From contig SWBL01000026.1 in NCBI GenBank assembly GCA_024195585.1, positions 171,991 to 235,990 on the forward strand: a stretch of DNA of 64,000 bases. Direction: 5' to 3'. Both the position numbers and the translations under genes were made by a program. Position 1 is the stretch's first letter; every line of letters begins with the position of its first letter. Below are positions 1 to 64,000 of this stretch, in pieces. Origin of the DNA: Aureobasidium sp. EXF-3400. Its lineage: Eukaryota; Ascomycota; Dothideomycetes; Dothideales; Saccotheciaceae. Under the pieces are notes generated by a model. That model made no database searches, was not told where the DNA came from, and saw only the letters and a list, made by a program, of their open reading frames with translations.

Positions 1-611
1 TTGTGAAGACGTTGTGGGCGGTGATTAAGGCGCGAGGCTGGGAATTGTGATTTGTGCTTCTGACACGCCAGTCGTCATCTGCATTGCATGTCTGGGCCAA
101 AATCGCGAGACGTGGAGCGCGAAGAGTCCGAGCTTTTGATGTTCAAAGCCAAAGCAAACAACATCTCTTCCAGTTCTCTTCAAATCCCTTCCCTCAGCAT
201 CCGCCCACGTCGTCAACGACATCTCTAATACACCCATCGACCGGTCGACGCACAAGAGCAGCCGCGACACCGAGTCCCTGCCGAATTGACTGCACCCGCC
301 GCATCGACCTGGTCTCCAAGCACGCACAACTCCTACCCGGCGCGTCAATTGTTTCAAGAGCATCAGTATCCAGCAGTCCGCCCTCTTTGCTACACCTGTG
401 CTGCCATTGCTCCCATCATAATCACCACGCACCCATCGTCTTCCGTCTGGCTCCAAAAGGTGAGTTTCTTCGCGTGTCCGAATGCCGATTACCCGATTCG
501 GACGTGTTTGTTGTGCCCGCCCAGACTGACTCGACCAAACCAAAGCAGCCACTCCTCCACTTCTCCAACAAGACCTTGACCAAGTCTTGATCATCTCATC
601 CTCATATCAAC
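1..611. other. 5' flank and leader of the cyclin gene
   Basis: No convincing coding sequence. Reading frames here are open on both strands but lack family resemblance and are pyrimidine-rich on the + strand, as fungal 5' leaders often are. The stretch most likely holds the promoter and a long 5' UTR of the B-type cyclin gene that starts at 612. Confidence 0.5.
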
Positions 612-2295
612 ATGCCTCCTGTAAGTATCCCTTCACCTGGCCCTCGCTGTCGCCGTCTCTTCCTCTCTCTTCACCCTTGCCAAGCCTCCCTTGCTCTCGA
701 CCTTGACGCGTCCACAACTAACGCAATATCATGCAGGCCAGAGCTGTTCGACGCGCCGTGACGAACGAGAATGATGAGAACGCTGCCACCACTCGTCTGA
801 CACGCGCAAAGGCCGCCGCTCTGTCTCAACCCGACGCGCTTGCCGCTGCCGACCCACCTAAGAAGGCCGCTCTCGGTGTCAAGCGTGCCACTGTCACCAC
901 CACCACTGCTGCTGCCACCCAGCCTACCAGAAGACGCGCTGCCCTCGGCGATGTCAGCAACGTAACCAAGAACGAGACCATCGACACAAAGGCTGCCCCT
1001 GCCAAGGGTGGTAAGCTCAGAGATGCACAGAAGCCTACTGGCATCACCAAGCCCTCAACCCGCACCACTTCGGCCCGCTCTGCCGCTCACATCAAGAGTG
1101 ATGGTGCCGAGTCCAAGGCAAAGAGGCCCATGCCTCTCTCAAATGCTTCGGGTAACATCCCCAAGGCCAAGAGACACATGACAACCAAGATCCCTAAGGT
1201 CGATGAAGAGTTGGTAAAGGATGCTGTCAAGATTGAGGCTATCGAGGAAGAGGTGGAAAGCACAACCCCCAAGGAGGAGGAGGAGTTGGACGAGCCCCTG
1301 CACAAGACTCTGGAGCAGCTGGCTGCCGAGGCCAAGGACCTGGACTCTGAGGACCTTGACGACCCTCTCATGGTTGCCGAATACGTTCACGAAATTTTCG
1401 ACTACATGAAGGAGCTTGAGATCACAACACTGCCCAACGCTGAGTACATGGACAGCCAAGGTGAACTCGAGTGGAAGATGCGCGGTATCTTGGTTGACTG
1501 GTTGCTCGAGGTGCACACCCGCTTCCGTCTCCTTCCCGAGACTCTGTTCCTCGCTGTCAACATCATCGACCGTTTCCTCTCCGCCAAGGTTGTCCAGCTC
1601 GACCGTCTCCAACTGGTCGGCGTCACTGCCATGTTCATCGCATCCAAGTACGAGGAGGTCCTGTCCCCTCACGTTCAGAACTTCCGTCACGTCGCCGACG
1701 ACGGCTTCACCGAGCAAGAGATCCTCAGCGCTGAGCGCTTCATCCTTGCTGCTCTCGATTACGACCTGAGCTACCCCAACCCCATGAACTTCCTTCGCAG
1801 AATCTCCAAGGCCGACAACTACGACATCCAGACCCGCACTCTTGGCAAGTACCTTCTCGAAATCGGCTGCCTCGACCACCGTTTCATCAAGTACCCTCCT
1901 AGCCATGTCGCCGCCGCTGCCATGTACCTCGCACGTCTCGTCCTTGACCGTGGTGAATGGGTAAGCATGCTCTATCCTCCTTTTGTTGTGTCATGTATGC
2001 TAACCATGAATAGGATGCCACCCTCGCCACCTACGCCGGCTACACCGAGCAAGAAATCGAACCTGTCTTCAAGCTCATGGTTGACTACCTTCACGGTCCC
2101 GTCCAGCACGACGCCTTCTTCCGCAAGTACGCTAGCAAGAAGTTCCTGAAGGGTATGTTTCTCAAATCTTCTTTATACTTTATTCCTTGCTAACATGCCT
2201 CAGCATCTATCGTCCTTCGCCAGTGGGCCAAGAAGTTTGCCCCCATGTACCTCAACGACTGCGATCGTGACGGTAGCGAGACCCCTCAAATCTAG
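612..2295 (+). CDS. G2/mitotic-specific B-type cyclin
   Basis: Regulatory subunit of the mitotic Cdk1 kinase. My model has exons 612-620, 737-1960, 2014-2152 and 2204-2295, giving 487 aa. The first coding exon is only ATG CCT CCT followed by GTAAGT. The ATG at 731 lies inside the acceptor (atgcag) and is not the start. The N-terminal ~200 residues are low-complexity and basic. They carry a destruction box RxxLxxxxN (R70, L73, N78), the APC/C degron expected of a mitotic cyclin. From about residue 235 the cyclin box begins (MRGILVDWL, the MRAIL-type motif), followed by the C-terminal cyclin fold ending DGSETPQI. Length and order match fungal NimE/Cdc13-type cyclins. The family call is secure; the start exon is inferred from splice phase. 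Confidence 0.93.
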
Positions 2296-3709
2296 GCGTT
2301 TGAAGGTCCTCCCATGACCGCTTTTGGCTTTCCTCCCTGGAAGCCTTTCACAAGCACCAAATGATCATCCTCGTCTTTTCAACTTGCTTTACACATGGTT
2401 TGGCGTTCCTCGACTTGCGGCACTTTGCACCGCAACTGGCATGGCGTTTACGGCGTTCAAAGCGATTCTCCATTCTGGATAATATCGTCATCCTGTTCCA
2501 GCTTCATCACGTCCACACGCAACAACAAGAGACTTCGTTCATCGCCGTGCTCCTTTTCCTTTTTCTTCCTTTCACGAGCACCAAGTCCAGACATGGACCT
2601 TGTTCTTGGACACTCATGGCTCTTATGCTGTTGCACTATGGGCTTCCATCCTAGCAACATGTCGCCGTCGTCAAGACATACAATGGACCTTTACTACAGG
2701 AGTCCTATCTGCTGATTTTTACACACGGATGGCTTTTTGCTGCTGCTGTTTTGTTCTTTTACATTTCTGCTGCTCTGTTTGTTCTTCTTTCTCTTCTTAC
2801 AAGTATCAACTAGCTTTTTTATGCTACAGCTCCTCGTCGCTTATGCGCCGCTGGAGAAACACGTAGAACGATATCCATGGGAAGCCTGCTACTGGTTTGC
2901 ATCAACGAGATCAAGGGGAGGAAGATGTTGGATGAGAAGGAGAGGTCAAATTGTATTTGTTGTTTCTTCCACTGTTTGCTCCTTGTCCTTTTGCTTTCCA
3001 GACTTGTAGTAGTGCCAAGTAGCCACGAGTGTGTTGAACGAAGAGAGTCAGTTGCACCAAATTTATGTCTGCAATCCAATGTGTGTTTTTCCATGAAGCT
3101 CCATAATGCGAATAGGTCTGTAGGTACTGAAAGAGTCGAGGTCAACTGACGCGAGGTATTCTTCTGCCCAGATATATGCTGCTGGAGTGGACAATCCATC
3201 CTGATCGCCTACCCTCCGTTAGATCGCAGCAATTATAACAACGCTCTAGACATGCCCTCTGCCATCATAAACCGAACAAGCCAACGAATGCGGCTCTCAC
3301 AATTGCCGTGAGAGTAACAAGAAAGAAACAAGCAACTTCTCATGCAAGAACGTCGATCACCCGCGAGCATCCCGAGCCGCAAAGAGTGTCATCATCATTT
3401 GTCCATTTTATTTTTCTATGTGTACATGTCTTCCCCAGAGCACGTTGTTCGAACGTTCGAAGGTCATTGGATGTCTGAATGGGTGTTACGGCAGACATGA
3501 GATGTGTAGTTGCCCATTACTGCCGCATATACCTACGTGGTATCTCATCTGTTTGGCAATCTTTGAATCGTCATGGACGGCAGAAGATGCAAGATGGCAA
3601 TGTCGCTGTTGTTAAATAGTTCGGCCTTGCAGTTGCAAACTCTCGATAATCAGACACTTCGAAATCAATCGACTTTCTCCAAAGAACTAGCAGTCTTCAG
3701 AATTTCATC
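2296..3709. other. 3' UTR and intergenic sequence
   Basis: About 1.4 kb downstream of the cyclin. The first few hundred bases are T-rich, with short open frames that look like 3' UTR translated by chance. I see no family motif, tRNA or repeat. The last ~200 bases would be the promoter of the small secreted-protein gene at 3710. Confidence 0.5.
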
Positions 3710-4145
3710 ATGCGTGTCTTTACCGCCTTATTCACTCTTATCCTCGCTCTGCTCTTTACTTCGCAAGTTCTTGCAGGCCCGGTCCTCGAGGTGATTATCC
3801 TCTATATATATGAGTACTGATGCTAGTCTCTGATGTTGACGAATAAATCCAGGCTCGTCAAAACTCCAGCAGCGCTACTGCTACGACATCCTCGTCTTCT
3901 AGCACTTCGTCGTACAACGCTGCTACAGATACACAGAGTGGTGTCCCTGCCGGTGTTGGAACCGGCTCATCTGGTTCTGGCGAGGGTTCTTCAGGCCAGA
4001 ACAGTAACACTAGCACCAGTGGTGGAATCATGAGATATGGTAAGCTTGTTCGGTCGCTATATCTGGCTATTGCTGATCGATTACAGCTGTTTCGGGAAGT
4101 GTGTTGAGCGTTATGGGCTTCGGTGCTATCCTCTTCGCGCTGTGA
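3710..4145 (+). CDS. Small secreted Ser/Thr-rich, GPI-type protein
   Basis: Unrecognised 108-aa protein assembled from exons 3710-3790, 3853-4039 and 4087-4145; introns of 62 and 47 nt have clean GT-AG ends and matching phases. Residues 1-22 form a textbook signal peptide (Arg, then a Leu/Phe/Ala core ending VLA|G). The middle is almost wholly Ser, Thr, Gly, Ala and Asn, as in O-glycosylated wall proteins. The last ~19 residues are hydrophobic and end in FAL, as expected of a GPI-attachment signal, with small residues (SGS) just upstream. This suggests a short cell-surface protein. The exons are too short to stand out as single reading frames, so automated annotation may miss it. No enzymatic domain is visible. 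Confidence 0.6.
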
Positions 4146-4737
4146 GATGTACACTCGTGACAGAGTGCATAGAGAAGGCGATAGACGTCGGTCGGTACAA
4201 TGGAAGTAGCGACCATGGTATATGTGAGGGTGGTGTATAGGATAGGCATATATGTATAACCAAATTATGTTTGACCTCGGGCAGAGTGACCTTGCACTTC
4301 AATGAGAACCAGGACAGGACAGGCTCATCGAGATCTTCCAAGCGATAAAGTGGCATCATTGCTGATCAAAGCCCGATTCGGGTATTGAACTTATGATGCG
4401 CAGCAAAGGGATTAGCGCACAGAGAGAGATGCGAGATAGAAGGTATGGAAGATTACTTCATCATGGCAAGAACCAGGCAGCTGTTGAGGATCGCGACTGC
4501 ATCTTTCTCACCAGCACACCTACCTTGCGGAGATCTCGACTCTCGCTGACTTTTGGAGGTAGTGGAGGAAGTAGGGAAGGATGCTTTCGGCAACCGGTAC
4601 ACAGTCAACCTGGCCAAGCTTTCAAGTACCATGCCGATCAATTATGGTTCATTGCTGCCCGTAAACTCCCGTCTATTCTAATCAAGTGGTATCTTCGCGA
4701 TAAAGGCAGCTCAGCTATTCGTTCTCCAGATTTGACA
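4146..4737. other. Intergenic region between convergent genes
   Basis: Gap between the 3' ends of the small secreted-protein gene and the kinase gene. Short open frames on both strands show no recognisable motif. I see only probable 3' UTRs here. Confidence 0.45.
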
Positions 4738-5430
4738 TCAATAACTTGATCCCGTAGAATCTCGTCGGTCTATGCTCTTGACCGTCACATCTCTTCCTTT
4801 GCTCGTCCGATTGATGAACTCGGCATTGAAGACATCGTTCTCGTCATACCTCGTACAAGCAGCCTCGTAATCACTCTCGAACCCTGTACTGAGAAATCGC
4901 TTGACGACCCTTTGTCTGCCTATCTCAGGTTCAACCTCGACGAACCACCGCTCGTTGACCAAATTCGAAATCCTTGCCCAAGGAAGATCTTCGCAGAGTA
5001 CATAGAGACCTTCAAAGATGACTATGGATGCATCGCCAGCAACGTTTAGATTTTGAGCTTCGACATCCTCCACATGTATCGTAAAAGGTGATTTGATGTC
5101 GTTTGGTTCCGTCGTCTGTTTTTGGATTTGCTGAACAAGGTCGACGGCCGCTGCTCCTTTGAATGTCCAAGACGGACTTTTGGGCGATATACTGCTAGTG
5201 TCGTTGTGTGATTCTTGGGAGCACCCATCTATCGATATTACGGAGCAAGAGACGCCGCTCTGGTTGACGATTTTGGCGACTCTTGAGGCGATCCTTCCTT
5301 TGCCAGAACCAGGTGGGCCAGCAAGGGCTACGAGTAGGCGTTTATTTTGTTTTCTGGATGCATCTGGGTCTGGTAGAGCCTGGTAGCAAGCCAAGGCACG
5401 TGTTGCCAGATCGTAGTAGCTTTGACCCAT
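4738..5430 (-). CDS. P-loop kinase of the uridine kinase/phosphoribulokinase class (YFH7-like)
   Basis: Single-exon 230-aa protein. A Walker A motif GPPGSGKG lies at residues 38-45 after a short helical N-terminus, and a second acidic strand (VIFEGLY) is typical of the uridine kinase/PRK superfamily. Late in the protein, FINRTSKGRDVTVKS resembles the conserved C-terminal region of fungal YFH7-like kinases. The substrate is unknown; family members include uridine, pantothenate and nicotinamide riboside kinases. I chose the ATG at 5430 because it directly precedes the conserved helix. The frame remains open upstream to 5568, but that extension starts with a non-ATG codon and encodes an unrelated hydrophobic stretch. 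Confidence 0.75.
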   Translation of the reverse strand: MGQSYYDLATRALACYQALPDPDASRKQNKRLLVALAGPPGSGKGRIASRVAKIVNQSGVSCSVISIDGCSQESHNDTSSISPKSPSWTFKGAAAVDLVQQIQKQTTEPNDIKSPFTIHVEDVEAQNLNVAGDASIVIFEGLYVLCEDLPWARISNLVNERWFVEVEPEIGRQRVVKRFLSTGFESDYEAACTRYDENDVFNAEFINRTSKGRDVTVKSIDRRDSTGSSY

Positions 5431-6584
5431 GTGATGAATTGCCGAGATGTAGTAGATTTGCCGGTGTTGATCTTTTTGGTGAAGGTAGGGTGTACAACCA
5501 GAGAGATGATCGAATGCAGAGAAGGTGAAAATCAACGTTACCGCAGCAAGGCCTAGAAATCGGCCCAAAGGCCTTTTTAAACGAGTTCAAACCAATAATG
5601 ACGCCTTGCACTGTTCTTGTAGGGCCAGGAAATTGCGTCCCTGCTTATTTTCGCGATGCTCCAGTTTTCCCCATCTCGCGAGGGGTGTGGGGTCCAAAAC
5701 CCGGGCGCGATGGCACCAAAGTATCCTAGGCATGAGCCAAAGTTTGTCACTTGGACTTCACTCCTAGTAGTCGCTTCTCTGGTGGGTGTCTGTTGAGCTG
5801 TGCGATGCTTTCAAGGATGGACGGTCGTTCTGAGACAGCTGCTTATAGATGCGTCCCTGATCATGCCCATCCTGATAGCGGCATGCCGCATGAGTGACAA
5901 AGAAAGACGTACCGGAAAATATCGACCTACGACTGGCTCTGGACAAGCGGCCCGACTACCGACGGGGATGTGTCAAGCAACGTCTGGGTCTGGGTTCGCT
6001 CTGACCAAGAGAAACAGGTGACGGTGTGCACCGCTCCGCAAAGAGGGGGGCTCTCTGCCTGTTTATCGTGTGTAGGTACACATCAGGCTTGCAAAGCCCC
6101 GGATAATAGTCATTGCACCACTGTCAATGTTTCCTTGACATTGATCAAACCGTCAAGTAGACAGAGTAACACTTCTTCCTCGGTCATAACTGTGAGTGGG
6201 TTTTCCAACATCCGGTCCTTCTCTGGCTGTTTTAGCACGGCAATGCGTCTGCCAAGCCACGGCAAAGCAACACCGGATGTGTTCCGTATCACTGACTTCG
6301 TCAAACAGGACCCATCATTCGTGCTTCCAGCAGTCAAACATGTCGCATTCGGGAACAGAGATATTTCCAAGATTCGTGACGGATGAGAATAAAGGCTTCA
6401 GATTGCACAGATTGGAAATTGGCGAAGTAGTATAGGTTCAATGAAAAAAGTTCAATATTCAATCGTATAATTATATGAATTCGAGTGTCGTGGATGCACT
6501 TGATAGAAGATTCGCTATTATTTCCAATAACATGCCTTCCGACGAAGCTGCAGCCGGCTGAGAGATCGCATCGAACACTCCGTG
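5431..6584. other. Intergenic region, no supported gene
   Basis: Upstream region of the kinase gene. One minus-strand frame (about 6110-6380) has reasonable codon texture and reads like protein, but it lacks an ATG and recognisable relatives. I cannot tie it to splice sites, so I leave it uncalled. Confidence 0.4.
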
Positions 6585-7046
6585 CTACGAAGTCTTATTG
6601 TGCTTGGCCATGAGTCCTCTAGCACTGTCGTTGAGGTTAGCAAGGCGGTGGAAAACCCGGAGCAGGGTCACCGTGTCGCCATCAGACCCGGAGTTCCTTT
6701 CCGACGATGTTTCTCTTGTCGTGAGTTCACCAAATGAGACATTTATCCGTTCAGCCATTCTATATCTCATCTCCGCACATCGTAGCTTCACCTCAGCCTC
6801 TGCGAGACTCTTGCTCGTCGATGCAGTGACGTCGGCTACGAGAGCACGAACTGCTCACTAGCGATCCCGTCTCCCTTCCTCGCGTCGGCATGCATTGCAT
6901 TTCGTCTCGCTGACACCGATACTTATCGACAGTAGAGGCAGATCGACGTGTAAGGAGCTTGTAGGCGACGTGTAGATATCGCGTGTTGACCGACCAATCG
7001 GGCACGGTCCTCCCAAAGGCGTGGCTCGGGAAGTGGCTGGTGTCAT
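6585..7046 (-). CDS. Possible small coiled-coil protein, unrecognised
   Basis: Tentative two-exon gene: exons complement(6923-7046) and complement(6585-6850), joined in phase by a 72-nt intron with a gtatcg donor and a gagcag acceptor, giving 129 aa. The C-terminal exon reads as an amphipathic helix rich in Ala, Glu, Lys and Arg (SKSLAEAEVKLR, then MRYRMAERINV), followed by an acidic Ser-rich linker and a second Leu-rich helix. No branch-point consensus is obvious in the intron and I recognise no family. It could be a short real gene or a chance frame; the in-frame join and helix periodicity are the only support. Confidence 0.3.
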
Positions 7047-7679
7047 GAACTTCACCTTCCCGTATTAACTTACGTGCCTACCTACATTTTATCATGTTAT
7101 ATACCGTCTGGGTCAATCAGTGCCCATGATGAGAGCCAGAACTTACGTGGCAGAACTGATGGCTAACCCGTCCCACAATTCTATACTCAAGGCTTATCGA
7201 CAATGGAACACCCGACGGGTAAGTTTCTTACCGACCGCGGGGTCTTCTCCTCGAGTAATTCGTTTGGTTGGACAACGACAAAGATCGAGGGAGAAACATT
7301 AAAGAGGCAGAACTCGTAGGTCAATGATGCTCGGTAAAGTCTCTCGTTGAAATCCTGGGACACCACCCTGAAAACCAATTTAGCGACTCGTGGTCTATCA
7401 TTGTCGAGTTCAAGTCTAAGGTCCAGACGTTGAACTACTCAAGAGAACAAACTAGACCATACTGGATCCTAAAGTTCCTAACGATACTACCACTTTGTTT
7501 TGAGGGCCAATTCCTTTGTGTGACAACATTGTTCGCGATGCCGGATCCGGAAAAGCACCCTTTGTTCTCGGCAAACTCGAGTAGACACCCTCGATATGAA
7601 GTCCAATATGCCATACTCGAGTTATAGCGACTTCATCACTTCTAACGTAGATTAGAAGAACAGTCACAGCAGCAAGGCG
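7047..7679. other. Intergenic region upstream of the Cys-rich gene
   Basis: A good donor (GGGTAAGTTTC near 7219) follows a short ATG frame at 7203, and a CTAAC branch-like site with TAG lies at 7642-7655 just before the Cys-rich gene. A 5' exon or a spliced leader of that gene is therefore possible. I could not assemble a convincing coding join. Confidence 0.35.
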
Positions 7680-8758
7680 ATGGCGGTTCCTCATTGCGAT
7701 CATCGCAACACGCACTGGCCAACAAGGCCTGCTTGCCCACAAGATCCCGGCTGGATGCTGTGTGATCAGGAGCCAACCATGGGCCCAGCTACTGGAGTTC
7801 CCAATCATGGCCCTCGTACTATATGTATGGAGTGCTGGCAAGATAACTACCAAGCCCTTCCTCCACAAGGATTTGGCTTGCAACTCCGTGCCGAAGCCAT
7901 AACGGACGAGCTTGTCTATCATCAAGTCCAACATGGTACCGTGTTGCGATGGTATGTAAGGCAAGGGTACAGATAGTTCAAGCCAAGAGCCACCAGATGG
8001 CTCTTCGACTGTCACCTGTACTTTCATCATCATCTAAGAAACATGCTGACTGTACCCTTGCTTATAGGGATCTGCGCGACAATATTCAAGTGCGAGGGTA
8101 TAAGAACATCGAGGCAACTCAGACACTGCTCTGCAAAACTTGCACGAAAGATGAGATTGCGCGATGGAGACTCTGTGAAGCCGATGCAGGCTATGCAGCC
8201 GCGTTTTTAGCAGACAAGGCTCAATGGGCCGCCAACGGACATACAAACACCTGTGTATGCGTGGAAAAGTACGTCGTTGAACCAGATTACTGGTAAGTGT
8301 CACTCGAGTGGACCTAAACGAGATGAGACGCTGAAGTACAATGCAGTCTCGATTGCCTTAATGGAGCCTTGGATGATCGCTTGTGGACAGCCTTCCATAA
8401 CAGACTATGGCTCCACGACAAAGCTCATTCGGCAGCAGGCCAACGCAGACTCGTTAATATTTGGCATTGCACTGTCAGAAACGCCTATAATTACACTATA
8501 CCCTGTCGTTGTGGCCGCGATGTTGATAGGAATCCCGTCGCAGCTGCACCTCAAGCCACGTTCTGCCTCGCATGCAATGGCACCAAGATCTGGACCAACA
8601 ACATTCCTCCTGCGCGCTATCCAGTACGTGCAACTCGAAGACCACTTCCTGATCCAGCAGCACCGTATCCTCTGCAGGTCACCGCTTTGAACGAATTGAA
8701 CGACCTCCCTGCTAACCTCCAGCCTGGTGCACGTGAAATTCTGCGGAGCCGATTCTAA
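7680..8758 (+). CDS. Cysteine-rich, probably zinc-binding protein of unknown function
   Basis: I do not recognise the family. Three exons (7680-7951, 8068-8292, 8347-8758) join in phase to 302 aa. The second junction completes a Cys codon, creating CLDC, which supports the splicing. Cysteines occur as repeated pairs. An opening cluster C-D-H...C...C leads into CMEC. Then come CKTC, the unit CVCV...CLDC and the unit CRCG...CLAC. The CxC plus CxxC alternation looks like a duplicated zinc-knuckle module, with Trp/Asp-rich helices after each CxxC. There is no signal peptide or membrane segment. The C-terminal ~50 residues are Pro-rich. Function could be protein or nucleic-acid binding; this is inference only. 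Confidence 0.65.
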
Positions 8759-9189
8759 GGCAATCTTTTAGAGCCTGCTCATGGCTGTGGCACGGATTGA
8801 GACACAAATGCTCTGTTGGCGTCAGATATATCTAGAATTGTTTGAGGAGCGGTATATGTGTTTATCATGCGATTTATATATCATAGGTAGAATCTAGATT
8901 TTATTCTTCTTGCTGCGCACCAAAACACAAGCTCAAGTGGGAACACTTCGCATTGAGCGGCCATTGAGCCTAATCTACTTTGAACGTCCGAAGATCTGTG
9001 TAACGAACATTCGAATGCTGCTGAGACAAGTTCTTGGTAAGGTGCAGTCACAAACAGAGGTCAGGCAGCACACGCTTTGAGAGAATCTTCGACGAGGTTA
9101 TTAGGAAGTACCTGTTCAAAGAGAATATAGGTTCATCAGGACGATCTCGACAGTAATAGAGCAAAAAACAAAGACCGCGCTGTGTGCAT
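8759..9189. other. Intergenic region between convergent genes
   Basis: Region between the 3' ends of the Cys-rich gene and the carrier gene. AT-rich tails suit poly(A) sites of both transcripts. No other feature seen. Confidence 0.45.
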
Positions 9190-10353
9190 CTACTCCTGCA
9201 AACCATGCATATGACGGTAAACTTTCCTCAGCTGCTCAAGAGTAACAAATGTGATGATGGTGGAAGGTGCTCTGCTGATCAAAGCAGGTGTCAAGCCTTT
9301 GAACATCCAAGCTGCGCCTTCGTTCTTGATGGTACGCTCAAGCATAACGGCCATACTGTGAGCTGAAGATTTGCGAGTCATGAAGCGTGCCTTGAAGACG
9401 TCAAGAGGGCTGCAAATGAAGGTGGACAAGAATCCTGCCAAGCAACTGGCGGTGATATGGGTAGGGACGTTGTCACCCAGCGAGGTTCGCTTCATCAGTT
9501 CGCGTTTGATGACATCGTATCCAGCCAGTTGAGTCGCGGTAGCGATAGCTGATCTGCCTGCACCAAGCCATACACCAGTCCAGATGCTGTTCCAGCCTTC
9601 GGCTCGCACCATCTTTTGTACACCATCGGCGATGTTCTTGTAGTTGCGGCGTAGCTCAGGCGGCAAGCCAGGATCGGCCTGCATACGGAGACAGACGACA
9701 TCGGCAAAGTTGCTGCACACACTACCGGTGAAGCCTGAGGCTGCAGCCATGAGGGCGAGAGCGAGGCCCGAGGGTGCGTGGGTGGATGTGCTCCCCAGCT
9801 CCTTGAGCTTCTCGTACATGCCGAACCTGACGCCGGAATAGAAGAAAGTTCGCGTGAGCGAAGCGCTCAACTGTCAGAATGTCAGCGGAGTTGTGACCAT
9901 AAGAAGCAGGACACTCACGCCCTTCTAAAGCCCAAAGAAGCGTTCATGCATCCACACTTGATGCCAAATCCGAAGCATGCCCAATTGGGGGGCGTCGTGG
10001 TGGAGAGTTTGTAAACGGAGCTACGGCGTGTTAGCACCAGGTATACAATGTCACACTATATGATCTTACACCAGCTGTGTTCGTGTCAGTTCCAGTCAAA
10101 ATCATGAACCGATAAATGTGTGCTTACCAACTCCCAAAGGCTGGGTACAGACGTTCGAGACGCAGCTTGCCAATCCTCCAAACCAGAACGGGTAGTGGAT
10201 GACACCATGCTCGGAGTGAATAGAGTTGTCTTTCTCGATGACGGTGGGATGGAGTTCGATGAACAGCTTCTGGGTGATGGGAGGTGGAGGCACAGGCGCT
10301 CCATCGAGATGAGTCGCCGTCATCGTCACGATTCCTCCAGTGCTGCCGCTCAT
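9190..10353 (-). CDS. Mitochondrial carrier (dicarboxylate-carrier type), interrupted by an in-frame TAG
   Basis: Mitochondrial carrier family protein closest to Dic1-type dicarboxylate carriers: the first repeat begins YPFWFGGLASC and later repeats carry PLDVFKARFM. Best model: exons complement(10128-10353), a 5-nt exon complement(10070-10074), complement(9919-10020) and complement(9190-9870), 338 codons. Introns of 53, 49 and 48 nt have good donors, and the first two show CTGAC and CTAAC branch points. With the 5-nt exon the spacing PLGVAGLRLQT equals canonical PLDLVKVRLQT exactly. Codon 109 is TAG (9925-9927) where relatives have Tyr (FFGL-Tyr-xG). A weak donor 34 nt before the usual one could skip the stop but would delete a conserved loop. 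The first signature also lacks its acidic and Lys residues. Probably a decaying or polymorphic gene. Confidence 0.7.
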
Positions 10354-12970
10354 GACGAAGCAGCAAGAAAGTCAGTACGATATGGATAGGAGTAATGAAA
10401 ATTGATGGGTGCGACTGGTAGATGGAAAACCAAGGATTCAATCTTCAACGAAGCTTGGTCGGAGGTCCACCTACCGCTTGAAATTCTTGAGGAAAGAGCG
10501 ACACATGCTTCCTTCGAAAACATGGCTTCGCTGATCAACAAATACATTCTTGTCAAATTTTGTACCAGCATGGGCCCTACCATAATATTGTCTCAACAGA
10601 TTCATGAAAATTGCGCGAACAGCACAGCCAGACGAGGTTCCTATGTTGGTCTTGGTCGCACTCAGTACCGCACAGTATTCCAACCGACAATCATTCGCGC
10701 ACTCGTTCTTTTTGGTGAAGCAATTATTTTCAGCAGGTATATTGCATCGAAGTGGCTGGCGCATATATCTCATTCAGCCTGACCATCGTTTCGACCCCCC
10801 TTTTACACCAACTCTTTCTGTAGCTGTGATATTCTAGCATGGGAGCGCAATGTGACGCGTCTCTCCGCCTCCTTTTACTGTCGATGACTTGGCTCAACTT
10901 AGTTTCGTGTGTCGCAATCGTGGTTTGATACTGGGTTGGCGTCAAACAATATGGCTTTGTCGTTAGGGATCGGAAGCTGCGGCGGACTTCGGGTTTCTAT
11001 CAAGTGGTCTCTGCTGCACCCGGCATCGCCGAATATGCCGGTGTCGGAGGACGTTGTCGTCAATGCGCGTGGCCGGTCGCCACACGGGAATCATACGGCG
11101 CAGACATGTCTCGCACATGAGAACACGCTGTATACACGGGTTTAGTCTTCAGCATCTGGTGATCTGTCGACGTCGGCAGTCCACCGTTCTTGATCTTCGG
11201 TCGATCGGGTCTTGACGACAGGAACCGCTTGTTGATCCTGGCGATTCCTGCAAGACGCTGTCCCCATGGGGAGAAAGAGGAGAGAAGAAAAAAATGTGTC
11301 AGAGTATCGTATATGGTAGATTTTGTGTGTCATCTCGAGCGGGGTTTAACATTGAGTTCAGACGACACCTCGGGTCCCGGGGTTGCTAGCTCATCGTCCG
11401 AGGGTCGACGACATCACATCGCCGCCGAACCGTGACGATGATGGCTTGGAGATGAGAGTGGTCTATTCATCCATTGAGGTAGTGGGATGCGTAGAAGAAG
11501 AAAGGACGCACAATTGCGTTGAGGAAGCACGCCAAGTAAAGTTCCAAGTTGTGTGCTCTTATCGCTAGGCTTAAGTCAACGTAAATCGCATACGTGCAAG
11601 TTGGTCGCAATCGTCTTGGCTTCGATAGGAGGAGTCAGGAACCCGTCTCATGATCCCTGACACAGCCGATGCAGTGACGCCTTCTTCGTCAAATATTACC
11701 ATAAGTTGAAGGATGAGACTTTATTCTACTGGGATGGCGTCGGATCGATTCGCGCGAGGACGATAGGGCGGGTTTGCGCTGAAGCGCCTCCATTGCCTTC
11801 AAACGGCGGTTGAATTTGTGTACTTTTTTCGTACTGCTACTGCATGCGTATTGTATGGTCCAACGGAGTGACCGAGCTGGTTATCGCAGATGAGGCGAAG
11901 GAGCACCGATTCCCCTACGTACCCTTCTGTGTTATCGTGAGAGATCTAGGACCCATAGATGGGCCGATTCGAGATAGCCTGCTGATGTGCTGTTGAACAT
12001 TTATGCCTAGACGTGATTTTCGACGCTGCCGTGCAAAGCTTACGGCTTGTTGCACAAGACAATTGGCTGGCCAAGCGAGCTTCGAGTGCTTGTGGCGTGT
12101 GCGACCCTTGAATAAGCTCACGAATAAGCACACCGAGAGCAAAAAGGGTAAAAGGGAACAACGTCTTCTGTCAAAAAAATTACCTCTCTTCCAACACAAC
12201 CGCGATGTTGGTCGATTTGGATATGGCGTGACAGCACGAGCCACAAAGTTGCGTTTTCATTACCCCTTCAAATTGTGAAATGAGATGGTAATGGATTGCT
12301 CTCTTATCCGGGGGTCCTCGTGGGCGCTGGGACGCTCAGATGGGGTCGGCCTGATCTCCTAGATGGGATCCACTCCATGCCCAGAACACCGCGCTGGGAA
12401 GATCGTCGAGATTCGCGAGGACTAGATGACCGAATGTCTGTACGACATTCGAAGCAATCGGATTAGGGTGTGGCCGGGCAGTTTCTAGAAGTCTTCCACT
12501 GCGGCAGGGGCGACATTGCGACTGAAGCATAAGCAGAATCTTGCTGGTCATGGATGCGACGATAGGCCAATTTCCTGTCGTCGAGACAAGATCCTGGTGC
12601 CAACAATAAGCAAAGATTGAGAGACGCGCTGTGAGTGGTCTGTCGGCTGTGCCACTATCAGTGTTCTTGACGCTAAAAAGCAGCTAGAATGTTTTGAGTT
12701 TGGGTCGAGGCCCAGGCCGGTAGACTTTGGGGACAACCTTGAGACCAACATGTGGAGGTACACGGAGCACGCGAGCTTGTATGAGTGCCACCCATCTACC
12801 ATATAAGAGCATGTCTACACCCATCAATGGCGTTTCTATTTCTCATCAGCGACTGTTGCATTTCCTCTTCAACCTTCTTTACCTACAAGGGACTCTGAGA
12901 GCATTGACTCTCCCCCTTCACATACCTCCCTTACCTCTCTTCACTCGTTCCTAGGGAGATCAAAAGCACA
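10354..12970. other. Long intergenic region (2.6 kb)
   Basis: No supported gene. Frames on both strands are short and motif-free. The last ~250 bases before 12971 form a plausible permease promoter: a TATA-like catataag near 12800 and a long CT-rich tract ending just upstream of the ATG, as in strongly expressed fungal genes. Confidence 0.5.
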
Positions 12971-14638
12971 ATGTCTTCTGAGAAGCCCGCATACATCGTC
13001 GACTCCGGCGATGCCCACTCCGACGAGAAGGCACCTCGCCGTGGCTCAACAGCCGTCGGCGAGGCTGCTGATCTCTATGGAGACATCGAGACCGCCGAGC
13101 AGCTCGGCTACGTCTCTCGTGGTCTGAAGTCGCGTCACATCCAGTTCATCGCCCTTGGTGGAACCATCGGTACTGGTCTCTTCTTGGGTATCGGCAAGGC
13201 CTTTGCCCACTCTGGTCCTCTTTCTGTCCTTCTTGGTTACACATTCACCGGTATTGCCATCTGGGGAATGATGCAGTGTCTTGGTGAGATGGCAACCTGG
13301 TTGCCTCTTCCCGGTGCTATCCCTCAATACTGTGCACGTTACTGCGATCCCGCTATGGGCTTCGCTGTCGGCTGGAACAACTGGTACAACTCTGCTATCA
13401 CTCTCTGTGCGGAAATCAGTGCTGCAGCTGTCGTCATCGGATACTGGAACGATACCATCAACCAGGCCGCCTGGATCACTATCATCATCGTTGTCGTTCT
13501 TGCTTTGAACATCTTCGCCGTCTCCATCTATGGTGAGGCTGAGTTCATCTTCGCTAGTGTCAAAATCGTCACAATCGTCGGCCTGCTGCTTGTCGCCCTT
13601 GTCATCGACCTTGGTGGTGCACCTAAGCAGGGTCGTCTCGGTTTCCGCTACTGGGTTACCCCCGATGCTGGTGGCATGAAGGAGTACATCGGCAAGGCTG
13701 ACACTGGTCGCTTCCTCGGCCTGTTCGCCACTCTGATCAACGCTACTTTCTCGTACGGTGGTGTTGAGATGGTCGCCGTTGCTGCTGGTGAGGCTGAGAA
13801 CCCCAGAAAGAACATCCCTAAGGCCGTTCGTCGTGTCTTCTGGCGTATCCTGTTCTTCTACGTCCTTGGATCTCTCGCTATCGGTGTCACTGTCAGCTCG
13901 GACAACCCCCAGCTCACTGCTGGCGGTGTTGGTGCAAAGTCTTCTCCTTGGGTCATCGCCATCCAGAGCGCTGGTATCCCTGCATTGCCTTCAATCATCA
14001 ACGCTGTCATCTTGACCTCTGCTTCGTCGTCAGCCAACGCCTTCTTGTTCAGTGGTTCTCGTTACCTCTTCGCCCTTGCCCAGAACGGTCAAGCACCCAA
14101 GATCTTCCTCAAGTGTTCCAAGAGCGGTGTCCCTTACTACGCCGTCCTTGTCACCGCTTCGATCTCGCTTCTTACCTACATGAGCATCAGCTCCGGTGCC
14201 AGCACCGTCTTCAACTGGTTCCAGAACCTGTGCTCCATTGCCAACCTGATCACCTGGATCAACATCTTGATCGCATACATCCAGTTCCGCAAGGCACTGA
14301 TCGCCCAAGGTGTCGATCGCAACAGCCTCGTCATGAAGAGCAAGTGGCAGCCATGGACCGCATACATCTCCTTGGCCTACTTCTCCATGATTCTGCTGTT
14401 CAACGGATTCGCAGTCTTCACCAAGGGCAGATGGAGCATCGACGACTTCATCACCGCTTACATCGGTATCCCCATCTACATCGCTCTCTACCTCTTCTGG
14501 AAGATTTTCAAGCGCGAGTCCTTCGTCAAGCCCGCACAGGCCGATATCTGGTCTGGCAAGGCTGCCATGGATGCTGAGATTTGGCCTGAGCAGAACCCCA
14601 GAAACTTCCTCGAGAAGATCTGGTTCTGGATTGCTTAA
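12971..14638 (+). CDS. Amino-acid permease of the YAT family
   Basis: Intronless 555-aa plasma-membrane transporter driven by proton symport. After a ~45-residue acidic/polar cytosolic tail, YVSRGLKSRHIQFIALGG leads into the family-defining GTIGTGLFLG loop of TM1. About 12 hydrophobic segments follow, with the cytosolic C-terminus ending KIWFWIA. Conserved features include LGEMATWLPLPG after TM3 and FSYGGVEMVAVAAGEAENPRK around TM6, typical of fungal Gap1-like permeases. Substrate cannot be told from sequence. The N-terminal lysines could be ubiquitination sites for nitrogen-triggered endocytosis, as known for the family. The CT-rich leader and strongly biased third codon positions suggest high expression. 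Confidence 0.92.
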   Translation: MSSEKPAYIVDSGDAHSDEKAPRRGSTAVGEAADLYGDIETAEQLGYVSRGLKSRHIQFIALGGTIGTGLFLGIGKAFAHSGPLSVLLGYTFTGIAIWGMMQCLGEMATWLPLPGAIPQYCARYCDPAMGFAVGWNNWYNSAITLCAEISAAAVVIGYWNDTINQAAWITIIIVVVLALNIFAVSIYGEAEFIFASVKIVTIVGLLLVALVIDLGGAPKQGRLGFRYWVTPDAGGMKEYIGKADTGRFLGLFATLINATFSYGGVEMVAVAAGEAENPRKNIPKAVRRVFWRILFFYVLGSLAIGVTVSSDNPQLTAGGVGAKSSPWVIAIQSAGIPALPSIINAVILTSASSSANAFLFSGSRYLFALAQNGQAPKIFLKCSKSGVPYYAVLVTASISLLTYMSISSGASTVFNWFQNLCSIANLITWINILIAYIQFRKALIAQGVDRNSLVMKSKWQPWTAYISLAYFSMILLFNGFAVFTKGRWSIDDFITAYIGIPIYIALYLFWKIFKRESFVKPAQADIWSGKAAMDAEIWPEQNPRNFLEKIWFWIA

Positions 14639-15492
14639 AGAGCGGTTGTTGGTTATGTCGTTGATGAAAAAAGATATCCCTTCACTTTCTTGTCGGTAGA
14701 TAATGAGACAATACTTAATGCTTTACACTTTTCATGCAATCTTCCGTCCCAGTATTTGACTTCTGTGATCCAGCTCCTTTGAATGATGTAGACGTTTGAC
14801 CAGAGTAGAACCGCCAGTCCAAGGTCCTCGAGAAGATGTAAGTTGATCGTCCTTGGATATTTGTTCCGGTGTTGAAAGCTTCACGGCCGCATGTCCATAA
14901 GTCGTAAAGTGGTGATCCAGAGAGATTCCTTAGAGAGATCGAGTAGAGGTAGTAATTTCACCTGATCATGAATTGATGTAAAGAAGACACGGGAGTGATG
15001 TGCTTGTAGTCAGATCCCGAAGGTGGAAGGACTGAGTCACTTGTCATTCGCAGGGCGCCGCGTAGGAGATTTGCTGGCGAAGTTTCCCGAATCCCGCGGC
15101 AAACACCTTGTTAGTAACACCATTCAAGCGACGGATGTGCTATTGTGCTTTCCCGCGGCGCACTTGTATTACTGGACATATACACGCGATCTGCCAGTAG
15201 GTCGATGCATTTTTCTATCGAATTATTGAAGAAGACACGATCCCGGGTAAAACTCGACGCGACAGTGCAATACGGAAAACCAAGCAGAAATTAGCGAGTA
15301 TGGTTTTCCGACAAAGCCAGACTTTTACCGAGTAAACGCGACTCTTTTGCTTCATGCTGCACCATGTGTGCTACGATTACGAAACTGTCGCGAACATTCA
15401 TCAGGAAAGAAAGCGTCAAGTAACTACACGATCATACGGCGTCAAGGAGTATCATTTCGATTTGGAGTTATCATTCGGCATTTAAGGCGCGT
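14639..15492. other. Intergenic region between convergent genes
   Basis: 3' flanks of the permease and the dioxygenase genes. Short unconvincing frames only. No repeat or RNA gene seen. Confidence 0.45.
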
Positions 15493-16722
15493 CTACGAAA
15501 AGCGCAACGCGTCTCTTCTGCTACTTGAAGCAGGGTCAAGGAAAGGTTTCTCGCCCAAGGAGCAGACACGATCACCCGCTCTTGCAGCCTCATAATCATA
15601 TGTCGCCGTGTGCCACGTGGATCTGTTGTCCCAGATCGCGAGATCATTCTTGTTCCACTTGAAACGGACTTGCGCATCGTGGTTTTGTGTAACGAGCTGT
15701 TTCGGTCAGTAAAGCTGATAGACAAGCAGATGGTTGGATTATGTGACTTACGTTGAAGAGATACTGCAGCAGTACGTCGGACTCATCTTTGGTGACGCCA
15801 TTGATGCGACGTGTGAAGCCACAATTCACGTAGACACTCTTCCATCCTGTCACTGGATTTGTACGAATAATAGGATGCACAGCCTCCAATGCCGGTCCTT
15901 GATTGAGAGGAGAGCCTCGAATCGTTGTGCGAAGTGGATTGCCCAATCTTGCAGCTTCTTCGTGGAAGAACTTTGCTTCGTGAGTCGCTGTAAGTCCCTC
16001 GAGGAATTGAGCCAAAGCAGGTGAGAGGCGGTCATAGACCTCGTAGCCTGACGCCCAAAGTGTATCGCCGCCGGTGATTGGTAGTGTGTGAATCTTCAGC
16101 ATGGCATAATCTGAGGGCACAGGCTCAAATGTGATGTCTGAATGCCATCCAGCACTAGCAAAGCGCGTGGTATCACTGAGTTGGTGGGTAAGACCGCCAC
16201 CCTTCTTTTGCTTCTCAGAGCTGATAACACTAATCTGATCACCAAGCTCACTGCCCTCTTCAGTCAAGGGATGGACATGAAGGCCAGATGATTCAGGCTA
16301 AGATATAACACCAGTCAGCTAAGGTATCTGCGAGAGTCGAGATAACTACTTACGCAACCCGAGAGTGTTGTCAAACGTTCCATAAATGCTTGCATCTGTT
16401 GTGGTGTCACATCCTGGTCGCGCAAGAAAATTACGCCACGCTGCGAGACTGTCGAGAGTTGTCAGGATACGGTATGTTCAGAATTCGTAAGATTGTCTGA
16501 CTGACCAGTAACAGCGATGTCTCGAATCAGAGCATCACCGTTCTTTGCAGCAAGCACATCTGCCACTTGAAGTCCATGATATTCACGACCAATCACAGGA
16601 GTCAAGTCTGAGTTCTGGTATGAATCTAACAGACCACTGTACTCCAAAGGCTTCGGTAGGCGAGTGCGAGCCTCACTCGGTGACGGCACCTCAAGCACCT
16701 CTGGGATGATGTTTCCAGGCAT
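15493..16722 (-). CDS. TauD/TfdA-type alpha-ketoglutarate dioxygenase (sulfonate dioxygenase, JLP1-like)
   Basis: Fe(II)/2-oxoglutarate oxygenase that in yeast Jlp1 and bacterial TauD releases sulfite from organosulfonates such as taurine. Exons complement(16506-16722), (16354-16448), (15752-16297) and (15493-15696) give 353 aa; all junction phases agree and introns are 55-57 nt. The facial triad is visible: H156 and D158 in WHSDITF, and H315 in WDNRSTWHTATYDY. Arg residues 10-14 positions later (AARAGDR) would bind 2-oxoglutarate. The N-terminal ~60 residues match the fungal Jlp1-like extension (LPKPLEYSG, IGREYHGLQ). It is divergent from a Dal5-type transporter 760 bp away, which suggests one substrate pathway. 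A herbicide- or other sulfonate-specific member is possible. Confidence 0.88.
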
Positions 16723-17483
16723 GTTCTATGCGTGTGGTTTGTTGACTTTCTATCTGATTGGTCACACAAAAGGCGATCCAGCAAAAAACGGATAGATGCA
16801 AGCCAAAGAAGATTAGCCGGGAAGCTTTTATATCTACAAACAAGTATATCCCTCGGATGCTAAGATTGGAGCACCATCGCCTGGACAGGCAAGAAGAGCC
16901 CCGGATAATGCTGCCCCACTCGTGGATAGCATGGAAGAGCCGGAAGCGCAACGTGGGATCGTGGTTCATCTGGGTACAACACGAGGCCGGAAACGAACAA
17001 TACAAGCGACAATCCACGATGCTCCTTTCCCTGAACACATGCGACTCTGTTTATTGGAGGAAGCTGCGTGTCGGTGAGGATCCTGCCTGATTAGTCGATG
17101 GCGACATCAGCAAGCAGGAGCACGACAAACGCCAAGCCATACCATTTCCCCTCCAAAAACCCACCAACCGCGCCACGATCTACTCACGACCAATAACGAA
17201 CAGCTGGAAGTGTTCATAGAAGCGAGATTCCAGCGTTTCTCCAAAGTGGTTGAGTGCGGTTCTCTATGTCGGATCCGCTCTGTCATCTCGTCTACCGAGA
17301 TATGTGATTATCCTCAGAAAAGTTGTGAGGCCGGCCGTGGCCGTCTTCCGATGTAACCTCATAGTATAAAGAGTGTACATCCTCTACACTATCAGTAGGT
17401 TACAGTCCCTTCAGTTACAGTCCCTTCCAGTCGAGTAGGTTACAGTCCCTTCCAGTCGCCGATTGTAATCTCCAGTTCTCGCC
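16723..17483. promoter_or_regulatory. Divergent promoter of the dioxygenase and transporter genes
   Basis: The 761-bp intergenic space between two divergent starts. It holds a TATA-like tataaag at 17365-17371 for the transporter, a CCAAT-type element (attggtca, near 16757) on the dioxygenase side, and an ATGGCGACAT at 17098-17107. That decamer matches the Cys3/MetR palindrome ATGRYRYCAT at nine of ten positions, which would fit sulfur-starvation control. This last point is suggestive only. Confidence 0.4.
17396..17456 (+). repeat. Triplicated 13-nt direct repeat in the transporter leader
   Basis: TTACAGTCCCTTC occurs three times, at 17400-17412, 17415-17427 and 17440-17452. The outer copies share the longer context GTAGGTTACAGTCCCTTC, and the last two share CAGTCG after it. 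The array lies between the TATA-like box and the ATG at 17484, so it is probably in the 5' UTR. Confidence 0.8.
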
Positions 17484-19322
17484 ATGGACGATTCTGCCAT
17501 CAAGCCGGCTCTCTATCCTGCTTCCACTGTGGAACAGGATCTTAAACCTACTGCTGAAGTAGGCAGAGATCATATTGATCTTCGCCCTCATGAGTCTTAC
17601 GAAGGTGCAAACCGCTGGGATCCTCTAGCAGAATGGACTCCTGAGGAAGAGGCTCGAGTTGTGCGAAAGACCGATTTCCTTCTACTTTCTTGGCTTTGTC
17701 TTATGTTTTTCGGATTGCAGCTCGATAGAGGAAATATCGGTATGTCAGACCTTCGGTAAAAACACCACAACCAGCTTGGAGGTGGTGTTATTGCCTTATA
17801 GTCAAGCCAGACTTACGCTAATTGCACTTTGCTTCAGGTAATGCTCTAACGGATAATATGCTTCCTGATCTGGGTCTAAACACGGATGACTACAACAACG
17901 TAAGCTGTACCGCGGAAGTCAAGGGTTGTATACATACTCACACTTCTCAGGGCACTACAGTGCAACTTCTTTGCTTCTTAGCCATGGAGTTTCCTGCACA
18001 GCTCCTAATTAAACGGTACGGGTTCAAGCAGATCCTGCCCTTGATGATGATGGGTTGGGGTACGGTCTCATGGGGTCAAGCGTTCATGACCAACAAGACT
18101 GGCTTCTACATCACTCGCGCATTAATTGGTATGGAGATTACACCTGGATCTATGCGAGGTGCGGTGCTGACCATCTGATAGGTGCATTCGAAGGCGGTTT
18201 CATTCCAGGAACAATCCTCTTCGCATCTTACTTCTACAAGTCTGCTGAGCTTTCAGTACGTCTGGCAGCTTTCTGGTCAACTCTCAACATTGCTCGTGTC
18301 ATCTCTGCTCTTTTGGCTGCAGGCATATTGGAGATGCGCGGTGTCCACGGCCGCCCTGGATGGTGTAAGTTTTCTCATCATAGGTTGTGAAACATAGCTA
18401 ATAACTACTAGTCTGGTTATTCCTACTGGAAGGTCTCCTGACTTTTGTCATCGGCCTCGTAAGCTACTTCTATCTGCCTCACTCACCTACGCGTACCAAG
18501 AGCGTGTTATGGCGCAAGGGATGGTTCAACGAGCGTGAAGAAATCATTCTCGTGAATCGCATCCTGCGAGACGATCCTGCCAAAGGATTGACGGCAATTA
18601 AGGAGCCAGTTACCATGCGCGATATCATTAACACCTGGAAAGACAGCTCAACATGGGGACTGTATCTGGTCGGTCTGATTGCATACATCCCTGCAGCACC
18701 CGTTTCCGGCTACCTGTCTCTAACGCTAAAGCGTCTTGGTTTCTCAACTTTCGACTCAAACATGCTCACCATTCCCTCCGCTGTTTTGCAAATCATCTTG
18801 ATGCTTGGTTTAGCATACAGCAGCAACCACTTCCTGGAACGCACATGGCATTGCATCTTTGGCGAATTCTTCATCATGCCATTGCTTATTGCTCTGCTTG
18901 CTCTACCCTCTGGCGGCTATAACTGGGGACGCTTCTCCATCTCAACACTCATCAGTGGATACCCCTACTTCCACCCCATTGTGGTGGCATGGATCAGTGA
19001 AAACACTTTCGATGTCAAGAAACGTGCCATTTCTGCTGCCACTTACAACGTTATCGTTCAAGTGGGTTCAGTCATCAGTTCGCAAATTTATCGCAAGGAT
19101 GATGCGCCCTACTATTATCGCGGCAACAAAGTTTTGGTGTCTATCTGCGCATTGTCGCTGGTCACTTTTGTTGCACAGCGTGAATATTTGCGTTACTTGA
19201 ACCGTCGCAAGGAAAGGCAGTGGGCTGTGATGAGTAAGGAGGAGCAGCTGGCTTATGTGTCAGACCAGGCGGAGAGAGAAAAGGATGGTAACAAGAGACT
19301 GGACTTTAGATTCCAGTATTAG
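17484..19322 (+). CDS. MFS anion:cation symporter of the Dal5/allantoate permease family (SOA1-like)
   Basis: Twelve-TM plasma-membrane transporter, 529 aa. Exons are 17484-17739, 17838-17899, 17951-18128, 18182-18364 and 18412-19322; all phases agree. TM1 ends LQLDRGNIGNALTD, the Dal5-family version of the first MFS loop. ALIGAFEGGFIPG, restored by splicing, is the family motif around TM5. Further TM segments follow to a charged tail. The family carries allantoate, nicotinate, pantothenate, vitamins and, in yeast Soa1, sulfonates and inorganic sulfur anions. Pairing with a TauD-type dioxygenase makes a sulfonate the best guess. The third intron begins gtatgg and would add an in-frame TGA if retained. 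Confidence 0.88.
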
Positions 19323-19702
19323 ATGTACGCAATGACCGATCTGAGAAGTTGTTGCTATACATGCTACATCAATCAGACGTATGGTTGCAAATACTACCTT
19401 CCCGACTTCAACCTCGTGTGCTAGTGAATTCTGCTCTCTTCCTGCAAAAGCATGTAGCGATTTCCTTGCTATCAAGAAGCACAATAATCTTCAAATTGGA
19501 GGTCTATCCATAGAGATACCAGAACGTATTACATCTCGATGGCTACTATTCTACTTCTCGAAAGTATTGTGCATTTTCATAGTTACATGCGGCACTCGTA
19601 CAGAATTTTGCACATGGGCCGGGAAGATCTGCTTGTACTTGACACTGTTCTGATGCTTTTGATGTTCTATATACACACAACAGAAACGGTCCATTCATCC
19701 GC
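19323..19702. other. Intergenic region between convergent genes
   Basis: Tail-to-tail gap between the transporter and the aldo-keto reductase; only 3' UTR-like sequence seen. Confidence 0.45.
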
Positions 19703-20656
19703 TCACTCGTAAGCGAAAGGATCCCACTCTCCAATATTGCCCTTCTGACCCTCATCCAACTTCTCAATCTCCTTCATATCCCCAGCATCAAGCTCCCAAC
19801 CAAACACATCCGCGTTCTCAGCAATACGAGCATCACGATCACTCTTGGGAATAATAGAAATGCCCATCTGCAAGCACCAACGCAGCACAACTTGAGCAGC
19901 AGTCTTTCCATGCTTCTCAGCAATCTTCTTGATAACAGGGTCGTTGAGACGTTTTCCTTGGGTTAGGGGCGAGTAAGCAGTTACCACGATGCCTTTGGAA
20001 CGGCAATAGTTCAAGATAACGCGTTGTTGGTTCCAAGGGTGAAATTCGATTTGGTTTACAGCGGGCAAGACGTCGACATCTGAGTGAGCCATGAGAGCGT
20101 CGATATGCTTGGGAGACCAATTGCTGACACCGATGGCTTTGGCTTTGCCGGATTTGAGAGCTTCTTGGAGACCCAACCAGGCTTGATGGCGTGCTTCTGC
20201 GCCAGGGCGAGGGTTGTGGAGGAGGTAAAGGTCAAAGTAATCCAGACCAGAAGTCTTTAGACTTTTGTTGATGCCCTCCAATGCAGCTTGCTTGGAGTAT
20301 GTGGTGTGACCGGCTTCGAGACTGTTCAAAGGCCATGGACCAGCATTGCACAACTCATCAAAAGAGGTAGGCATATCATCCCTCGAGAGATCCGTCTCCC
20401 ACAACTTTGAGCAGACGAAAATGTCCGAACGCTTGACTGAAGGATTTTGAGATAGGAATTTGTTGACGGCAGTACCGGTTTCGCGCTCATTGTAGTAGAT
20501 CTGTGCAGTATCCACACTGCGGTATCCCTTCTCGAGTGCAGACAAAACGGATTGTTCACATCTTGAAGAGACACAGACTCCGAGGCCAAGGACGGGAATT
20601 TGGGCGTCACTTGATGGGAGAGGGAGTCGCGACTTTGAGGTGAGTTCGGCTGACAT
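19703..20656 (-). CDS. Aldo-keto reductase
   Basis: NADPH-dependent carbonyl reductase of the AKR superfamily, 317 aa, single exon. The catalytic tetrad is recognisable: D49 and Tyr54 in SVDTAQIYYNE, K84 in CSKLWE and H147 in LYLLHNP. The cofactor-binding end carries SIIPKSDR. Compared with usual AKRs, about 28 extra residues (roughly 91-119, rich in Pro, Asn and Gly) lie between the Lys and His. No splice sites flank this insertion convincingly, so I keep it as coding. Physiological substrate unknown. It is convergent with the sulfonate-type transporter, with no direct evidence of a joint pathway. Confidence 0.88.
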   Translation of the reverse strand: MSAELTSKSRLPLPSSDAQIPVLGLGVCVSSRCEQSVLSALEKGYRSVDTAQIYYNERETGTAVNKFLSQNPSVKRSDIFVCSKLWETDLSRDDMPTSFDELCNAGPWPLNSLEAGHTTYSKQAALEGINKSLKTSGLDYFDLYLLHNPRPGAEARHQAWLGLQEALKSGKAKAIGVSNWSPKHIDALMAHSDVDVLPAVNQIEFHPWNQQRVILNYCRSKGIVVTAYSPLTQGKRLNDPVIKKIAEKHGKTAAQVVLRWCLQMGISIIPKSDRDARIAENADVFGWELDAGDMKEIEKLDEGQKGNIGEWDPFAYE

Positions 20657-20929
20657 GGTGATGGATTTGGGATATAATTGACGTTGCTTCCTTCGACAGA
20701 TAGAAATTGTGGAAAGTATGTGAGTCAGCCGCCTCAGGCACAGTAGACAAGATCGTTCTGCATGACAATGTCGGCTATCGATTCCTACAGTTTAGCCGCC
20801 ATATTGGTTGAAGAGCATTGGTGATGGCGTGCTTGTGCTGCGGATTGACGTTGGTTGGCACAGTCCACCAACCTCGGTCCTCGCGTCTAACATTTCCTCA
20901 TTCGTTAATTGATTCGGTTTACGTGTTCA
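20657..20929. other. Promoter region of the reductase gene
   Basis: Immediate upstream sequence of the aldo-keto reductase gene. No distinct element identified. Confidence 0.35.
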
Positions 20930-21510
20930 TCGATAACTTGGTTAGGTCTCATTTATACGATTGTTGGTGGATCCATGTTACATTCTGAGCTATCTAGTAA
21001 TGCTACTTAAGAATTATACTATGTAATGTAAAGCAAGTCATGATAATCATAAGGTTAGACCCGAGGCGACTAAATAGGTATCTTATAAACAGACTTGGAA
21101 AATGAACTTATTATATCTATCGTCAAGTTTCCCCTTAGTTAATGCTTATAGAGCTAGGTATTACACGAGTCTTTAGTCCCTTAACCTCGCTCTCTCTCTA
21201 GCCAAACGCTACTCCGTAAGTCTTATGCAATTCGTCCGTATGCTAACCATCTTATAGCTAATAGCGCAGAGACTAGATACTTTACAAGACTCCAACCGTT
21301 TCTATAGACTCTGGTTTGTAGGCCTACGTGGTTCTCTAGCCACCCCGTCTTCGAGAATATATAACGCTTGTAACTGTCAAACTGCACAATGGTTTCGGGA
21401 GATAGGATGTGTCCATAGAGAAGCGACATAGCCTTAGCCTTCTTTGGACACAATTCTAGGCTGGAAACTATTGTGCCTTTTAATAGTGGGAATGCTGCTC
21501 CACACCTTGA
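20930..21510. mobile_element. AT-rich degenerate transposon relic, probably RIP-affected
   Basis: Composition changes sharply here: TpA-rich, full of TTA, CTA and TAT words, with frames broken by stops, unlike both flanks. On the minus strand a 76-codon fragment (21223-21453) still reads as protein (LCPKKAKAMSLLYGH, then FDSYKRYIFSKTGW) but has no gene structure. Part of it (21383-21508) is similar in DNA and in the minus-strand reading frame to sequence inside an intron of the amine oxidase gene at 28.6 kb. A dispersed element decayed by repeat-induced point mutation explains both. I cannot name the family. Confidence 0.5.
21383..21508 (-). repeat. Dispersed repeat, copy 1
   Basis: Similar by eye, roughly 70%, to 28609-28737 with few gaps. 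Shared words include TGCACAAT, ATAGGAT, GAGAAGC, CTTTGGA and ATTGTG in the same order. Read on the minus strand both encode a related peptide (LExxPKxAxxxxLLxG). Confidence 0.6.
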
Positions 21511-21628
21511 TGGAAGGAGCGTGTAAGTGACAGATCTGGCTACCAGGATAGGGAAAAGAAGAACATTAAAAAACGATGCGTGTATATTGTTTCATTAGGC
21601 TATGGGTATGGCAGTCTAGAAAACCAGT

Positions 21629-22341
21629 TTACACGTGCTGCTTGATGGCGGCCTCGAGGGCAGAGGGGTTGGCACCGACAACGGTAGCGACCTCCTGGCC
21701 GTCCTTGAAGAGCATGAAAGTGGGCATGGCGCGGATGCTGAGCTCCTGGGCAACCTCGGGAAGCTCGTCGACGTCAACCTTGTAGAAGCGGGCGCTGGGG
21801 TATGTGGAGGACATCCTGAGATAAAGCCGTTAGTCAACTGTTCGCAAATACGGCAGAAGGGACACTCACTTGACGACCTGAGGGGCGATGGCCTTGCAGG
21901 GACCGCACCAGGTGGCGAAGAAATCGACGACCATCAAAGTGCCGGTCTCAGCACGAGCAGAGTCGAAGTCGGCCTTGCTGTGAGGTATGTCAGTCGCGGC
22001 CCTTGCATTGTACGAGGTTCACTATTTTTCTCCCAAGCTCTTGGTCGAGTCATCGGGCGCATCCCGTGCATACAGCTGCAGTATAGGATCACGCGCAACC
22101 GCACGGACGAGACTAAAGCTGGACGATAGAGGGGAGTCGCTACTCACGCCTGGAGGTTGTGGACACCGGAAGAAGCCATTGAAGCGGTGAAGGATCTGGT
22201 TGCGGCGGGCTTGAAGAAAGCGGGCTTGAGAAGGTGCTGCGAAAGGGCGGCGGGTCTGATAGTGGTTCTGGCGACGGAAAAGGTCGAGGTGTTTCTTGCG
22301 GTGCGAAGAAGGCTTTGGCGGGCGCTGGAGGCAAGGGACAT
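21629..22341 (-). CDS. Thioredoxin, probably with a mitochondrial presequence
   Basis: Disulfide reductase of 162 aa. Exons complement(22148-22341), (21870-21977) and (21629-21815) join in phase. The thioredoxin fold contains the redox motif WCGPCK (C89, C92), then [10 protein letters not shown] and the cis-Pro loop [11 protein letters not shown]. The first ~54 residues are rich in Arg, Ser and Ala without acids, a good mitochondrial targeting peptide. A second in-frame ATG (22179, Met55) starts a protein of normal cytosolic thioredoxin length (108 aa). Leaky scanning or alternative transcription starts could give two compartments from one gene. Recycled by thioredoxin reductase in either place. 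Confidence 0.93.
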
Positions 22342-22988
22342 ATGTAGTTTGTTATGGTGTTTGGGTTGCGATAGCTGAGGACAATGACGCCCGCCTCAAA
22401 TGCTTTGATCATGTAAGCAGCGCCCCTCCTGCCTGAACTGACAAAGAACTCTTGGCAAGCCGTCCTGATTAACAACCCTCGAGTGGTGCAATCGTTCACC
22501 TCTCCTCTGGCATCACTAATCAACACTTCGACACTTCCAGCACCTTGTGCCTCCTTCTTGCTTTATAACCTTTTCATCTTCTGTGAGAAACATGACAAAG
22601 AATGCTAAAACAATCAAGCACACTCGGACAGAACACTTAGACAAACATCCAGGGTCAGTCATTGAGAGAAAATAAAAAACGCTCAACATATCTGTCTTGA
22701 TGCTGTATCTCTTCTGTGACATCTGCTATACTGTACAAGTGACCAATCTTCCACCAAGCTCGCTTCTGGGCAACAAACTTCTGCTCTAAACCCATGCAAG
22801 AGCCAATACATTGCTCTTCAATCCATGCCCGCAACTCAAATAGGGTATCAAAAAAAACATCTCCAACCATGAATCGGAGTCATAAAACGAAATTGCAACA
22901 AAAGAACACAATTTCATGCCATGCGTAATGGTTTGGCGCTCAATAAACAAATGAGATGGTCTAAAGGACGGTGGTCGAGGTATACCAT
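22342..22988. other. Intergenic region
   Basis: Between the thioredoxin start and the 3' end of the large orphan gene. Nothing recognisable beyond promoter and 3' UTR sequence. Confidence 0.4.
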
Positions 22989-25496
22989 TTATTCTTGTCG
23001 AATTTGTGGCGATCCTCGGGGGCTTGCTTCTGAGAGAAGCGTTGTGACGCTCTTGCTTCTTTTTGGTGCGATATCAAGCATCTTAGCACTGCCTGCGCTG
23101 AGAGTCTTGCCGTGGCCCATCATGCGACCGTAGTTGACGCTCTGCGCTTTGTGCAACTCCACTGGAGAGTGCTCAGCCGAGTCGCTACTCAAACTGCCTT
23201 CGCGGGATGGTGTTGCTGGCTCGGCTGCTTGATACTCTGTGAGAAGTCCTTCGCGGGATTTGAAGCGGGGGTCGTTGTGTACGACTGTCGGTCTACGACG
23301 TGCCGTGGTGTTTCTGAGCGGTGCGGCCTCTCCAGGTGAAAGATCTGCTGTCGGTGTTGTGTCGATCGCATGTTCTGCTGATACACGACGGCTGCCATTG
23401 TCTGGGGTCAAGGCAGCGAAGTACTCATGTTCTGGGACGGGCAATCGGTCGAAACTTCCAGTGAACTCGGGCTTCGCCTTCTTAAGGGAGCTCAAGCTAC
23501 TGTGAGGATGTGAGGTGTGAGATGTGTTTTTGCCCAGACGTCCGCTAATCCAACTACCTTCGGAATCGACGGATCCATAAGACTGAGACAGTACTGCAGA
23601 CTCGGCGTCTTCGAAGATCGCGGGCGAGTCATTCCTGATAGGGCCAGACTGGTCTACCACCTTTGTCTGCGTATCCTGACCACGTTTGCCATGTCTTGCA
23701 GCGACCACGCCTGCTGTGATGACGCTTAGCTCGGGTGACTGAACGCGAGACGACGGAGGCGATATCGGTAGTTCAGGAAGATCCTCGCGGAACTTGCTTT
23801 GAGTGCGTGTAGGCGCGCCAGATTGACGCGATGTGGGCGGTCCTACGAGGTGAGTCGGTATAGGCTGCTTCGACATGGACTCTCGGGAAGTGTTGACAAA
23901 GGAAAATTCGGACGGGGGCTTGTCCTCTGATGTGCGATTTGAACCGAGACCCCGGCGGAAGATGTTCGACCACGCGCTGGGTCCTACACGACGACTGCCG
24001 CTCTCAGAAGGCCTGCGCCGGCTTGATTCGAAAGAACTGGCAGGGTGACTAGAAGTTCTCACTGATGGCGGGTAAACCTCAGGCAAGCTGGGAGACGGCT
24101 GGGTCTCGCGCTGAACGATTGGTACCGGGGAAGCAGGCGGAGACATACGACCGGCAGACAGTCTGACGGCTCTGGCAGTGTGCAGAACTGGCTCGTCGAG
24201 CGGGGTCTGAACAGGAGAGTACTCCGCGCCTGGGGCAGTAAAGGGATTCTCAGACTCTGGATCTGCGAATGGGTTCTGAGGTATGTCTTCGCGTGGCGGG
24301 TAAAGGAGATAGGTCCCACCCTTGGTAGGGCTCTCCTGCATCTCGGGAACTGGCTGCTTGCCCAGTTTCTTGAGCGAGGTAGGTGTGATGAATTCGGCTT
24401 CGGGCTGCGATTCGCGGAAGGCAGGATGGATAGCGGTAGGGGGAGTCGCATTCTGGCGGGCATCGCGGGCTCGTCGTTCATCTTCCTCGCGCTGTTTCTC
24501 TGCTCTCCTGCGCAACTTGCGATCGAGACGCTCATGCTGTTCCAGGGCTTTTTGTTCCTTTCGTCGTTGGTCGCGCTCCATGAGAACACGCAGCTCGGCA
24601 GAATTGAGGTCGTCGGCAAGGTCAGCAACCTTTCTTCGATCCTTTCTTCCACTCGAGGCACGAGCAAGCTCGGGCAGCTTGCCCAACTTCTCTGGACGCT
24701 TTCCATAAGGCGAAGGAGGGTTCGTGAATGTGCCCGAGACACGAACGGTAGGACGTGGACTGAGGATGGACATGCCACCTATCTCCCAGGCGCGTTGCTC
24801 CGACATGTGTGATCTGTTGGAATGTATTGATTCTGGCAGGGGTAGAGAAACGTTGGAGGAGCGGGAATCATCGGGACGTTTGATCAGGGTCCGGCGAGCC
24901 TTTTTGCTGTCGCGACGGAGCAGGTCATTGCCGGAAGAGGCGGCGGGTCTCTTTGGAATCTGCATGGGAGCGCTCATCTGACGAATTTCCTCTTCGCGCA
25001 AGACCTGGTCCTTTTTCCTCTTGTTGGAGTGACGGCGACTGGGGGCTTTGTCATGCGACGGGGATTGAGGGAGGGTCGGGGTGTGAGGGCGAGCAGCCGA
25101 AGGACGGTCGAGGTTGTAGGGATGAACAGGCTTGATGGGGTTGGTGACAGGCCTCAGATGCGGGCTCTGCTCGAGTTCGTTGAGTTCAGGAAGGGCGGTT
25201 AAGTCGTGCTGGACGCTTCCCTGACGCTCGAGGACGTTTGGGGTAATTATGTGGGTGGAGCTGTCATTGGGCGGGCGGAGTAAGGCCTGTGCCGGGGCAT
25301 CTGAAACATCTGCAGGGCGGGCCTGGTTCTGTTGCTGTAGCTGTTGTGCTTGTTGGCGAGTTGGCGCTGCTGCGGAAGCTGCTGGAGCCGGGCCGGTTGG
25401 GACAGCAGTTATCGCAGTCGACGTTGCTGTCGTTGTCGTTGCGGCCGTCGACGCGCTCAGACGTCGCTTCTTCCTGCCAAAGGGCCATAGCGGCAT
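22989..25496 (-). CDS. Large disordered Ser/Pro-rich protein, function unknown
   Basis: Intronless 835-aa frame; I do not recognise a named family. The ATG at 25496 gives a basic N-terminus (PLWPFGRKKRR). The frame runs open a further 38 codons upstream, but those resemble leader sequence. The protein is mostly disordered, with Ala/Thr and Gln tracts near the N-terminus and many SP and TP sites. One well-formed charged coiled coil (about residues 290-360; SAELRVLMERDQRRKEQK and KLRRRAEKQREEDERR) is the only structured part. Such proteins in fungi are often scaffold or polarity factors, but this is a guess. The uniform coding texture over 2.5 kb without stops makes a real gene very likely. Confidence 0.75.
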   Translation of the reverse strand: MPLWPFGRKKRRLSASTAATTTTATSTAITAVPTGPAPAASAAAPTRQQAQQLQQQNQARPADVSDAPAQALLRPPNDSSTHIITPNVLERQGSVQHDLTALPELNELEQSPHLRPVTNPIKPVHPYNLDRPSAARPHTPTLPQSPSHDKAPSRRHSNKRKKDQVLREEEIRQMSAPMQIPKRPAASSGNDLLRRDSKKARRTLIKRPDDSRSSNVSLPLPESIHSNRSHMSEQRAWEIGGMSILSPRPTVRVSGTFTNPPSPYGKRPEKLGKLPELARASSGRKDRRKVADLADDLNSAELRVLMERDQRRKEQKALEQHERLDRKLRRRAEKQREEDERRARDARQNATPPTAIHPAFRESQPEAEFITPTSLKKLGKQPVPEMQESPTKGGTYLLYPPREDIPQNPFADPESENPFTAPGAEYSPVQTPLDEPVLHTARAVRLSAGRMSPPASPVPIVQRETQPSPSLPEVYPPSVRTSSHPASSFESSRRRPSESGSRRVGPSAWSNIFRRGLGSNRTSEDKPPSEFSFVNTSRESMSKQPIPTHLVGPPTSRQSGAPTRTQSKFREDLPELPISPPSSRVQSPELSVITAGVVAARHGKRGQDTQTKVVDQSGPIRNDSPAIFEDAESAVLSQSYGSVDSEGSWISGRLGKNTSHTSHPHSSLSSLKKAKPEFTGSFDRLPVPEHEYFAALTPDNGSRRVSAEHAIDTTPTADLSPGEAAPLRNTTARRRPTVVHNDPRFKSREGLLTEYQAAEPATPSREGSLSSDSAEHSPVELHKAQSVNYGRMMGHGKTLSAGSAKMLDIAPKRSKSVTTLLSEASPRGSPQIRQE

Positions 25497-26944
25497 GGCG
25501 ATGTCTGTACGGTGCTGAGTGGACTGGACAGCTGCATATGCGACACTCGACGACGTGTAGGACCAACGGACTGACGGGCGTTCAGAGAGGAGAAGGGAGC
25601 ACAAGAGCAAGAGAGCACAAGCAAAATTCGCCGCCTCAGCCAGAACAAACCAGAGCTATTGCGCACATGCAAGGCCGATTTGCAACAAGCTGCAGCGACC
25701 GACCGACGACATCGCCGCCCTCCTGCAGCCAACTCCTCGTTTCCGCCCACTTTATTTGGCATCAGAATCCACTATCATCTCGTACCAACCACACTGCCCT
25801 GTCAATCCTCCTGCCAATCCTTGCCGCCACGCACGAGATTTTAGATTGATCTGACAGCTCCCATATTGGTCTCGTCGCTGTTTTCTTTGCTGCCGTCCTT
25901 CCCTTGCTGCGACATGTGCCATATGACATCTGTGACCTGTCAAGCCTCCGACTCGCAGCATCGCACGCCTCGGAGAAAACGGCAGCTGTTCAGAGCTGAC
26001 GTTTGTTCCCTCGGTCGCCCCGGACTTCGACCCCTTCTAGACCCTGTGCGCTTGCAGCTTGCAGCGAATCGACTCGATAGAGCTCCTCTTCGAACCACGC
26101 CAAAGAAAGCCACCTATCCACAAAACGTGCGCCACTTACCAATAGCCCCGCCGTGTTCCTGTTCTGCACTCAAGAGCACATCGTCCCCAATTTCTTGTGC
26201 ATCTGCAGCCGACTTCTTGTGCTATGCGAATTGTGCGACCATGACAAGCCCAACACGCCTTATCTAACATCAATCTCTCAGAGTCTCAGCGCTACTGTCA
26301 TTTGCAGTCTGACTCCCACGAATGCCTGTCAGCCCGTCACATCGCTGCCGTCTCTTTCCTGCTTCCCGTATCCCTGCGAGCCTAGCTTCTGCTGCAGCGC
26401 CATCCGCACCTCTCTGCTTCGGTTCCCTCGAACTTCAGCTGTCTGCAGACTGCAGCCCCAGCTTCCGGGCCTCAATTCTCCGACTCCCGGACACAATCTT
26501 GTTGCAGCGCATCTCAACAGCATGCTCGTGTGCTTATCCGAACTGCAATCGTCTTGACATGTCTTTTTCTTCCAAGAACGGCTTCCTTGGGTGCTTATGA
26601 GGCTAAGGCTTTTGACCAAGAGATTGTGCCACTGCCCCACAGCCATGGATGTCCGCTAACCATAGGCCTATCTATGCTCTCTTACCGCACAGGTTCCGTG
26701 AGATAGGCCATGGATAGGCCACACATCCCGGTCGGCACATTGACGAAGTCCTCAATGCGGCATCTCCATGCGGACGACATGCATTTCTATATGACTTGTG
26801 GAGTGAGTTGATGTACACCGCTCTAGTACTAAATCATTGAGGCTTGGTAGAAAGATAAGAGTAGCAAGGTAACGACAAGTATAAAATCTGAGAGGTAGGT
26901 CGCAGGGCATCGAGCATCTGCAAGATCATTCTTCTACGTACGAC
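25497..26944. other. Intergenic region between divergent genes
   Basis: About 1.4 kb between the orphan and the amine oxidase. The + strand is pyrimidine-rich through 26.6 kb, with open but motif-free frames. No repeat or RNA gene seen. Confidence 0.45.
26880..26886 (+). promoter_or_regulatory. TATA box of the amine oxidase gene
   Basis: TATAAAA 59 bp upstream of the start codon, a suitable distance for a short 5' UTR. No other TATA-like word lies near. Confidence 0.5.
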
Positions 26945-29724
26945 ATGAAGATCTCCTCAAGGCTTTTGCTAGCCGGTTCCATTTTCTATGCTCATGGCGC
27001 CTTGTCGGCTCCTAGTCCCGACCCTAAAGCTGCATGGGTCCGCCAGGGTAGAGCGAGGAAGGCTGCGTCAAAAATCGGAAGACGTTGGTCAAACGAGACG
27101 TCAACACAGCCGACTGTCAACTCGTGTTCGGATAGCGACTATACCAAGACATTGGCTCCCAAAACCAACGTTTGGGGAGGCTTAACCGATGTTGAGGCTG
27201 CTTCTGTCACCCAATGGTTGTTCACTCAAACAGAACTCAACCTCACTGTCAGCGATGATGCTGGCGAATGGGACAATTCTATGTATGCCAATCAACCCTT
27301 AGTCTGTCTACCTTGCTAACCAATCTCAAGTCTCTTGGTTGAGCTTATGCACCCAAACAAGACGGACGTCTTGAACTATCTCGATAACGCAGGTCCTGCC
27401 CCTTCCCGATATGCTCACGTGGTACTGAGCCATCGAGCCTCTGAGGACCCCTATTATGAGGATCTGTTGGTCGGTCCGATCGACACCTCTGGCGTTAAGA
27501 ACGGTACAACCACATGGGTACCTCTTGAATATCCCTACACTCGCAAGACTGCTGGTCGTGTGCGCAATCTCGATGCCGATGCTGACGAGACTCTTGACTC
27601 TCAATGGATATACAAGATCAGTGCTTCAATCTCAGACATCACACTTGATCTGTGGCAAGGAACCGCTCTTGGTCACGACAACGACACTCTCTCTATCTGG
27701 GGAATCGACCCACTTTGGCAAGACGATGGACGAATTGTTCGATCGGACACTTTCTGGTCCAACCCTGTCGACGAATTTGACACACAGACCCTTTTGCCAC
27801 TTGGTCTCTATTTCAGAAGTGATGTGACAGGACGCGATCCCAGCCAGTGGAAACTCGAAGGTTGGTACTACAACGGTATCTTCTATGAAACCACCGAGGC
27901 ATTCCGAAATGCCTACTACTCGCCAGGATTCGAGAAGCTAGGAGCCAACATCGAAGGTGACTGGGCACGCACCGACCAGAATGGACCTGTGCTGCCGCTC
28001 GATACTATGCACCCTCCTGCGTCCGTTGCTCCTAGTGGTGCCAGATTCGCTGTTGACGCTGAGAGCAAGTGGATTCAGTGGATGGACTTCTCTTTCTTCG
28101 TCGGTTATCAGCGTGATACAGGTCTCAGTCTATGGGATATTCGCTACAAAGGCGAGCGAGTACTGTATGAACTGGGCCTACAAGAAGCGCTGGCCCACTA
28201 CGCTGGTCAAGATCCTCTCCAAAGCGGCACTGCTTATCTGGACAGCTACTATGGCTTCGGCCCTTACGCTTTCGAGCTTGTCAAAGGATACGATTGCCCG
28301 GCGTACGCTACTTATCTCAACACGTCCTTCTACGTGTCAGAGACAACGCATACGCACTTGAACAGTCTTTGCCTTTTCGAATACACTGCCGACTATCCTC
28401 TTCAACGACACAGCACCTCGGACTATGTCAGTGCGACAAAGAACACCTATTTCACCATCCGATCCGTCAGCACTGTCGGAAATTACGACTACATGTTCTC
28501 ATACTCCTTCTACATGGGTAAGTCTCTCGAGCATCTTTCCCGTGTGCTAAAGTCTGTAACTCCGCGCTTCTCTCTCGAGGATCTGGAGCAACATCCTCAC
28601 TATGAAAATGCACAATATTCTTGGTTTATAGGATAGTATCCATCGAGAAGCAATATGCTCTGGGCTCTCTTTGGATGTATCTCTAGACCGGAAGCCATTG
28701 TGACTTTTTATAATGGAGACATTGCTCTAGAACTTCGAGAAGCTTGAGAGTCACATACTTCTGTACACGAGGAGGGCAAAAAGTGTGGAAGTCGCAAAGC
28801 TGACATCGAGCAGACGGTAGCATCAATGTCGAAGTTCGTGCTTCGGGATATATCCAGAGTGCCTATTATGCCAACAACGAGGAATATGGCTACAAGATCC
28901 ACGACAATCTCTCAGGCAGTATGCACGACCACATCTTGAACTTCAAAGCAGACTTCGACATTTTAGGCACCAATAACACAGTCGCTGTCGTGAACCAAGT
29001 TCCCGTCTCAACGACCTACCCATGGTCGAATGGCAAAGCTCGCAACACGATGAAGCTTGAGAAGACTTACATAGACTCCGAGGACGAGAGTCGTCTTTTC
29101 TGGGGAGCGAATGGTGCAACCCAATACAGCGTCATCAACAAAGATGCAGTAAACAAATACGGCGAATACAGAGGCTACCGTATCTCTCCATCTCTTGGAG
29201 CCATCCACCTTACAGTCGAAGACTCAAGCAACCTAGTCAATTCAGCTCGCTGGGCAAACCACGATCTCCAAGTTACCAAACAACATGACACCGAACCTCG
29301 CGCTGCACACGCCTACAACAATCAAGATGTACACAATCCACCCATCAATTTCGACGCCTTCTTCAACAGCGAAAACCTCACTCAGACTGATCTTGTGTTA
29401 TGGTTGAACTTGGGTATGCATCATATTCCACACACTGGCGATCTTCCCAACACAGTGTTCTCCACAGCTCATGCTGGTTTGTCATTCTCCCCACTCAACT
29501 ATCTCAATGGCGATCCTAGTCGTCAGACCGTCAATCAAGTGCGTATCAACTATGGAGGTGGCAATGCAAGTAAAGTAGAGACATTTGGGCAGGAACAAGG
29601 ATCTTGTGCTGTGGAGTATAGTCCTGTGGAAGTGGATCTTTGGGGCTACAAGGGTGATGTGGTGGTGAGGAAGTTTCCCTACGATCCTGATCATCCGTTC
29701 TATGAGACTGATGGGATTGTGTGA
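26945..29724 (+). CDS. Secreted copper amine oxidase
   Basis: Copper/topaquinone enzyme oxidising primary amines to aldehydes with release of ammonia and hydrogen peroxide. Exons 26945-27282, 27331-28517 and 28814-29724 give 811 aa. Residues 1-22 form a signal peptide, so the enzyme is probably extracellular, like larger lysyl-oxidase-type fungal CAOs. The topaquinone precursor is Tyr498 in VGNYDYMF. The catalytic base lies in YLDSYYGFG. Copper ligands are H546 and H548 (HDH) and a His in MHHIPH near 711. The second intron is 296 nt, unusually long here, and contains a degenerate dispersed repeat. Splicing it out restores FYMDGSINVEVRASGYI, a normal strand after the cofactor, so the gene looks functional. 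Confidence 0.92.
28609..28737 (-). repeat. Dispersed repeat, copy 2 (inside an amine oxidase intron)
   Basis: Lies wholly within intron 28518-28813. It is similar to 21383-21508 over its length, and both are most readable on the minus strand, with stops in this copy. Probably a fragment of the same transposon family that landed in, or expanded, an intron. Confidence 0.6.
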
Positions 29725-30657
29725 GGAGAATTGAGGTGGTGTTGGTCGATAGATGTATATAGGACAGGTATAAGGTTAGCTGATGTACTGTTTGCGCAGT
29801 TGCGTACATACACATATTCGCATGATTAGCAGACTTAAGATGGTGGATGGGAGAGGGAGACCTTGTCTGTCATGTTACGATCTTGTCTGACATGTTATCT
29901 GCCTTCTACGTTGCTGTATAGTCACATATCAATCCTCAAACATATGGTGTTCGAACAGCAAATCCCTTGATGGACAGGTGCCAGCGCCACGAGTGATGAA
30001 CCTGATTGTCGAGTCACATCATGTCTTGAGTTAAGCAACACAGCCATGGTGCTGCATATCCTTGACCGTATCTACACGATAGCACATCAATGCACCAGTG
30101 GCCATTCTGCATCGTTGATATGCTTACTTGTAGTTTGATTCCTTTGCCGTTTATTGCCGTGGCATTCCTAGTCTCGCTTGTTGTTTGCGCCTCAATTGCA
30201 TGATTACCTAGTCTGTGCATCGCGCTTACCTGTCTCTGTCGTATCTGGTGCTATGTATGGATTCAAATGATCTCCCTATCCGGCTCGAAGTCATTCTTGA
30301 CTCAGTTGTCTCAAGGCTATATACCTTTGTTCTTGAAATGTTCCTGTTGGCATGCGCGGCAGTGTGCAGCTGATATCGATCATATGACATGTTACTTTTC
30401 ATTCATATCTACCATGTAGCATATACAGGTCTTGCAGTAGTGATGTACACTAAGAGCATGTTTTCAGTAACAAAGGAAGCTTTCGTTTATTGCCAATTGA
30501 AAAAGAAAAAAAAAAGAAGTCAAATATTTACACAGTTCCCATGTAAAGCGCTATAGCATTGATGCCCAGCCTCTCGTAAGTATAAAACGCCCCATGAATG
30601 TGATAGAGAAAAAAAGAAAACCAAAGCAGCCGCAATTTTACAAACGTGGCGAAACGT
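29725..30657. other. Intergenic region between convergent genes
   Basis: About 0.9 kb of AT-rich 3' flanks of the amine oxidase and the complex I gene, including an A-rich run near 30500. No coding or structural feature seen. Confidence 0.45.
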
Positions 30658-31472
30658 TTACTTGCGGTACCACATTCTGGTGATCTTGGTGTGTCTCATC
30701 TTCTTCTGCAGCTGGAAGATACCGAACATGAGGGCTTCGGCGGTAGGTGGGCAACCGGGAACGTAGATGTCGACGGGGACGATACGGTCACAGCCGCGGG
30801 TGACGGAGTAGGAGTAGTGGTAGTAACCACCACCGTTGGCGCATGAACCCATGGAAATGACCCAGCGGGGGTCAGGCATCTGATCGTAGACCTGGCGGAG
30901 AGCGGGAGCCATCTTGTTGGTCAGGGTACCGGCGACAATCATGACATCGGATTGACGGGGCGAGGCACGGAAAATGATACCCATGCGATCCTGATCGTAA
31001 CGGGGAGTTGACAAGTGCATCATCTCGACGGCGCAGCAGGCGAGACCGAAGGTCATGGGCCACAGCGAACCCTGGCGGGCCCAGTTGGCGATTTGATCAA
31101 GAGTGGTCCTGTGGGTGTACTGTCAGCAATTGACTCGATTTGCTCCTCGATACGGTTTTACATACAAGGCGTATTGCATGACACCCTGCTTGCCCTCCTG
31201 GCTGGGAAGAGGGACGTTCGTGGGCATGCCCTTCTTCATGGGTGGCGGGGTGCCTGGGTTGCCCTTGACGAGGCCGGGTCTCTCCATGGTTGCTGACTTT
31301 GTCGACGAGCTGTGGATGAAGGCGACGGGTGCGGCGCGAGTGAAGGGAACGAGGGCGGCGGTAGGCTTGGCTATAGAGAATTGTCTTAGTCGCTGCGTAT
31401 CTCTGTCGCGAGCATTGAATTTCACGTACCGCGCAGGCCCAGGGCCATTGTCGAGCGGGTGGCGGCGAACAT
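30658..31472 (-). CDS. NADH:ubiquinone oxidoreductase subunit NDUFS7 (PSST, 20 kDa)
   Basis: Matrix-arm subunit of mitochondrial complex I that holds iron-sulfur cluster N2, the last carrier before ubiquinone. Exons complement(31430-31472), (31166-31370) and (30658-31108) give 232 aa with consistent phases. The N2 ligands are C107 and C108 (LACCAVEM), C172 (MGSCANGG) and C202 (VPGCPP). The first ~50 residues are basic and Ser/Thr/Ala-rich, a mitochondrial presequence. The C-terminus [13 protein letters not shown] is typical of the family. It shares a ~300-bp divergent promoter with the TRAPP gene. Confidence 0.97.
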
Positions 31473-31769
31473 TGTGACTCTCGGAGGTTGTGTGTATGGG
31501 AGAAGTCGAGAAAAGTAGCGAGCCGGAGTGGAGATTATGGGTGGTCGGTGTCGTTGCAAGTGGCAGTGGCGGCGAGAAGGAAGAGACGAGACGCTGCACT
31601 TCAATGATGCCCATGTCCCCAAGTACAGAAGTCGCCCTCTCTGATTATCCAAACTAGCGCGCTGATTGGCTGCTTCCCATCGCGCTTACCCGGCCTTCGA
31701 CTTCACCTCCATTTGATCATCATCGTCCTTTTGTTTATTCCACCAAACCCAAAAATATTATCAAAAATA
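31473..31769. promoter_or_regulatory. Divergent promoter of NDUFS7 and TRAPPC2L genes
   Basis: Only 297 bp separate two divergent start codons, so both 5' UTRs and promoters must share this stretch. A CCAAT-type ATTGG lies near 31665. Confidence 0.45.
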
Positions 31770-32434
31770 ATGGCTACCATTAAAACTCCCGCAATCGCTT
31801 GCATAGGTGTCATTGGCAGACAAGTGCGTTATCCTCCAATTCAATTTGTGACCCACCGCTTCATGCCTCCTTGTATCTAACATTTCCAAAGAACAACCCT
31901 CTCCACATCTCCATATTTCCTGCAGAAGGTGAAAAAGAAGAACGCAGCAAACTTGATTTCTCTTTCATGCTCTCAACCTGCCTCGACATCTTCGAAGCTC
32001 GTCTACCTGAAAAGAATGTTGGCCAAGACTTTGGTCTTCTCCAAGCCATTGACGAGCGTCTGGCCATGTACGGCTGGCTCACCAATACCGGCGTGAAGCT
32101 AGTCATCATCGTCGACATGGAAGCTCGTAAATCTCCGGCCAATGATACTAGGACTCCTCCAGTATTGGGTCTGAAGAACTCTGATCTCACTCCCGTAAGT
32201 TTTGCTATCAATTGACTATGGAGCGTAAATATTGATACCTTCTTCTCACCACAGGCTTTCCAAGCATTGCAAAGGGCATATATTAATCTGTTGAGGAACC
32301 CTTTCTACACGCCTGAAGACCACTCTCCCAATGGCCAGCAGTCAGCTGCATCGACTCAGATCACTAGTCGCAATTTTATCAATGAGGTCAACCGCATAGG
32401 AAGATTCTGGGCTCCTACTATTGCTTCTCGTTGA
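31770..32434 (+). CDS. TRAPP complex subunit 2-like (TRAPPC2L/Tca17)
   Basis: Longin-fold subunit of the TRAPP tethering complexes that act as guanine-nucleotide exchange factors in Golgi traffic. Exons 31770-31823, 31892-32194 and 32255-32434 give 178 aa. The start MATIKTPAIACIGVIGRQNNPLH shows the first strand and turn typical of sedlin-like proteins. The central LDIFEARLPEK and YGWLTNTGVKLVIIVD and the C-terminal helix AFQALQRAYINLLRNPFY match TRAPPC2L rather than sedlin itself. There is a small insertion before the last helix. Confidence 0.88.
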
Positions 32435-32896
32435 TCTAAGCCTGGACTGAATTGCAAGGACGGACTCGAGATTCCGTAACGAGCCTGATAGTCGTACGCT
32501 ATCTACCACAGCCCCAGATCAGCACGCCCTATACCAGAACGAGACGCAGCAACATCGTACTCGACAAGGGCTGTATGTTGCTGTTCGCTTTGGAGTGATT
32601 CATGGCAGTCACGGGCGCCAAAGCCTCGTAGCCCAGTGCGAAATGACGACTCGCATAAAAAATGCGTCTATCATGGTCCGGTCTGGCACACTCTCTCCAA
32701 TCAGTAACTGTGTCCATCTCCTTACTATTTCGCTGGCTAGGTGGGTATAACGTATCTTCTCATTTCCTCATCCATATTCGCGACTGTCGTCGGCATTGGT
32801 AGCATGACGGTAAAAAGCATCGCGGAACAGAATAACCACAGAAATCAAGCATTAGACGCGATGCTCTAGACGCGTCCATGGAAAACTGGGTTATTC
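32435..32896. other. Intergenic region
   Basis: 3' flank of TRAPPC2L; nothing else recognised. Confidence 0.4.
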
Positions 32897-33146
32897 TTAT
32901 GCAGGGCCGTGTTTCAAGTAGGTGTTGCCAGAGCTCTCAGTGCCGGTGGTGCCGGTGGTGCCAGTAGCGCCAGTGGTAGCACCAGTGTTGGTGGCATCGT
33001 GGAACGCACGGTCGACCTTACCTCCGAAGTTGTCAGCACCCGCGGACTCATGGTTGGCCAAGTTGATGCGGGGCAGCACAGGAGGCAGGACTCACAATAC
33101 AAACCATAATCAAGACAATGAAGCGGCGATAGTAAGAAAAACACAT
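32897..33146 (-). CDS. Possible small membrane-anchored Gly/Thr-repeat protein
   Basis: Tentative. An ATG at 33146 opens a short hydrophobic segment (YYRRFIVLIMVCI) that could splice through a 49-nt intron (gtgagt to catgag). The second part is SAGADNFGGKVDRAFHD, followed by Gly-Ala-Thr-Thr repeats and a short tail ending KHGPA. The repeated codons (GGC/GGT with ACC) and the clean stop argue for coding use of this frame. The frame has an in-frame TGA just upstream, so a splice is required. No family recognised. Confidence 0.3.
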
Positions 33147-33405
33147 GACAATATCTCGGGTTGGAGGAGAGAACAGAATGCATTTTGTATCCAGAGTCCG
33201 AGTATCAAACTCGAGACCTACATGCTGGAAATGAGAGAACCCCAGCTGATGAAAGAGAAAAAACGAAGACAAATCAACCCCTTTGATAACGCGCGCAAAA
33301 AAAGAAATTCTGAGCCCCCCCTTGATGCTTTGTCATACGCTGCTGTGATAGGGAAAGTAGAGACGGCCAATCGATGGGTTAGAAAGAGAGCACTCTGATC
33401 TCTGT

Positions 33406-35698
33406 TTACCAGTCCTTCTTGATGTCGAAGGACCACTCGAACTTCAAGTGGGTTGCCTCGTCGTCATCGATGAACTTGGAGACGGCGTTGTAGTGGCCAC
33501 GGGCCATCATACCCGAAGGTGCGGTCTCTGCCTCGACTGTTGTTATTGTGTCAGTAGAAGTGATCAAGGTGTTTGCTTGAGAAAAGCAAGAACTTACACT
33601 TCTTCTCGTACTCAGGCTTGTCGGTAGTGTTGGGAGAGTAGGAGCCAATCATCTCCTGCATCTTGTTCGAGATACCCATGCGCTTGACAACCTGGACGTA
33701 CTTCATTCCTGATAAGATCTGGTGTTGGACTCTGAAGCGGGCCTTCATGCGGAAGGTGGCACCCTCCTTGATGGTGAAGGGCTTGGACTTGAGCGATTCA
33801 AGAGCACCGGGAGAAGACAGGTCGATGATGATGTCGGGACGGCCCTCAACCTATGTAACAAGTCAGTGTCAATTAACTGATTCGTTGTACTGTTCAAGGG
33901 ATCATCTTACCTCGAGTCCAAGAGAGACAATGATGACCTTGCGGGGGTCGCTGGCGTCACCAATGGTGGTTCCCGAACCGATACCCAGACTCTCCTTCCA
34001 CTTTCTCAAGCTCTCATCATTTTGATCTGTTATGTTGTAGTCAGCAAGTTGAGCCTTGAGAAACAAATAGCAAACAAAATCGTGACAGGTTCATCGAAGC
34101 GTGGCCGCTCACCGGAAACCCATCCAGCGAAAGATGCGGCGCAATCTAGGTTTCCCGCGGACTTCGGTCTGTTTGCGATGGTCTCCGGTTTCATGCTCTG
34201 TATTCTGTTTGCCAGCACCAAGCTGCTGGTTATTGTCCAGTCTACCGTGGCCAGGGGATATGTCTCCAGAAGCTCCGGATGATCCGTCACTCGGGATGGC
34301 TTCGTCTGTCATTGCTCTTATTTGCTTAATCTGCTCGGGGATTGCAGGTCGGTTGGGCATGTTGCGACCGTTGATCGTCATCCAGAGTTCTGCCTCGCGG
34401 TACTTCACGCGATACACGGGCGAGTTACCGAGCCACCAACCAACTTGTACCGTTGGAGGAGGAGGCAAGACTTCAGAGCCATGACGCTCGAGTACCGCCC
34501 TGAAGTGTTCGGCAGTTTCTTCTTCGACTTGTCGAGTTGGGATGCGGGTGAGAGGAACCTCATACTCTTCGTAATCCGGCTGAAGCAGCCCCCTTCGGTG
34601 GATGGCCTCCAACTGGTGGGTTATGGTAGGCTGCCCAGGTAGTTCATGACCGTATTGATCCATGAAAATCATTTCGCCGTGACATATGACGAGATGTACA
34701 GGGTCGTCCTTTCGCTCGAGTGCATGCCAAGTGAAAACGTCGCAATGGGAAGCATCCATTGTTGACGAGTAATGCCGTATGACTTGTCGGGACCATTTCC
34801 GCTCATCGTCGGTAGCTGGTAGCAAAGCACTCGGAGTCGAAGTTCGAACATACGACTGTTTTCGCGGTACTTTCGAATCTCGATCGCGGCCACCAGAATA
34901 TCTGCTTAGGATACCCTTGTCATAAGATCCCATAATACTGTCATGTTTATGGAGATTGTGCAATCCATGAACGAGCGACCTTCGCCGATCGTTCATGACA
35001 GTGCGCCTTGAAGGTCTGAACTCCTCATCTCCAAACATCGCTCGGACAAAGACAGGAGGGGATTCTTGCTCATCTCGTGACGTTGTGCGGGAAGAGTTTT
35101 TGGAGGAGGGTGGTTTGGAGAAGAGATCAACAGTGGTTTCCAGTGCAGCTCGGACGGAAGATCTTCGAGCCTTGCGCTGTTCTTCGGCATCCATGTGTTG
35201 CTTCTTCTGTTCGTCTGATAGCTTTCTCGCATCAATCCACGGCTGTCTCCGGTTACTGGAACGGTCGATTGACAACGCTTTACGGGGCTCCGAGGGAGTT
35301 CTCTGGGCTTGATCGTCTTCCTCGGTGAGCCCAGGGTGTGCCCCACGTGTATGGAGAGACCCATCAGGGGAGTTCAGTCTGGTGAAATGAATGCTCATGC
35401 TTCACAGTTCTCCCCTCGAGCTGAAAGATGTGTAAATCCTGGTGGAAATTTTTGGAAACAGGTCCTCATGTATCCAGGGCCAGGGGCCATATGGAGATTT
35501 CCAGGGCCGCGAGCGGAGACACAAACGCAAAAGAAGCGCGCGCCCAATAAGGCGCAGACAAAGTCACGAGTGAAAACGAACTCAAAGGTACTCACCAAGC
35601 TGTTGGTATTCCTCCAAAGTTTTCTTCTCTCCAACCTTGAAACCAGCAGTGGTCTCAGGGCGGAGCTCGTCCTCGTGGAAGTCGGTTGCACCAGACAT
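33406..35698 (-). CDS. Rho GDP-dissociation inhibitor (RhoGDI)
   Basis: Cytosolic chaperone that keeps prenylated Rho GTPases (Cdc42, Rho1) inactive and soluble. Exons complement(35596-35698), (33911-34026), (33598-33850) and (33406-33536) give 200 aa with all phases consistent. Residues 1-35 are the acidic regulatory arm start (TAGFKVGEKKTLEEYQQL). DQNDESLRKWKESLG is the helix-loop typical of RhoGDI. The immunoglobulin-like prenyl-binding fold follows (FRVQHQILSGMKYVQVVKRMG, SYSPNTTDKPEYEKKFE), ending FEWSFDIKKDW. Intron 1 is 1569 nt, about thirty times the usual intron here, and contains an entire 429-codon ORF. A CTGAC branch point lies about 20 nt before its acceptor. Confidence 0.93.
34109..35398 (-). 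CDS. Unrecognised protein encoded inside the RhoGDI first intron
   Basis: Complete 429-aa ORF with its own ATG and stop, nested on the same strand within intron 1 of the RhoGDI gene, leaving 197 nt before it and 82 nt after it. I recognise no family. The N-terminal half is basic and Ser/Arg-rich, with a charged helix (about residues 58-80). The C-terminal half looks folded, with Trp, Tyr and His in regular spacing (DVFTWHALERKDDPVHLVI, VGWWLGNSPVYRVKYREAE). No signal peptide or membrane segment. The final codon and TGA stop lie within CG|GTGAGC, a good 5' splice site. Splicing from there to the RhoGDI exon-2 acceptor would be out of the RhoGDI frame and stop within two codons. Confidence 0.65.
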   Translation of the reverse strand: MSIHFTRLNSPDGSLHTRGAHPGLTEEDDQAQRTPSEPRKALSIDRSSNRRQPWIDARKLSDEQKKQHMDAEEQRKARRSSVRAALETTVDLFSKPPSSKNSSRTTSRDEQESPPVFVRAMFGDEEFRPSRRTVMNDRRRSLVHGLHNLHKHDSIMGSYDKGILSRYSGGRDRDSKVPRKQSYVRTSTPSALLPATDDERKWSRQVIRHYSSTMDASHCDVFTWHALERKDDPVHLVICHGEMIFMDQYGHELPGQPTITHQLEAIHRRGLLQPDYEEYEVPLTRIPTRQVEEETAEHFRAVLERHGSEVLPPPPTVQVGWWLGNSPVYRVKYREAELWMTINGRNMPNRPAIPEQIKQIRAMTDEAIPSDGSSGASGDISPGHGRLDNNQQLGAGKQNTEHETGDHRKQTEVRGKPRLRRIFRWMGFR

Positions 35699-36866
35699 TG
35701 TTGCAGTAGAGATAGGAGTGATGAGTTGGTAGTAAGGGGTTGAATGGCAGAAAGTGATAGAGGTAAGATAGATAGACAGATGAGTGAGAGTGCAAGGTAA
35801 GATGCTCAGGAGGAAGCTTAAGGTATCGTAAGTGGAGCCCCCAAAAGACTGGCCTCGAAGTACACGTCAGACCCACCCGACTTCACCGCCTCAGGGTCAA
35901 AACACCGAAGATCACGTGGAAACGTAGCAAATGTCAATGCGGTTTGAGAAATAGATTAGGCCTAGTCCTGAATCTGCCCTAGAGAAAGAAAACAGAGTCA
36001 CTAAGGACGACAAGTGCGGTGGCATTTTATATTTATTTAGCAGGAAGGTTTGTTTGTTATGGCTGTGTAGGCGACGCGGGGTCTTGCAAGGTGGCATGAA
36101 GCTGCTTGACTCGCTGAAGAAAGCATCTATAGAGCTCGATTCTGTCCGTTGCAATCGACACGGCCTCTCCAAAACTCAAAAGCGTAGAGAATGGGTAGTT
36201 TCATGTGTCTTAGCAGTGCATGCCTTGTCTTGTCTCGCCGTACTAGAAAAATCCAGGGCGTAGATAGCATAACAAGCTGATGATATGTATACAGTCGTGT
36301 AGCAGGATCGATGTCTAGAGAAAAGTATTTGCACAGAAGCTACGGCCCGTGCCCAGAGTATAGTTGGACGAGCTCAAGTTGGATCGATGTTGTCGGTGAA
36401 CAGAGTATTGTTTCCTACATGCCGCAAGCTGGGCTTGTTTGTGTTGCAATCTCCCGTGTTTCTCGCAGCAGACAGAACTTCGAGACACTCAGCTTGGCTT
36501 GTCTCAATAGAGCAAGCTTGAGCATAGAGATGCAAAGCTGTCTGACTGGTCTTGACTTCAGTCGGATGGTTGTCAAAAGTGAGTGATGTCGGTGAAAGTC
36601 AAAACCAGCCCCCCACAGCGGATTACTTCCTGTTGGCAACGCATTCGTATTGCGTAGTTGTGCATTCATTCCCGTCGATCGCGCGCTCGCGTCGCTGACC
36701 TTTTTACCTCACCACCTTCATCCACTTTATTGCTTAAGCACTCAGCCCATCTCGCTCACCCCCACAACCGAATCCTTCTATCGCTCTCGTCGCAAAGACA
36801 CACCTTTATATCAATCAACTGCGCGCGACTGCGAAAACTAGCTAGCCGACGCGCTTGACCTTAAAC
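35699..36866. other. Intergenic region between divergent genes
   Basis: About 1.2 kb between the RhoGDI and Bqt4-like start codons. No supported gene. The last ~150 bases are CT-rich, as expected for the leader of the Bqt4-like gene. Confidence 0.45.
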
Positions 36867-38385
36867 ATGGACGCGGAACGCGCTTTGCCCGAGAAGAGGA
36901 ATCCTCTCGTCGAAGAAAAACACACTCCACAGAGTATGATGAGAGCCGTACATGACGTGATGGCCACATGGCTGATGCGAAACCAGTTGAAATCCTTGTG
37001 GAAAGGCGCCGATTGGGACAGACGGAGCTCACAGTGAAGGCTGGTCAGATTGGCACTTCCAATGCGACAAAGCCCTCCAACCTGGGCATGTTCGACTATG
37101 CTCACTTGCGCGTACCTCTTCCTAAGGATCTGCAAGGAAGCGGCATCTTCGCCCCGTCGCGCCGCAACCAGTCGTACCCGGAAGCTTACTTTTTGATGGT
37201 GAGGGGAAATGGAAAACACGCGCAAATACGCGTACACCTACTGACGTAGTATTGACAGAGACGCTCCAACGACGGTTACATCAGCGCGACTGGCATGTAC
37301 AAGGCCGCTTTTCCCTGGTCATCTCTCGAGGAGGAGGAAATTGAGAAAAAATACATTAAGTCGCTTCCCGAGACCGACAGCGAGGAAATCGCTGGCAACG
37401 TGTGGATTCCCCCAGTGTCAGCATTGACTCTCGCCGAAGCATACGGTATGCGTTCCTGGATCGAGGCCCTGCTCGACCCCGAGCCCATCGCAAAGGGAAC
37501 CCACGACCCCAACAAGAACATCGCTACACCCCCTCGTTTCCTCATTCCTACCTCGGAAGCTACCACCCTCCTTCCTCCGACAGAAACCACTGTTCGCCGC
37601 CGCACTCTCCGATCCTCTTCTCCTGCAAAGGCTCCTCCCACCCCTAGTCGCAAGATCGCTACTCCTAGAAGGACTAGACGCGCAAAGGGTACGGCATCGA
37701 GTGCTCTTGCTCCCACCGCTGAGAGTGCCGAGGAGTTTGCTGCACCAGAGACTTCGCTCGAGCCCGAGTCCGTCAAGTTTGACTCAATCATTGCTGCTAG
37801 CGAGGCGACAGCCAAGGCAGAAGCAGAAGCTTTGCTTGATGAAGAACTCCCTATAACTACCAGCATCCGCTCCAACGACACAGTCAATGTCGAGATTGAG
37901 ACCACCATCGTGCCCGGTATCAACGGAAGCAGCCCCACCGAGAGTGTGCGCGCCATTGTCAATGTACCAGCCAGCCACCCGGATCTTACACAACCCAGCG
38001 ATCCCCAGGCCTACCTCGATATGGCCAAGGAGTCGATTGTCGCAGCACACAAGCTGACAGCTAGTCGCACTCCTGGCAAGAAGCGCAAGGCCCTCGAGGC
38101 ATTCGAAGATGACGACGAATCAGTATCTGTATTCCCTGAGTTTGACACAGTCGGGTCATCCGCTGCAGTTGCACCTATAGAGATTGATGAGCGCCCGGCA
38201 AAGAGACAACGTTACACCGAGATTGAGCTTCGTAAGGAGAAGATCAAGAAGAGAGCAACGTTGGGTATATTGACCACTATGGCTATGGGGTATGTTTTTC
38301 GTCTACTCGTCTTATGAACCCCTGACTGACTTTGTTTCGCAGTGTTGCAATGCCGTTTTTGGGAGCCTACTTCCAAGTGCTTTGA
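36867..38385 (+). CDS. Bqt4-like inner nuclear membrane protein with APSES/KilA-N domain
   Basis: Exons 36867-36933, 36987-37198, 37259-38289 and 38343-38385 give 450 aa. The 53-nt first intron (gtatga to accag) is needed to bring the N-terminus into the frame of [17 protein letters not shown]. An APSES-type winged domain spans about residues 25-160 ([38 protein letters not shown]). The middle is disordered and Ser/Pro/Ala-rich, with a basic patch (GKKRKALE). The last ~25 residues ([19 protein letters not shown]) form a C-terminal membrane anchor completed by the last exon. This architecture is that of fission-yeast Bqt4, which fixes telomeres to the nuclear envelope. Filamentous fungal copies are often labelled APSES transcription factors; the tail anchor argues against a free one. 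Confidence 0.87.
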
Positions 38386-38938
38386 GATTGGCTTTCCCCA
38401 AGAAACAGCCATCCATCCATCCTTGTGATATTCTCCTGTTTTCGAGAGTAATCTGTTTTTCCTTCTCCCTTTTTGGTGCGGCCTTTGCAGATTTTCTAAT
38501 TAAACTTCGACTTTGTCCTTTCGATCTTGGAAGTTCTTTATTGTTGATGGCAGCGAGAGAGGTAGAAGAGAACCATCAGAGATGTGTTCAGTAAGCAGAA
38601 GGAACTTGCCGCTTGTGCTGATTTGTTTCTTGCGCGCGCTGGGTTCTGTTTTGTTCTTCCAGAGATAGCAAGCAGATATGTGAATGGCATCTTTTCAGAC
38701 ATTACACCGTTTCGTCCGCGTGTTGGTTGTGAGTCTGCATGACTGAATTCGAGTTCGCGTGACTGGTTGCGAGATTTGTCCAATGTTTGATTAAGCCTTG
38801 CTTGGTTGCGACGCTTGTCAATGCTGGGGCTATGTCTTCCTGTGGCCTTGTTGCTGGCTTCCAGTCTCCAGAGCTTCGATCAAGACCTGTTCGTACAGTA
38901 TACATGCCGTGTTCCAGGTCAGATTCCCAAGAGATGTT
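38386..38938. other. Intergenic region between convergent genes
   Basis: T-rich 3' flanks of the Bqt4-like and Alg14 genes; nothing else seen. Confidence 0.45.
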
Positions 38939-39652
38939 TCAGACCAGGACACCCCTGAACTCGGCTCGCGCTCCTGCTCCAGCGCCTTGCAATTGTTCCC
39001 ACTGCACCAGTACGCGGTCCACAACCCAGCATAGCAATCTTCCACTCAAGCTGAGCTTCTTGACCCTCGCCCAGCTTTCCACATAGATAGTGCGCATCTC
39101 TCCCTTGCCATGTTTCCCTTGCAAGCCGAGGAATCGCAACAATACAGACGCGAAGACCAGTATTGTCGCAGTGGCAGGACCATTGGTAAGTATCAGATCC
39201 GGATACCCATATTGTCCATCAGCAGAAGGCGTCAGAACTCTCAGACAATCCCACAAGCATAACAAACAAGTCCAAGGCGAAGAGATCAAACTCTGGTGTA
39301 TCTTTCTTGCTCTCCTGACCTCTTCAATTCTATAAGTGCCTTTCTTTTCTCCAATCTCTTGCTCGAAGTCTTTGGCAAAGGCGGCGGAGAAGTTGTCGCC
39401 GGAGGAGACTATCCAGGTACGGTGGGTGAATTTGTTGCATGTGGCGCTGCGGCGGAGCATAGAGAGAATTTCTGCAGTGTGGCCGCCGCTGCCGAGGACG
39501 ATGAGGAGGTGGGCGGGTGTGCCGGGCTTGCGAGGGGTTGGTGGGGGACGGCGGTGGGGTGCGAGGGAGAGGAGGCGTAGAGTTGTGAATTGGAGGGCGA
39601 AGAGGGCTACGGTGGCCAAGACGGCGAGAACGGGAGTGCCGAACAGAGCCAT
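38939..39652 (-). CDS. UDP-GlcNAc transferase subunit ALG14
   Basis: Membrane anchor that recruits catalytic Alg13 to the ER for the second GlcNAc addition onto dolichol-PP-GlcNAc in N-glycan assembly. Single exon, 237 aa. An N-terminal TM segment (about 5-30) is followed by a Pro/Arg-rich linker. The Rossmann-like domain opens with LLIVLGSGGHTAEIL (residues 49-63), the Alg14 signature. GYPDLILTNGPATA and YVESWARVKKLSLSGRLL complete the characteristic blocks. The C-terminal ending FRGVLV is close to the conserved Alg14 tail that contacts Alg13. Confidence 0.94.
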   Translation of the reverse strand: MALFGTPVLAVLATVALFALQFTTLRLLSLAPHRRPPPTPRKPGTPAHLLIVLGSGGHTAEILSMLRRSATCNKFTHRTWIVSSGDNFSAAFAKDFEQEIGEKKGTYRIEEVRRARKIHQSLISSPWTCLLCLWDCLRVLTPSADGQYGYPDLILTNGPATATILVFASVLLRFLGLQGKHGKGEMRTIYVESWARVKKLSLSGRLLCWVVDRVLVQWEQLQGAGAGARAEFRGVLV

Positions 39653-40022
39653 GGTTATATGAGTGCGGGTGTCGAGTCTTGAGGAGAGGATTGTTGTTGG
39701 CTGATGGGCGAGACAGGGGAAGCGTGTTGGGAGTCGCGGTCGTTGGTAGGACAGGAAATGATCCCGTATGCCTTGATTCTTATATATTCTTCATGTTTGT
39801 GTTGATATCGTTTGTGTCAAATTGGTAGCTTAGATGCGAGATGAAAGTGACAGGCAAACATCTACGGAGTAAAGTCAAGGTTGGCATGTGAAAGCAGTCG
39901 GCATTTCGGATGACCTTGCTCCGAATCTCTGCTTTCACGACTCCGACACTCTTCGACTTCACACAGTCTCATAAAGCAGATCCATATCCCGCTCTACAGT
40001 ATCAGAGTCGACACCGTTCAAT
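39653..40022. promoter_or_regulatory. Divergent promoter of ALG14 and the zinc-ribbon gene
   Basis: A 370-bp space between two divergent start codons; no specific element identified. Confidence 0.35.
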
Positions 40023-40814
40023 ATGATTATGGGTCTGAGACGAGTCGTTCTTGGGACTCGAGCATTACCTTTCTGCACTTCTCCACCACCCCTGCAGCTT
40101 CACACTCCTTTTCTGGAAGCCAGACATACTCTCAATTCACTCTGGACCTCATCGTTTGTGCGCTTCTTCTCGGCTGATCATACCAATTCAAATCTATCCG
40201 AGTCCATCTCAGAAACACAAGAACAGGATGAGGCTCCAAAGCGTGCCAAAAGGGCTGCCAGATTCAAGACAGACAATCGGTGGAGAGATCACAAACTTGC
40301 CACGGATCTCGAATATCTGCGGAACTATAGACTGAGCCAGCGTATTTTCAACGACACAGTACGTCAGCGGCAAGATCGGACGCGCGAATATCAAACAACA
40401 CGAGAGCGAAATCGAGAGCGGCTGATGCATGATCCCGCATTCGTACTCTACCGACAAGTCTCCTCGTGGATAAAAAGACATCAGTGGGTTCGTGACGGTT
40501 TACCATGGAAATCTCATCTCCCTGTTGTTTATCCTGAGAAGGTCAAGCATGAATGCACCAAGTGTCTTCTTACCAGATGGGGTGGCGCCAAATTGTGGTG
40601 GAAAGAAAAGGCAGCTCCAGGTCGCGATGACCACGAGTCCTACGAATGTCACCGTTGTTACATCACTGGGCCTGAAAAACTGCCAGAAGATTATGAGGAC
40701 ATCGAGGAGATCTCGTATACAGCGCTGAAGGCGCGGAAGATCGAGCTAGATGGACTGGATTCTGTACCAAAACCTAAACTAAACCCGAGAGAGAGAAATA
40801 CAGCTAGGCCTTAG
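40023..40814 (+). CDS. Unrecognised protein with split CxxC zinc ribbon, possibly mitochondrial
   Basis: Single-exon 263-aa protein, family not recognised. The first ~50 residues are Arg/Leu/Ser-rich with no acids until the SADHT region, which suggests a mitochondrial presequence. A long, highly basic helical segment follows (KRAKRAARFKTDNRWRDHKL and QRQDRTREYQTTRERNRERL). The C-terminal third has CTKC and, about 35 residues on, CHRC, with Trp-rich sequence between (TRWGGAKLWWKEK). This is the spacing of a zinc ribbon. Basic helices plus a ribbon would suit an RNA- or ribosome-associated mitochondrial protein, but this is inference. The ATG at 40023 is followed by a second ATG two codons later. 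Confidence 0.7.
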   Translation: MIMGLRRVVLGTRALPFCTSPPPLQLHTPFLEARHTLNSLWTSSFVRFFSADHTNSNLSESISETQEQDEAPKRAKRAARFKTDNRWRDHKLATDLEYLRNYRLSQRIFNDTVRQRQDRTREYQTTRERNRERLMHDPAFVLYRQVSSWIKRHQWVRDGLPWKSHLPVVYPEKVKHECTKCLLTRWGGAKLWWKEKAAPGRDDHESYECHRCYITGPEKLPEDYEDIEEISYTALKARKIELDGLDSVPKPKLNPRERNTARP

Positions 40815-40978
40815 CCTCATGAACTTCCCTGTTCGGAGGACTTATGCGACCACGAACTTGACGATCACCCCTTGGTACGGCTGATCCCCATAAGGAAGCG
40901 TCAGTACGAAGATCTATCTAGCACGACACGCGTTACCAGGAGTTGAAGGGTCTCTCGATGGCATGCATTTTGTCAGAT

Positions 40979-41780
40979 CTACAAGATCATAAGAGCGCCG
41001 ACCGACACCGACACGGCCGAGAACATGACCAATGCCAGAACATCACCACCTCTGCCGCTTGCCTTGATTGGAGATGCACCCTAAAAGCTCAGAGTCAGTT
41101 ACAAAGCCAAAGAGTTCTAAGAGGCAATTACACTCACGGATGTGCTTGTTGCAGAAACAGCACCTGCTGAACCAGATCCCGAGGAAGACGCAGCAGTACC
41201 AGAGCCAGAAGCCTTGGAAGAAGAACCAGAAGCTGTAGAAGAACCCGAAGCAGAAGCAGGTGTAGCAGCAGACAGCTTCTCAACACCAGCAGTAAGCTCC
41301 ACAGGCACACCAGCCAAATCGCTACCAGAGAAGCTCGTGGTAAGCGCAATGCTTGTTCTCGTAGACGCAACGCCAGAAAGTTGGATATCAAGATCGAGAG
41401 TAATCTGACACACAGCAGAGGAAGTTCCACTGATCTGGCAAGTCTCAGAGGCAGAAGCTTCGAGTCCCATGGTTTCGGTGACGAAGTTGTAGTTGAGGTG
41501 TGATGGGCCGATGGTAATGGTTTGCTGACATCTTGGGTCAGTACAAATGCCTAGGAATCCGTGCTTGTGTGGAGAGTCTTACAGGGACGGAAAGTGTGCC
41601 ACAAACTGAAGCTGTGCACATGACTTCGTAGACAGTATCAGAGGGGCCGGCGGTGACAACTGAGCCAACCCATTCCTGTCCAGAAACGGAAGGTCCACCC
41701 AGGAAGAGCGAGACGGTCGAGGTACTTTGTGCAACAGCACCCATGGCAGAAGCAGCCAGAACAGCAACAGAAGAACGCAT
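40979..41780 (-). CDS. Secreted GPI-anchored-type cell-surface protein
   Basis: Exons complement(41583-41780), (41138-41524) and (40979-41080) give 228 aa, all phase 0. Residues 1-17 form a signal peptide (ending AVAQ). A compact domain with four visible Cys (MCTASVCG, TCQISG and VCQIT) follows to about residue 145. A Ser/Ala/Gly/Thr-rich stalk of ~50 residues comes next. The last exon supplies small residues (GRGG), then a hydrophobic end (LVMFSAVSVSVGALMIL), a standard GPI-attachment signal. Likely an O-glycosylated wall or membrane protein of the kind common in ascomycetes; no catalytic motif seen. Confidence 0.78.
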
Positions 41781-42799
41781 CGTGATAGTCAGTTGAACAA
41801 ATCCGCTGTGTGTGAAAAAGTGGCAGTAGTAGGTATAGAGAGATGCCGAAGTGATGAAAGCCTATAACTAGGAAACAATCAAGAGGAAGAGAAATGCATC
41901 TAGATATATAAACACGACTTTCCCATCGAAGGATTCAAAGATCTTCCACCTTAAGCCAAAACTGGGCAACCACGCCTGGTGCCAATTTCCCAATTTTAGG
42001 TATGCTGTAGACAGCCGCAGCCACTTGTGTCTCGGCATGCCTAAGCCAAAAGATCTCCCTATACCTAAGTGGTCCCAGAATCCTACAAACCACTTAGAAC
42101 AAAGGGGAAAAGAAATACCACTAAACACCATGAATACAAGCGGACGAATCATTGCTGTATTCACTGGTCTTTGGCGCTGCTCATCTCGCATGCGGGATAC
42201 AGATCACGAAATCGGAAACAAGGGGTATGGCACGAGACATGACACATGCGGTATAAAGAAGGATTGATCGACAAACCGGTGCCATGACTCCCGTCCTCTT
42301 GCCTCCAAATTCCTGCCTGCGAATCTGCAAATCAGGCAACCGAAGGATTTCGAGAACCACTTTCTCCATCTTCTGGTTCAAATTGGCGTCTCCGAATTTC
42401 TTGGGAGACGTCATCTGTATACAAGGCAACAATCCCCATCGGCCGTAAATATAACAGCACTAAACGTGACTTGTGGGGTATGGTTTGTGACCCTTCATGT
42501 TAGGATGCAAACCCCTGCATGTGGCACTTTCAGGCACACCCGAGTAGCGACCCGCGGGAAAGAGGCCGCATGTACCTGAACATGTGTCTAGTCAGAAACA
42601 GCATATTGCGCGCCTTATAGTTTCTTCAAGACAAAGGCTGATTCTGAACCAGCAACACAGCCAGAGATATGTTAGGTGGTTACATATAAACCAAAGACAC
42701 CCGGAACAATCATAGAAGCGTCTTACAAAAAGACCGGGTACTAGAAAATCGCTCATGAAATTATGCAGTGAAAGATGGTAAAAAAGAAGAGTTGTAATA
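41781..42799. other. Intergenic region
   Basis: About 1 kb between the GPI-type protein start and the Nem1 3' end. No supported gene or structured element. Short frames lack codon bias. Confidence 0.45.
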
Positions 42800-44303
42800 T
42801 CATGTACGTTCCGCTTGTCCAAGCCGTAAAGCCAGAAGAGCCCGTACATCTGTCACATACTGCAGACCCTCGAGTAGAGGCACCAGATGCAAAAGGTCAT
42901 TATCCGTAGGATCGCTTATCCAGCCTTCTATGGGGATTGCGTTGTCTGTGATTAAATTGGTTAGAGACAAAAGTCGCAAACATCAAAGCAAGAGATTGAA
43001 TTTTGACTCACCTTCGTGGAAAATATAGCTCATGGGGCTGTTGTCGAGGATCATGACTTTACTCAGGTCAGGTTCGACCTGTGTTAGATCCTTGATGTAT
43101 GCGCCATTGCGGAATGTGCAGTGCTGGCGGTAGTATCTGCCGCTAAAGTATTTCCGTTCGCGTTCGACCCAGTCAATGACGGGATCTGCGTACTCTTGCA
43201 CAGATGCAGTAAAGACTATGAGATTATACCATTTGCAAACCTGAGAATGGCAGTGTCAGTAAAGGGAAGGCAGAAACGCCAAAGAGATGCATTCTCACCT
43301 TGCGCAAGAAGTCATGGCAATATGGGCGCTCATGTACGTAGTACAATATAGGTACTTGGGGACCAAGAACCATACCGTTCCCTCCAATGGGACCTTGAAG
43401 CTTGACTTCGACCATATGACCAGTGCTCATTCTCCCACCCTTGGCCATACTGTGGATCAACGTCTCATCCAAATCAATGATGAGGGTCTTCTTGGGAGGT
43501 TCAGGGTTATAAGATAAGACATAGGAGGGCTGGCGGCGAGGCACTAAAGGCCTAGGAGGAGCAGGAGCGCGTGGGTACCTGAGCTTCGTAGCGGCTGCGT
43601 TTGAGGGAGACTTTAGGGAATTTGCAACAGCGGCGACCTTGTCTTGTTCCGACCTCTCGGCATCCGAGGTGGCGCGTTGGCGTCTACGGCGCAGAGCGTC
43701 TTCGTTGTTGTGCAGCTTGATGCGAATCGAACGTTTGGCAGGAGCAATCTCATCCTTGTCGGCGGCAGACTTGGACCGGGTGTGATGGGCAGGGCCTTTT
43801 TCGTAAGATGCGGATAGGTCCCCTTCTTCGTCAGAGGGGATAGAGGAGGCGGTTGAGCCGACAGAGGTGCCCCTCGGGCGGGTGTGTGGCTTTATGGGTG
43901 GAGCTGGGGCGGTGGCCTCGCGAGGTTCAGGCGAGAACAAGCGGCGCATGGATCGCATGGGTATGAGGAGAGAGAAGGAGCCGTCTTCAGCATAGAAGGC
44001 GGCGACAAAGTAGCGGAATGGAGACAAGATGAAGTCGAGGATGAACTTGAGGGTTGTGATGAGTATCGAGGCTACGCGCGCCGGAAGGGGCCATGGTGAC
44101 GAAGGCGAGGTTGCGCTGCCAGGTGCAGTAGGCTTGTCGAATGAGTCAAAGTAGGAGGGGTCTATCTTCTCGGACTGGTCGGCGTGGTCGGCATCGGTAT
44201 TGGTAATGGTCGTGGTGCTTCCAGTACGCGAACGAGATGGACTGGGTGTGGGTATGGGCGTGGGCGGAGGACTGAGTCCCGACAGAATGTTGAGCGCGTT
44301 CAT
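42800..44303 (-). CDS. Nem1-type nuclear envelope phosphatase (FCP/SCP1 family)
   Basis: Catalytic subunit of the Nem1-Spo7 phosphatase at the ER/nuclear envelope, which activates the lipin Pah1. Exons complement(43299-44303), (43012-43240) and (42800-42945) give 459 aa. The ATG at 44303 gives MNALNILSG; the frame is open upstream but has no earlier ATG. A hydrophobic segment (about 75-100; ILITTLKFILDFIL) would embed the protein. A long Ser/Arg-rich linker leads to the catalytic DLDET (277-281) in TLIIDLDETLIHS, then the HAD-fold blocks FTASVQEYADPVID and SKVMILDNSP. The order of membrane segment, linker and phosphatase is diagnostic of Nem1/Dullard. Confidence 0.93.
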
Positions 44304-44508
44304 AGCAGGGGCATACCCCCAAGAGTCACAGGTCAAGTCATGTACTGACTACTATCATCTAGTACTTGGACATGTCCATCAAGCCCATCACGTCGCCGTC
44401 GCCAAAACGTGGGGCAACGCTTGATCTTCATGTCCACCTCGATCGCAATCTTGGCGCCTACCGTCTTTGTTCTCTCGCGATCACCACGACAGGAGACCAC
44501 GAGTCGCC
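44304..44508. promoter_or_regulatory. Divergent promoter of NEM1 and ALG10
   Basis: Only 205 bp between two divergent start codons, so regulation is necessarily shared. Both products act at the ER membrane. Confidence 0.4.
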
Positions 44509-46530
44509 ATGCCGAAAAGCCATGACGAGCGTATAGCACACAATACTTTGCCACTGCTTCTGTCTCTCGTTACCCTTCCTGCTGCCATTGCCATCTGGTT
44601 CAGTGCAGTCTCGAGCCAAGTTCGCGAGCCATACCTCGTAGGGCTTGCCAAAATCCCCTCATTGATCGACCAGCTAACTAAATAACTCAGGATGAGGTCT
44701 TCCACGTCGGCCAGGTTCAGGAATACTGTCGTGGCAATTACTGGCACTGGGATCCAAAAATAACAACTCCACCTGGTCTTTATGCTCTCTCTGTCATTTT
44801 TTATAAAATCACTGGCCGCTGTGACCTGGATGCTCTACGCTTCATCAACGCTCTTTCCCTATTTGCCGTTTTCTTCTTCTTACTTCACACTGCTCCTCCC
44901 GTTTCGCCTCGTTCTGCAAGTCAACTGCTGTCATCTCAAAAGTCTACTCTTTTTCTCCCATTGGGCAATTTGTGTCCCCAGCAGATCCACACCGCTCTCA
45001 ACATCTGCCTGTTTCCACCTCTGTTCTTCTTCTGCGCCCTCTACTACACCGATGTTGCTTCTACTTTGAGCGTCCTCTTGTTTACGAGACACTTGCTTGA
45101 GAACAATTCCCGTGGCCCCAGTACCTTTCTCCAAGCCTGCGTGTCGATCATCTTGGCCATCGTCTCGCTCTCTTTCCGTCAAACCAACATCTTCTGGGTC
45201 GGTGTCTTCCCCGTTGTTCTACTGGCACTTGGCGCTCTGCATAAGAATGTCGAATCTACTAGACCACCTGATGGCAAGGCTGTCGTTATGCGGGCATGGG
45301 CCAATGCCACTTTCTACGACCCTCAAATGCGTGATGCTATACTGGACGGTCAGTCTACACATTCACTCTTATTACCAATGTTCAAATCTGACTCCTCACA
45401 GACTTCTGGCTCACCTGTATTTCTACTGCAACGTTGATATTGCGTGCCTTGTACTTCCCTCGTACATTGCTCAAGATCCTACGACTAGTGTGGCCTTATA
45501 TCATAGTCCTCGGGCTCTTCGGCTCCTTTGTCCTTTGGAACGGTTCAGTCGTGCTCGGTAAGCTATCAACTAATGGATTACTTTCTCGAGACTAATTCCT
45601 CAATCTTCAGGCGACAAAGGAAATCATGTTGCTACACTGCACCTACCGCAGATGCTGTACATCTGGGCCTATACTAGCTTCTTCTCTATTGGCCTCACCT
45701 ACCCATTTGTCGCACAAGGGCTGCTGTCCGTCTTCGCTGTCGTCCCAATTGCTGCCGTAATGGAGCCACTTTTGATCTTTGGCCGACAGAAGTTGTTACC
45801 GCGACCTGCAGTCCTCATTGGTTTCGTCTTGGCTATTGCAGTCACGGTCAGATTCAACACCATCGTACATCCCTTTACCCTTGCCGACAACAGACACTTT
45901 ACCTTCTACGTCTTCCGCTACCTGCTCGCAAACCCCATCATCAAATATCTTGCCATACCTATCTACATGTCATGCGCATGGTCGGTTCTGCAAGCTCTTG
46001 GTGCGCCAGCTCAGTTGTGTGAGATCAAGGAAGATGAAAAAGATGATGGTAGAGGCATTGCATCAGGAAAGCCAAAGGCAGAATCCGAGGAAGACGGCAA
46101 AGGCCAGCTTCTTCGCCTCAACGACGCACCCTTTGGTGAAGGCAGCACCATCAGCTTCGTCCTCGTATGGATCAGTGTGTCTGCTCTGCAACTCATTACC
46201 GCACCTCTAGTGGAACCCCGCTACTTTATTCTGCCATGGATCATGTGGCGGTTACGCGTTCCCCAAGCACATCCTGGTGCTTCACTCACCACGAGACCAA
46301 CACACAAGAATTGGAAACAGTGGTGGGACAAGGAAAGGCAGAGACGGAATATGGATCGCCAGAGTTGGGGCAATTGGTTGTACATTGTCTTGTGGGCTGA
46401 GCATGATCATAGACTCTATCTCGAGACACTGTGGTTTGCTGTCATCAACTTTGGCGTGGGATATATTTTCTTGAATTGGGGCTTTGAATGGCCGTCAGAG
46501 CCTGGCAAGACGCAGAGGTTCATGTGGTAG
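44509..46530 (+). CDS. Alpha-1,2-glucosyltransferase ALG10 (DIE2)
   Basis: ER enzyme that adds the third and last glucose to the dolichol-linked oligosaccharide, using dolichol-P-glucose. Exons 44509-44637, 44691-45348, 45402-45557 and 45611-46530 give 620 aa, all phases consistent. After a first TM segment the luminal motif PYLDEVFHVGQVQEYC and DPKITTPPGLY match Alg10 closely. About a dozen hydrophobic segments follow. The C-terminus carries VEPRYFILPWIMWRL, the conserved late block, and ends with a Trp-rich segment. A charged Glu/Lys/Asp insertion (around residues 445-475) sits in a loop. Confidence 0.95.
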
Positions 46531-46758
46531 TCGTGATCATCTATCAGAGATATCTTTTTCTTGATCAGAATTGTGTTCTGAAGACAATCATTTAATCCTA
46601 TTTGTCGACTAGGAATCGGTTTCATTTAAAAGTAGGAAAAGCATAGTATTGTCAGAGCTAGTAAAGCTGACAAGTAATTCTAAAAATGATTATCGACAGA
46701 TTGAAACATAATTCTATACATGTGCGGTGGCATCGCCATAACCATCAAGGCCAGGTCC

Positions 46759-48866
46759 TCATGCCTTCAGCGACGGATCAAGTGGTGTACCTGATCTCGA
46801 GCCCTTCTTCGACGGAGGACCGTCGTCATCTGTCAACCCCAGCGCAGCACGTACGCGTGCGCCACCTCGCTTGCGAAGTTCTCCAGTGACACCTCGTAGA
46901 CATTCCGGTACCTCTTTGCCCATCTTGAGATAGCATAGCTTAAGGTTGCGAGCCTTGTCCTTGAGCTGGATCTGATTCCTGTCTTTGAGAACTTCACTGA
47001 CACTGCCACCGCGGCCATACAGACTGAGGATCTGTGACCAGTGGGGGCCCTTGACTTCGGCCAAACCAGCCATTAGTGCATCTTCCTCTTCTTGCTTCCA
47101 AGGCTGCCGTTGCGTGGCACTACCACCTGCCTTTGGCTTTGGACGTGCTTTGGGTGAAGTCTTGGATTGACCAAGCTCGGGTGTTCCTTGGACTGCTCGT
47201 AGCGGTGTAGGTTGTCGTTGTGCACTTTCCGTGAGTAGGCCGTTCTGATCTCCCAGACCATTGCTCGAATCCTGGGCGCCAGCTATCGGACTACTCAAGC
47301 TTCCATACCTGCCTGATGACGGTGTGCCACGACTTGCGGCTCCGTAAGATGGTGAGATGACTCCAGGCTGACTGACAGGAGTTCGTGCCTGAGTATGGAT
47401 TAGTCTTTACATCTTACATTTGATGATAAAGGGATGACTTACAGGGTTGTTGATAATGGCCTCTACGTTCTTGCTGAGTGCCACGGCAAACTCGCGCAGG
47501 AAATCATGCCAGCCATATTTGCGAGGTAGCGTTTGATATGCATCATAAGAAGGCTCGTCAAAGAGATACTGCTTTCTAGCGCGGGCTCTATCGAGGAAGT
47601 CCTGTTCGCTAGGTGCGAGGTTAGGAGCATCTGGATGACGAGACAGAAGTTGGTCTGCCAAGTCATTAGGGAATAGCTCATCCAGCAAGGCTTCTGATGG
47701 GCCGTCGTTGTTCATGAGAGCAGCAATATATGCCTGTGTCTTGAGTTCTAGGAAGACAGTGCCCTGCCACTTAAGCAAGCGTTGGCCTGGACAGATGAAG
47801 GTGTCCAAGAAACGACAGTCTAGGTCGAAGAAGCTAATGTCGTGGCCTTCAAGAATGCTCGAAATAAAGATTGCACGATTAGCTTTGCGTACGACTTCGA
47901 GCTGTGAAGCAGTAAAAGCAGGCAAGGTGTGCATGTCAATGAAGACTGCACTTTTGGCGTAGACCTTGCGCGTCTGATCGAAGAGGGTTCGTCTTGTGAA
48001 GTAGGCTTGACTTCCTTCATGATCCCGGCCTGCGGTGAGCAATAGGATGTCGTTCAATGAACCCTTGGCAAGATTAAGAATGATCTGCGTAGACTGTGGG
48101 GATAATTAGCTGCAGGGCTGAGAAGCCGGTGTATATAAGTATAACGTACCAGATTGTCAAGAGTGGCTAGACTCTGCAATTTGAGGTGCTGGCTAGCATC
48201 AGTGCCATAGACACAGGGCTCTCCGACCTGGTAGTTCCAGTTGTCGAGCACACTGCTGCTTGGACTCGGGCGGGGCTGCCACCAATCGGTGTTGGCAGAG
48301 TACGAAGCATTCTGCACGTGATCGGCAGGCATGTTGTAGTATTGCTGGGGAGTTTGGGGTAGCGAGTGTGGCTCAGGCTGGAAAGCCGGCTGGAGGTGAG
48401 GCTGCGACGGCAGTGGCAGAGGTTGCGGGTGTTGCTGAGGCAGGCGCTGGACAGGCAGGCCCCAGTACGAGGGCTGCTGCTGGTATTGGTAGAGCGACTG
48501 GCTCGCAGCAGCGTGTGGGTGGGCCGCCTCGAAGTGCGGGTGAGGGTTCGGGTGGGTGGATGCGAGATGTGGGTGATATAGGGCAAACTCGGTGTCCGGC
48601 AGTCTGTTGTACAGGGCCAAGGGGTTGTAGGTTTGTGCCAGGTATGACGAGGGGTTCACGTCGTTGGTATGGACGACGTCGGAGCGGGCGCGTTTCTGCG
48701 ACACGGGAAGGAGCGACTCTGGGTCGAAAAAGCTGCTCGAGACGTCGTCTCTGAGGCGCTTGGTTCCATGGCCTTGACTGAAGCCATGAGCGAGGGCTTG
48801 AAGGCGCGACAGGGCATTAGCGATGGTTTATCGGTCAAAGGAATCTCGCGCGCGCTCACCCGACAT
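46759..48866 (-). CDS. TRF/Tbf1-like telobox DNA-binding protein
   Basis: Exons complement(48860-48866), (48150-48796), (47443-48093) and (46759-47388) give 644 aa. The 7-nt first exon (ATGTCGG) is required because the frame of exon 2 hits TAA upstream, and total phase then closes exactly. The N-terminus is disordered and Gln/Pro/His-rich. The central helical region (about 220-430; LLLTAGRDHEGSQAYFTRRTLFDQ, FFDLDCRFLDTFICPGQ) corresponds to the TRF homology/dimerisation domain. A single C-terminal Myb domain (about 532-590) has WKQEEEDALMAGL and the telobox QLKDKARN. Such proteins bind TTAGGG-like repeats at telomeres or promoters. It might be the Taz1/TRF1-type telomere factor or the Tbf1-type regulator. 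Confidence 0.88.
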
Positions 48867-49580
48867 TCCTATGCTGTCTGAGCGGAACTCTGAGCCTGCG
48901 TCTAGGGCACCGACAATGACAACCGATGAGCCCTAACAAAGCCCTGCGTTTATGAGAATACTGGAGGCGGGTTTTTTTGACGTTTGTGGTGTCTTGATAC
49001 TTGCTGACGCTCCCCTGAAAAGACGAAATCCATCGCTCCAGCGCCGTCGCTGGGAGTCCGTAACCCTGGCCCACAAAGGCGTACACCCGTGCTCCAAGCG
49101 CGATCGTATTGCCGTATGCCTCGGATATCAGTCAACATCAACACCCATTCTTTCTACAAAACATGGATGATAGAAGCAACAATGTTCACGGAATATTACA
49201 GCAGGCATTATAGGGCAAGATATTCTGCAGTGTCTTAGTACAACTATAAGTTCATGTTAACCCTAAGTTCGTGGTGTGCCCACCCTCATTAGGCTCACGA
49301 GGACCAGTGACGAGGCTTTCTGGGAGCAGGGCTAAGTAGGGCCGAGTCATCTTTCCTGTGCGACAGTTCGTGCCATGACAGCCAAATGCGCTTTCCTAAC
49401 CCAGCCCACCACCTTCCTAACGCGTCAACCCTACAAACTGACGTGCAGCTCCTCCGACACGTCCGACACCCGCCAACTGTCGTGCATACCATTGACACAA
49501 CCCAGATCATGGGCCCCGCCCTCCGTCCAATCACTTGATATTACTAGTTCCGGATCGCTGTCACCATCATCGCCGTCGCC
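48867..49580. other. Intergenic region between divergent genes
   Basis: About 0.7 kb between the TRF-like and ATG18 start codons; no distinct element recognised. Confidence 0.4.
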
Positions 49581-50888
49581 ATGGCGCTCAACTACATTAC
49601 CTTCAACCAGGACCACAGCTTCCTGGCCGTCGCGACCACGGATGGCATGCGCGTCTACTCGACCAATCCATTCTCGCTCATTTTCCAAACCCCCCTCACC
49701 GAGAATGGCGCTTCCGGCGACATTGCCATCCTCGAGATGCTCTTCTCGACCTCTCTCGTTGCCATGATCCTCTCTCCACGACTGCTGCGCATCGTCAACA
49801 CAAAGCGTCAGACCACCGTGTGCGAGCTCACCTTCCCTGCCCGAGTCGGCGCCGTCAGACTCAATCGCAAGCGTCTTCTCGTCGTCATGGACGACCTCAT
49901 GTTCGTCTACGATGTGTCCTCGATGAAGGTCCTCAAGGAAATCGTCACTCCCTCGAATCCTCACGCCATCTGCGCCCTCTCCCCCGACTCTACAAACAAC
50001 TACATTGCCTATCCCATGCGCAAGAAAGAATACACTTCACAGCCTGCTCCCACTCACGTGCCTCCGGCCGGCCCCCGAGTCACTGAACCCATGGGTGGAG
50101 ATGTCATGCTTTACAACGCAAATGACATGCAAGAAGTCAAGGTCATCCCCGCCCACCAGACTCCTCTGTCGTGTATAGCTATGAACAAAGAAGGTACTCT
50201 GCTGGCTACTGCCTCAGAAAAGGGTACAGTCATCAGAGTCTTTGCCATTCCATCTGCTCAGAAGCTGTACCAGTTCCGCAGAGGCAGCATGCCTGCTCGC
50301 ATTCACTGCATGTCCTTCAACGAAGCAAGCACCTTGTTGTGTGTTTCTAGCGCTACCGAGACTGTTCATATCTTCCGTCTCTCTACCGATAATGCTGTAC
50401 CGGGTTCTGGTCTCGAAGCCCCGTCGGATGCCCCTTCAACACCACAGCGTTACCCACGTCAACGCAGTGAAAGTCCCAACGACTCGTCTGATCCTTCGTC
50501 AAGCTCCATGCTTGGTGACTCTCCCGCAGACCCATCGGCGAAACCACTGCGTTCTCCAGGCTGGATGTCTATGGTCCGTCGCACCTCACAAAATGTCTCT
50601 ACGACACTGGTCTCGCGTGCTGCCGGGTACCTACCCAACGCCGTGACCGAGATCTGGGAGCCATCTCGCGACTTTGCATGGGTCAAGATACCCAAGGGTC
50701 GCAATGGCGCCCCTGTCAAGAGTGTAGTCGCCATGGGTGAGGCAGCCCCTGAGGTCATGGTTGCCACTAGCGAAGGTGACTTTTTGATCTACAACATCGA
50801 TCTCGAGAACGGAGGCGAGGGTCATATAATCAGACAGCACTCTGTCCGGGAAAGGAGCGAGAATCATAGTGGCTTCAACGCCGATTAG
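49581..50888 (+). CDS. PROPPIN autophagy protein ATG18
   Basis: Seven-bladed WD40-like beta-propeller, 435 aa, single exon, that binds PI3P and PI(3,5)P2 on pre-autophagosomal and vacuolar membranes. The lipid-binding motif FRRG is at residues 232-235 (YQFRRGSMPARI). The start NYITFNQDHSFLAVATTDGMRVY is the conserved first blade, and HKxxL-like HQTPLSCIAMNKEGTLLATASEKGT is blade five. A Ser/Pro-rich insertion (about 275-320) in the sixth blade corresponds to the membrane-inserting loop of fungal Atg18. The end (HSGFNAD) matches the family's short tail. Confidence 0.95.
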   Translation: MALNYITFNQDHSFLAVATTDGMRVYSTNPFSLIFQTPLTENGASGDIAILEMLFSTSLVAMILSPRLLRIVNTKRQTTVCELTFPARVGAVRLNRKRLLVVMDDLMFVYDVSSMKVLKEIVTPSNPHAICALSPDSTNNYIAYPMRKKEYTSQPAPTHVPPAGPRVTEPMGGDVMLYNANDMQEVKVIPAHQTPLSCIAMNKEGTLLATASEKGTVIRVFAIPSAQKLYQFRRGSMPARIHCMSFNEASTLLCVSSATETVHIFRLSTDNAVPGSGLEAPSDAPSTPQRYPRQRSESPNDSSDPSSSSMLGDSPADPSAKPLRSPGWMSMVRRTSQNVSTTLVSRAAGYLPNAVTEIWEPSRDFAWVKIPKGRNGAPVKSVVAMGEAAPEVMVATSEGDFLIYNIDLENGGEGHIIRQHSVRERSENHSGFNAD

Positions 50889-51835
50889 CATCCCGCTTAC
50901 AAAAGCCCAGCTAAGACTCCGGTGTTATGGCTCATAGATGACGGTGTCGAATATGACTTTCTCAGTATGGCCATCTCAACCCCCGAGCTTCTCAGTCTAG
51001 CCGCCTCGTCCCCCGAGTCTTCCTTTGTCGACCTTCTCTCCTCCGAGTCTTCGCTCGAATCCTCTCTCGAATCTACTCTCGTTGCCCTGTTTTCTGGAGC
51101 TCTTCTCTGAGCGAGAAGAGAGCTTTTTACTGCGTTTTTCCTCTAGCGACTGGCGTTATGGGAGGTTTCTGATGGGTGCATCTGGGAATGGCGTTCTTTC
51201 TTTTTTTTCTCATGTCTCTCGTACCAGCGGGGGGACGCTGACAGATACACGGAGTCTTTGCTATTACTTTACAATCTTTTTTAATGTACTTTATTCAACT
51301 CCACCACTGTTGACATTTTCTCTTGTCATTCACCAGGGGAAACTCGTGAAGCTAGTCTGATGTCTAGATTGGATGTCTGTTCTAGTCAAACTTTGATGTC
51401 ATCACCCTCTCATATACCTAGCGTCGACAATGAAGTCTTAGACTCCTCCACAGTACCATGTTCGGTTGATCGTTATGTCGCATATCTAATTTTGCCATGC
51501 TTGAGGTATCACCCTGACTAACATTTATGGATACCCCCACTAGGGCATTTGATTGATGAATCGATCCAGTGACATTCATAGGGCACACATCGTTTTAACT
51601 TTGTTCGAGGAACATCTGTGGAATTCCTCGGTTGCCCTATCAATTGCCAGATCGACATATCGTGCCCTGACACGAAATCGATTTCTCCGTCGGAAGGAAA
51701 CACGAACGAATACGAAAAACGGTCATGTGCTACATTACAAAACACCTAAAGCCTTCCATGGTCGCCGAGAACACATCCCAAAACGTCCAAAACACCAACC
51801 TTTAACTCAGAGAACGCAAAAAAGATCCATCCGCG
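50889..51835. other. Intergenic region between convergent genes, with a skewed repeat patch
   Basis: 3' flanks of ATG18 and the Ima1-like gene. At 50985-51110 the + strand is pyrimidine-rich with short direct repeats around CCGAGTCTTC and CGAATCTNCTCTCG. The minus strand there stays open and reads as an acidic Ser/Glu/Arg-rich peptide without ATG. Most likely untranslated sequence. Confidence 0.4.
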
Positions 51836-53894
51836 TCAATTGTTCCAAACTCCAGCCATCCACTCCCTAGCACCGGGGTCTCTAGCCCAAGCAGCAACCG
51901 CAGCAGCCAAAGCCAATCCCACCGGCAAAGCCATCTCTTTAGCATTCCTAACCACAACCTCCACAGCAGTCTCATTAACAATTGGATCAACGGGCGTATG
52001 ATCGAAAATATGTCGACGTTCAACACCAGCAGAAGCAGGAGATCTTGCAGCAGCAGCAGCGCGACGCGCAGATTTCGGAGTCATGGGGTCATCGGCAATG
52101 TTAAAGCTCGAGGTAAACATGTCTTCGAGACCTGTGCCTTTTTCTGCGGCTTCCATGTCAGACTTTAATGTCCATTTTCCGGGGTGTAGCTCAAAGTGGT
52201 CTTTTGTTCTGTTTCTGTCTAGACTGGAGACGTAGGCGGCGGTGGGTTTGCGTGGTGAGTCTTCGTCTTCGTGGTCTTCTGAGATGACAGGCTTTTTGGA
52301 AAGAGAAGGCACTTTGGCAGATGATAAACCCATCTTTTGGAAGAAGTCGCGTTGTTGGGAGAGAGGAGTTGGTTTGAATTGGGGTGGTGGCGGGGGGTTT
52401 CGTAGGCGATGTGCAGGTGACATGGGAGCTGGGGGTAGACGGCCGGTGAAGGGGGATTTCTCCCCTGTTGCCATACTAGCGGCTGGACGTAAGAAGGGTG
52501 GGATAGCTGAGGCTGCTTGTTGTTGAGCAGTATGGGTAGGTCTGATGGGTGACGACTGGTTGATAGGCTCCCAGTCCATAGAATCTTCCATGTCTTGACC
52601 GGGACCGGGAGATGGCGATGGCCGTGAGAATCGAGACAGAAGCGGCGATGCAGCTCGTGTGGCAGACCGCGTGACACGCTGGGAGCCCAGGTTCTCGAGA
52701 GGAAATGGCTGTCGCGAAGGAGACATGGTAGCAAGGTGAGGCGAGGCTTGACTGATAAAGTCATCGGTTGGCGGATGGAAACTTCCAGGCTCGATCAGAG
52801 GCTCCGTGCTGGCCTTCCATGACACTCTTGGAGCAGAAGAGTAGGTGACGGTGCGCAAAGAAGCTACCGTAGTCAGAACAATGAAGAGGATGGCGCATCC
52901 GTGCATGGCCTTTGTAATATCACTGGCCGAGCCATCAATCCAGGAGCTGCTCAAGTACCACCAGGCGGTAGCTCTAAGAGTGAGAATTGCGAACTGGTAA
53001 CGATAGAAATCGGCAAGACCAACCGCATGATGAGTTCGATAAGGGAACCGGAGGCGATCTTTGAAGGTCGGATTCCACCACAAGAGCCAGAAACTAAGGT
53101 ACAAGGACTTCTTGACAAGGTCGACAAAAAGATGAGCGCAGCCAGGGGGCAGGAAGCGTAAGCGGAAGCCGTTGACCGAGCAGCCGACAAGCATCAGAGG
53201 AGTCAGGTTGGCAACCTCCTCGTTGTCCCCTGGGATGCCCAAGAAAGCCAGGGTATGCCAGTAGGCCTGGAACAGAGCACTGGCCCACCATGCTGCAGCG
53301 ACGAAACTCAGAGCAGATATGCCAAGTGAGGACGAAGTCGGGAGGTTGTTGAAGGCATGTGCTTTTGAACGTTCGAGATTGCGTGTAAGAAAATCGGCCT
53401 TCGCGACGTAGTTCGTCCTCTTGAGATGTTGTTCGACTCTCGGGGCGCATTTGGGACAGACTTGGGGGAATCGGCGTTCGAGGTCTTTGCGATATTGTGG
53501 ATACTCGGCTTCGTACTTTTGGTATTGCGGATGCGTGTCGGCGGGTAGGTACTCTGCGAGCAGGTTCGCGACCATCTGCTGGTTCTTGAGACATGTTTTG
53601 CAAAAGAGGTTGGACGACTCGGGTTGGACGGGAGATGTCGGTCGTTGAATCGTGTTCGCAAAGGATGCGGTTTGTTTGGCATTAGGTGTAGCCGGAGGAT
53701 CAGTAATGTCTCCATTCTGTAGCAAAAGTCAGCCTTGGTTTTTGATAGAAGGACAGTAGTTGGCGCACAGAATCGAGGTGGTTTGTGGCTTCGCAGCTGG
53801 TGCAAACAAACTGTCGCGTGCGTCCATCCTTGACATGAGGTGATCGCATGCCGCAGTAGAAGCATTTCAAACGAGGGGCAAGTAGACTCGGCAT
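51836..53894 (-). CDS. Ima1-type integral inner nuclear membrane protein
   Basis: Exons complement(53769-53894) and (51836-53716) give 668 aa. The N-terminal ~130 residues hold four CxxC pairs (CFYC, CTSC, CKTC, CPKC), the Ima1/Samp1 N-terminal zinc domain. Several membrane segments follow (roughly residues 160-330; SFVAAAWWASALFQAYW, LYLSFWLLWW). A long Ser/Pro-rich nucleoplasmic or cytosolic region and a last hydrophobic stretch (LPVGLALAAAVAAW) close the protein. Ima1 and Samp1 link heterochromatin and microtubule attachment to the nuclear envelope. The zinc-domain and multi-pass order makes the family call good; the donor gtgcgc of the only intron is slightly unusual. Confidence 0.87.
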
Positions 53895-54272
53895 GTTGAA
53901 GGTGACTTGGTCGAAAGAGGTAGGAGCGATCGTGTATAGTAGGTTGTGTGTTGGTATTAGGCTATCAGAACGGGCAGGCGCGTATCTCGGATCTCAAGTA
54001 GGGAACGGCGGCATGGCTGCTTCTACGACTCAGGCCTGATGCAGCGAGACTGGCGGAAAAGTGCACGAGTGTTGATGGTCAGGCTGTCAACTTTTGAACT
54101 TTTGGTAGACATTCTCGAAGGCTCGGCTAACAACCAAATAGCAACCCGCGCTTGGCGTCGAGTGCTTCGAGCATCGGAGGAGACGGCGTTTGGCCGCAAA
54201 TTCACTGGCCAAGGCGCAACCAGACACTCGACTCTACTCGACCACACGCACGCCTCCACGCCCCGTATCGCA
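53895..54272. promoter_or_regulatory. Divergent promoter of the Ima1-like and uL24m genes
   Basis: 378 bp between start codons. An upstream in-frame ATG at 54039 extends the uL24m frame, but the extra residues do not resemble the family and are probably leader. Confidence 0.4.
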
Positions 54273-55393
54273 ATGCAGAAGGTGGTCCAGCGAAGGATAG
54301 CCGCCGAGCACCAGGCTCTGCGCCGTGCTGCAAAGCAAAAGAGCAAGGTCGACAACGCAAAGGAATGGAACGCCCGCTACCAGAACGCCTCTCGCAACAA
54401 GGCAGCGACCAGGTACTTCTTGGAGGAAAAGTTCCGCAGACGTGAGGAATACGAAGTCGGTCCTCTGCTCGCCCCTAGACGCGATACTGGCCATCTCAAG
54501 GACACGTACGGCGTCGTCGACCCCGCCGTCATCCAGACCTCCAAGCTCCACTGGACCATGTACAAGCACTTCAAGAGCCCTTTCGCTGTCGGCGACAGAG
54601 TCCTCGTCACAAAGGGCAAGGATGCCGGCAAGATTGGAACCCTCTCAGAAGTTCAAGAGGATACCGGTTTCGTCCGCATCATGGAACTCAGAAAGGTACA
54701 AAGACACAAAACACCCGCCACGCCTGAATCCATTGCTAACACCTCAACAAGGCCGATTTCTTCGTCCCTGAATACGTGCGCAAGGAGAACCAGGACAACC
54801 GCCCAATTGTACAGCAATCAATGCCCATCCGCTGGGACGACCTCAAACTCGTCTTCCCTCTTCGCGACCAGACCAACGGTCACTTCGAAGATGTCGTTCT
54901 GGACAAGGTCGATTTGCGCAATGCTGGCTGGGTAGAGCGCAGCAACGGTCGCCGTGAATACGTCAAGGGCCAACGTTTCCTCCCTGGTGTCAAGACCCCT
55001 CTCCCATGGCCCAAGCCTGAGAAAGAGGAAAACCCAGACGGTCATGACGACGACACTCTTCGTATCTCCGTCGACGAAACTACTCACCGTCCTTACTTGC
55101 TCCAACCACCAATGCCCCCGTCCGTCATCGATGAGTTGAGAAACAAGTACTCCATCTTCCGTTCCCGCCACGAGCCTGCATACATTGCCGCAAAGGAGGC
55201 ACAAGACCGCGCCGCACAGCACAAGGAGAACCTCGCCCGTCTGGTTTCTACTCCTCTGGCCGAATTGAAGGAGCAGAGGCGAAAGGAGAAGCTCGCAAAC
55301 CCCCTCGAGCTTTCCGAAGAGCAGCTTGCCAGAATTGGAGAGGTCATGGCCCAGGAGAAGCAGAATGCTATCAACAAGCTCTCTCAGCAATAA
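54273..55393 (+). CDS. Mitochondrial large-subunit ribosomal protein uL24m (MRPL40)
   Basis: Exons 54273-54695 and 54752-55393 give 354 aa. A KOW motif lies at about residues 107-134 (GDRVLVTKGKDAGKIGTLSEV), as in bacterial L24. Fungal mitochondrial uL24 proteins have long N- and C-terminal extensions like those here. The N-terminus MQKVVQRR is basic and the tail is charged and helical (EQLARIGEVMAQEKQ). I took the ATG at 54273 because family members begin with MQK-type sequence; the upstream ATG at 54039 is in frame but gives unrelated residues. Confidence 0.9.
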
Positions 55394-55554
55394 GCTCGTT
55401 GCTTGTATTATGGTTTATATGTGGTTTGCATCGATGCGGCGTTTTGGTTTCTTCTCCTGTAAAATTACACCCCCTTGTCAATATGCCCTTTGTTCCAATA
55501 TCTGCCTTAGAATATTCAGGCGAAAAGAATTTCATTATCTTACGAGAATCTTTC

Positions 55555-56557
55555 CTACTTGTTCGCAAACTCTGTTGCAATATGCTCATAAGTGCAAAAC
55601 TCAACCTCATCGCCGAACGACTTTAGCCAGCCCAAGAATCTCTGAATCATTCCGATCACATGTGCCATCCCAGATGTGTCTGGATGGAGGACAAGAGCGA
55701 AAATGGTCATGTCCTCCCTACCATCTTCGACTTCGCTCTTCAGCCATTCAAAACGATCCATCCACATGCGTTCGATCAAACGAACATCAACGAAACCTTG
55801 AGAATTCGGCACATTGGGAAAGAATTGCATGGGCGTCATATCCTGTATGCCAATCAGCAAGAATCATCATACACCTCTTAGTCGAAGCACTGACCTCCAT
55901 GTACCAATTACAAGGTATCTCGACCAAAGTGCTCTTCTCCAACTTCAAAAAGTCCTTGGAAGGCTTCATCCAACTGCTAGCCTCCTTGTCTGGAGAGAAC
56001 TCGATTGTGTTGAGTTTATCCACTTCCTTTGGCAACAAGTATGGCATACTGTCCAGATGCGCAAGACTCGAATCCCAGAGAAAGCCATGCTCTTGCAACA
56101 ACTTTACTGTACGTTCTTGGATCTGATACAAGGGCGCTCTGTATCCTCTAGGTTTCTTGCCCGTCAAATTCTCTACCAACGCCATCGTCTTGACCAAAAC
56201 ATCTTTTTCTTGTTGTGCTGTCATTTGAGTGCTTCCTTCGTGAGAGTATCCGTGTAACGCGATTTCAGCCCCTGACTCTACGATTGATTTTGCTTGCTCG
56301 GGAAAGGTTTCCAAGGAGTGGCCGGGGATGCACCAGGTCACTTTGTCGGAAATGCCGAGGCGAGAGAATACTTTTAGTAGGCGAGGGACACCGACGTAGC
56401 CGCTGAAGTAGCCGGAGGATATATCGGCCATGTTGTTATCAGGATGCTGAGATGTGCCCAGCCAACCAGATATGGCGTCAAAGTCGATTGAGAGGGCGAT
56501 CTTTATCTTTTGCTTGGGGTTGGTGGTGCCAGAAGTGGTGGGGTTGGAGGAAGTCAT
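55555..56557 (-). CDS. Polysaccharide deacetylase family protein (PgdA/PuuE-like)
   Basis: Metal-dependent hydrolase with NodB fold, 316 aa. Exons complement(55895-56557) and (55555-55842) join in phase. Metal ligands are visible: the Asp in ALSIDFDA (25-27) and H102/H106 in LHGYSHEG. The GYRAPLYQ motif (R140, P142) lines the active site. This opening SIDFDA and WLG differ from classical chitin deacetylases (TFDDGP). The subgroup instead resembles the H. pylori PgdA and allantoinase-like PuuE branch, which lacks a signal peptide, as here, so it is probably cytosolic. Substrate unknown; amide or imide hydrolysis of a small molecule is as likely as wall modification. Confidence 0.85.
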
Positions 56558-57018
56558 GTTGAAGTTATGCTCATGTGATCGCGCAAGAAGAGATCGAGGG
56601 AAAGGATCAAGTGCAAGACTTGGATGTTACCTACAATTTATAGCTATCTTGGAGTGGAAGTGGTTGCTTTTGGCATGCAAGGTTGATATAGGTATCGAGG
56701 CCTAAAGGGGAAGGTGCAACCGGAAAGCATTCTACTTCTCCGAGTGCTTCAGTCTGTTACTAGCATGGCTATTGCGATGTATGATATTGGTGAGAGTCCG
56801 GATAGTACGGATTGAGAGACTCTGTTTAAGTGATATGTGTTTAGCTTATCGCGTGATCAAGTAGAGGAGTGAGAGCGATAGGAAAGTTGGAGGCGGAGTG
56901 CCAAGCCGAAATTCAACCGGCGGGTCGTCGAGACTTTTCATATTGACAACGACAGCAAAGTTGGGGAGAGAACATAGCGCACCGCTTCGTACGCAATACA
57001 CATCTTCACATCGCAAAA
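56558..57018. promoter_or_regulatory. Divergent promoter of the deacetylase and eIF3h genes
   Basis: 461 bp between start codons; no specific element recognised. Confidence 0.35.
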
Positions 57019-58297
57019 ATGGCAGAGACTGCAGTGTAAGGCCGAAATGCTCGACTATGATTTTTACGGACACAGGACTGACAGAGGAGCAGAAACGAGA
57101 CTATCCTGCGCGAGGTTCGCGTTGACGCCCTGGTATGCGACCCACGATAGCCACAAGATGAAAGAGGAGACAAGAGTTGATAAGAGGAACAGGTCGTCAT
57201 GCGCATCATCAAGCACAGCTCGCAGGTCTTCCCCAGCATCGCAACTGGATCTCTGGTCGGTCTGGACATCGAGGGTCAACTGCAGGTCACAAACTCTTTC
57301 AACATGCCCCAAGTCGACGGCGGCGCTACCGTAGGAGATGCCAACGACGCACAACTGGCCGCCCAGATTGCCGCTCCCCGCGCAAAGGCCAACATCGCAT
57401 ACCAGACCGAGATGATCCGCATGCTGCGCGAAGTCAGCGTCGACGCCCAGAGCGTTGGTTGGTACATGAGTGCCAGCATGGGCAACTTTGTCAGCCTTGC
57501 CGCCATCGAGAACCAGTTCTTCTACCAGAAGGAGCAAAACGAGCGCACCGTCACCCTCGTCCACGACGTCAGCCGTAGCTCCCAGGGCAGCCTTAACCTC
57601 CGCGCCTACCGCCTGTCTCCCCAGTTCATCGCTGCCTACAAGGAGGGCAAGTTCACCACTGAGAGGTGAGAATACAGAAAGATACAGTAACCCTGAGCTG
57701 TCATACTGACTTGTATACCACAGCCTGCAAAAGAGCGGTCTCCGCTACCAGGACATCTTCACCGAGCTGCCCGTTGTCGTCTACAACTCGCACCTTCTCA
57801 CCTCTTTCCTCCACCAGCTGCCTACTCCTCCCCCGAGCAAGGCTCTCAAATTCCCTCCCAGCCTCGCCACCCTCGAGCAAGACCCTTCGCTCAACACCCT
57901 CCCCCTGGCACCCAACTTCGACTCGCTCGACCTTTCAATCGACCCCTTCCTCGAGAAGACCTGCGACCTCCTCCTCGACAGCATAGAGACCCACCACACC
58001 GAACTCAACAACTACCAATTCTACCAGCGTTCGCTCGCCCGTGAACAAGCCAAGATCACCCAATGGCAAACAAAGCGCAAGGCCGAGAACGCCAGCCGTA
58101 CCGCCACAAAGCAGCCCCTTTTGCCCGAGGACGAGTGGCAGAAGCTCTTCAAGCTCCCCCAGGAGCCCTCAAGACTCGAGACCCTCGTCAACAGCCGTCA
58201 AGTCGAACAATACGCCCGCCAGGTCGATGCCTTCACCGCCTCCATCTCCGCAAAGATGTTCGCCGTCAAGTCAAACCTCGTCCCCAGCGACGATTAA
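57019..58297 (+). CDS. Translation initiation factor eIF3 subunit h
   Basis: MPN-domain subunit of eIF3. Exons 57019-57035, 57093-57132, 57193-57665 and 57724-58297 give 367 aa. The two tiny first exons (17 and 40 nt) are needed to give [27 protein letters not shown], a normal eIF3h start; the phases agree only with the gcag acceptor at 57092. The MPN fold includes [28 protein letters not shown] and [13 protein letters not shown]. The JAMM metal ligands are absent, as expected for eIF3h. The C-terminal half carries the helical eIF3h-specific region ([15 protein letters not shown]). Confidence 0.93.
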
Positions 58298-58710
58298 ATT
58301 ATTGGCTGGATGTTGTAGATAACGGAGAATTCTCAAAAACAGAGAGCAAAAGCATTTCTTCTGCGAAAGATATCCGGGCATTGATGTGTGTGGGCAAATG
58401 ATTTTGGTTCTGAAAAAACTGGCGTTTTACGGAGCGAACTTTCTCAAAAAGAAGATCATACAATTTGTGACACAACAAAAAGCGCGGATACTTTGGGCAT
58501 TTCTGTAGGCTTTTTAGACACACGACGCAGGCACATGAGTGATTAATGAATTCTTTTTTCAACTTCAGGTGCTGTTTTTGGACTTTTGCTGAGAACAAGC
58601 AGTGAGATGGTTTGACTCGATGCAGGAAGTGATACTCGGCATCCCCAATTCTCGGATCAAACTAAGCATGAAAACGCAACAGCTAAGTCCATCGTTACTC
58701 GTTATCTCCT
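58298..58710. other. Intergenic region between convergent genes
   Basis: 3' flanks of the eIF3h and CLC genes; nothing recognisable. Confidence 0.4.
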
Positions 58711-61253
58711 TCAATCATGTTTCAAACTGTCCAGGTATGCCACCAATCTCTTTTTGATTATCACTCCAACCATTTTCCCGGTACCCTCTTCAGTCACCAT
58801 CAGATGTCGCAATCCCAACTTTCCAAACATCTCAACCGCATATTCCATCGGTGCCTTTGCGCAGACACTCATAGGAGTACGGTCAACAAAACTCGAGAGA
58901 TCAAACTCACCCTCTTCCGCATCGCCCAATAGTCGCACTTCCGCGTCCTTGGGGTAAAGTTCTCCTAGCTTTCTAAGTCCAAAGCTGAGTTCGCCTTCTG
59001 CAAGGTATCCTTGTAGAATCTGGTTGCCCTGGACAAGGACAAGGCCAGCATCCATGAGCCCTCTGCTCTCGAGTTGTGCGAGTTTCTCCTCGAGGATCTC
59101 GCGTCTGACTTTGTTGCTCGCAGGCACGTGTATGGTGATTTGCTCCATCGTATGCTCTGGAGGAATGAGTTCTTCGACTAGAACGTCTGCCATCTGGATG
59201 TATCCCAAACTGTGGTCGAGGTCTAAGAATGGATGTCCCAGGACGTTCTGAGCTAGATCGTAGACTCCCTCTTTGCCTAGCGAATCGGCTACCCATTTGG
59301 CTACAAGGATTGCAACCATGTGTGGTAGTACGTAGTCTAGTTCTCCGGTGAGTTCGAACATGATGACGCAGAGAGATAGAGTCATTCTGCTCACTCCAGC
59401 CAGGAACGCGGCTGCACCGACCATGGCGAAGATACCGGGAGAAATGCCGCCGACATACTGGCCCAGTAGACGACCAAACAACGCACCTGCATCGAGAGCA
59501 GGAATAATCACCCCTGAAGGCACTTTGATGCCAAAAGTGATGATGGTGAGCACGAGTTTGGCCAGCGTGCCGTATATCAGCCATCCCACATACCCCCAAC
59601 TACCATCCGTACGAGCCTCATTCTGACAGACCCAAGACTCTGCAGAACTCTCGCTCTTGCAGTCTACGAGTAAGGTTTTGATTATCATATCGCCAGGCTC
59701 GCGGATCAATGGATTGGGGTATTGCAGGAGTGCTGTGGCGAGGACGATCAAGAAGACCTCGAAGACCGGGTAGTTCTTGATGATGGCGTGTTTTCGGAAG
59801 GTTTTGCTCCAGAGGAAGTTTAGCCTGCAAAAGACACCGCCGAAGACGCCTCCTGCAATACCTATTGGTTAGTGCGTTAGCTGCTGTGGACGACGAGGGG
59901 TTGGATCAGATACTTACCAAGCACGACAAACACCAGGTAATGTACTGCACTATAACTCGTGCCATAATTGGTCTCGAAAAGCACTAGCTTACCAGTGCCT
60001 GTAGGGTTGAGTTCCTTCAATACCATGGCAGCAACAGCACTGCAAAGGAAAGCTCTCCACAGCACTTTTCTCGGAAAGTAGGTGCTGATCTCTTCGTAAC
60101 TGAACAATACACCTCCGATAGGCGCACCGAATGCCACGGATAAACCAGCTGCACAAGCCGCACTCAGCATCTCCCTCATCTTGCGTCCATTATCGCGGTA
60201 TTTGGGAAAGAGAGAGGCGACAAGAAAGCCGACGCAGGTGGAGATATGTACGAATGGACCTGTTCGAGATCAACGTTAACCCAATCCACTCATGACATGT
60301 ATGGGGGATAAACTAACCTTCTTTGCCCAAACACATGCCTATACGAAACTCTCACGTTAGCAAAAGTCGAAAGTTGTGGGTCAGAGACACACCACTCACC
60401 TGTAGAAACAGCAAACACAGCACCCACAGCCTTCACCACCAACACCTTCACAGACAAGAAATCCGGGATCACAAATCCACCGAGTATGGTCTTAATCTCT
60501 GGTATACCCGAACCAGCAGCCATATACATCGTCTTTCCCGCTGCCACCGCTTTCTCACCATCTTCAACCTCAGAGGTGGTAGCAGAGGGCAAAGCAGTCT
60601 TCGTCAACATAGTAACCCCAGCACTAACGAGTCCAAACGCCAGTGCAAAAGCAACATACACTCCAAACTCAGTCGTATATTCCTCGCCCCAGGCTTTGAA
60701 GTTTTCGCAGGAGGTGACGGGCTCGGAAGAGGAGGTTTGGGAAGCACAGCAGGCTTCGCGTGTGAGCAGAGGCTTGGAGGTGCAATGGCCTAGTTTCCAG
60801 TCGCTTACTGTGGCGGCGGCAATGTCAACGAGGTAGGCCACGCATGCTGTGAAGGCTCCGATAACTGCTGCTGCTATCCAACCCGATGATGCGTCGAAGA
60901 GCGCGAACGCCTTTCCTTTGAGATTTTTCTTGTTGTGAATATCGCGGAGACGGTAGGAGTCTTTGACCTAAGCAGCTCAGATCTTAGCTCTACAAGCCCT
61001 GGTTTTTTCTCGGTAGGGATGATCGACTAGGAAGAGGAGAGGTGAAACTTACGAGATCATGTAACCAATCTATAGTGGTATAATCATTGTAAGCCAGTCT
61101 TTCTCCTACGGTGCTGTCTGCCAAAGCCTGTTCGTCAACACTGGTATGGCTTTTGACCATCGAGCTCACCGCATCGTCTTTGTGTATCAGTCTGCTGAGT
61201 CTCCGATCCGGAGCTCGTTCAGGGTCAAGCAAAGGAGAGTTTTCGTCTGCCAT
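58711..61253 (-). CDS. CLC-type chloride channel or Cl-/H+ antiporter with CBS domains
   Basis: Exons complement(61053-61253), (60400-60967), (60318-60338), (59918-60259) and (58711-59861) give 760 aa with consistent phases. Pore motifs: GSGIPE (219-224) and GKEGPFVH (about 260), the latter created by splicing a 21-nt exon. Its Glu is the external gating glutamate, and the third pore block is GVFGGVFCRLNFLW with FGIKVPSGVIIPALDAGALFGR. The two CBS domains are in the C-terminal third (ADVLVEELIPPEHTM and DLSSFVDRTPMSVCAKA). The Lys in GKEGP and overall form resemble Gef1-type intracellular antiporters of Golgi and endosome. An unusual Cys-rich loop (CCASQTSSSEPVTSCE) sits between TM segments. 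Confidence 0.95.
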
Positions 61254-61790
61254 TTCTTGACTCTTTTTCGTCGTAGAGACAGAGGATGAGATCGATTTGT
61301 TGAAATTACTAGGACCTACCGTTCTTCTTATCAATTAGGAGTGTTATTCTACCGCTGTTTGCGATGCACAAAGGCGTCATTGCTCCCATAGAAAACATGT
61401 GTTCCATCTCTGGCTGGAGCGGTACTTCTGAGTCGTTATCAGTGTATCGGCAGCATATCAGTGGTGAGAGACGCCACGAGATAAGAGAGGCAGATTAGGC
61501 GGCATGAGGTTGTGAAACGGGATTCGCGGCACGGTGACTGAGTCAGCAAATATGATGCATAAGATGAATCGAATTCTATATGGGAGCAATGGGTCTGTTG
61601 GTGATGGAAGAGTATCGTGGTTGTGGAAGATTGGTTGGTGGGGTGGGGTGGGACGGATTTGAAGTTGTCAACGCGGAGGATTGGCATGGATGTTCGGACT
61701 GAAGCCGATATTTGTACTATCAACACATGGTAGCAAATCGTCCTAGCGACCGATTGCTAATACACTAAGGGTCTAGATCCAAGTTCAAGT
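61254..61790. other. Intergenic region between tandem genes
   Basis: About 0.5 kb upstream of the CLC gene and downstream of the Rpn13 gene. No supported feature. Confidence 0.4.
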
Positions 61791-63265
61791 CTACTTCTTC
61801 TGATCTTGAACACCCTTCTTGACACCCTCAACAAAGGCTTCCACAGCCTCACCACCACCAAGAGGCACACTACCACCCTTGACCATACCGCCATCTTGAA
61901 CCTTGACACCGAGAGCTTCCGAGACCATTGGGAGACCACCATCTCTCAATGCGAATGTCAAACTACCCAGACTTTGGTTCAACTGAGGTGAGCGAAGGAC
62001 ACGCTGCAGCAGCTCGCGCTTCTGCTCTGTAGCCATGGCTTCAATAGCAGCGCGTGCGGTTGCCTCACTGGGCTCTGCGGATGAGCTTGTCGCGGCAGAT
62101 TCTTGAGCGAGCAGGAATAGCGATGGAGGCAGGTGCATGCACAATGCATCGATCTGCTCGGGTGAAGTTGATGACAGCCAGGGGATGGTGTTGTTGGTTG
62201 ATAGAAGCTCGGAGAGAGTGGTGAAGGGTCGATCGTAGGATGATTGCTGTTGCTGCTGTGGTTGGGAACCGATGGATGAGCCTTGAAGAGATCTGAGGAA
62301 GTTTTGGACAGCGTCGTTGGCATCGCCAGGAGGAGCACTACAAAGGCACGAAACACATCAGCCTACGAGTTCTCGAAAAGAGTAATGACACAAATGCTTG
62401 TCTGATTTGCTATCCTCGCAATGCAGATATACCCATGCTCATGCAATTTTGATGGTATTGATCCCCTGCAACGCCTTTTACCGCCTCCAAATAGCCTTAT
62501 CTAAGAGGAGAGCACAACCAAAATCAGAATCGTGATAGAAAAGGAGAAAACCTACGCTCTGCCGCCATCGGCACCACCTTCGCGGCTGGCTTCGCCCTCG
62601 TCCCTAGCATCTGCACCAGTTGCGTCTGCACCGGCACCGCCGCTACCTTGTCTGTGGTGTTCGGGCTGGACGTCTTCCATGTCGACGTCGTCGCCGTCTT
62701 CATCGTCGTCATCACCACCTCTCAGACGCTGGAGCTCGAAACCGACATCGACCTCTTCGCCAGCCAGGATATTGTTGATGATCTCGCCATAACGCTTGTC
62801 TCTTGAACTGAACCAGCTTGCATCGCCACCAGTGTGTTGTGATTTAGACTGGAGCCAGAAGAAGTGGCGTTGCGAAGATGAAGAGAACTTGAGCATGTAG
62901 ATACGGCCATTGGTGGGCGATTTTGTGTCGGTTGATGAAGTGGTGCCGGTGTAGGGAGTGAAGGTAGCATCGCCAGGGAACATGATCAGGTCGAGCTCGG
63001 GGGATGTTGGTGGGGCGGAACGAGGGCGCCAGCAGAAGTGAACAAGCTCTGAGACGATGTGGTCAGTAGAGGTTGGCGATGCGAAGGGTGAGGAATGGTA
63101 CCATCTTCTTCGTAGAGGTAAAGGTAGCCGGGAGTGGCATCAGGCTTGACCTTTTTGCCCTGCGATGCGCATTAGAGGTGGATCTCGAAACATGTCTTAA
63201 GAGTGTCGGCATACGTTTACGTCGCACTGGCCAGCCTTGAATGTGATAAGAGCGTCGGTAGCCAT
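61791..63265 (-). CDS. Proteasomal ubiquitin receptor RPN13 (ADRM1-like)
   Basis: Exons complement(63221-63265), (63102-63159), (62556-63048) and (61791-62337) give 380 aa. The N-terminal PRU domain (about 1-130) has ITFKAGQCD, KPDATPGYLYLYEEDGELVHFCWRPR and MLKFSSSSQRHFFWLQ, which bind ubiquitin and Rpn2. An acidic linker (GGDDDDEDGDDVDMED) and a Gly/Ala stretch follow. The C-terminal DEUBAD-type helical domain (ERxx-like LSELLSTNN, LPPSLF, LGSLTFALRDGGL) would bind the Uch37 deubiquitinase where present. The linker intron is 218 nt, longer than most here. Confidence 0.92.
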
Positions 63266-63902
63266 GCTGAATGTGTACAGATGGCTCGTAAGTTGATGGA
63301 TGTGATGAAAGCTAAATACAACAGAGTGCTGCGGTGATGGATTGCTAGATAGATGGACTTGCGATGACGCCGCCGTGTTTAGAGCTTCACGTCCGTCGGC
63401 CCTTGCCAAACGCCGATCACACCGAGCGCTCTTTCCTATCACTGCGAGCAAACAGCAAACATGAGAAGAGATAGCCTTGCAACACGGCAAAATATTCACG
63501 AATCTTAGAGAGCAAATACTAGAGGAGATGAAGAAACCGTTATAAAACTTGAAGAACACAATGCTTCCTTGTACAATTATGAGCAGCAACTGCGGTGTCA
63601 ATAGATTTTTGGCCGCACCTGCCACTTCTTGAGCCATCGCTTTACATAACAAGACGGCGTATCTACTGCCTGATATTTGAACATATTCCTCTGCATTTGT
63701 ACATAGAAGACTCGAGTGAAGGAGACAAATAGTCAGGAGCGACTTTATCGATGGATGGTCCTGACGGCGCACAGACCACCCTTGGCGTTGCCCACAGTCT
63801 CGCTTCCTGGATTTTGGTGTTCAAGCCCACCGACCGAGTTCGAATTCCGTTCTGCGAAGACGACACGAGATTTCATCAACGACCACCGCCAATCCCGCCA
63901 CA
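63266..63902. promoter_or_regulatory. Divergent promoter of RPN13 and the eL6 gene
   Basis: 637 bp between two divergent start codons; a proteasome and a ribosome gene share it. No specific element identified. Confidence 0.35.
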
Positions 63903-64000
63903 ATGTCCGCCCAGCAGACCAAGCAGTTCCAACAGGGTGAACGTGTCATCCCTGCTGCCGCAGAGAAGGCCCCCAAGTACTACCAGGCCGAGGACGACAG
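63903..64000 (+). CDS. 60S ribosomal protein eL6, 5' fragment
   Basis: Starts at the ATG at 63903 and runs off the window. The 32 visible residues (SAQQTKQFQQGERVIP, then EKAPKYYQAEDD) match the start of fungal eL6 (RPL6). The rest, including any intron, lies outside. Confidence 0.78.
   Translation, partial: MSAQQTKQFQQGERVIPAAAEKAPKYYQAEDD

What the first reader, a model, noticed from the sequence alone, without database searches (positions are those of the whole stretch)
33406..35698. A complete 429-codon gene nested, on the same strand, in an intron of the RhoGDI gene
Exon 1 and exon 2 of a well-conserved RhoGDI are separated by 1569 nt, while other introns in the window are about 50-300 nt. 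That space is filled by an unbroken ORF with its own start and stop. Same-strand nested genes are rare in compact fungal genomes, because the host pre-mRNA must be transcribed through the guest's 3' end. The guest encodes an unrecognised protein with a basic N-terminus and a Trp/Tyr-rich C-terminal half.
Basis: partly seen in the sequence, partly recalled or inferred. Interest (0 to 1): 0.75.

Follow-up and report, generated by a model that had tools for sequence, protein, structure and literature searches.

The report
Conserved gene inside RhoGDI's first intron
In the black yeast Aureobasidium, the first intron of a well-known cell-signalling gene (RhoGDI) contains a second, complete protein-coding frame on the same strand, which evolution has kept intact and which public gene catalogues merge with its host in contradictory ways.

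Summary
RhoGDI (minus strand) has exons 35698-35596, 34026-33911, 33850-33598 and 33536-33406. Intron 1 is 1569 nt, introns 2-3 are 60-61 nt. Intron 1 holds a 429-codon ORF (35398-34109), same strand, own start and stop. The Aureobasidium-like genome holds a second, diverged copy with the same layout (guest 76% aa identical, dN/dS 0.13-0.18; RhoGDI about 0.03). Of 14 unfused public homologues, 13 share the C-terminal motif; the 14th is a fragment. All 11 homologues named Aureobasidium are annotated as fused to RhoGDI, with 8 different 3' junctions in 11 and 6 different 5' junctions in 6. Best reading: a free-standing, genus-conserved coding gene nested in RhoGDI intron 1. Transcription is inferred; no RNA data were available. 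The guest matches no Pfam family; its core is an internal duplication, probably two alpha-beta-beta-beta-alpha units. Unexpected: other over-long fungal RhoGDI models carry unrelated stretches before exon 2; in 19 of 20 Sordariomycete models the junction fits an ORF reading straight through the splice acceptor. RhoGDI intron 1 may be a recurrent coding site: N-terminal extension there, separate gene here.

The parts
35596..35698 (-). RhoGDI exon 1 (MSGATDFHEDELRPETTAGFKVGEKKTLEEYQQL + first base of D)
   Evidence: spliced CDS intact; 96% nt identical in second copy
34027..35595 (-). RhoGDI intron 1, 1569 nt, phase 1, donor GTGAGT (35595-35590), branch-like CTGAC (34044-34040), acceptor CAG (34029-34027)
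   Evidence: same donor and acceptor position in L003
34109..35398 (-). guest ORF, 429 codons plus stop, A at -3 of the ATG
   Evidence: dN/dS 0.13-0.18 between copies
34592..34810 (-). guest core unit 1 (residues about 197-269), predicted alpha-beta-beta-beta-alpha
   Evidence: internal repeat; AF2 model (mean pLDDT 66)
34301..34522 (-). guest core unit 2 (residues about 293-366), predicted alpha-beta-beta-beta-alpha, repeat of unit 1
   Evidence: internal repeat; AF2 model
35399..35440 (-). possible guest leader acceptors: CCAG (AG at 35440-35439) 40 nt and TCAG (AG at 35422-35421) 22 nt before the guest ATG; YAG at the same spacing in the second copy
   Evidence: function inferred only
34107..34112 (-). 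GTGAGC donor-like hexamer overlapping the guest stop codon; absent in second copy (ATGAGC)
33911..34026 (-). RhoGDI exon 2 (starts DQNDESLRKWKES, D codon split)
33851..33910 (-). RhoGDI intron 2, 60 nt
33598..33850 (-). RhoGDI exon 3
33537..33597 (-). RhoGDI intron 3, 61 nt
33406..33536 (-). RhoGDI exon 4, ends WSFDIKKDW*

Best explanation
A single-exon protein-coding gene lives on the same strand inside intron 1 of RhoGDI and is translated as its own protein of about 425-430 residues. Host RhoGDI mRNA is made by removing the whole 1569-nt stretch. Guest mRNA is made either from its own start inside the first 197 nt of the intron or, as a second possibility (told as a rival below, and counted here too, since it also yields a free-standing protein), by splicing host exon 1 to an acceptor 40 or 22 nt before the guest ATG, so that a choice of acceptor decides which protein is made. 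Shown: both reading frames, conserved splice sites, conserved guest start and stop, purifying selection, the same layout in a second copy, and the order exon 1 - guest - exon 2 in annotated models of five named Aureobasidium species. Inferred: transcription, transcript ends, and the start mode. The protein probably consists of disordered basic arms round a core of two duplicated alpha-beta-beta-beta-alpha units, a binding module of unknown partner rather than an enzyme (inference).
For: Intact in two diverged copies of one genome, 76% aa; codon-position identity 0.83/0.90/0.57 and dN/dS 0.126 (NG86) or 0.176 (YN00). Guest start: 11 of 11 full-length unfused homologues start M[SN][IT]. Guest end: 13 of the 14 unfused homologues end in R, 2-5 residues, G, any residue, R; the 14th, P0026, is a 163-aa fragment that does not reach the end. 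This would not be expected if that end were intron in a fused form. In-frame donors near the guest's end are not shared between the two DNA copies. Chance ORF unlikely.
Against: No RNA or protein evidence at all. Only 82 nt (122 nt in the copy) lie between guest stop and host acceptor, short for a 3' UTR plus a poly(A) site; no AATAAA there by eye (sequence printed). The window copy has a GTGAGC donor overlapping the guest stop that could, with an acceptor 16 nt inside exon 2, give an in-frame fusion; A. subglaciale model P0013 looks like that join (protein letters). Two fused junctions recur: DL|HQ in 3 of 11 models from two species (the second copy has a GTGAAC donor there, the window has none) and WM|DQ in 2 of 11 (available in the window as a weak GTTTCC donor). 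The 2014 Aureobasidium annotation used transcript support in choosing gene models (PMC4227064, passages seen); whether any fused model rests on reads I could not see. GC3 is 0.52 against 0.72 for RhoGDI, suggesting low expression.
Confidence: 0.74

Rival explanations
1. The ORF is an alternative first exon of RhoGDI: an internal promoter makes an mRNA that joins the ORF to exons 2-4, giving a RhoGDI with a long N-terminal extension. The guest stop codon is spliced away.
For: All 11 named homologues are annotated as fusions and carry PF02115; two of them (P0012, P0013) start at the guest's own ATG. Over-long RhoGDI models also exist in Elsinoe, three Trypetheliales and 20 Sordariomycete entries, and in 19 of those 20 the residues at the junction fit continuous reading through the acceptor. 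A GTGAGC donor overlaps the guest stop in the window copy. Base rate: of 53 same-orientation human nested genes, one study judged 22 to be alternatively spliced host variants (PMC3192792, passages seen).
Against: In both DNA copies a stop codon separates the guest from exon 2, and the frame relation differs (82 and 122 nt; mod 3 = 1 and 2). Of the in-frame joins found (6 in the window, 9 in the second copy) none uses a donor shared by both copies, and none in the second copy uses a donor fitting my canonical pattern. Fused models disagree on the junction (8 distinct in 11). The residues before the stop are conserved in 13 of 14 unfused homologues, the 14th being a fragment.
Confidence: 0.17
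2. Guest and host share one pre-mRNA: the guest is the second cistron of a RhoGDI exon 1 transcript whose long intron is retained or cut short by an alternative acceptor, translated by termination-reinitiation. (This overlaps with the best explanation: the protein is the same, only the start mode differs.)
For: YAG sites sit exactly 40 and 22 nt before the guest ATG in both copies, and from either site the exon 1 frame ends at a TGA that overlaps the guest ATG (ATGA) in both. The A. mustum model P0011 joins exon 1 to a leader shortly before the guest Met.
Against: The ATGA overlap needs only a one-in-three frame chance, and two copies with the same spacing are not independent. In P0011 the chosen acceptor keeps exon 1 in frame with the guest instead. 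Other YAG/AG sites before the ATG behave differently in the two copies.
Confidence: 0.25
3. The ORF is not expressed: a conserved-looking open frame kept by chance or as a decaying insertion.
For: Only that no RNA or protein evidence was available here.
Against: dN/dS 0.13-0.18 at dS about 0.9-1.1, intact frame in both copies and in 11 full-length unfused homologues down to 58% identity.
Confidence: 0.03

Closest known systems
Same-strand nested protein-coding genes in human, e.g. KTI12 in TXNDC12 intron 2 and single-exon CHML in OPN3 (PMC3192792, passages seen)
   Same: Coding guest on the host's strand within an intron; host transcription has to pass the guest's 3' end.
   Different: Fungal host in a genus with a 57-bp median intron; guest fills 82% of the intron; only 82 nt before the host acceptor; guest protein found only in Aureobasidium and unnamed sources. 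Expression is documented there, not here.
Over-long RhoGDI models of Sordariomycetes (Colletotrichum, Verticillium, Xylariales, Sporothrix, Pleurostoma)
   Same: A stretch of coding sequence before RhoGDI exon 2; in 10 of 20 models it follows normal exon 1.
   Different: There the stretch appears to run in frame through the acceptor into exon 2 (19 of 20); no detectable sequence relation to the Aureobasidium guest (hhalign probability at most 1%).
'E set domain-containing protein' and similar models of Aureobasidium (P0009, P0011-P0015, P0019-P0021, P0023, P0024)
   Same: The same locus: guest ORF plus RhoGDI exons.
   Different: Annotated as one fused protein, with mutually inconsistent splice junctions.
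Tuber borchii RhoGDI gene Tbgdi (PMC2362126, passages seen)
   Same: Fungal RhoGDI gene with several introns.
   Different: Its five coding introns are 57-145 bp, so no nested ORF of this size there.

Membership tests
Same-strand intronic nested protein-coding gene | Guest lies wholly between two exons of a real host gene on the same strand | tested here: met
   both copies
Same-strand intronic nested protein-coding gene | Guest has its own complete frame, start and stop, kept by selection | tested here: met
Same-strand intronic nested protein-coding gene | Guest is a transcription unit of its own | not testable with these tools
   no RNA data held
Alternative first exon of RhoGDI | Open frame, or a conserved in-frame splice, from the ORF into exon 2 | tested here: not met
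   stop codon in between in both copies, no in-frame donor shared by both; a GTGAGC donor in the window copy alone remains possible, and the test rests on two DNA copies
RhoGDI (PF02115), host | Pfam match over cut-off by the exons | tested here: met
   six matches, three per copy (exon 2, 3 and 4 pieces), all over the cut-off
Any Pfam family, guest | hmmscan match at or over cut-off | tested here: not met
   0 families; among 14 members, best E 0.14 (2 members) and 0.21 (1 member), not significant
Tandem double-stranded-RNA-binding-like fold, guest core | alpha-beta-beta-beta-alpha fold matching solved domains | tested here: inconclusive
Genus-restricted (orphan) gene | No homologue outside the genus | tested here: inconclusive
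   every named hit is Aureobasidium (11 of 25), but 14 of 25 are unnamed, and the search needs shared 5-residue words

The most novel reading that the evidence does not exclude
RhoGDI intron 1 is an old, repeatedly used coding site in Pezizomycotina: an internal start makes an N-terminally extended RhoGDI in many Sordariomycetes, and in Aureobasidium the same extension acquired a stop codon and became a separate protein, so that this locus shows an alternative N-terminus turning into a nested gene. Alternatively the intron has been colonised by unrelated ORFs several times because starting transcription there regulates RhoGDI output.
Probability: 0.25. Interest if true: 0.75.

Novelty: new member of a known kind. 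Interest (0 to 1): 0.52.

Why it matters
It is a clear, checkable case of a same-strand coding frame kept inside the intron of a short-introned fungal genome over genus-level time, within a central Rho GTPase regulator. It shows that public annotations of this locus in Aureobasidium contradict each other. If the wider pattern holds, RhoGDI intron 1 becomes a system for asking how nested genes are born from alternative first exons, and whether the guest controls RhoGDI output.

Tried and rejected
Recent insertion: rejected, because the layout is shared by the second copy and by annotated models of five named species. Transposon origin was not searched for as such; no transposon family matched the guest in Pfam.

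Homology of the guest with the stretches in other fungi: tested by hhalign against nine groups (one of them, 'xyl', a union overlapping two others) made from 24 of the 28 non-Aureobasidium proteins; P0031 and the three entries P0052-P0054 were left out. Best probability 1.0%, E 0.052: not detectable. Among the non-overlapping groups only Hypoxylaceae and Diatrype/Monosporascus were related to each other (E 2e-12); the next best pair, Colletotrichum with Sporothrix, had probability 5.5%. A resemblance seen by eye between Elsinoe and Trypetheliales ends (LHVH...) did not hold (probability 0.1%).

Paralogues of the guest in its own genome: none besides the two copies at E up to 10 (at the default). 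Viral and prokaryote collections: no relative. Solved structures by sequence: one insignificant hit, E 0.32. Full-length structure model: poor, mean pLDDT 47. Fold search of the core (mean pLDDT 66): no match with E at or below 0.001; dsRBD proteins and ribosome hibernation factors are among the weak rows, not used as identification.

Papers: the searches 'Aureobasidium'+'nested gene' (2 papers, unrelated by title), 'RhoGDI'+'nested gene' (0), 'nested genes'+'filamentous fungi'+'intron' (0) and 'Rho GDP dissociation inhibitor'+'Neurospora'+'intron' (0) gave no report of this arrangement; in the broader ones I saw only the listings with the starts of abstracts, apart from the papers named in this report, of which I saw passages. 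Most subscription papers are not in that library.

Full report
What is there. The window lies in an unnamed 53.4-Mb genome (G000, contig C26). On the minus strand, four exons give a complete 200-aa RhoGDI (35698-35596, 34026-33911, 33850-33598, 33536-33406), and the Pfam RhoGDI model hits exons 2-4 over its cut-off. Intron 1 is 1569 nt, with donor GTGAGT, a branch-like CTGAC and acceptor CAG, phase 1. Introns 2 and 3 are 60 and 61 nt. The published median intron of four Aureobasidium genomes is 57 bp (PMC4227064, passages seen). Inside intron 1, on the same strand, is an ORF of 429 codons, 35398-34109. It begins 197 nt after the donor and ends 82 nt before the acceptor. In 5000 Markov versions of the intron the longest comparable ORF was 281 codons, mean 90.

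It is a conserved coding frame. The same genome holds a second copy of the whole arrangement on contig C165 (L003). RhoGDI exons are 93-96% identical in DNA, and splice sites sit at the same places. The guest protein is 76% identical, codon-position identities are 0.83, 0.90 and 0.57, and dN/dS is 0.126 (NG86) or 0.176 (YN00) at dS 0.9-1.1; for RhoGDI dN is 0.011 and dS 0.35-0.39. The middle of the guest (aligned codons 51-365) is the most constrained (dN 0.08-0.09); the first 50 and about the last 60 aligned codons are the least (dN 0.32 and 0.35). Yet the final residues are kept: of 14 unfused public homologues, 13 end in the same motif, and the 14th (P0026) is a fragment that does not reach the end.

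Where it occurs. A protein search found 23 relatives at E up to 1: 11 bear an Aureobasidium name and 12 are unnamed. A profile search added two short ones (only the 7993 candidates sharing most words were scored). No relative was found in viral or prokaryote collections. Aureobasidium is Dothideales, Dothideomycetes. The search needs shared short words, so remote relatives may be missed.

Public annotation merges guest and host. All 11 Aureobasidium-named homologues are annotated as fused to RhoGDI. If one fusion were real, its junctions should agree. They mostly do not: 8 distinct 3' junctions in 11 models, and 6 distinct 5' junctions in the 6 models that begin with RhoGDI exon 1. One of them leaves the guest's reading frame near its end (P0011). 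Two 3' junctions do recur: DL|HQ in three models from two species, and WM|DQ in two. Each is available in one of the two DNA copies only. Of the in-frame joins that I could construct (6 in the window, 9 in the second copy), none uses a donor shared by both, and the distance from stop to acceptor differs in length and frame (82 and 122 nt). I therefore take the guest's own stop as its end. A further caveat: in the window copy the stop codon overlaps a GTGAGC donor, which with an acceptor 16 nt inside exon 2 would give an in-frame fusion, and A. subglaciale model P0013 looks like that join; the second copy lacks that donor. The 2014 annotation of Aureobasidium genomes took transcript support into account (PMC4227064); I could not see whether any fused model rests on reads.

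How it may be expressed. Nothing here measures RNA. Two start modes fit. An internal promoter would have to lie within 197 nt or in host exon 1 and upstream. Alternatively, host exon 1 may be spliced to one of two YAG sites that stand exactly 40 and 22 nt before the guest ATG in both copies; from either site, the exon 1 frame ends at a TGA overlapping the guest ATG in both copies. This could permit termination-reinitiation, but the overlap may be chance. The guest ATG has A at -3 in both copies. The lower GC3 of the guest (0.52 against 0.72) suggests weaker expression than the host's (inference).

The wider pattern. To see whether other fungi have something in this intron, I searched with the RhoGDI part of a fused model under the tool's length filter, which removes ordinary 200-aa RhoGDIs. 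Of 38 proteins found, 10 are Aureobasidium, 4 other Dothideomycetes (Elsinoe and three Trypetheliales), 20 Sordariomycetes, 3 Mucoromycota with other domains, and 1 unnamed (class and order by look-up for seven of the non-Aureobasidium taxa, otherwise recalled). Ten of the 20 Sordariomycete models begin with normal RhoGDI exon 1, followed by an unrelated stretch, followed by exon 2, so in those the stretch lies in intron 1 if the models are right. In 19 of 20 the residue before the junction aspartate is S, T, A, P, L, V or I, exactly what N[CT]A codons give if an ORF reads straight through a YAG acceptor; the exception is P0048. The background frequency of those residues is 0.52, and the models are related, so the nominal 4e-6 is too small. 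This is a biased sample, since only over-long models could be found, and it rests on protein letters, not DNA. The stretches show no sequence relation to the Aureobasidium guest (24 of 28 proteins tested, hhalign probability at most 1%). Either they are independent, or they have diverged beyond recognition.

Verdict. A real, conserved same-strand nested coding frame (confidence 0.74 that it makes its own protein). Nested genes are a known kind (PMC3488318 and PMC3192792, passages seen). I found no report of this one in the searches listed under Tried and rejected. The most novel reading, that RhoGDI intron 1 is a recurrent coding site where an alternative N-terminus can become a nested gene, is open to direct test with public RNA-seq.

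Noticed in passing
G000 contigs C26 and C165 (L003): The genome carries two diverged collinear copies of this region (three aligned pieces, 76-83% DNA identity, about 9 kb); the C165 guest is near A. melanogenum models (88-90%) and P0010 (89%), the window's guest nearest to an unnamed protein (93%). It looks like a two-subgenome hybrid or diploid; stable diploid hybrids of A. melanogenum are reported in PMC9535773 (passages seen).
   Followed up: partly
window 30658-31056 (-): A 132-aa reading frame that looks like an NADH dehydrogenase 20-kDa subunit (name recalled) has three places in the genome: C26, C165 (100%) and a third on C24 (87%).
   Followed up: no
window 34107-34112 (-): The guest stop codon is embedded in a GTGAGC donor-like hexamer in the window copy but not in the second copy.
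   Followed up: partly
window 34098-34108 (-): The bases just after the guest stop (GCGGCCA.GCT) are conserved between the copies, then similarity falls off with indels.
   Followed up: no
P0037-P0039, P0047 and Hypoxylaceae entries: Xylariales RhoGDI extensions share a motif like SGLDPxMTCxGxP, suggesting real coding sequence in an N-terminally extended RhoGDI.
   Followed up: partly
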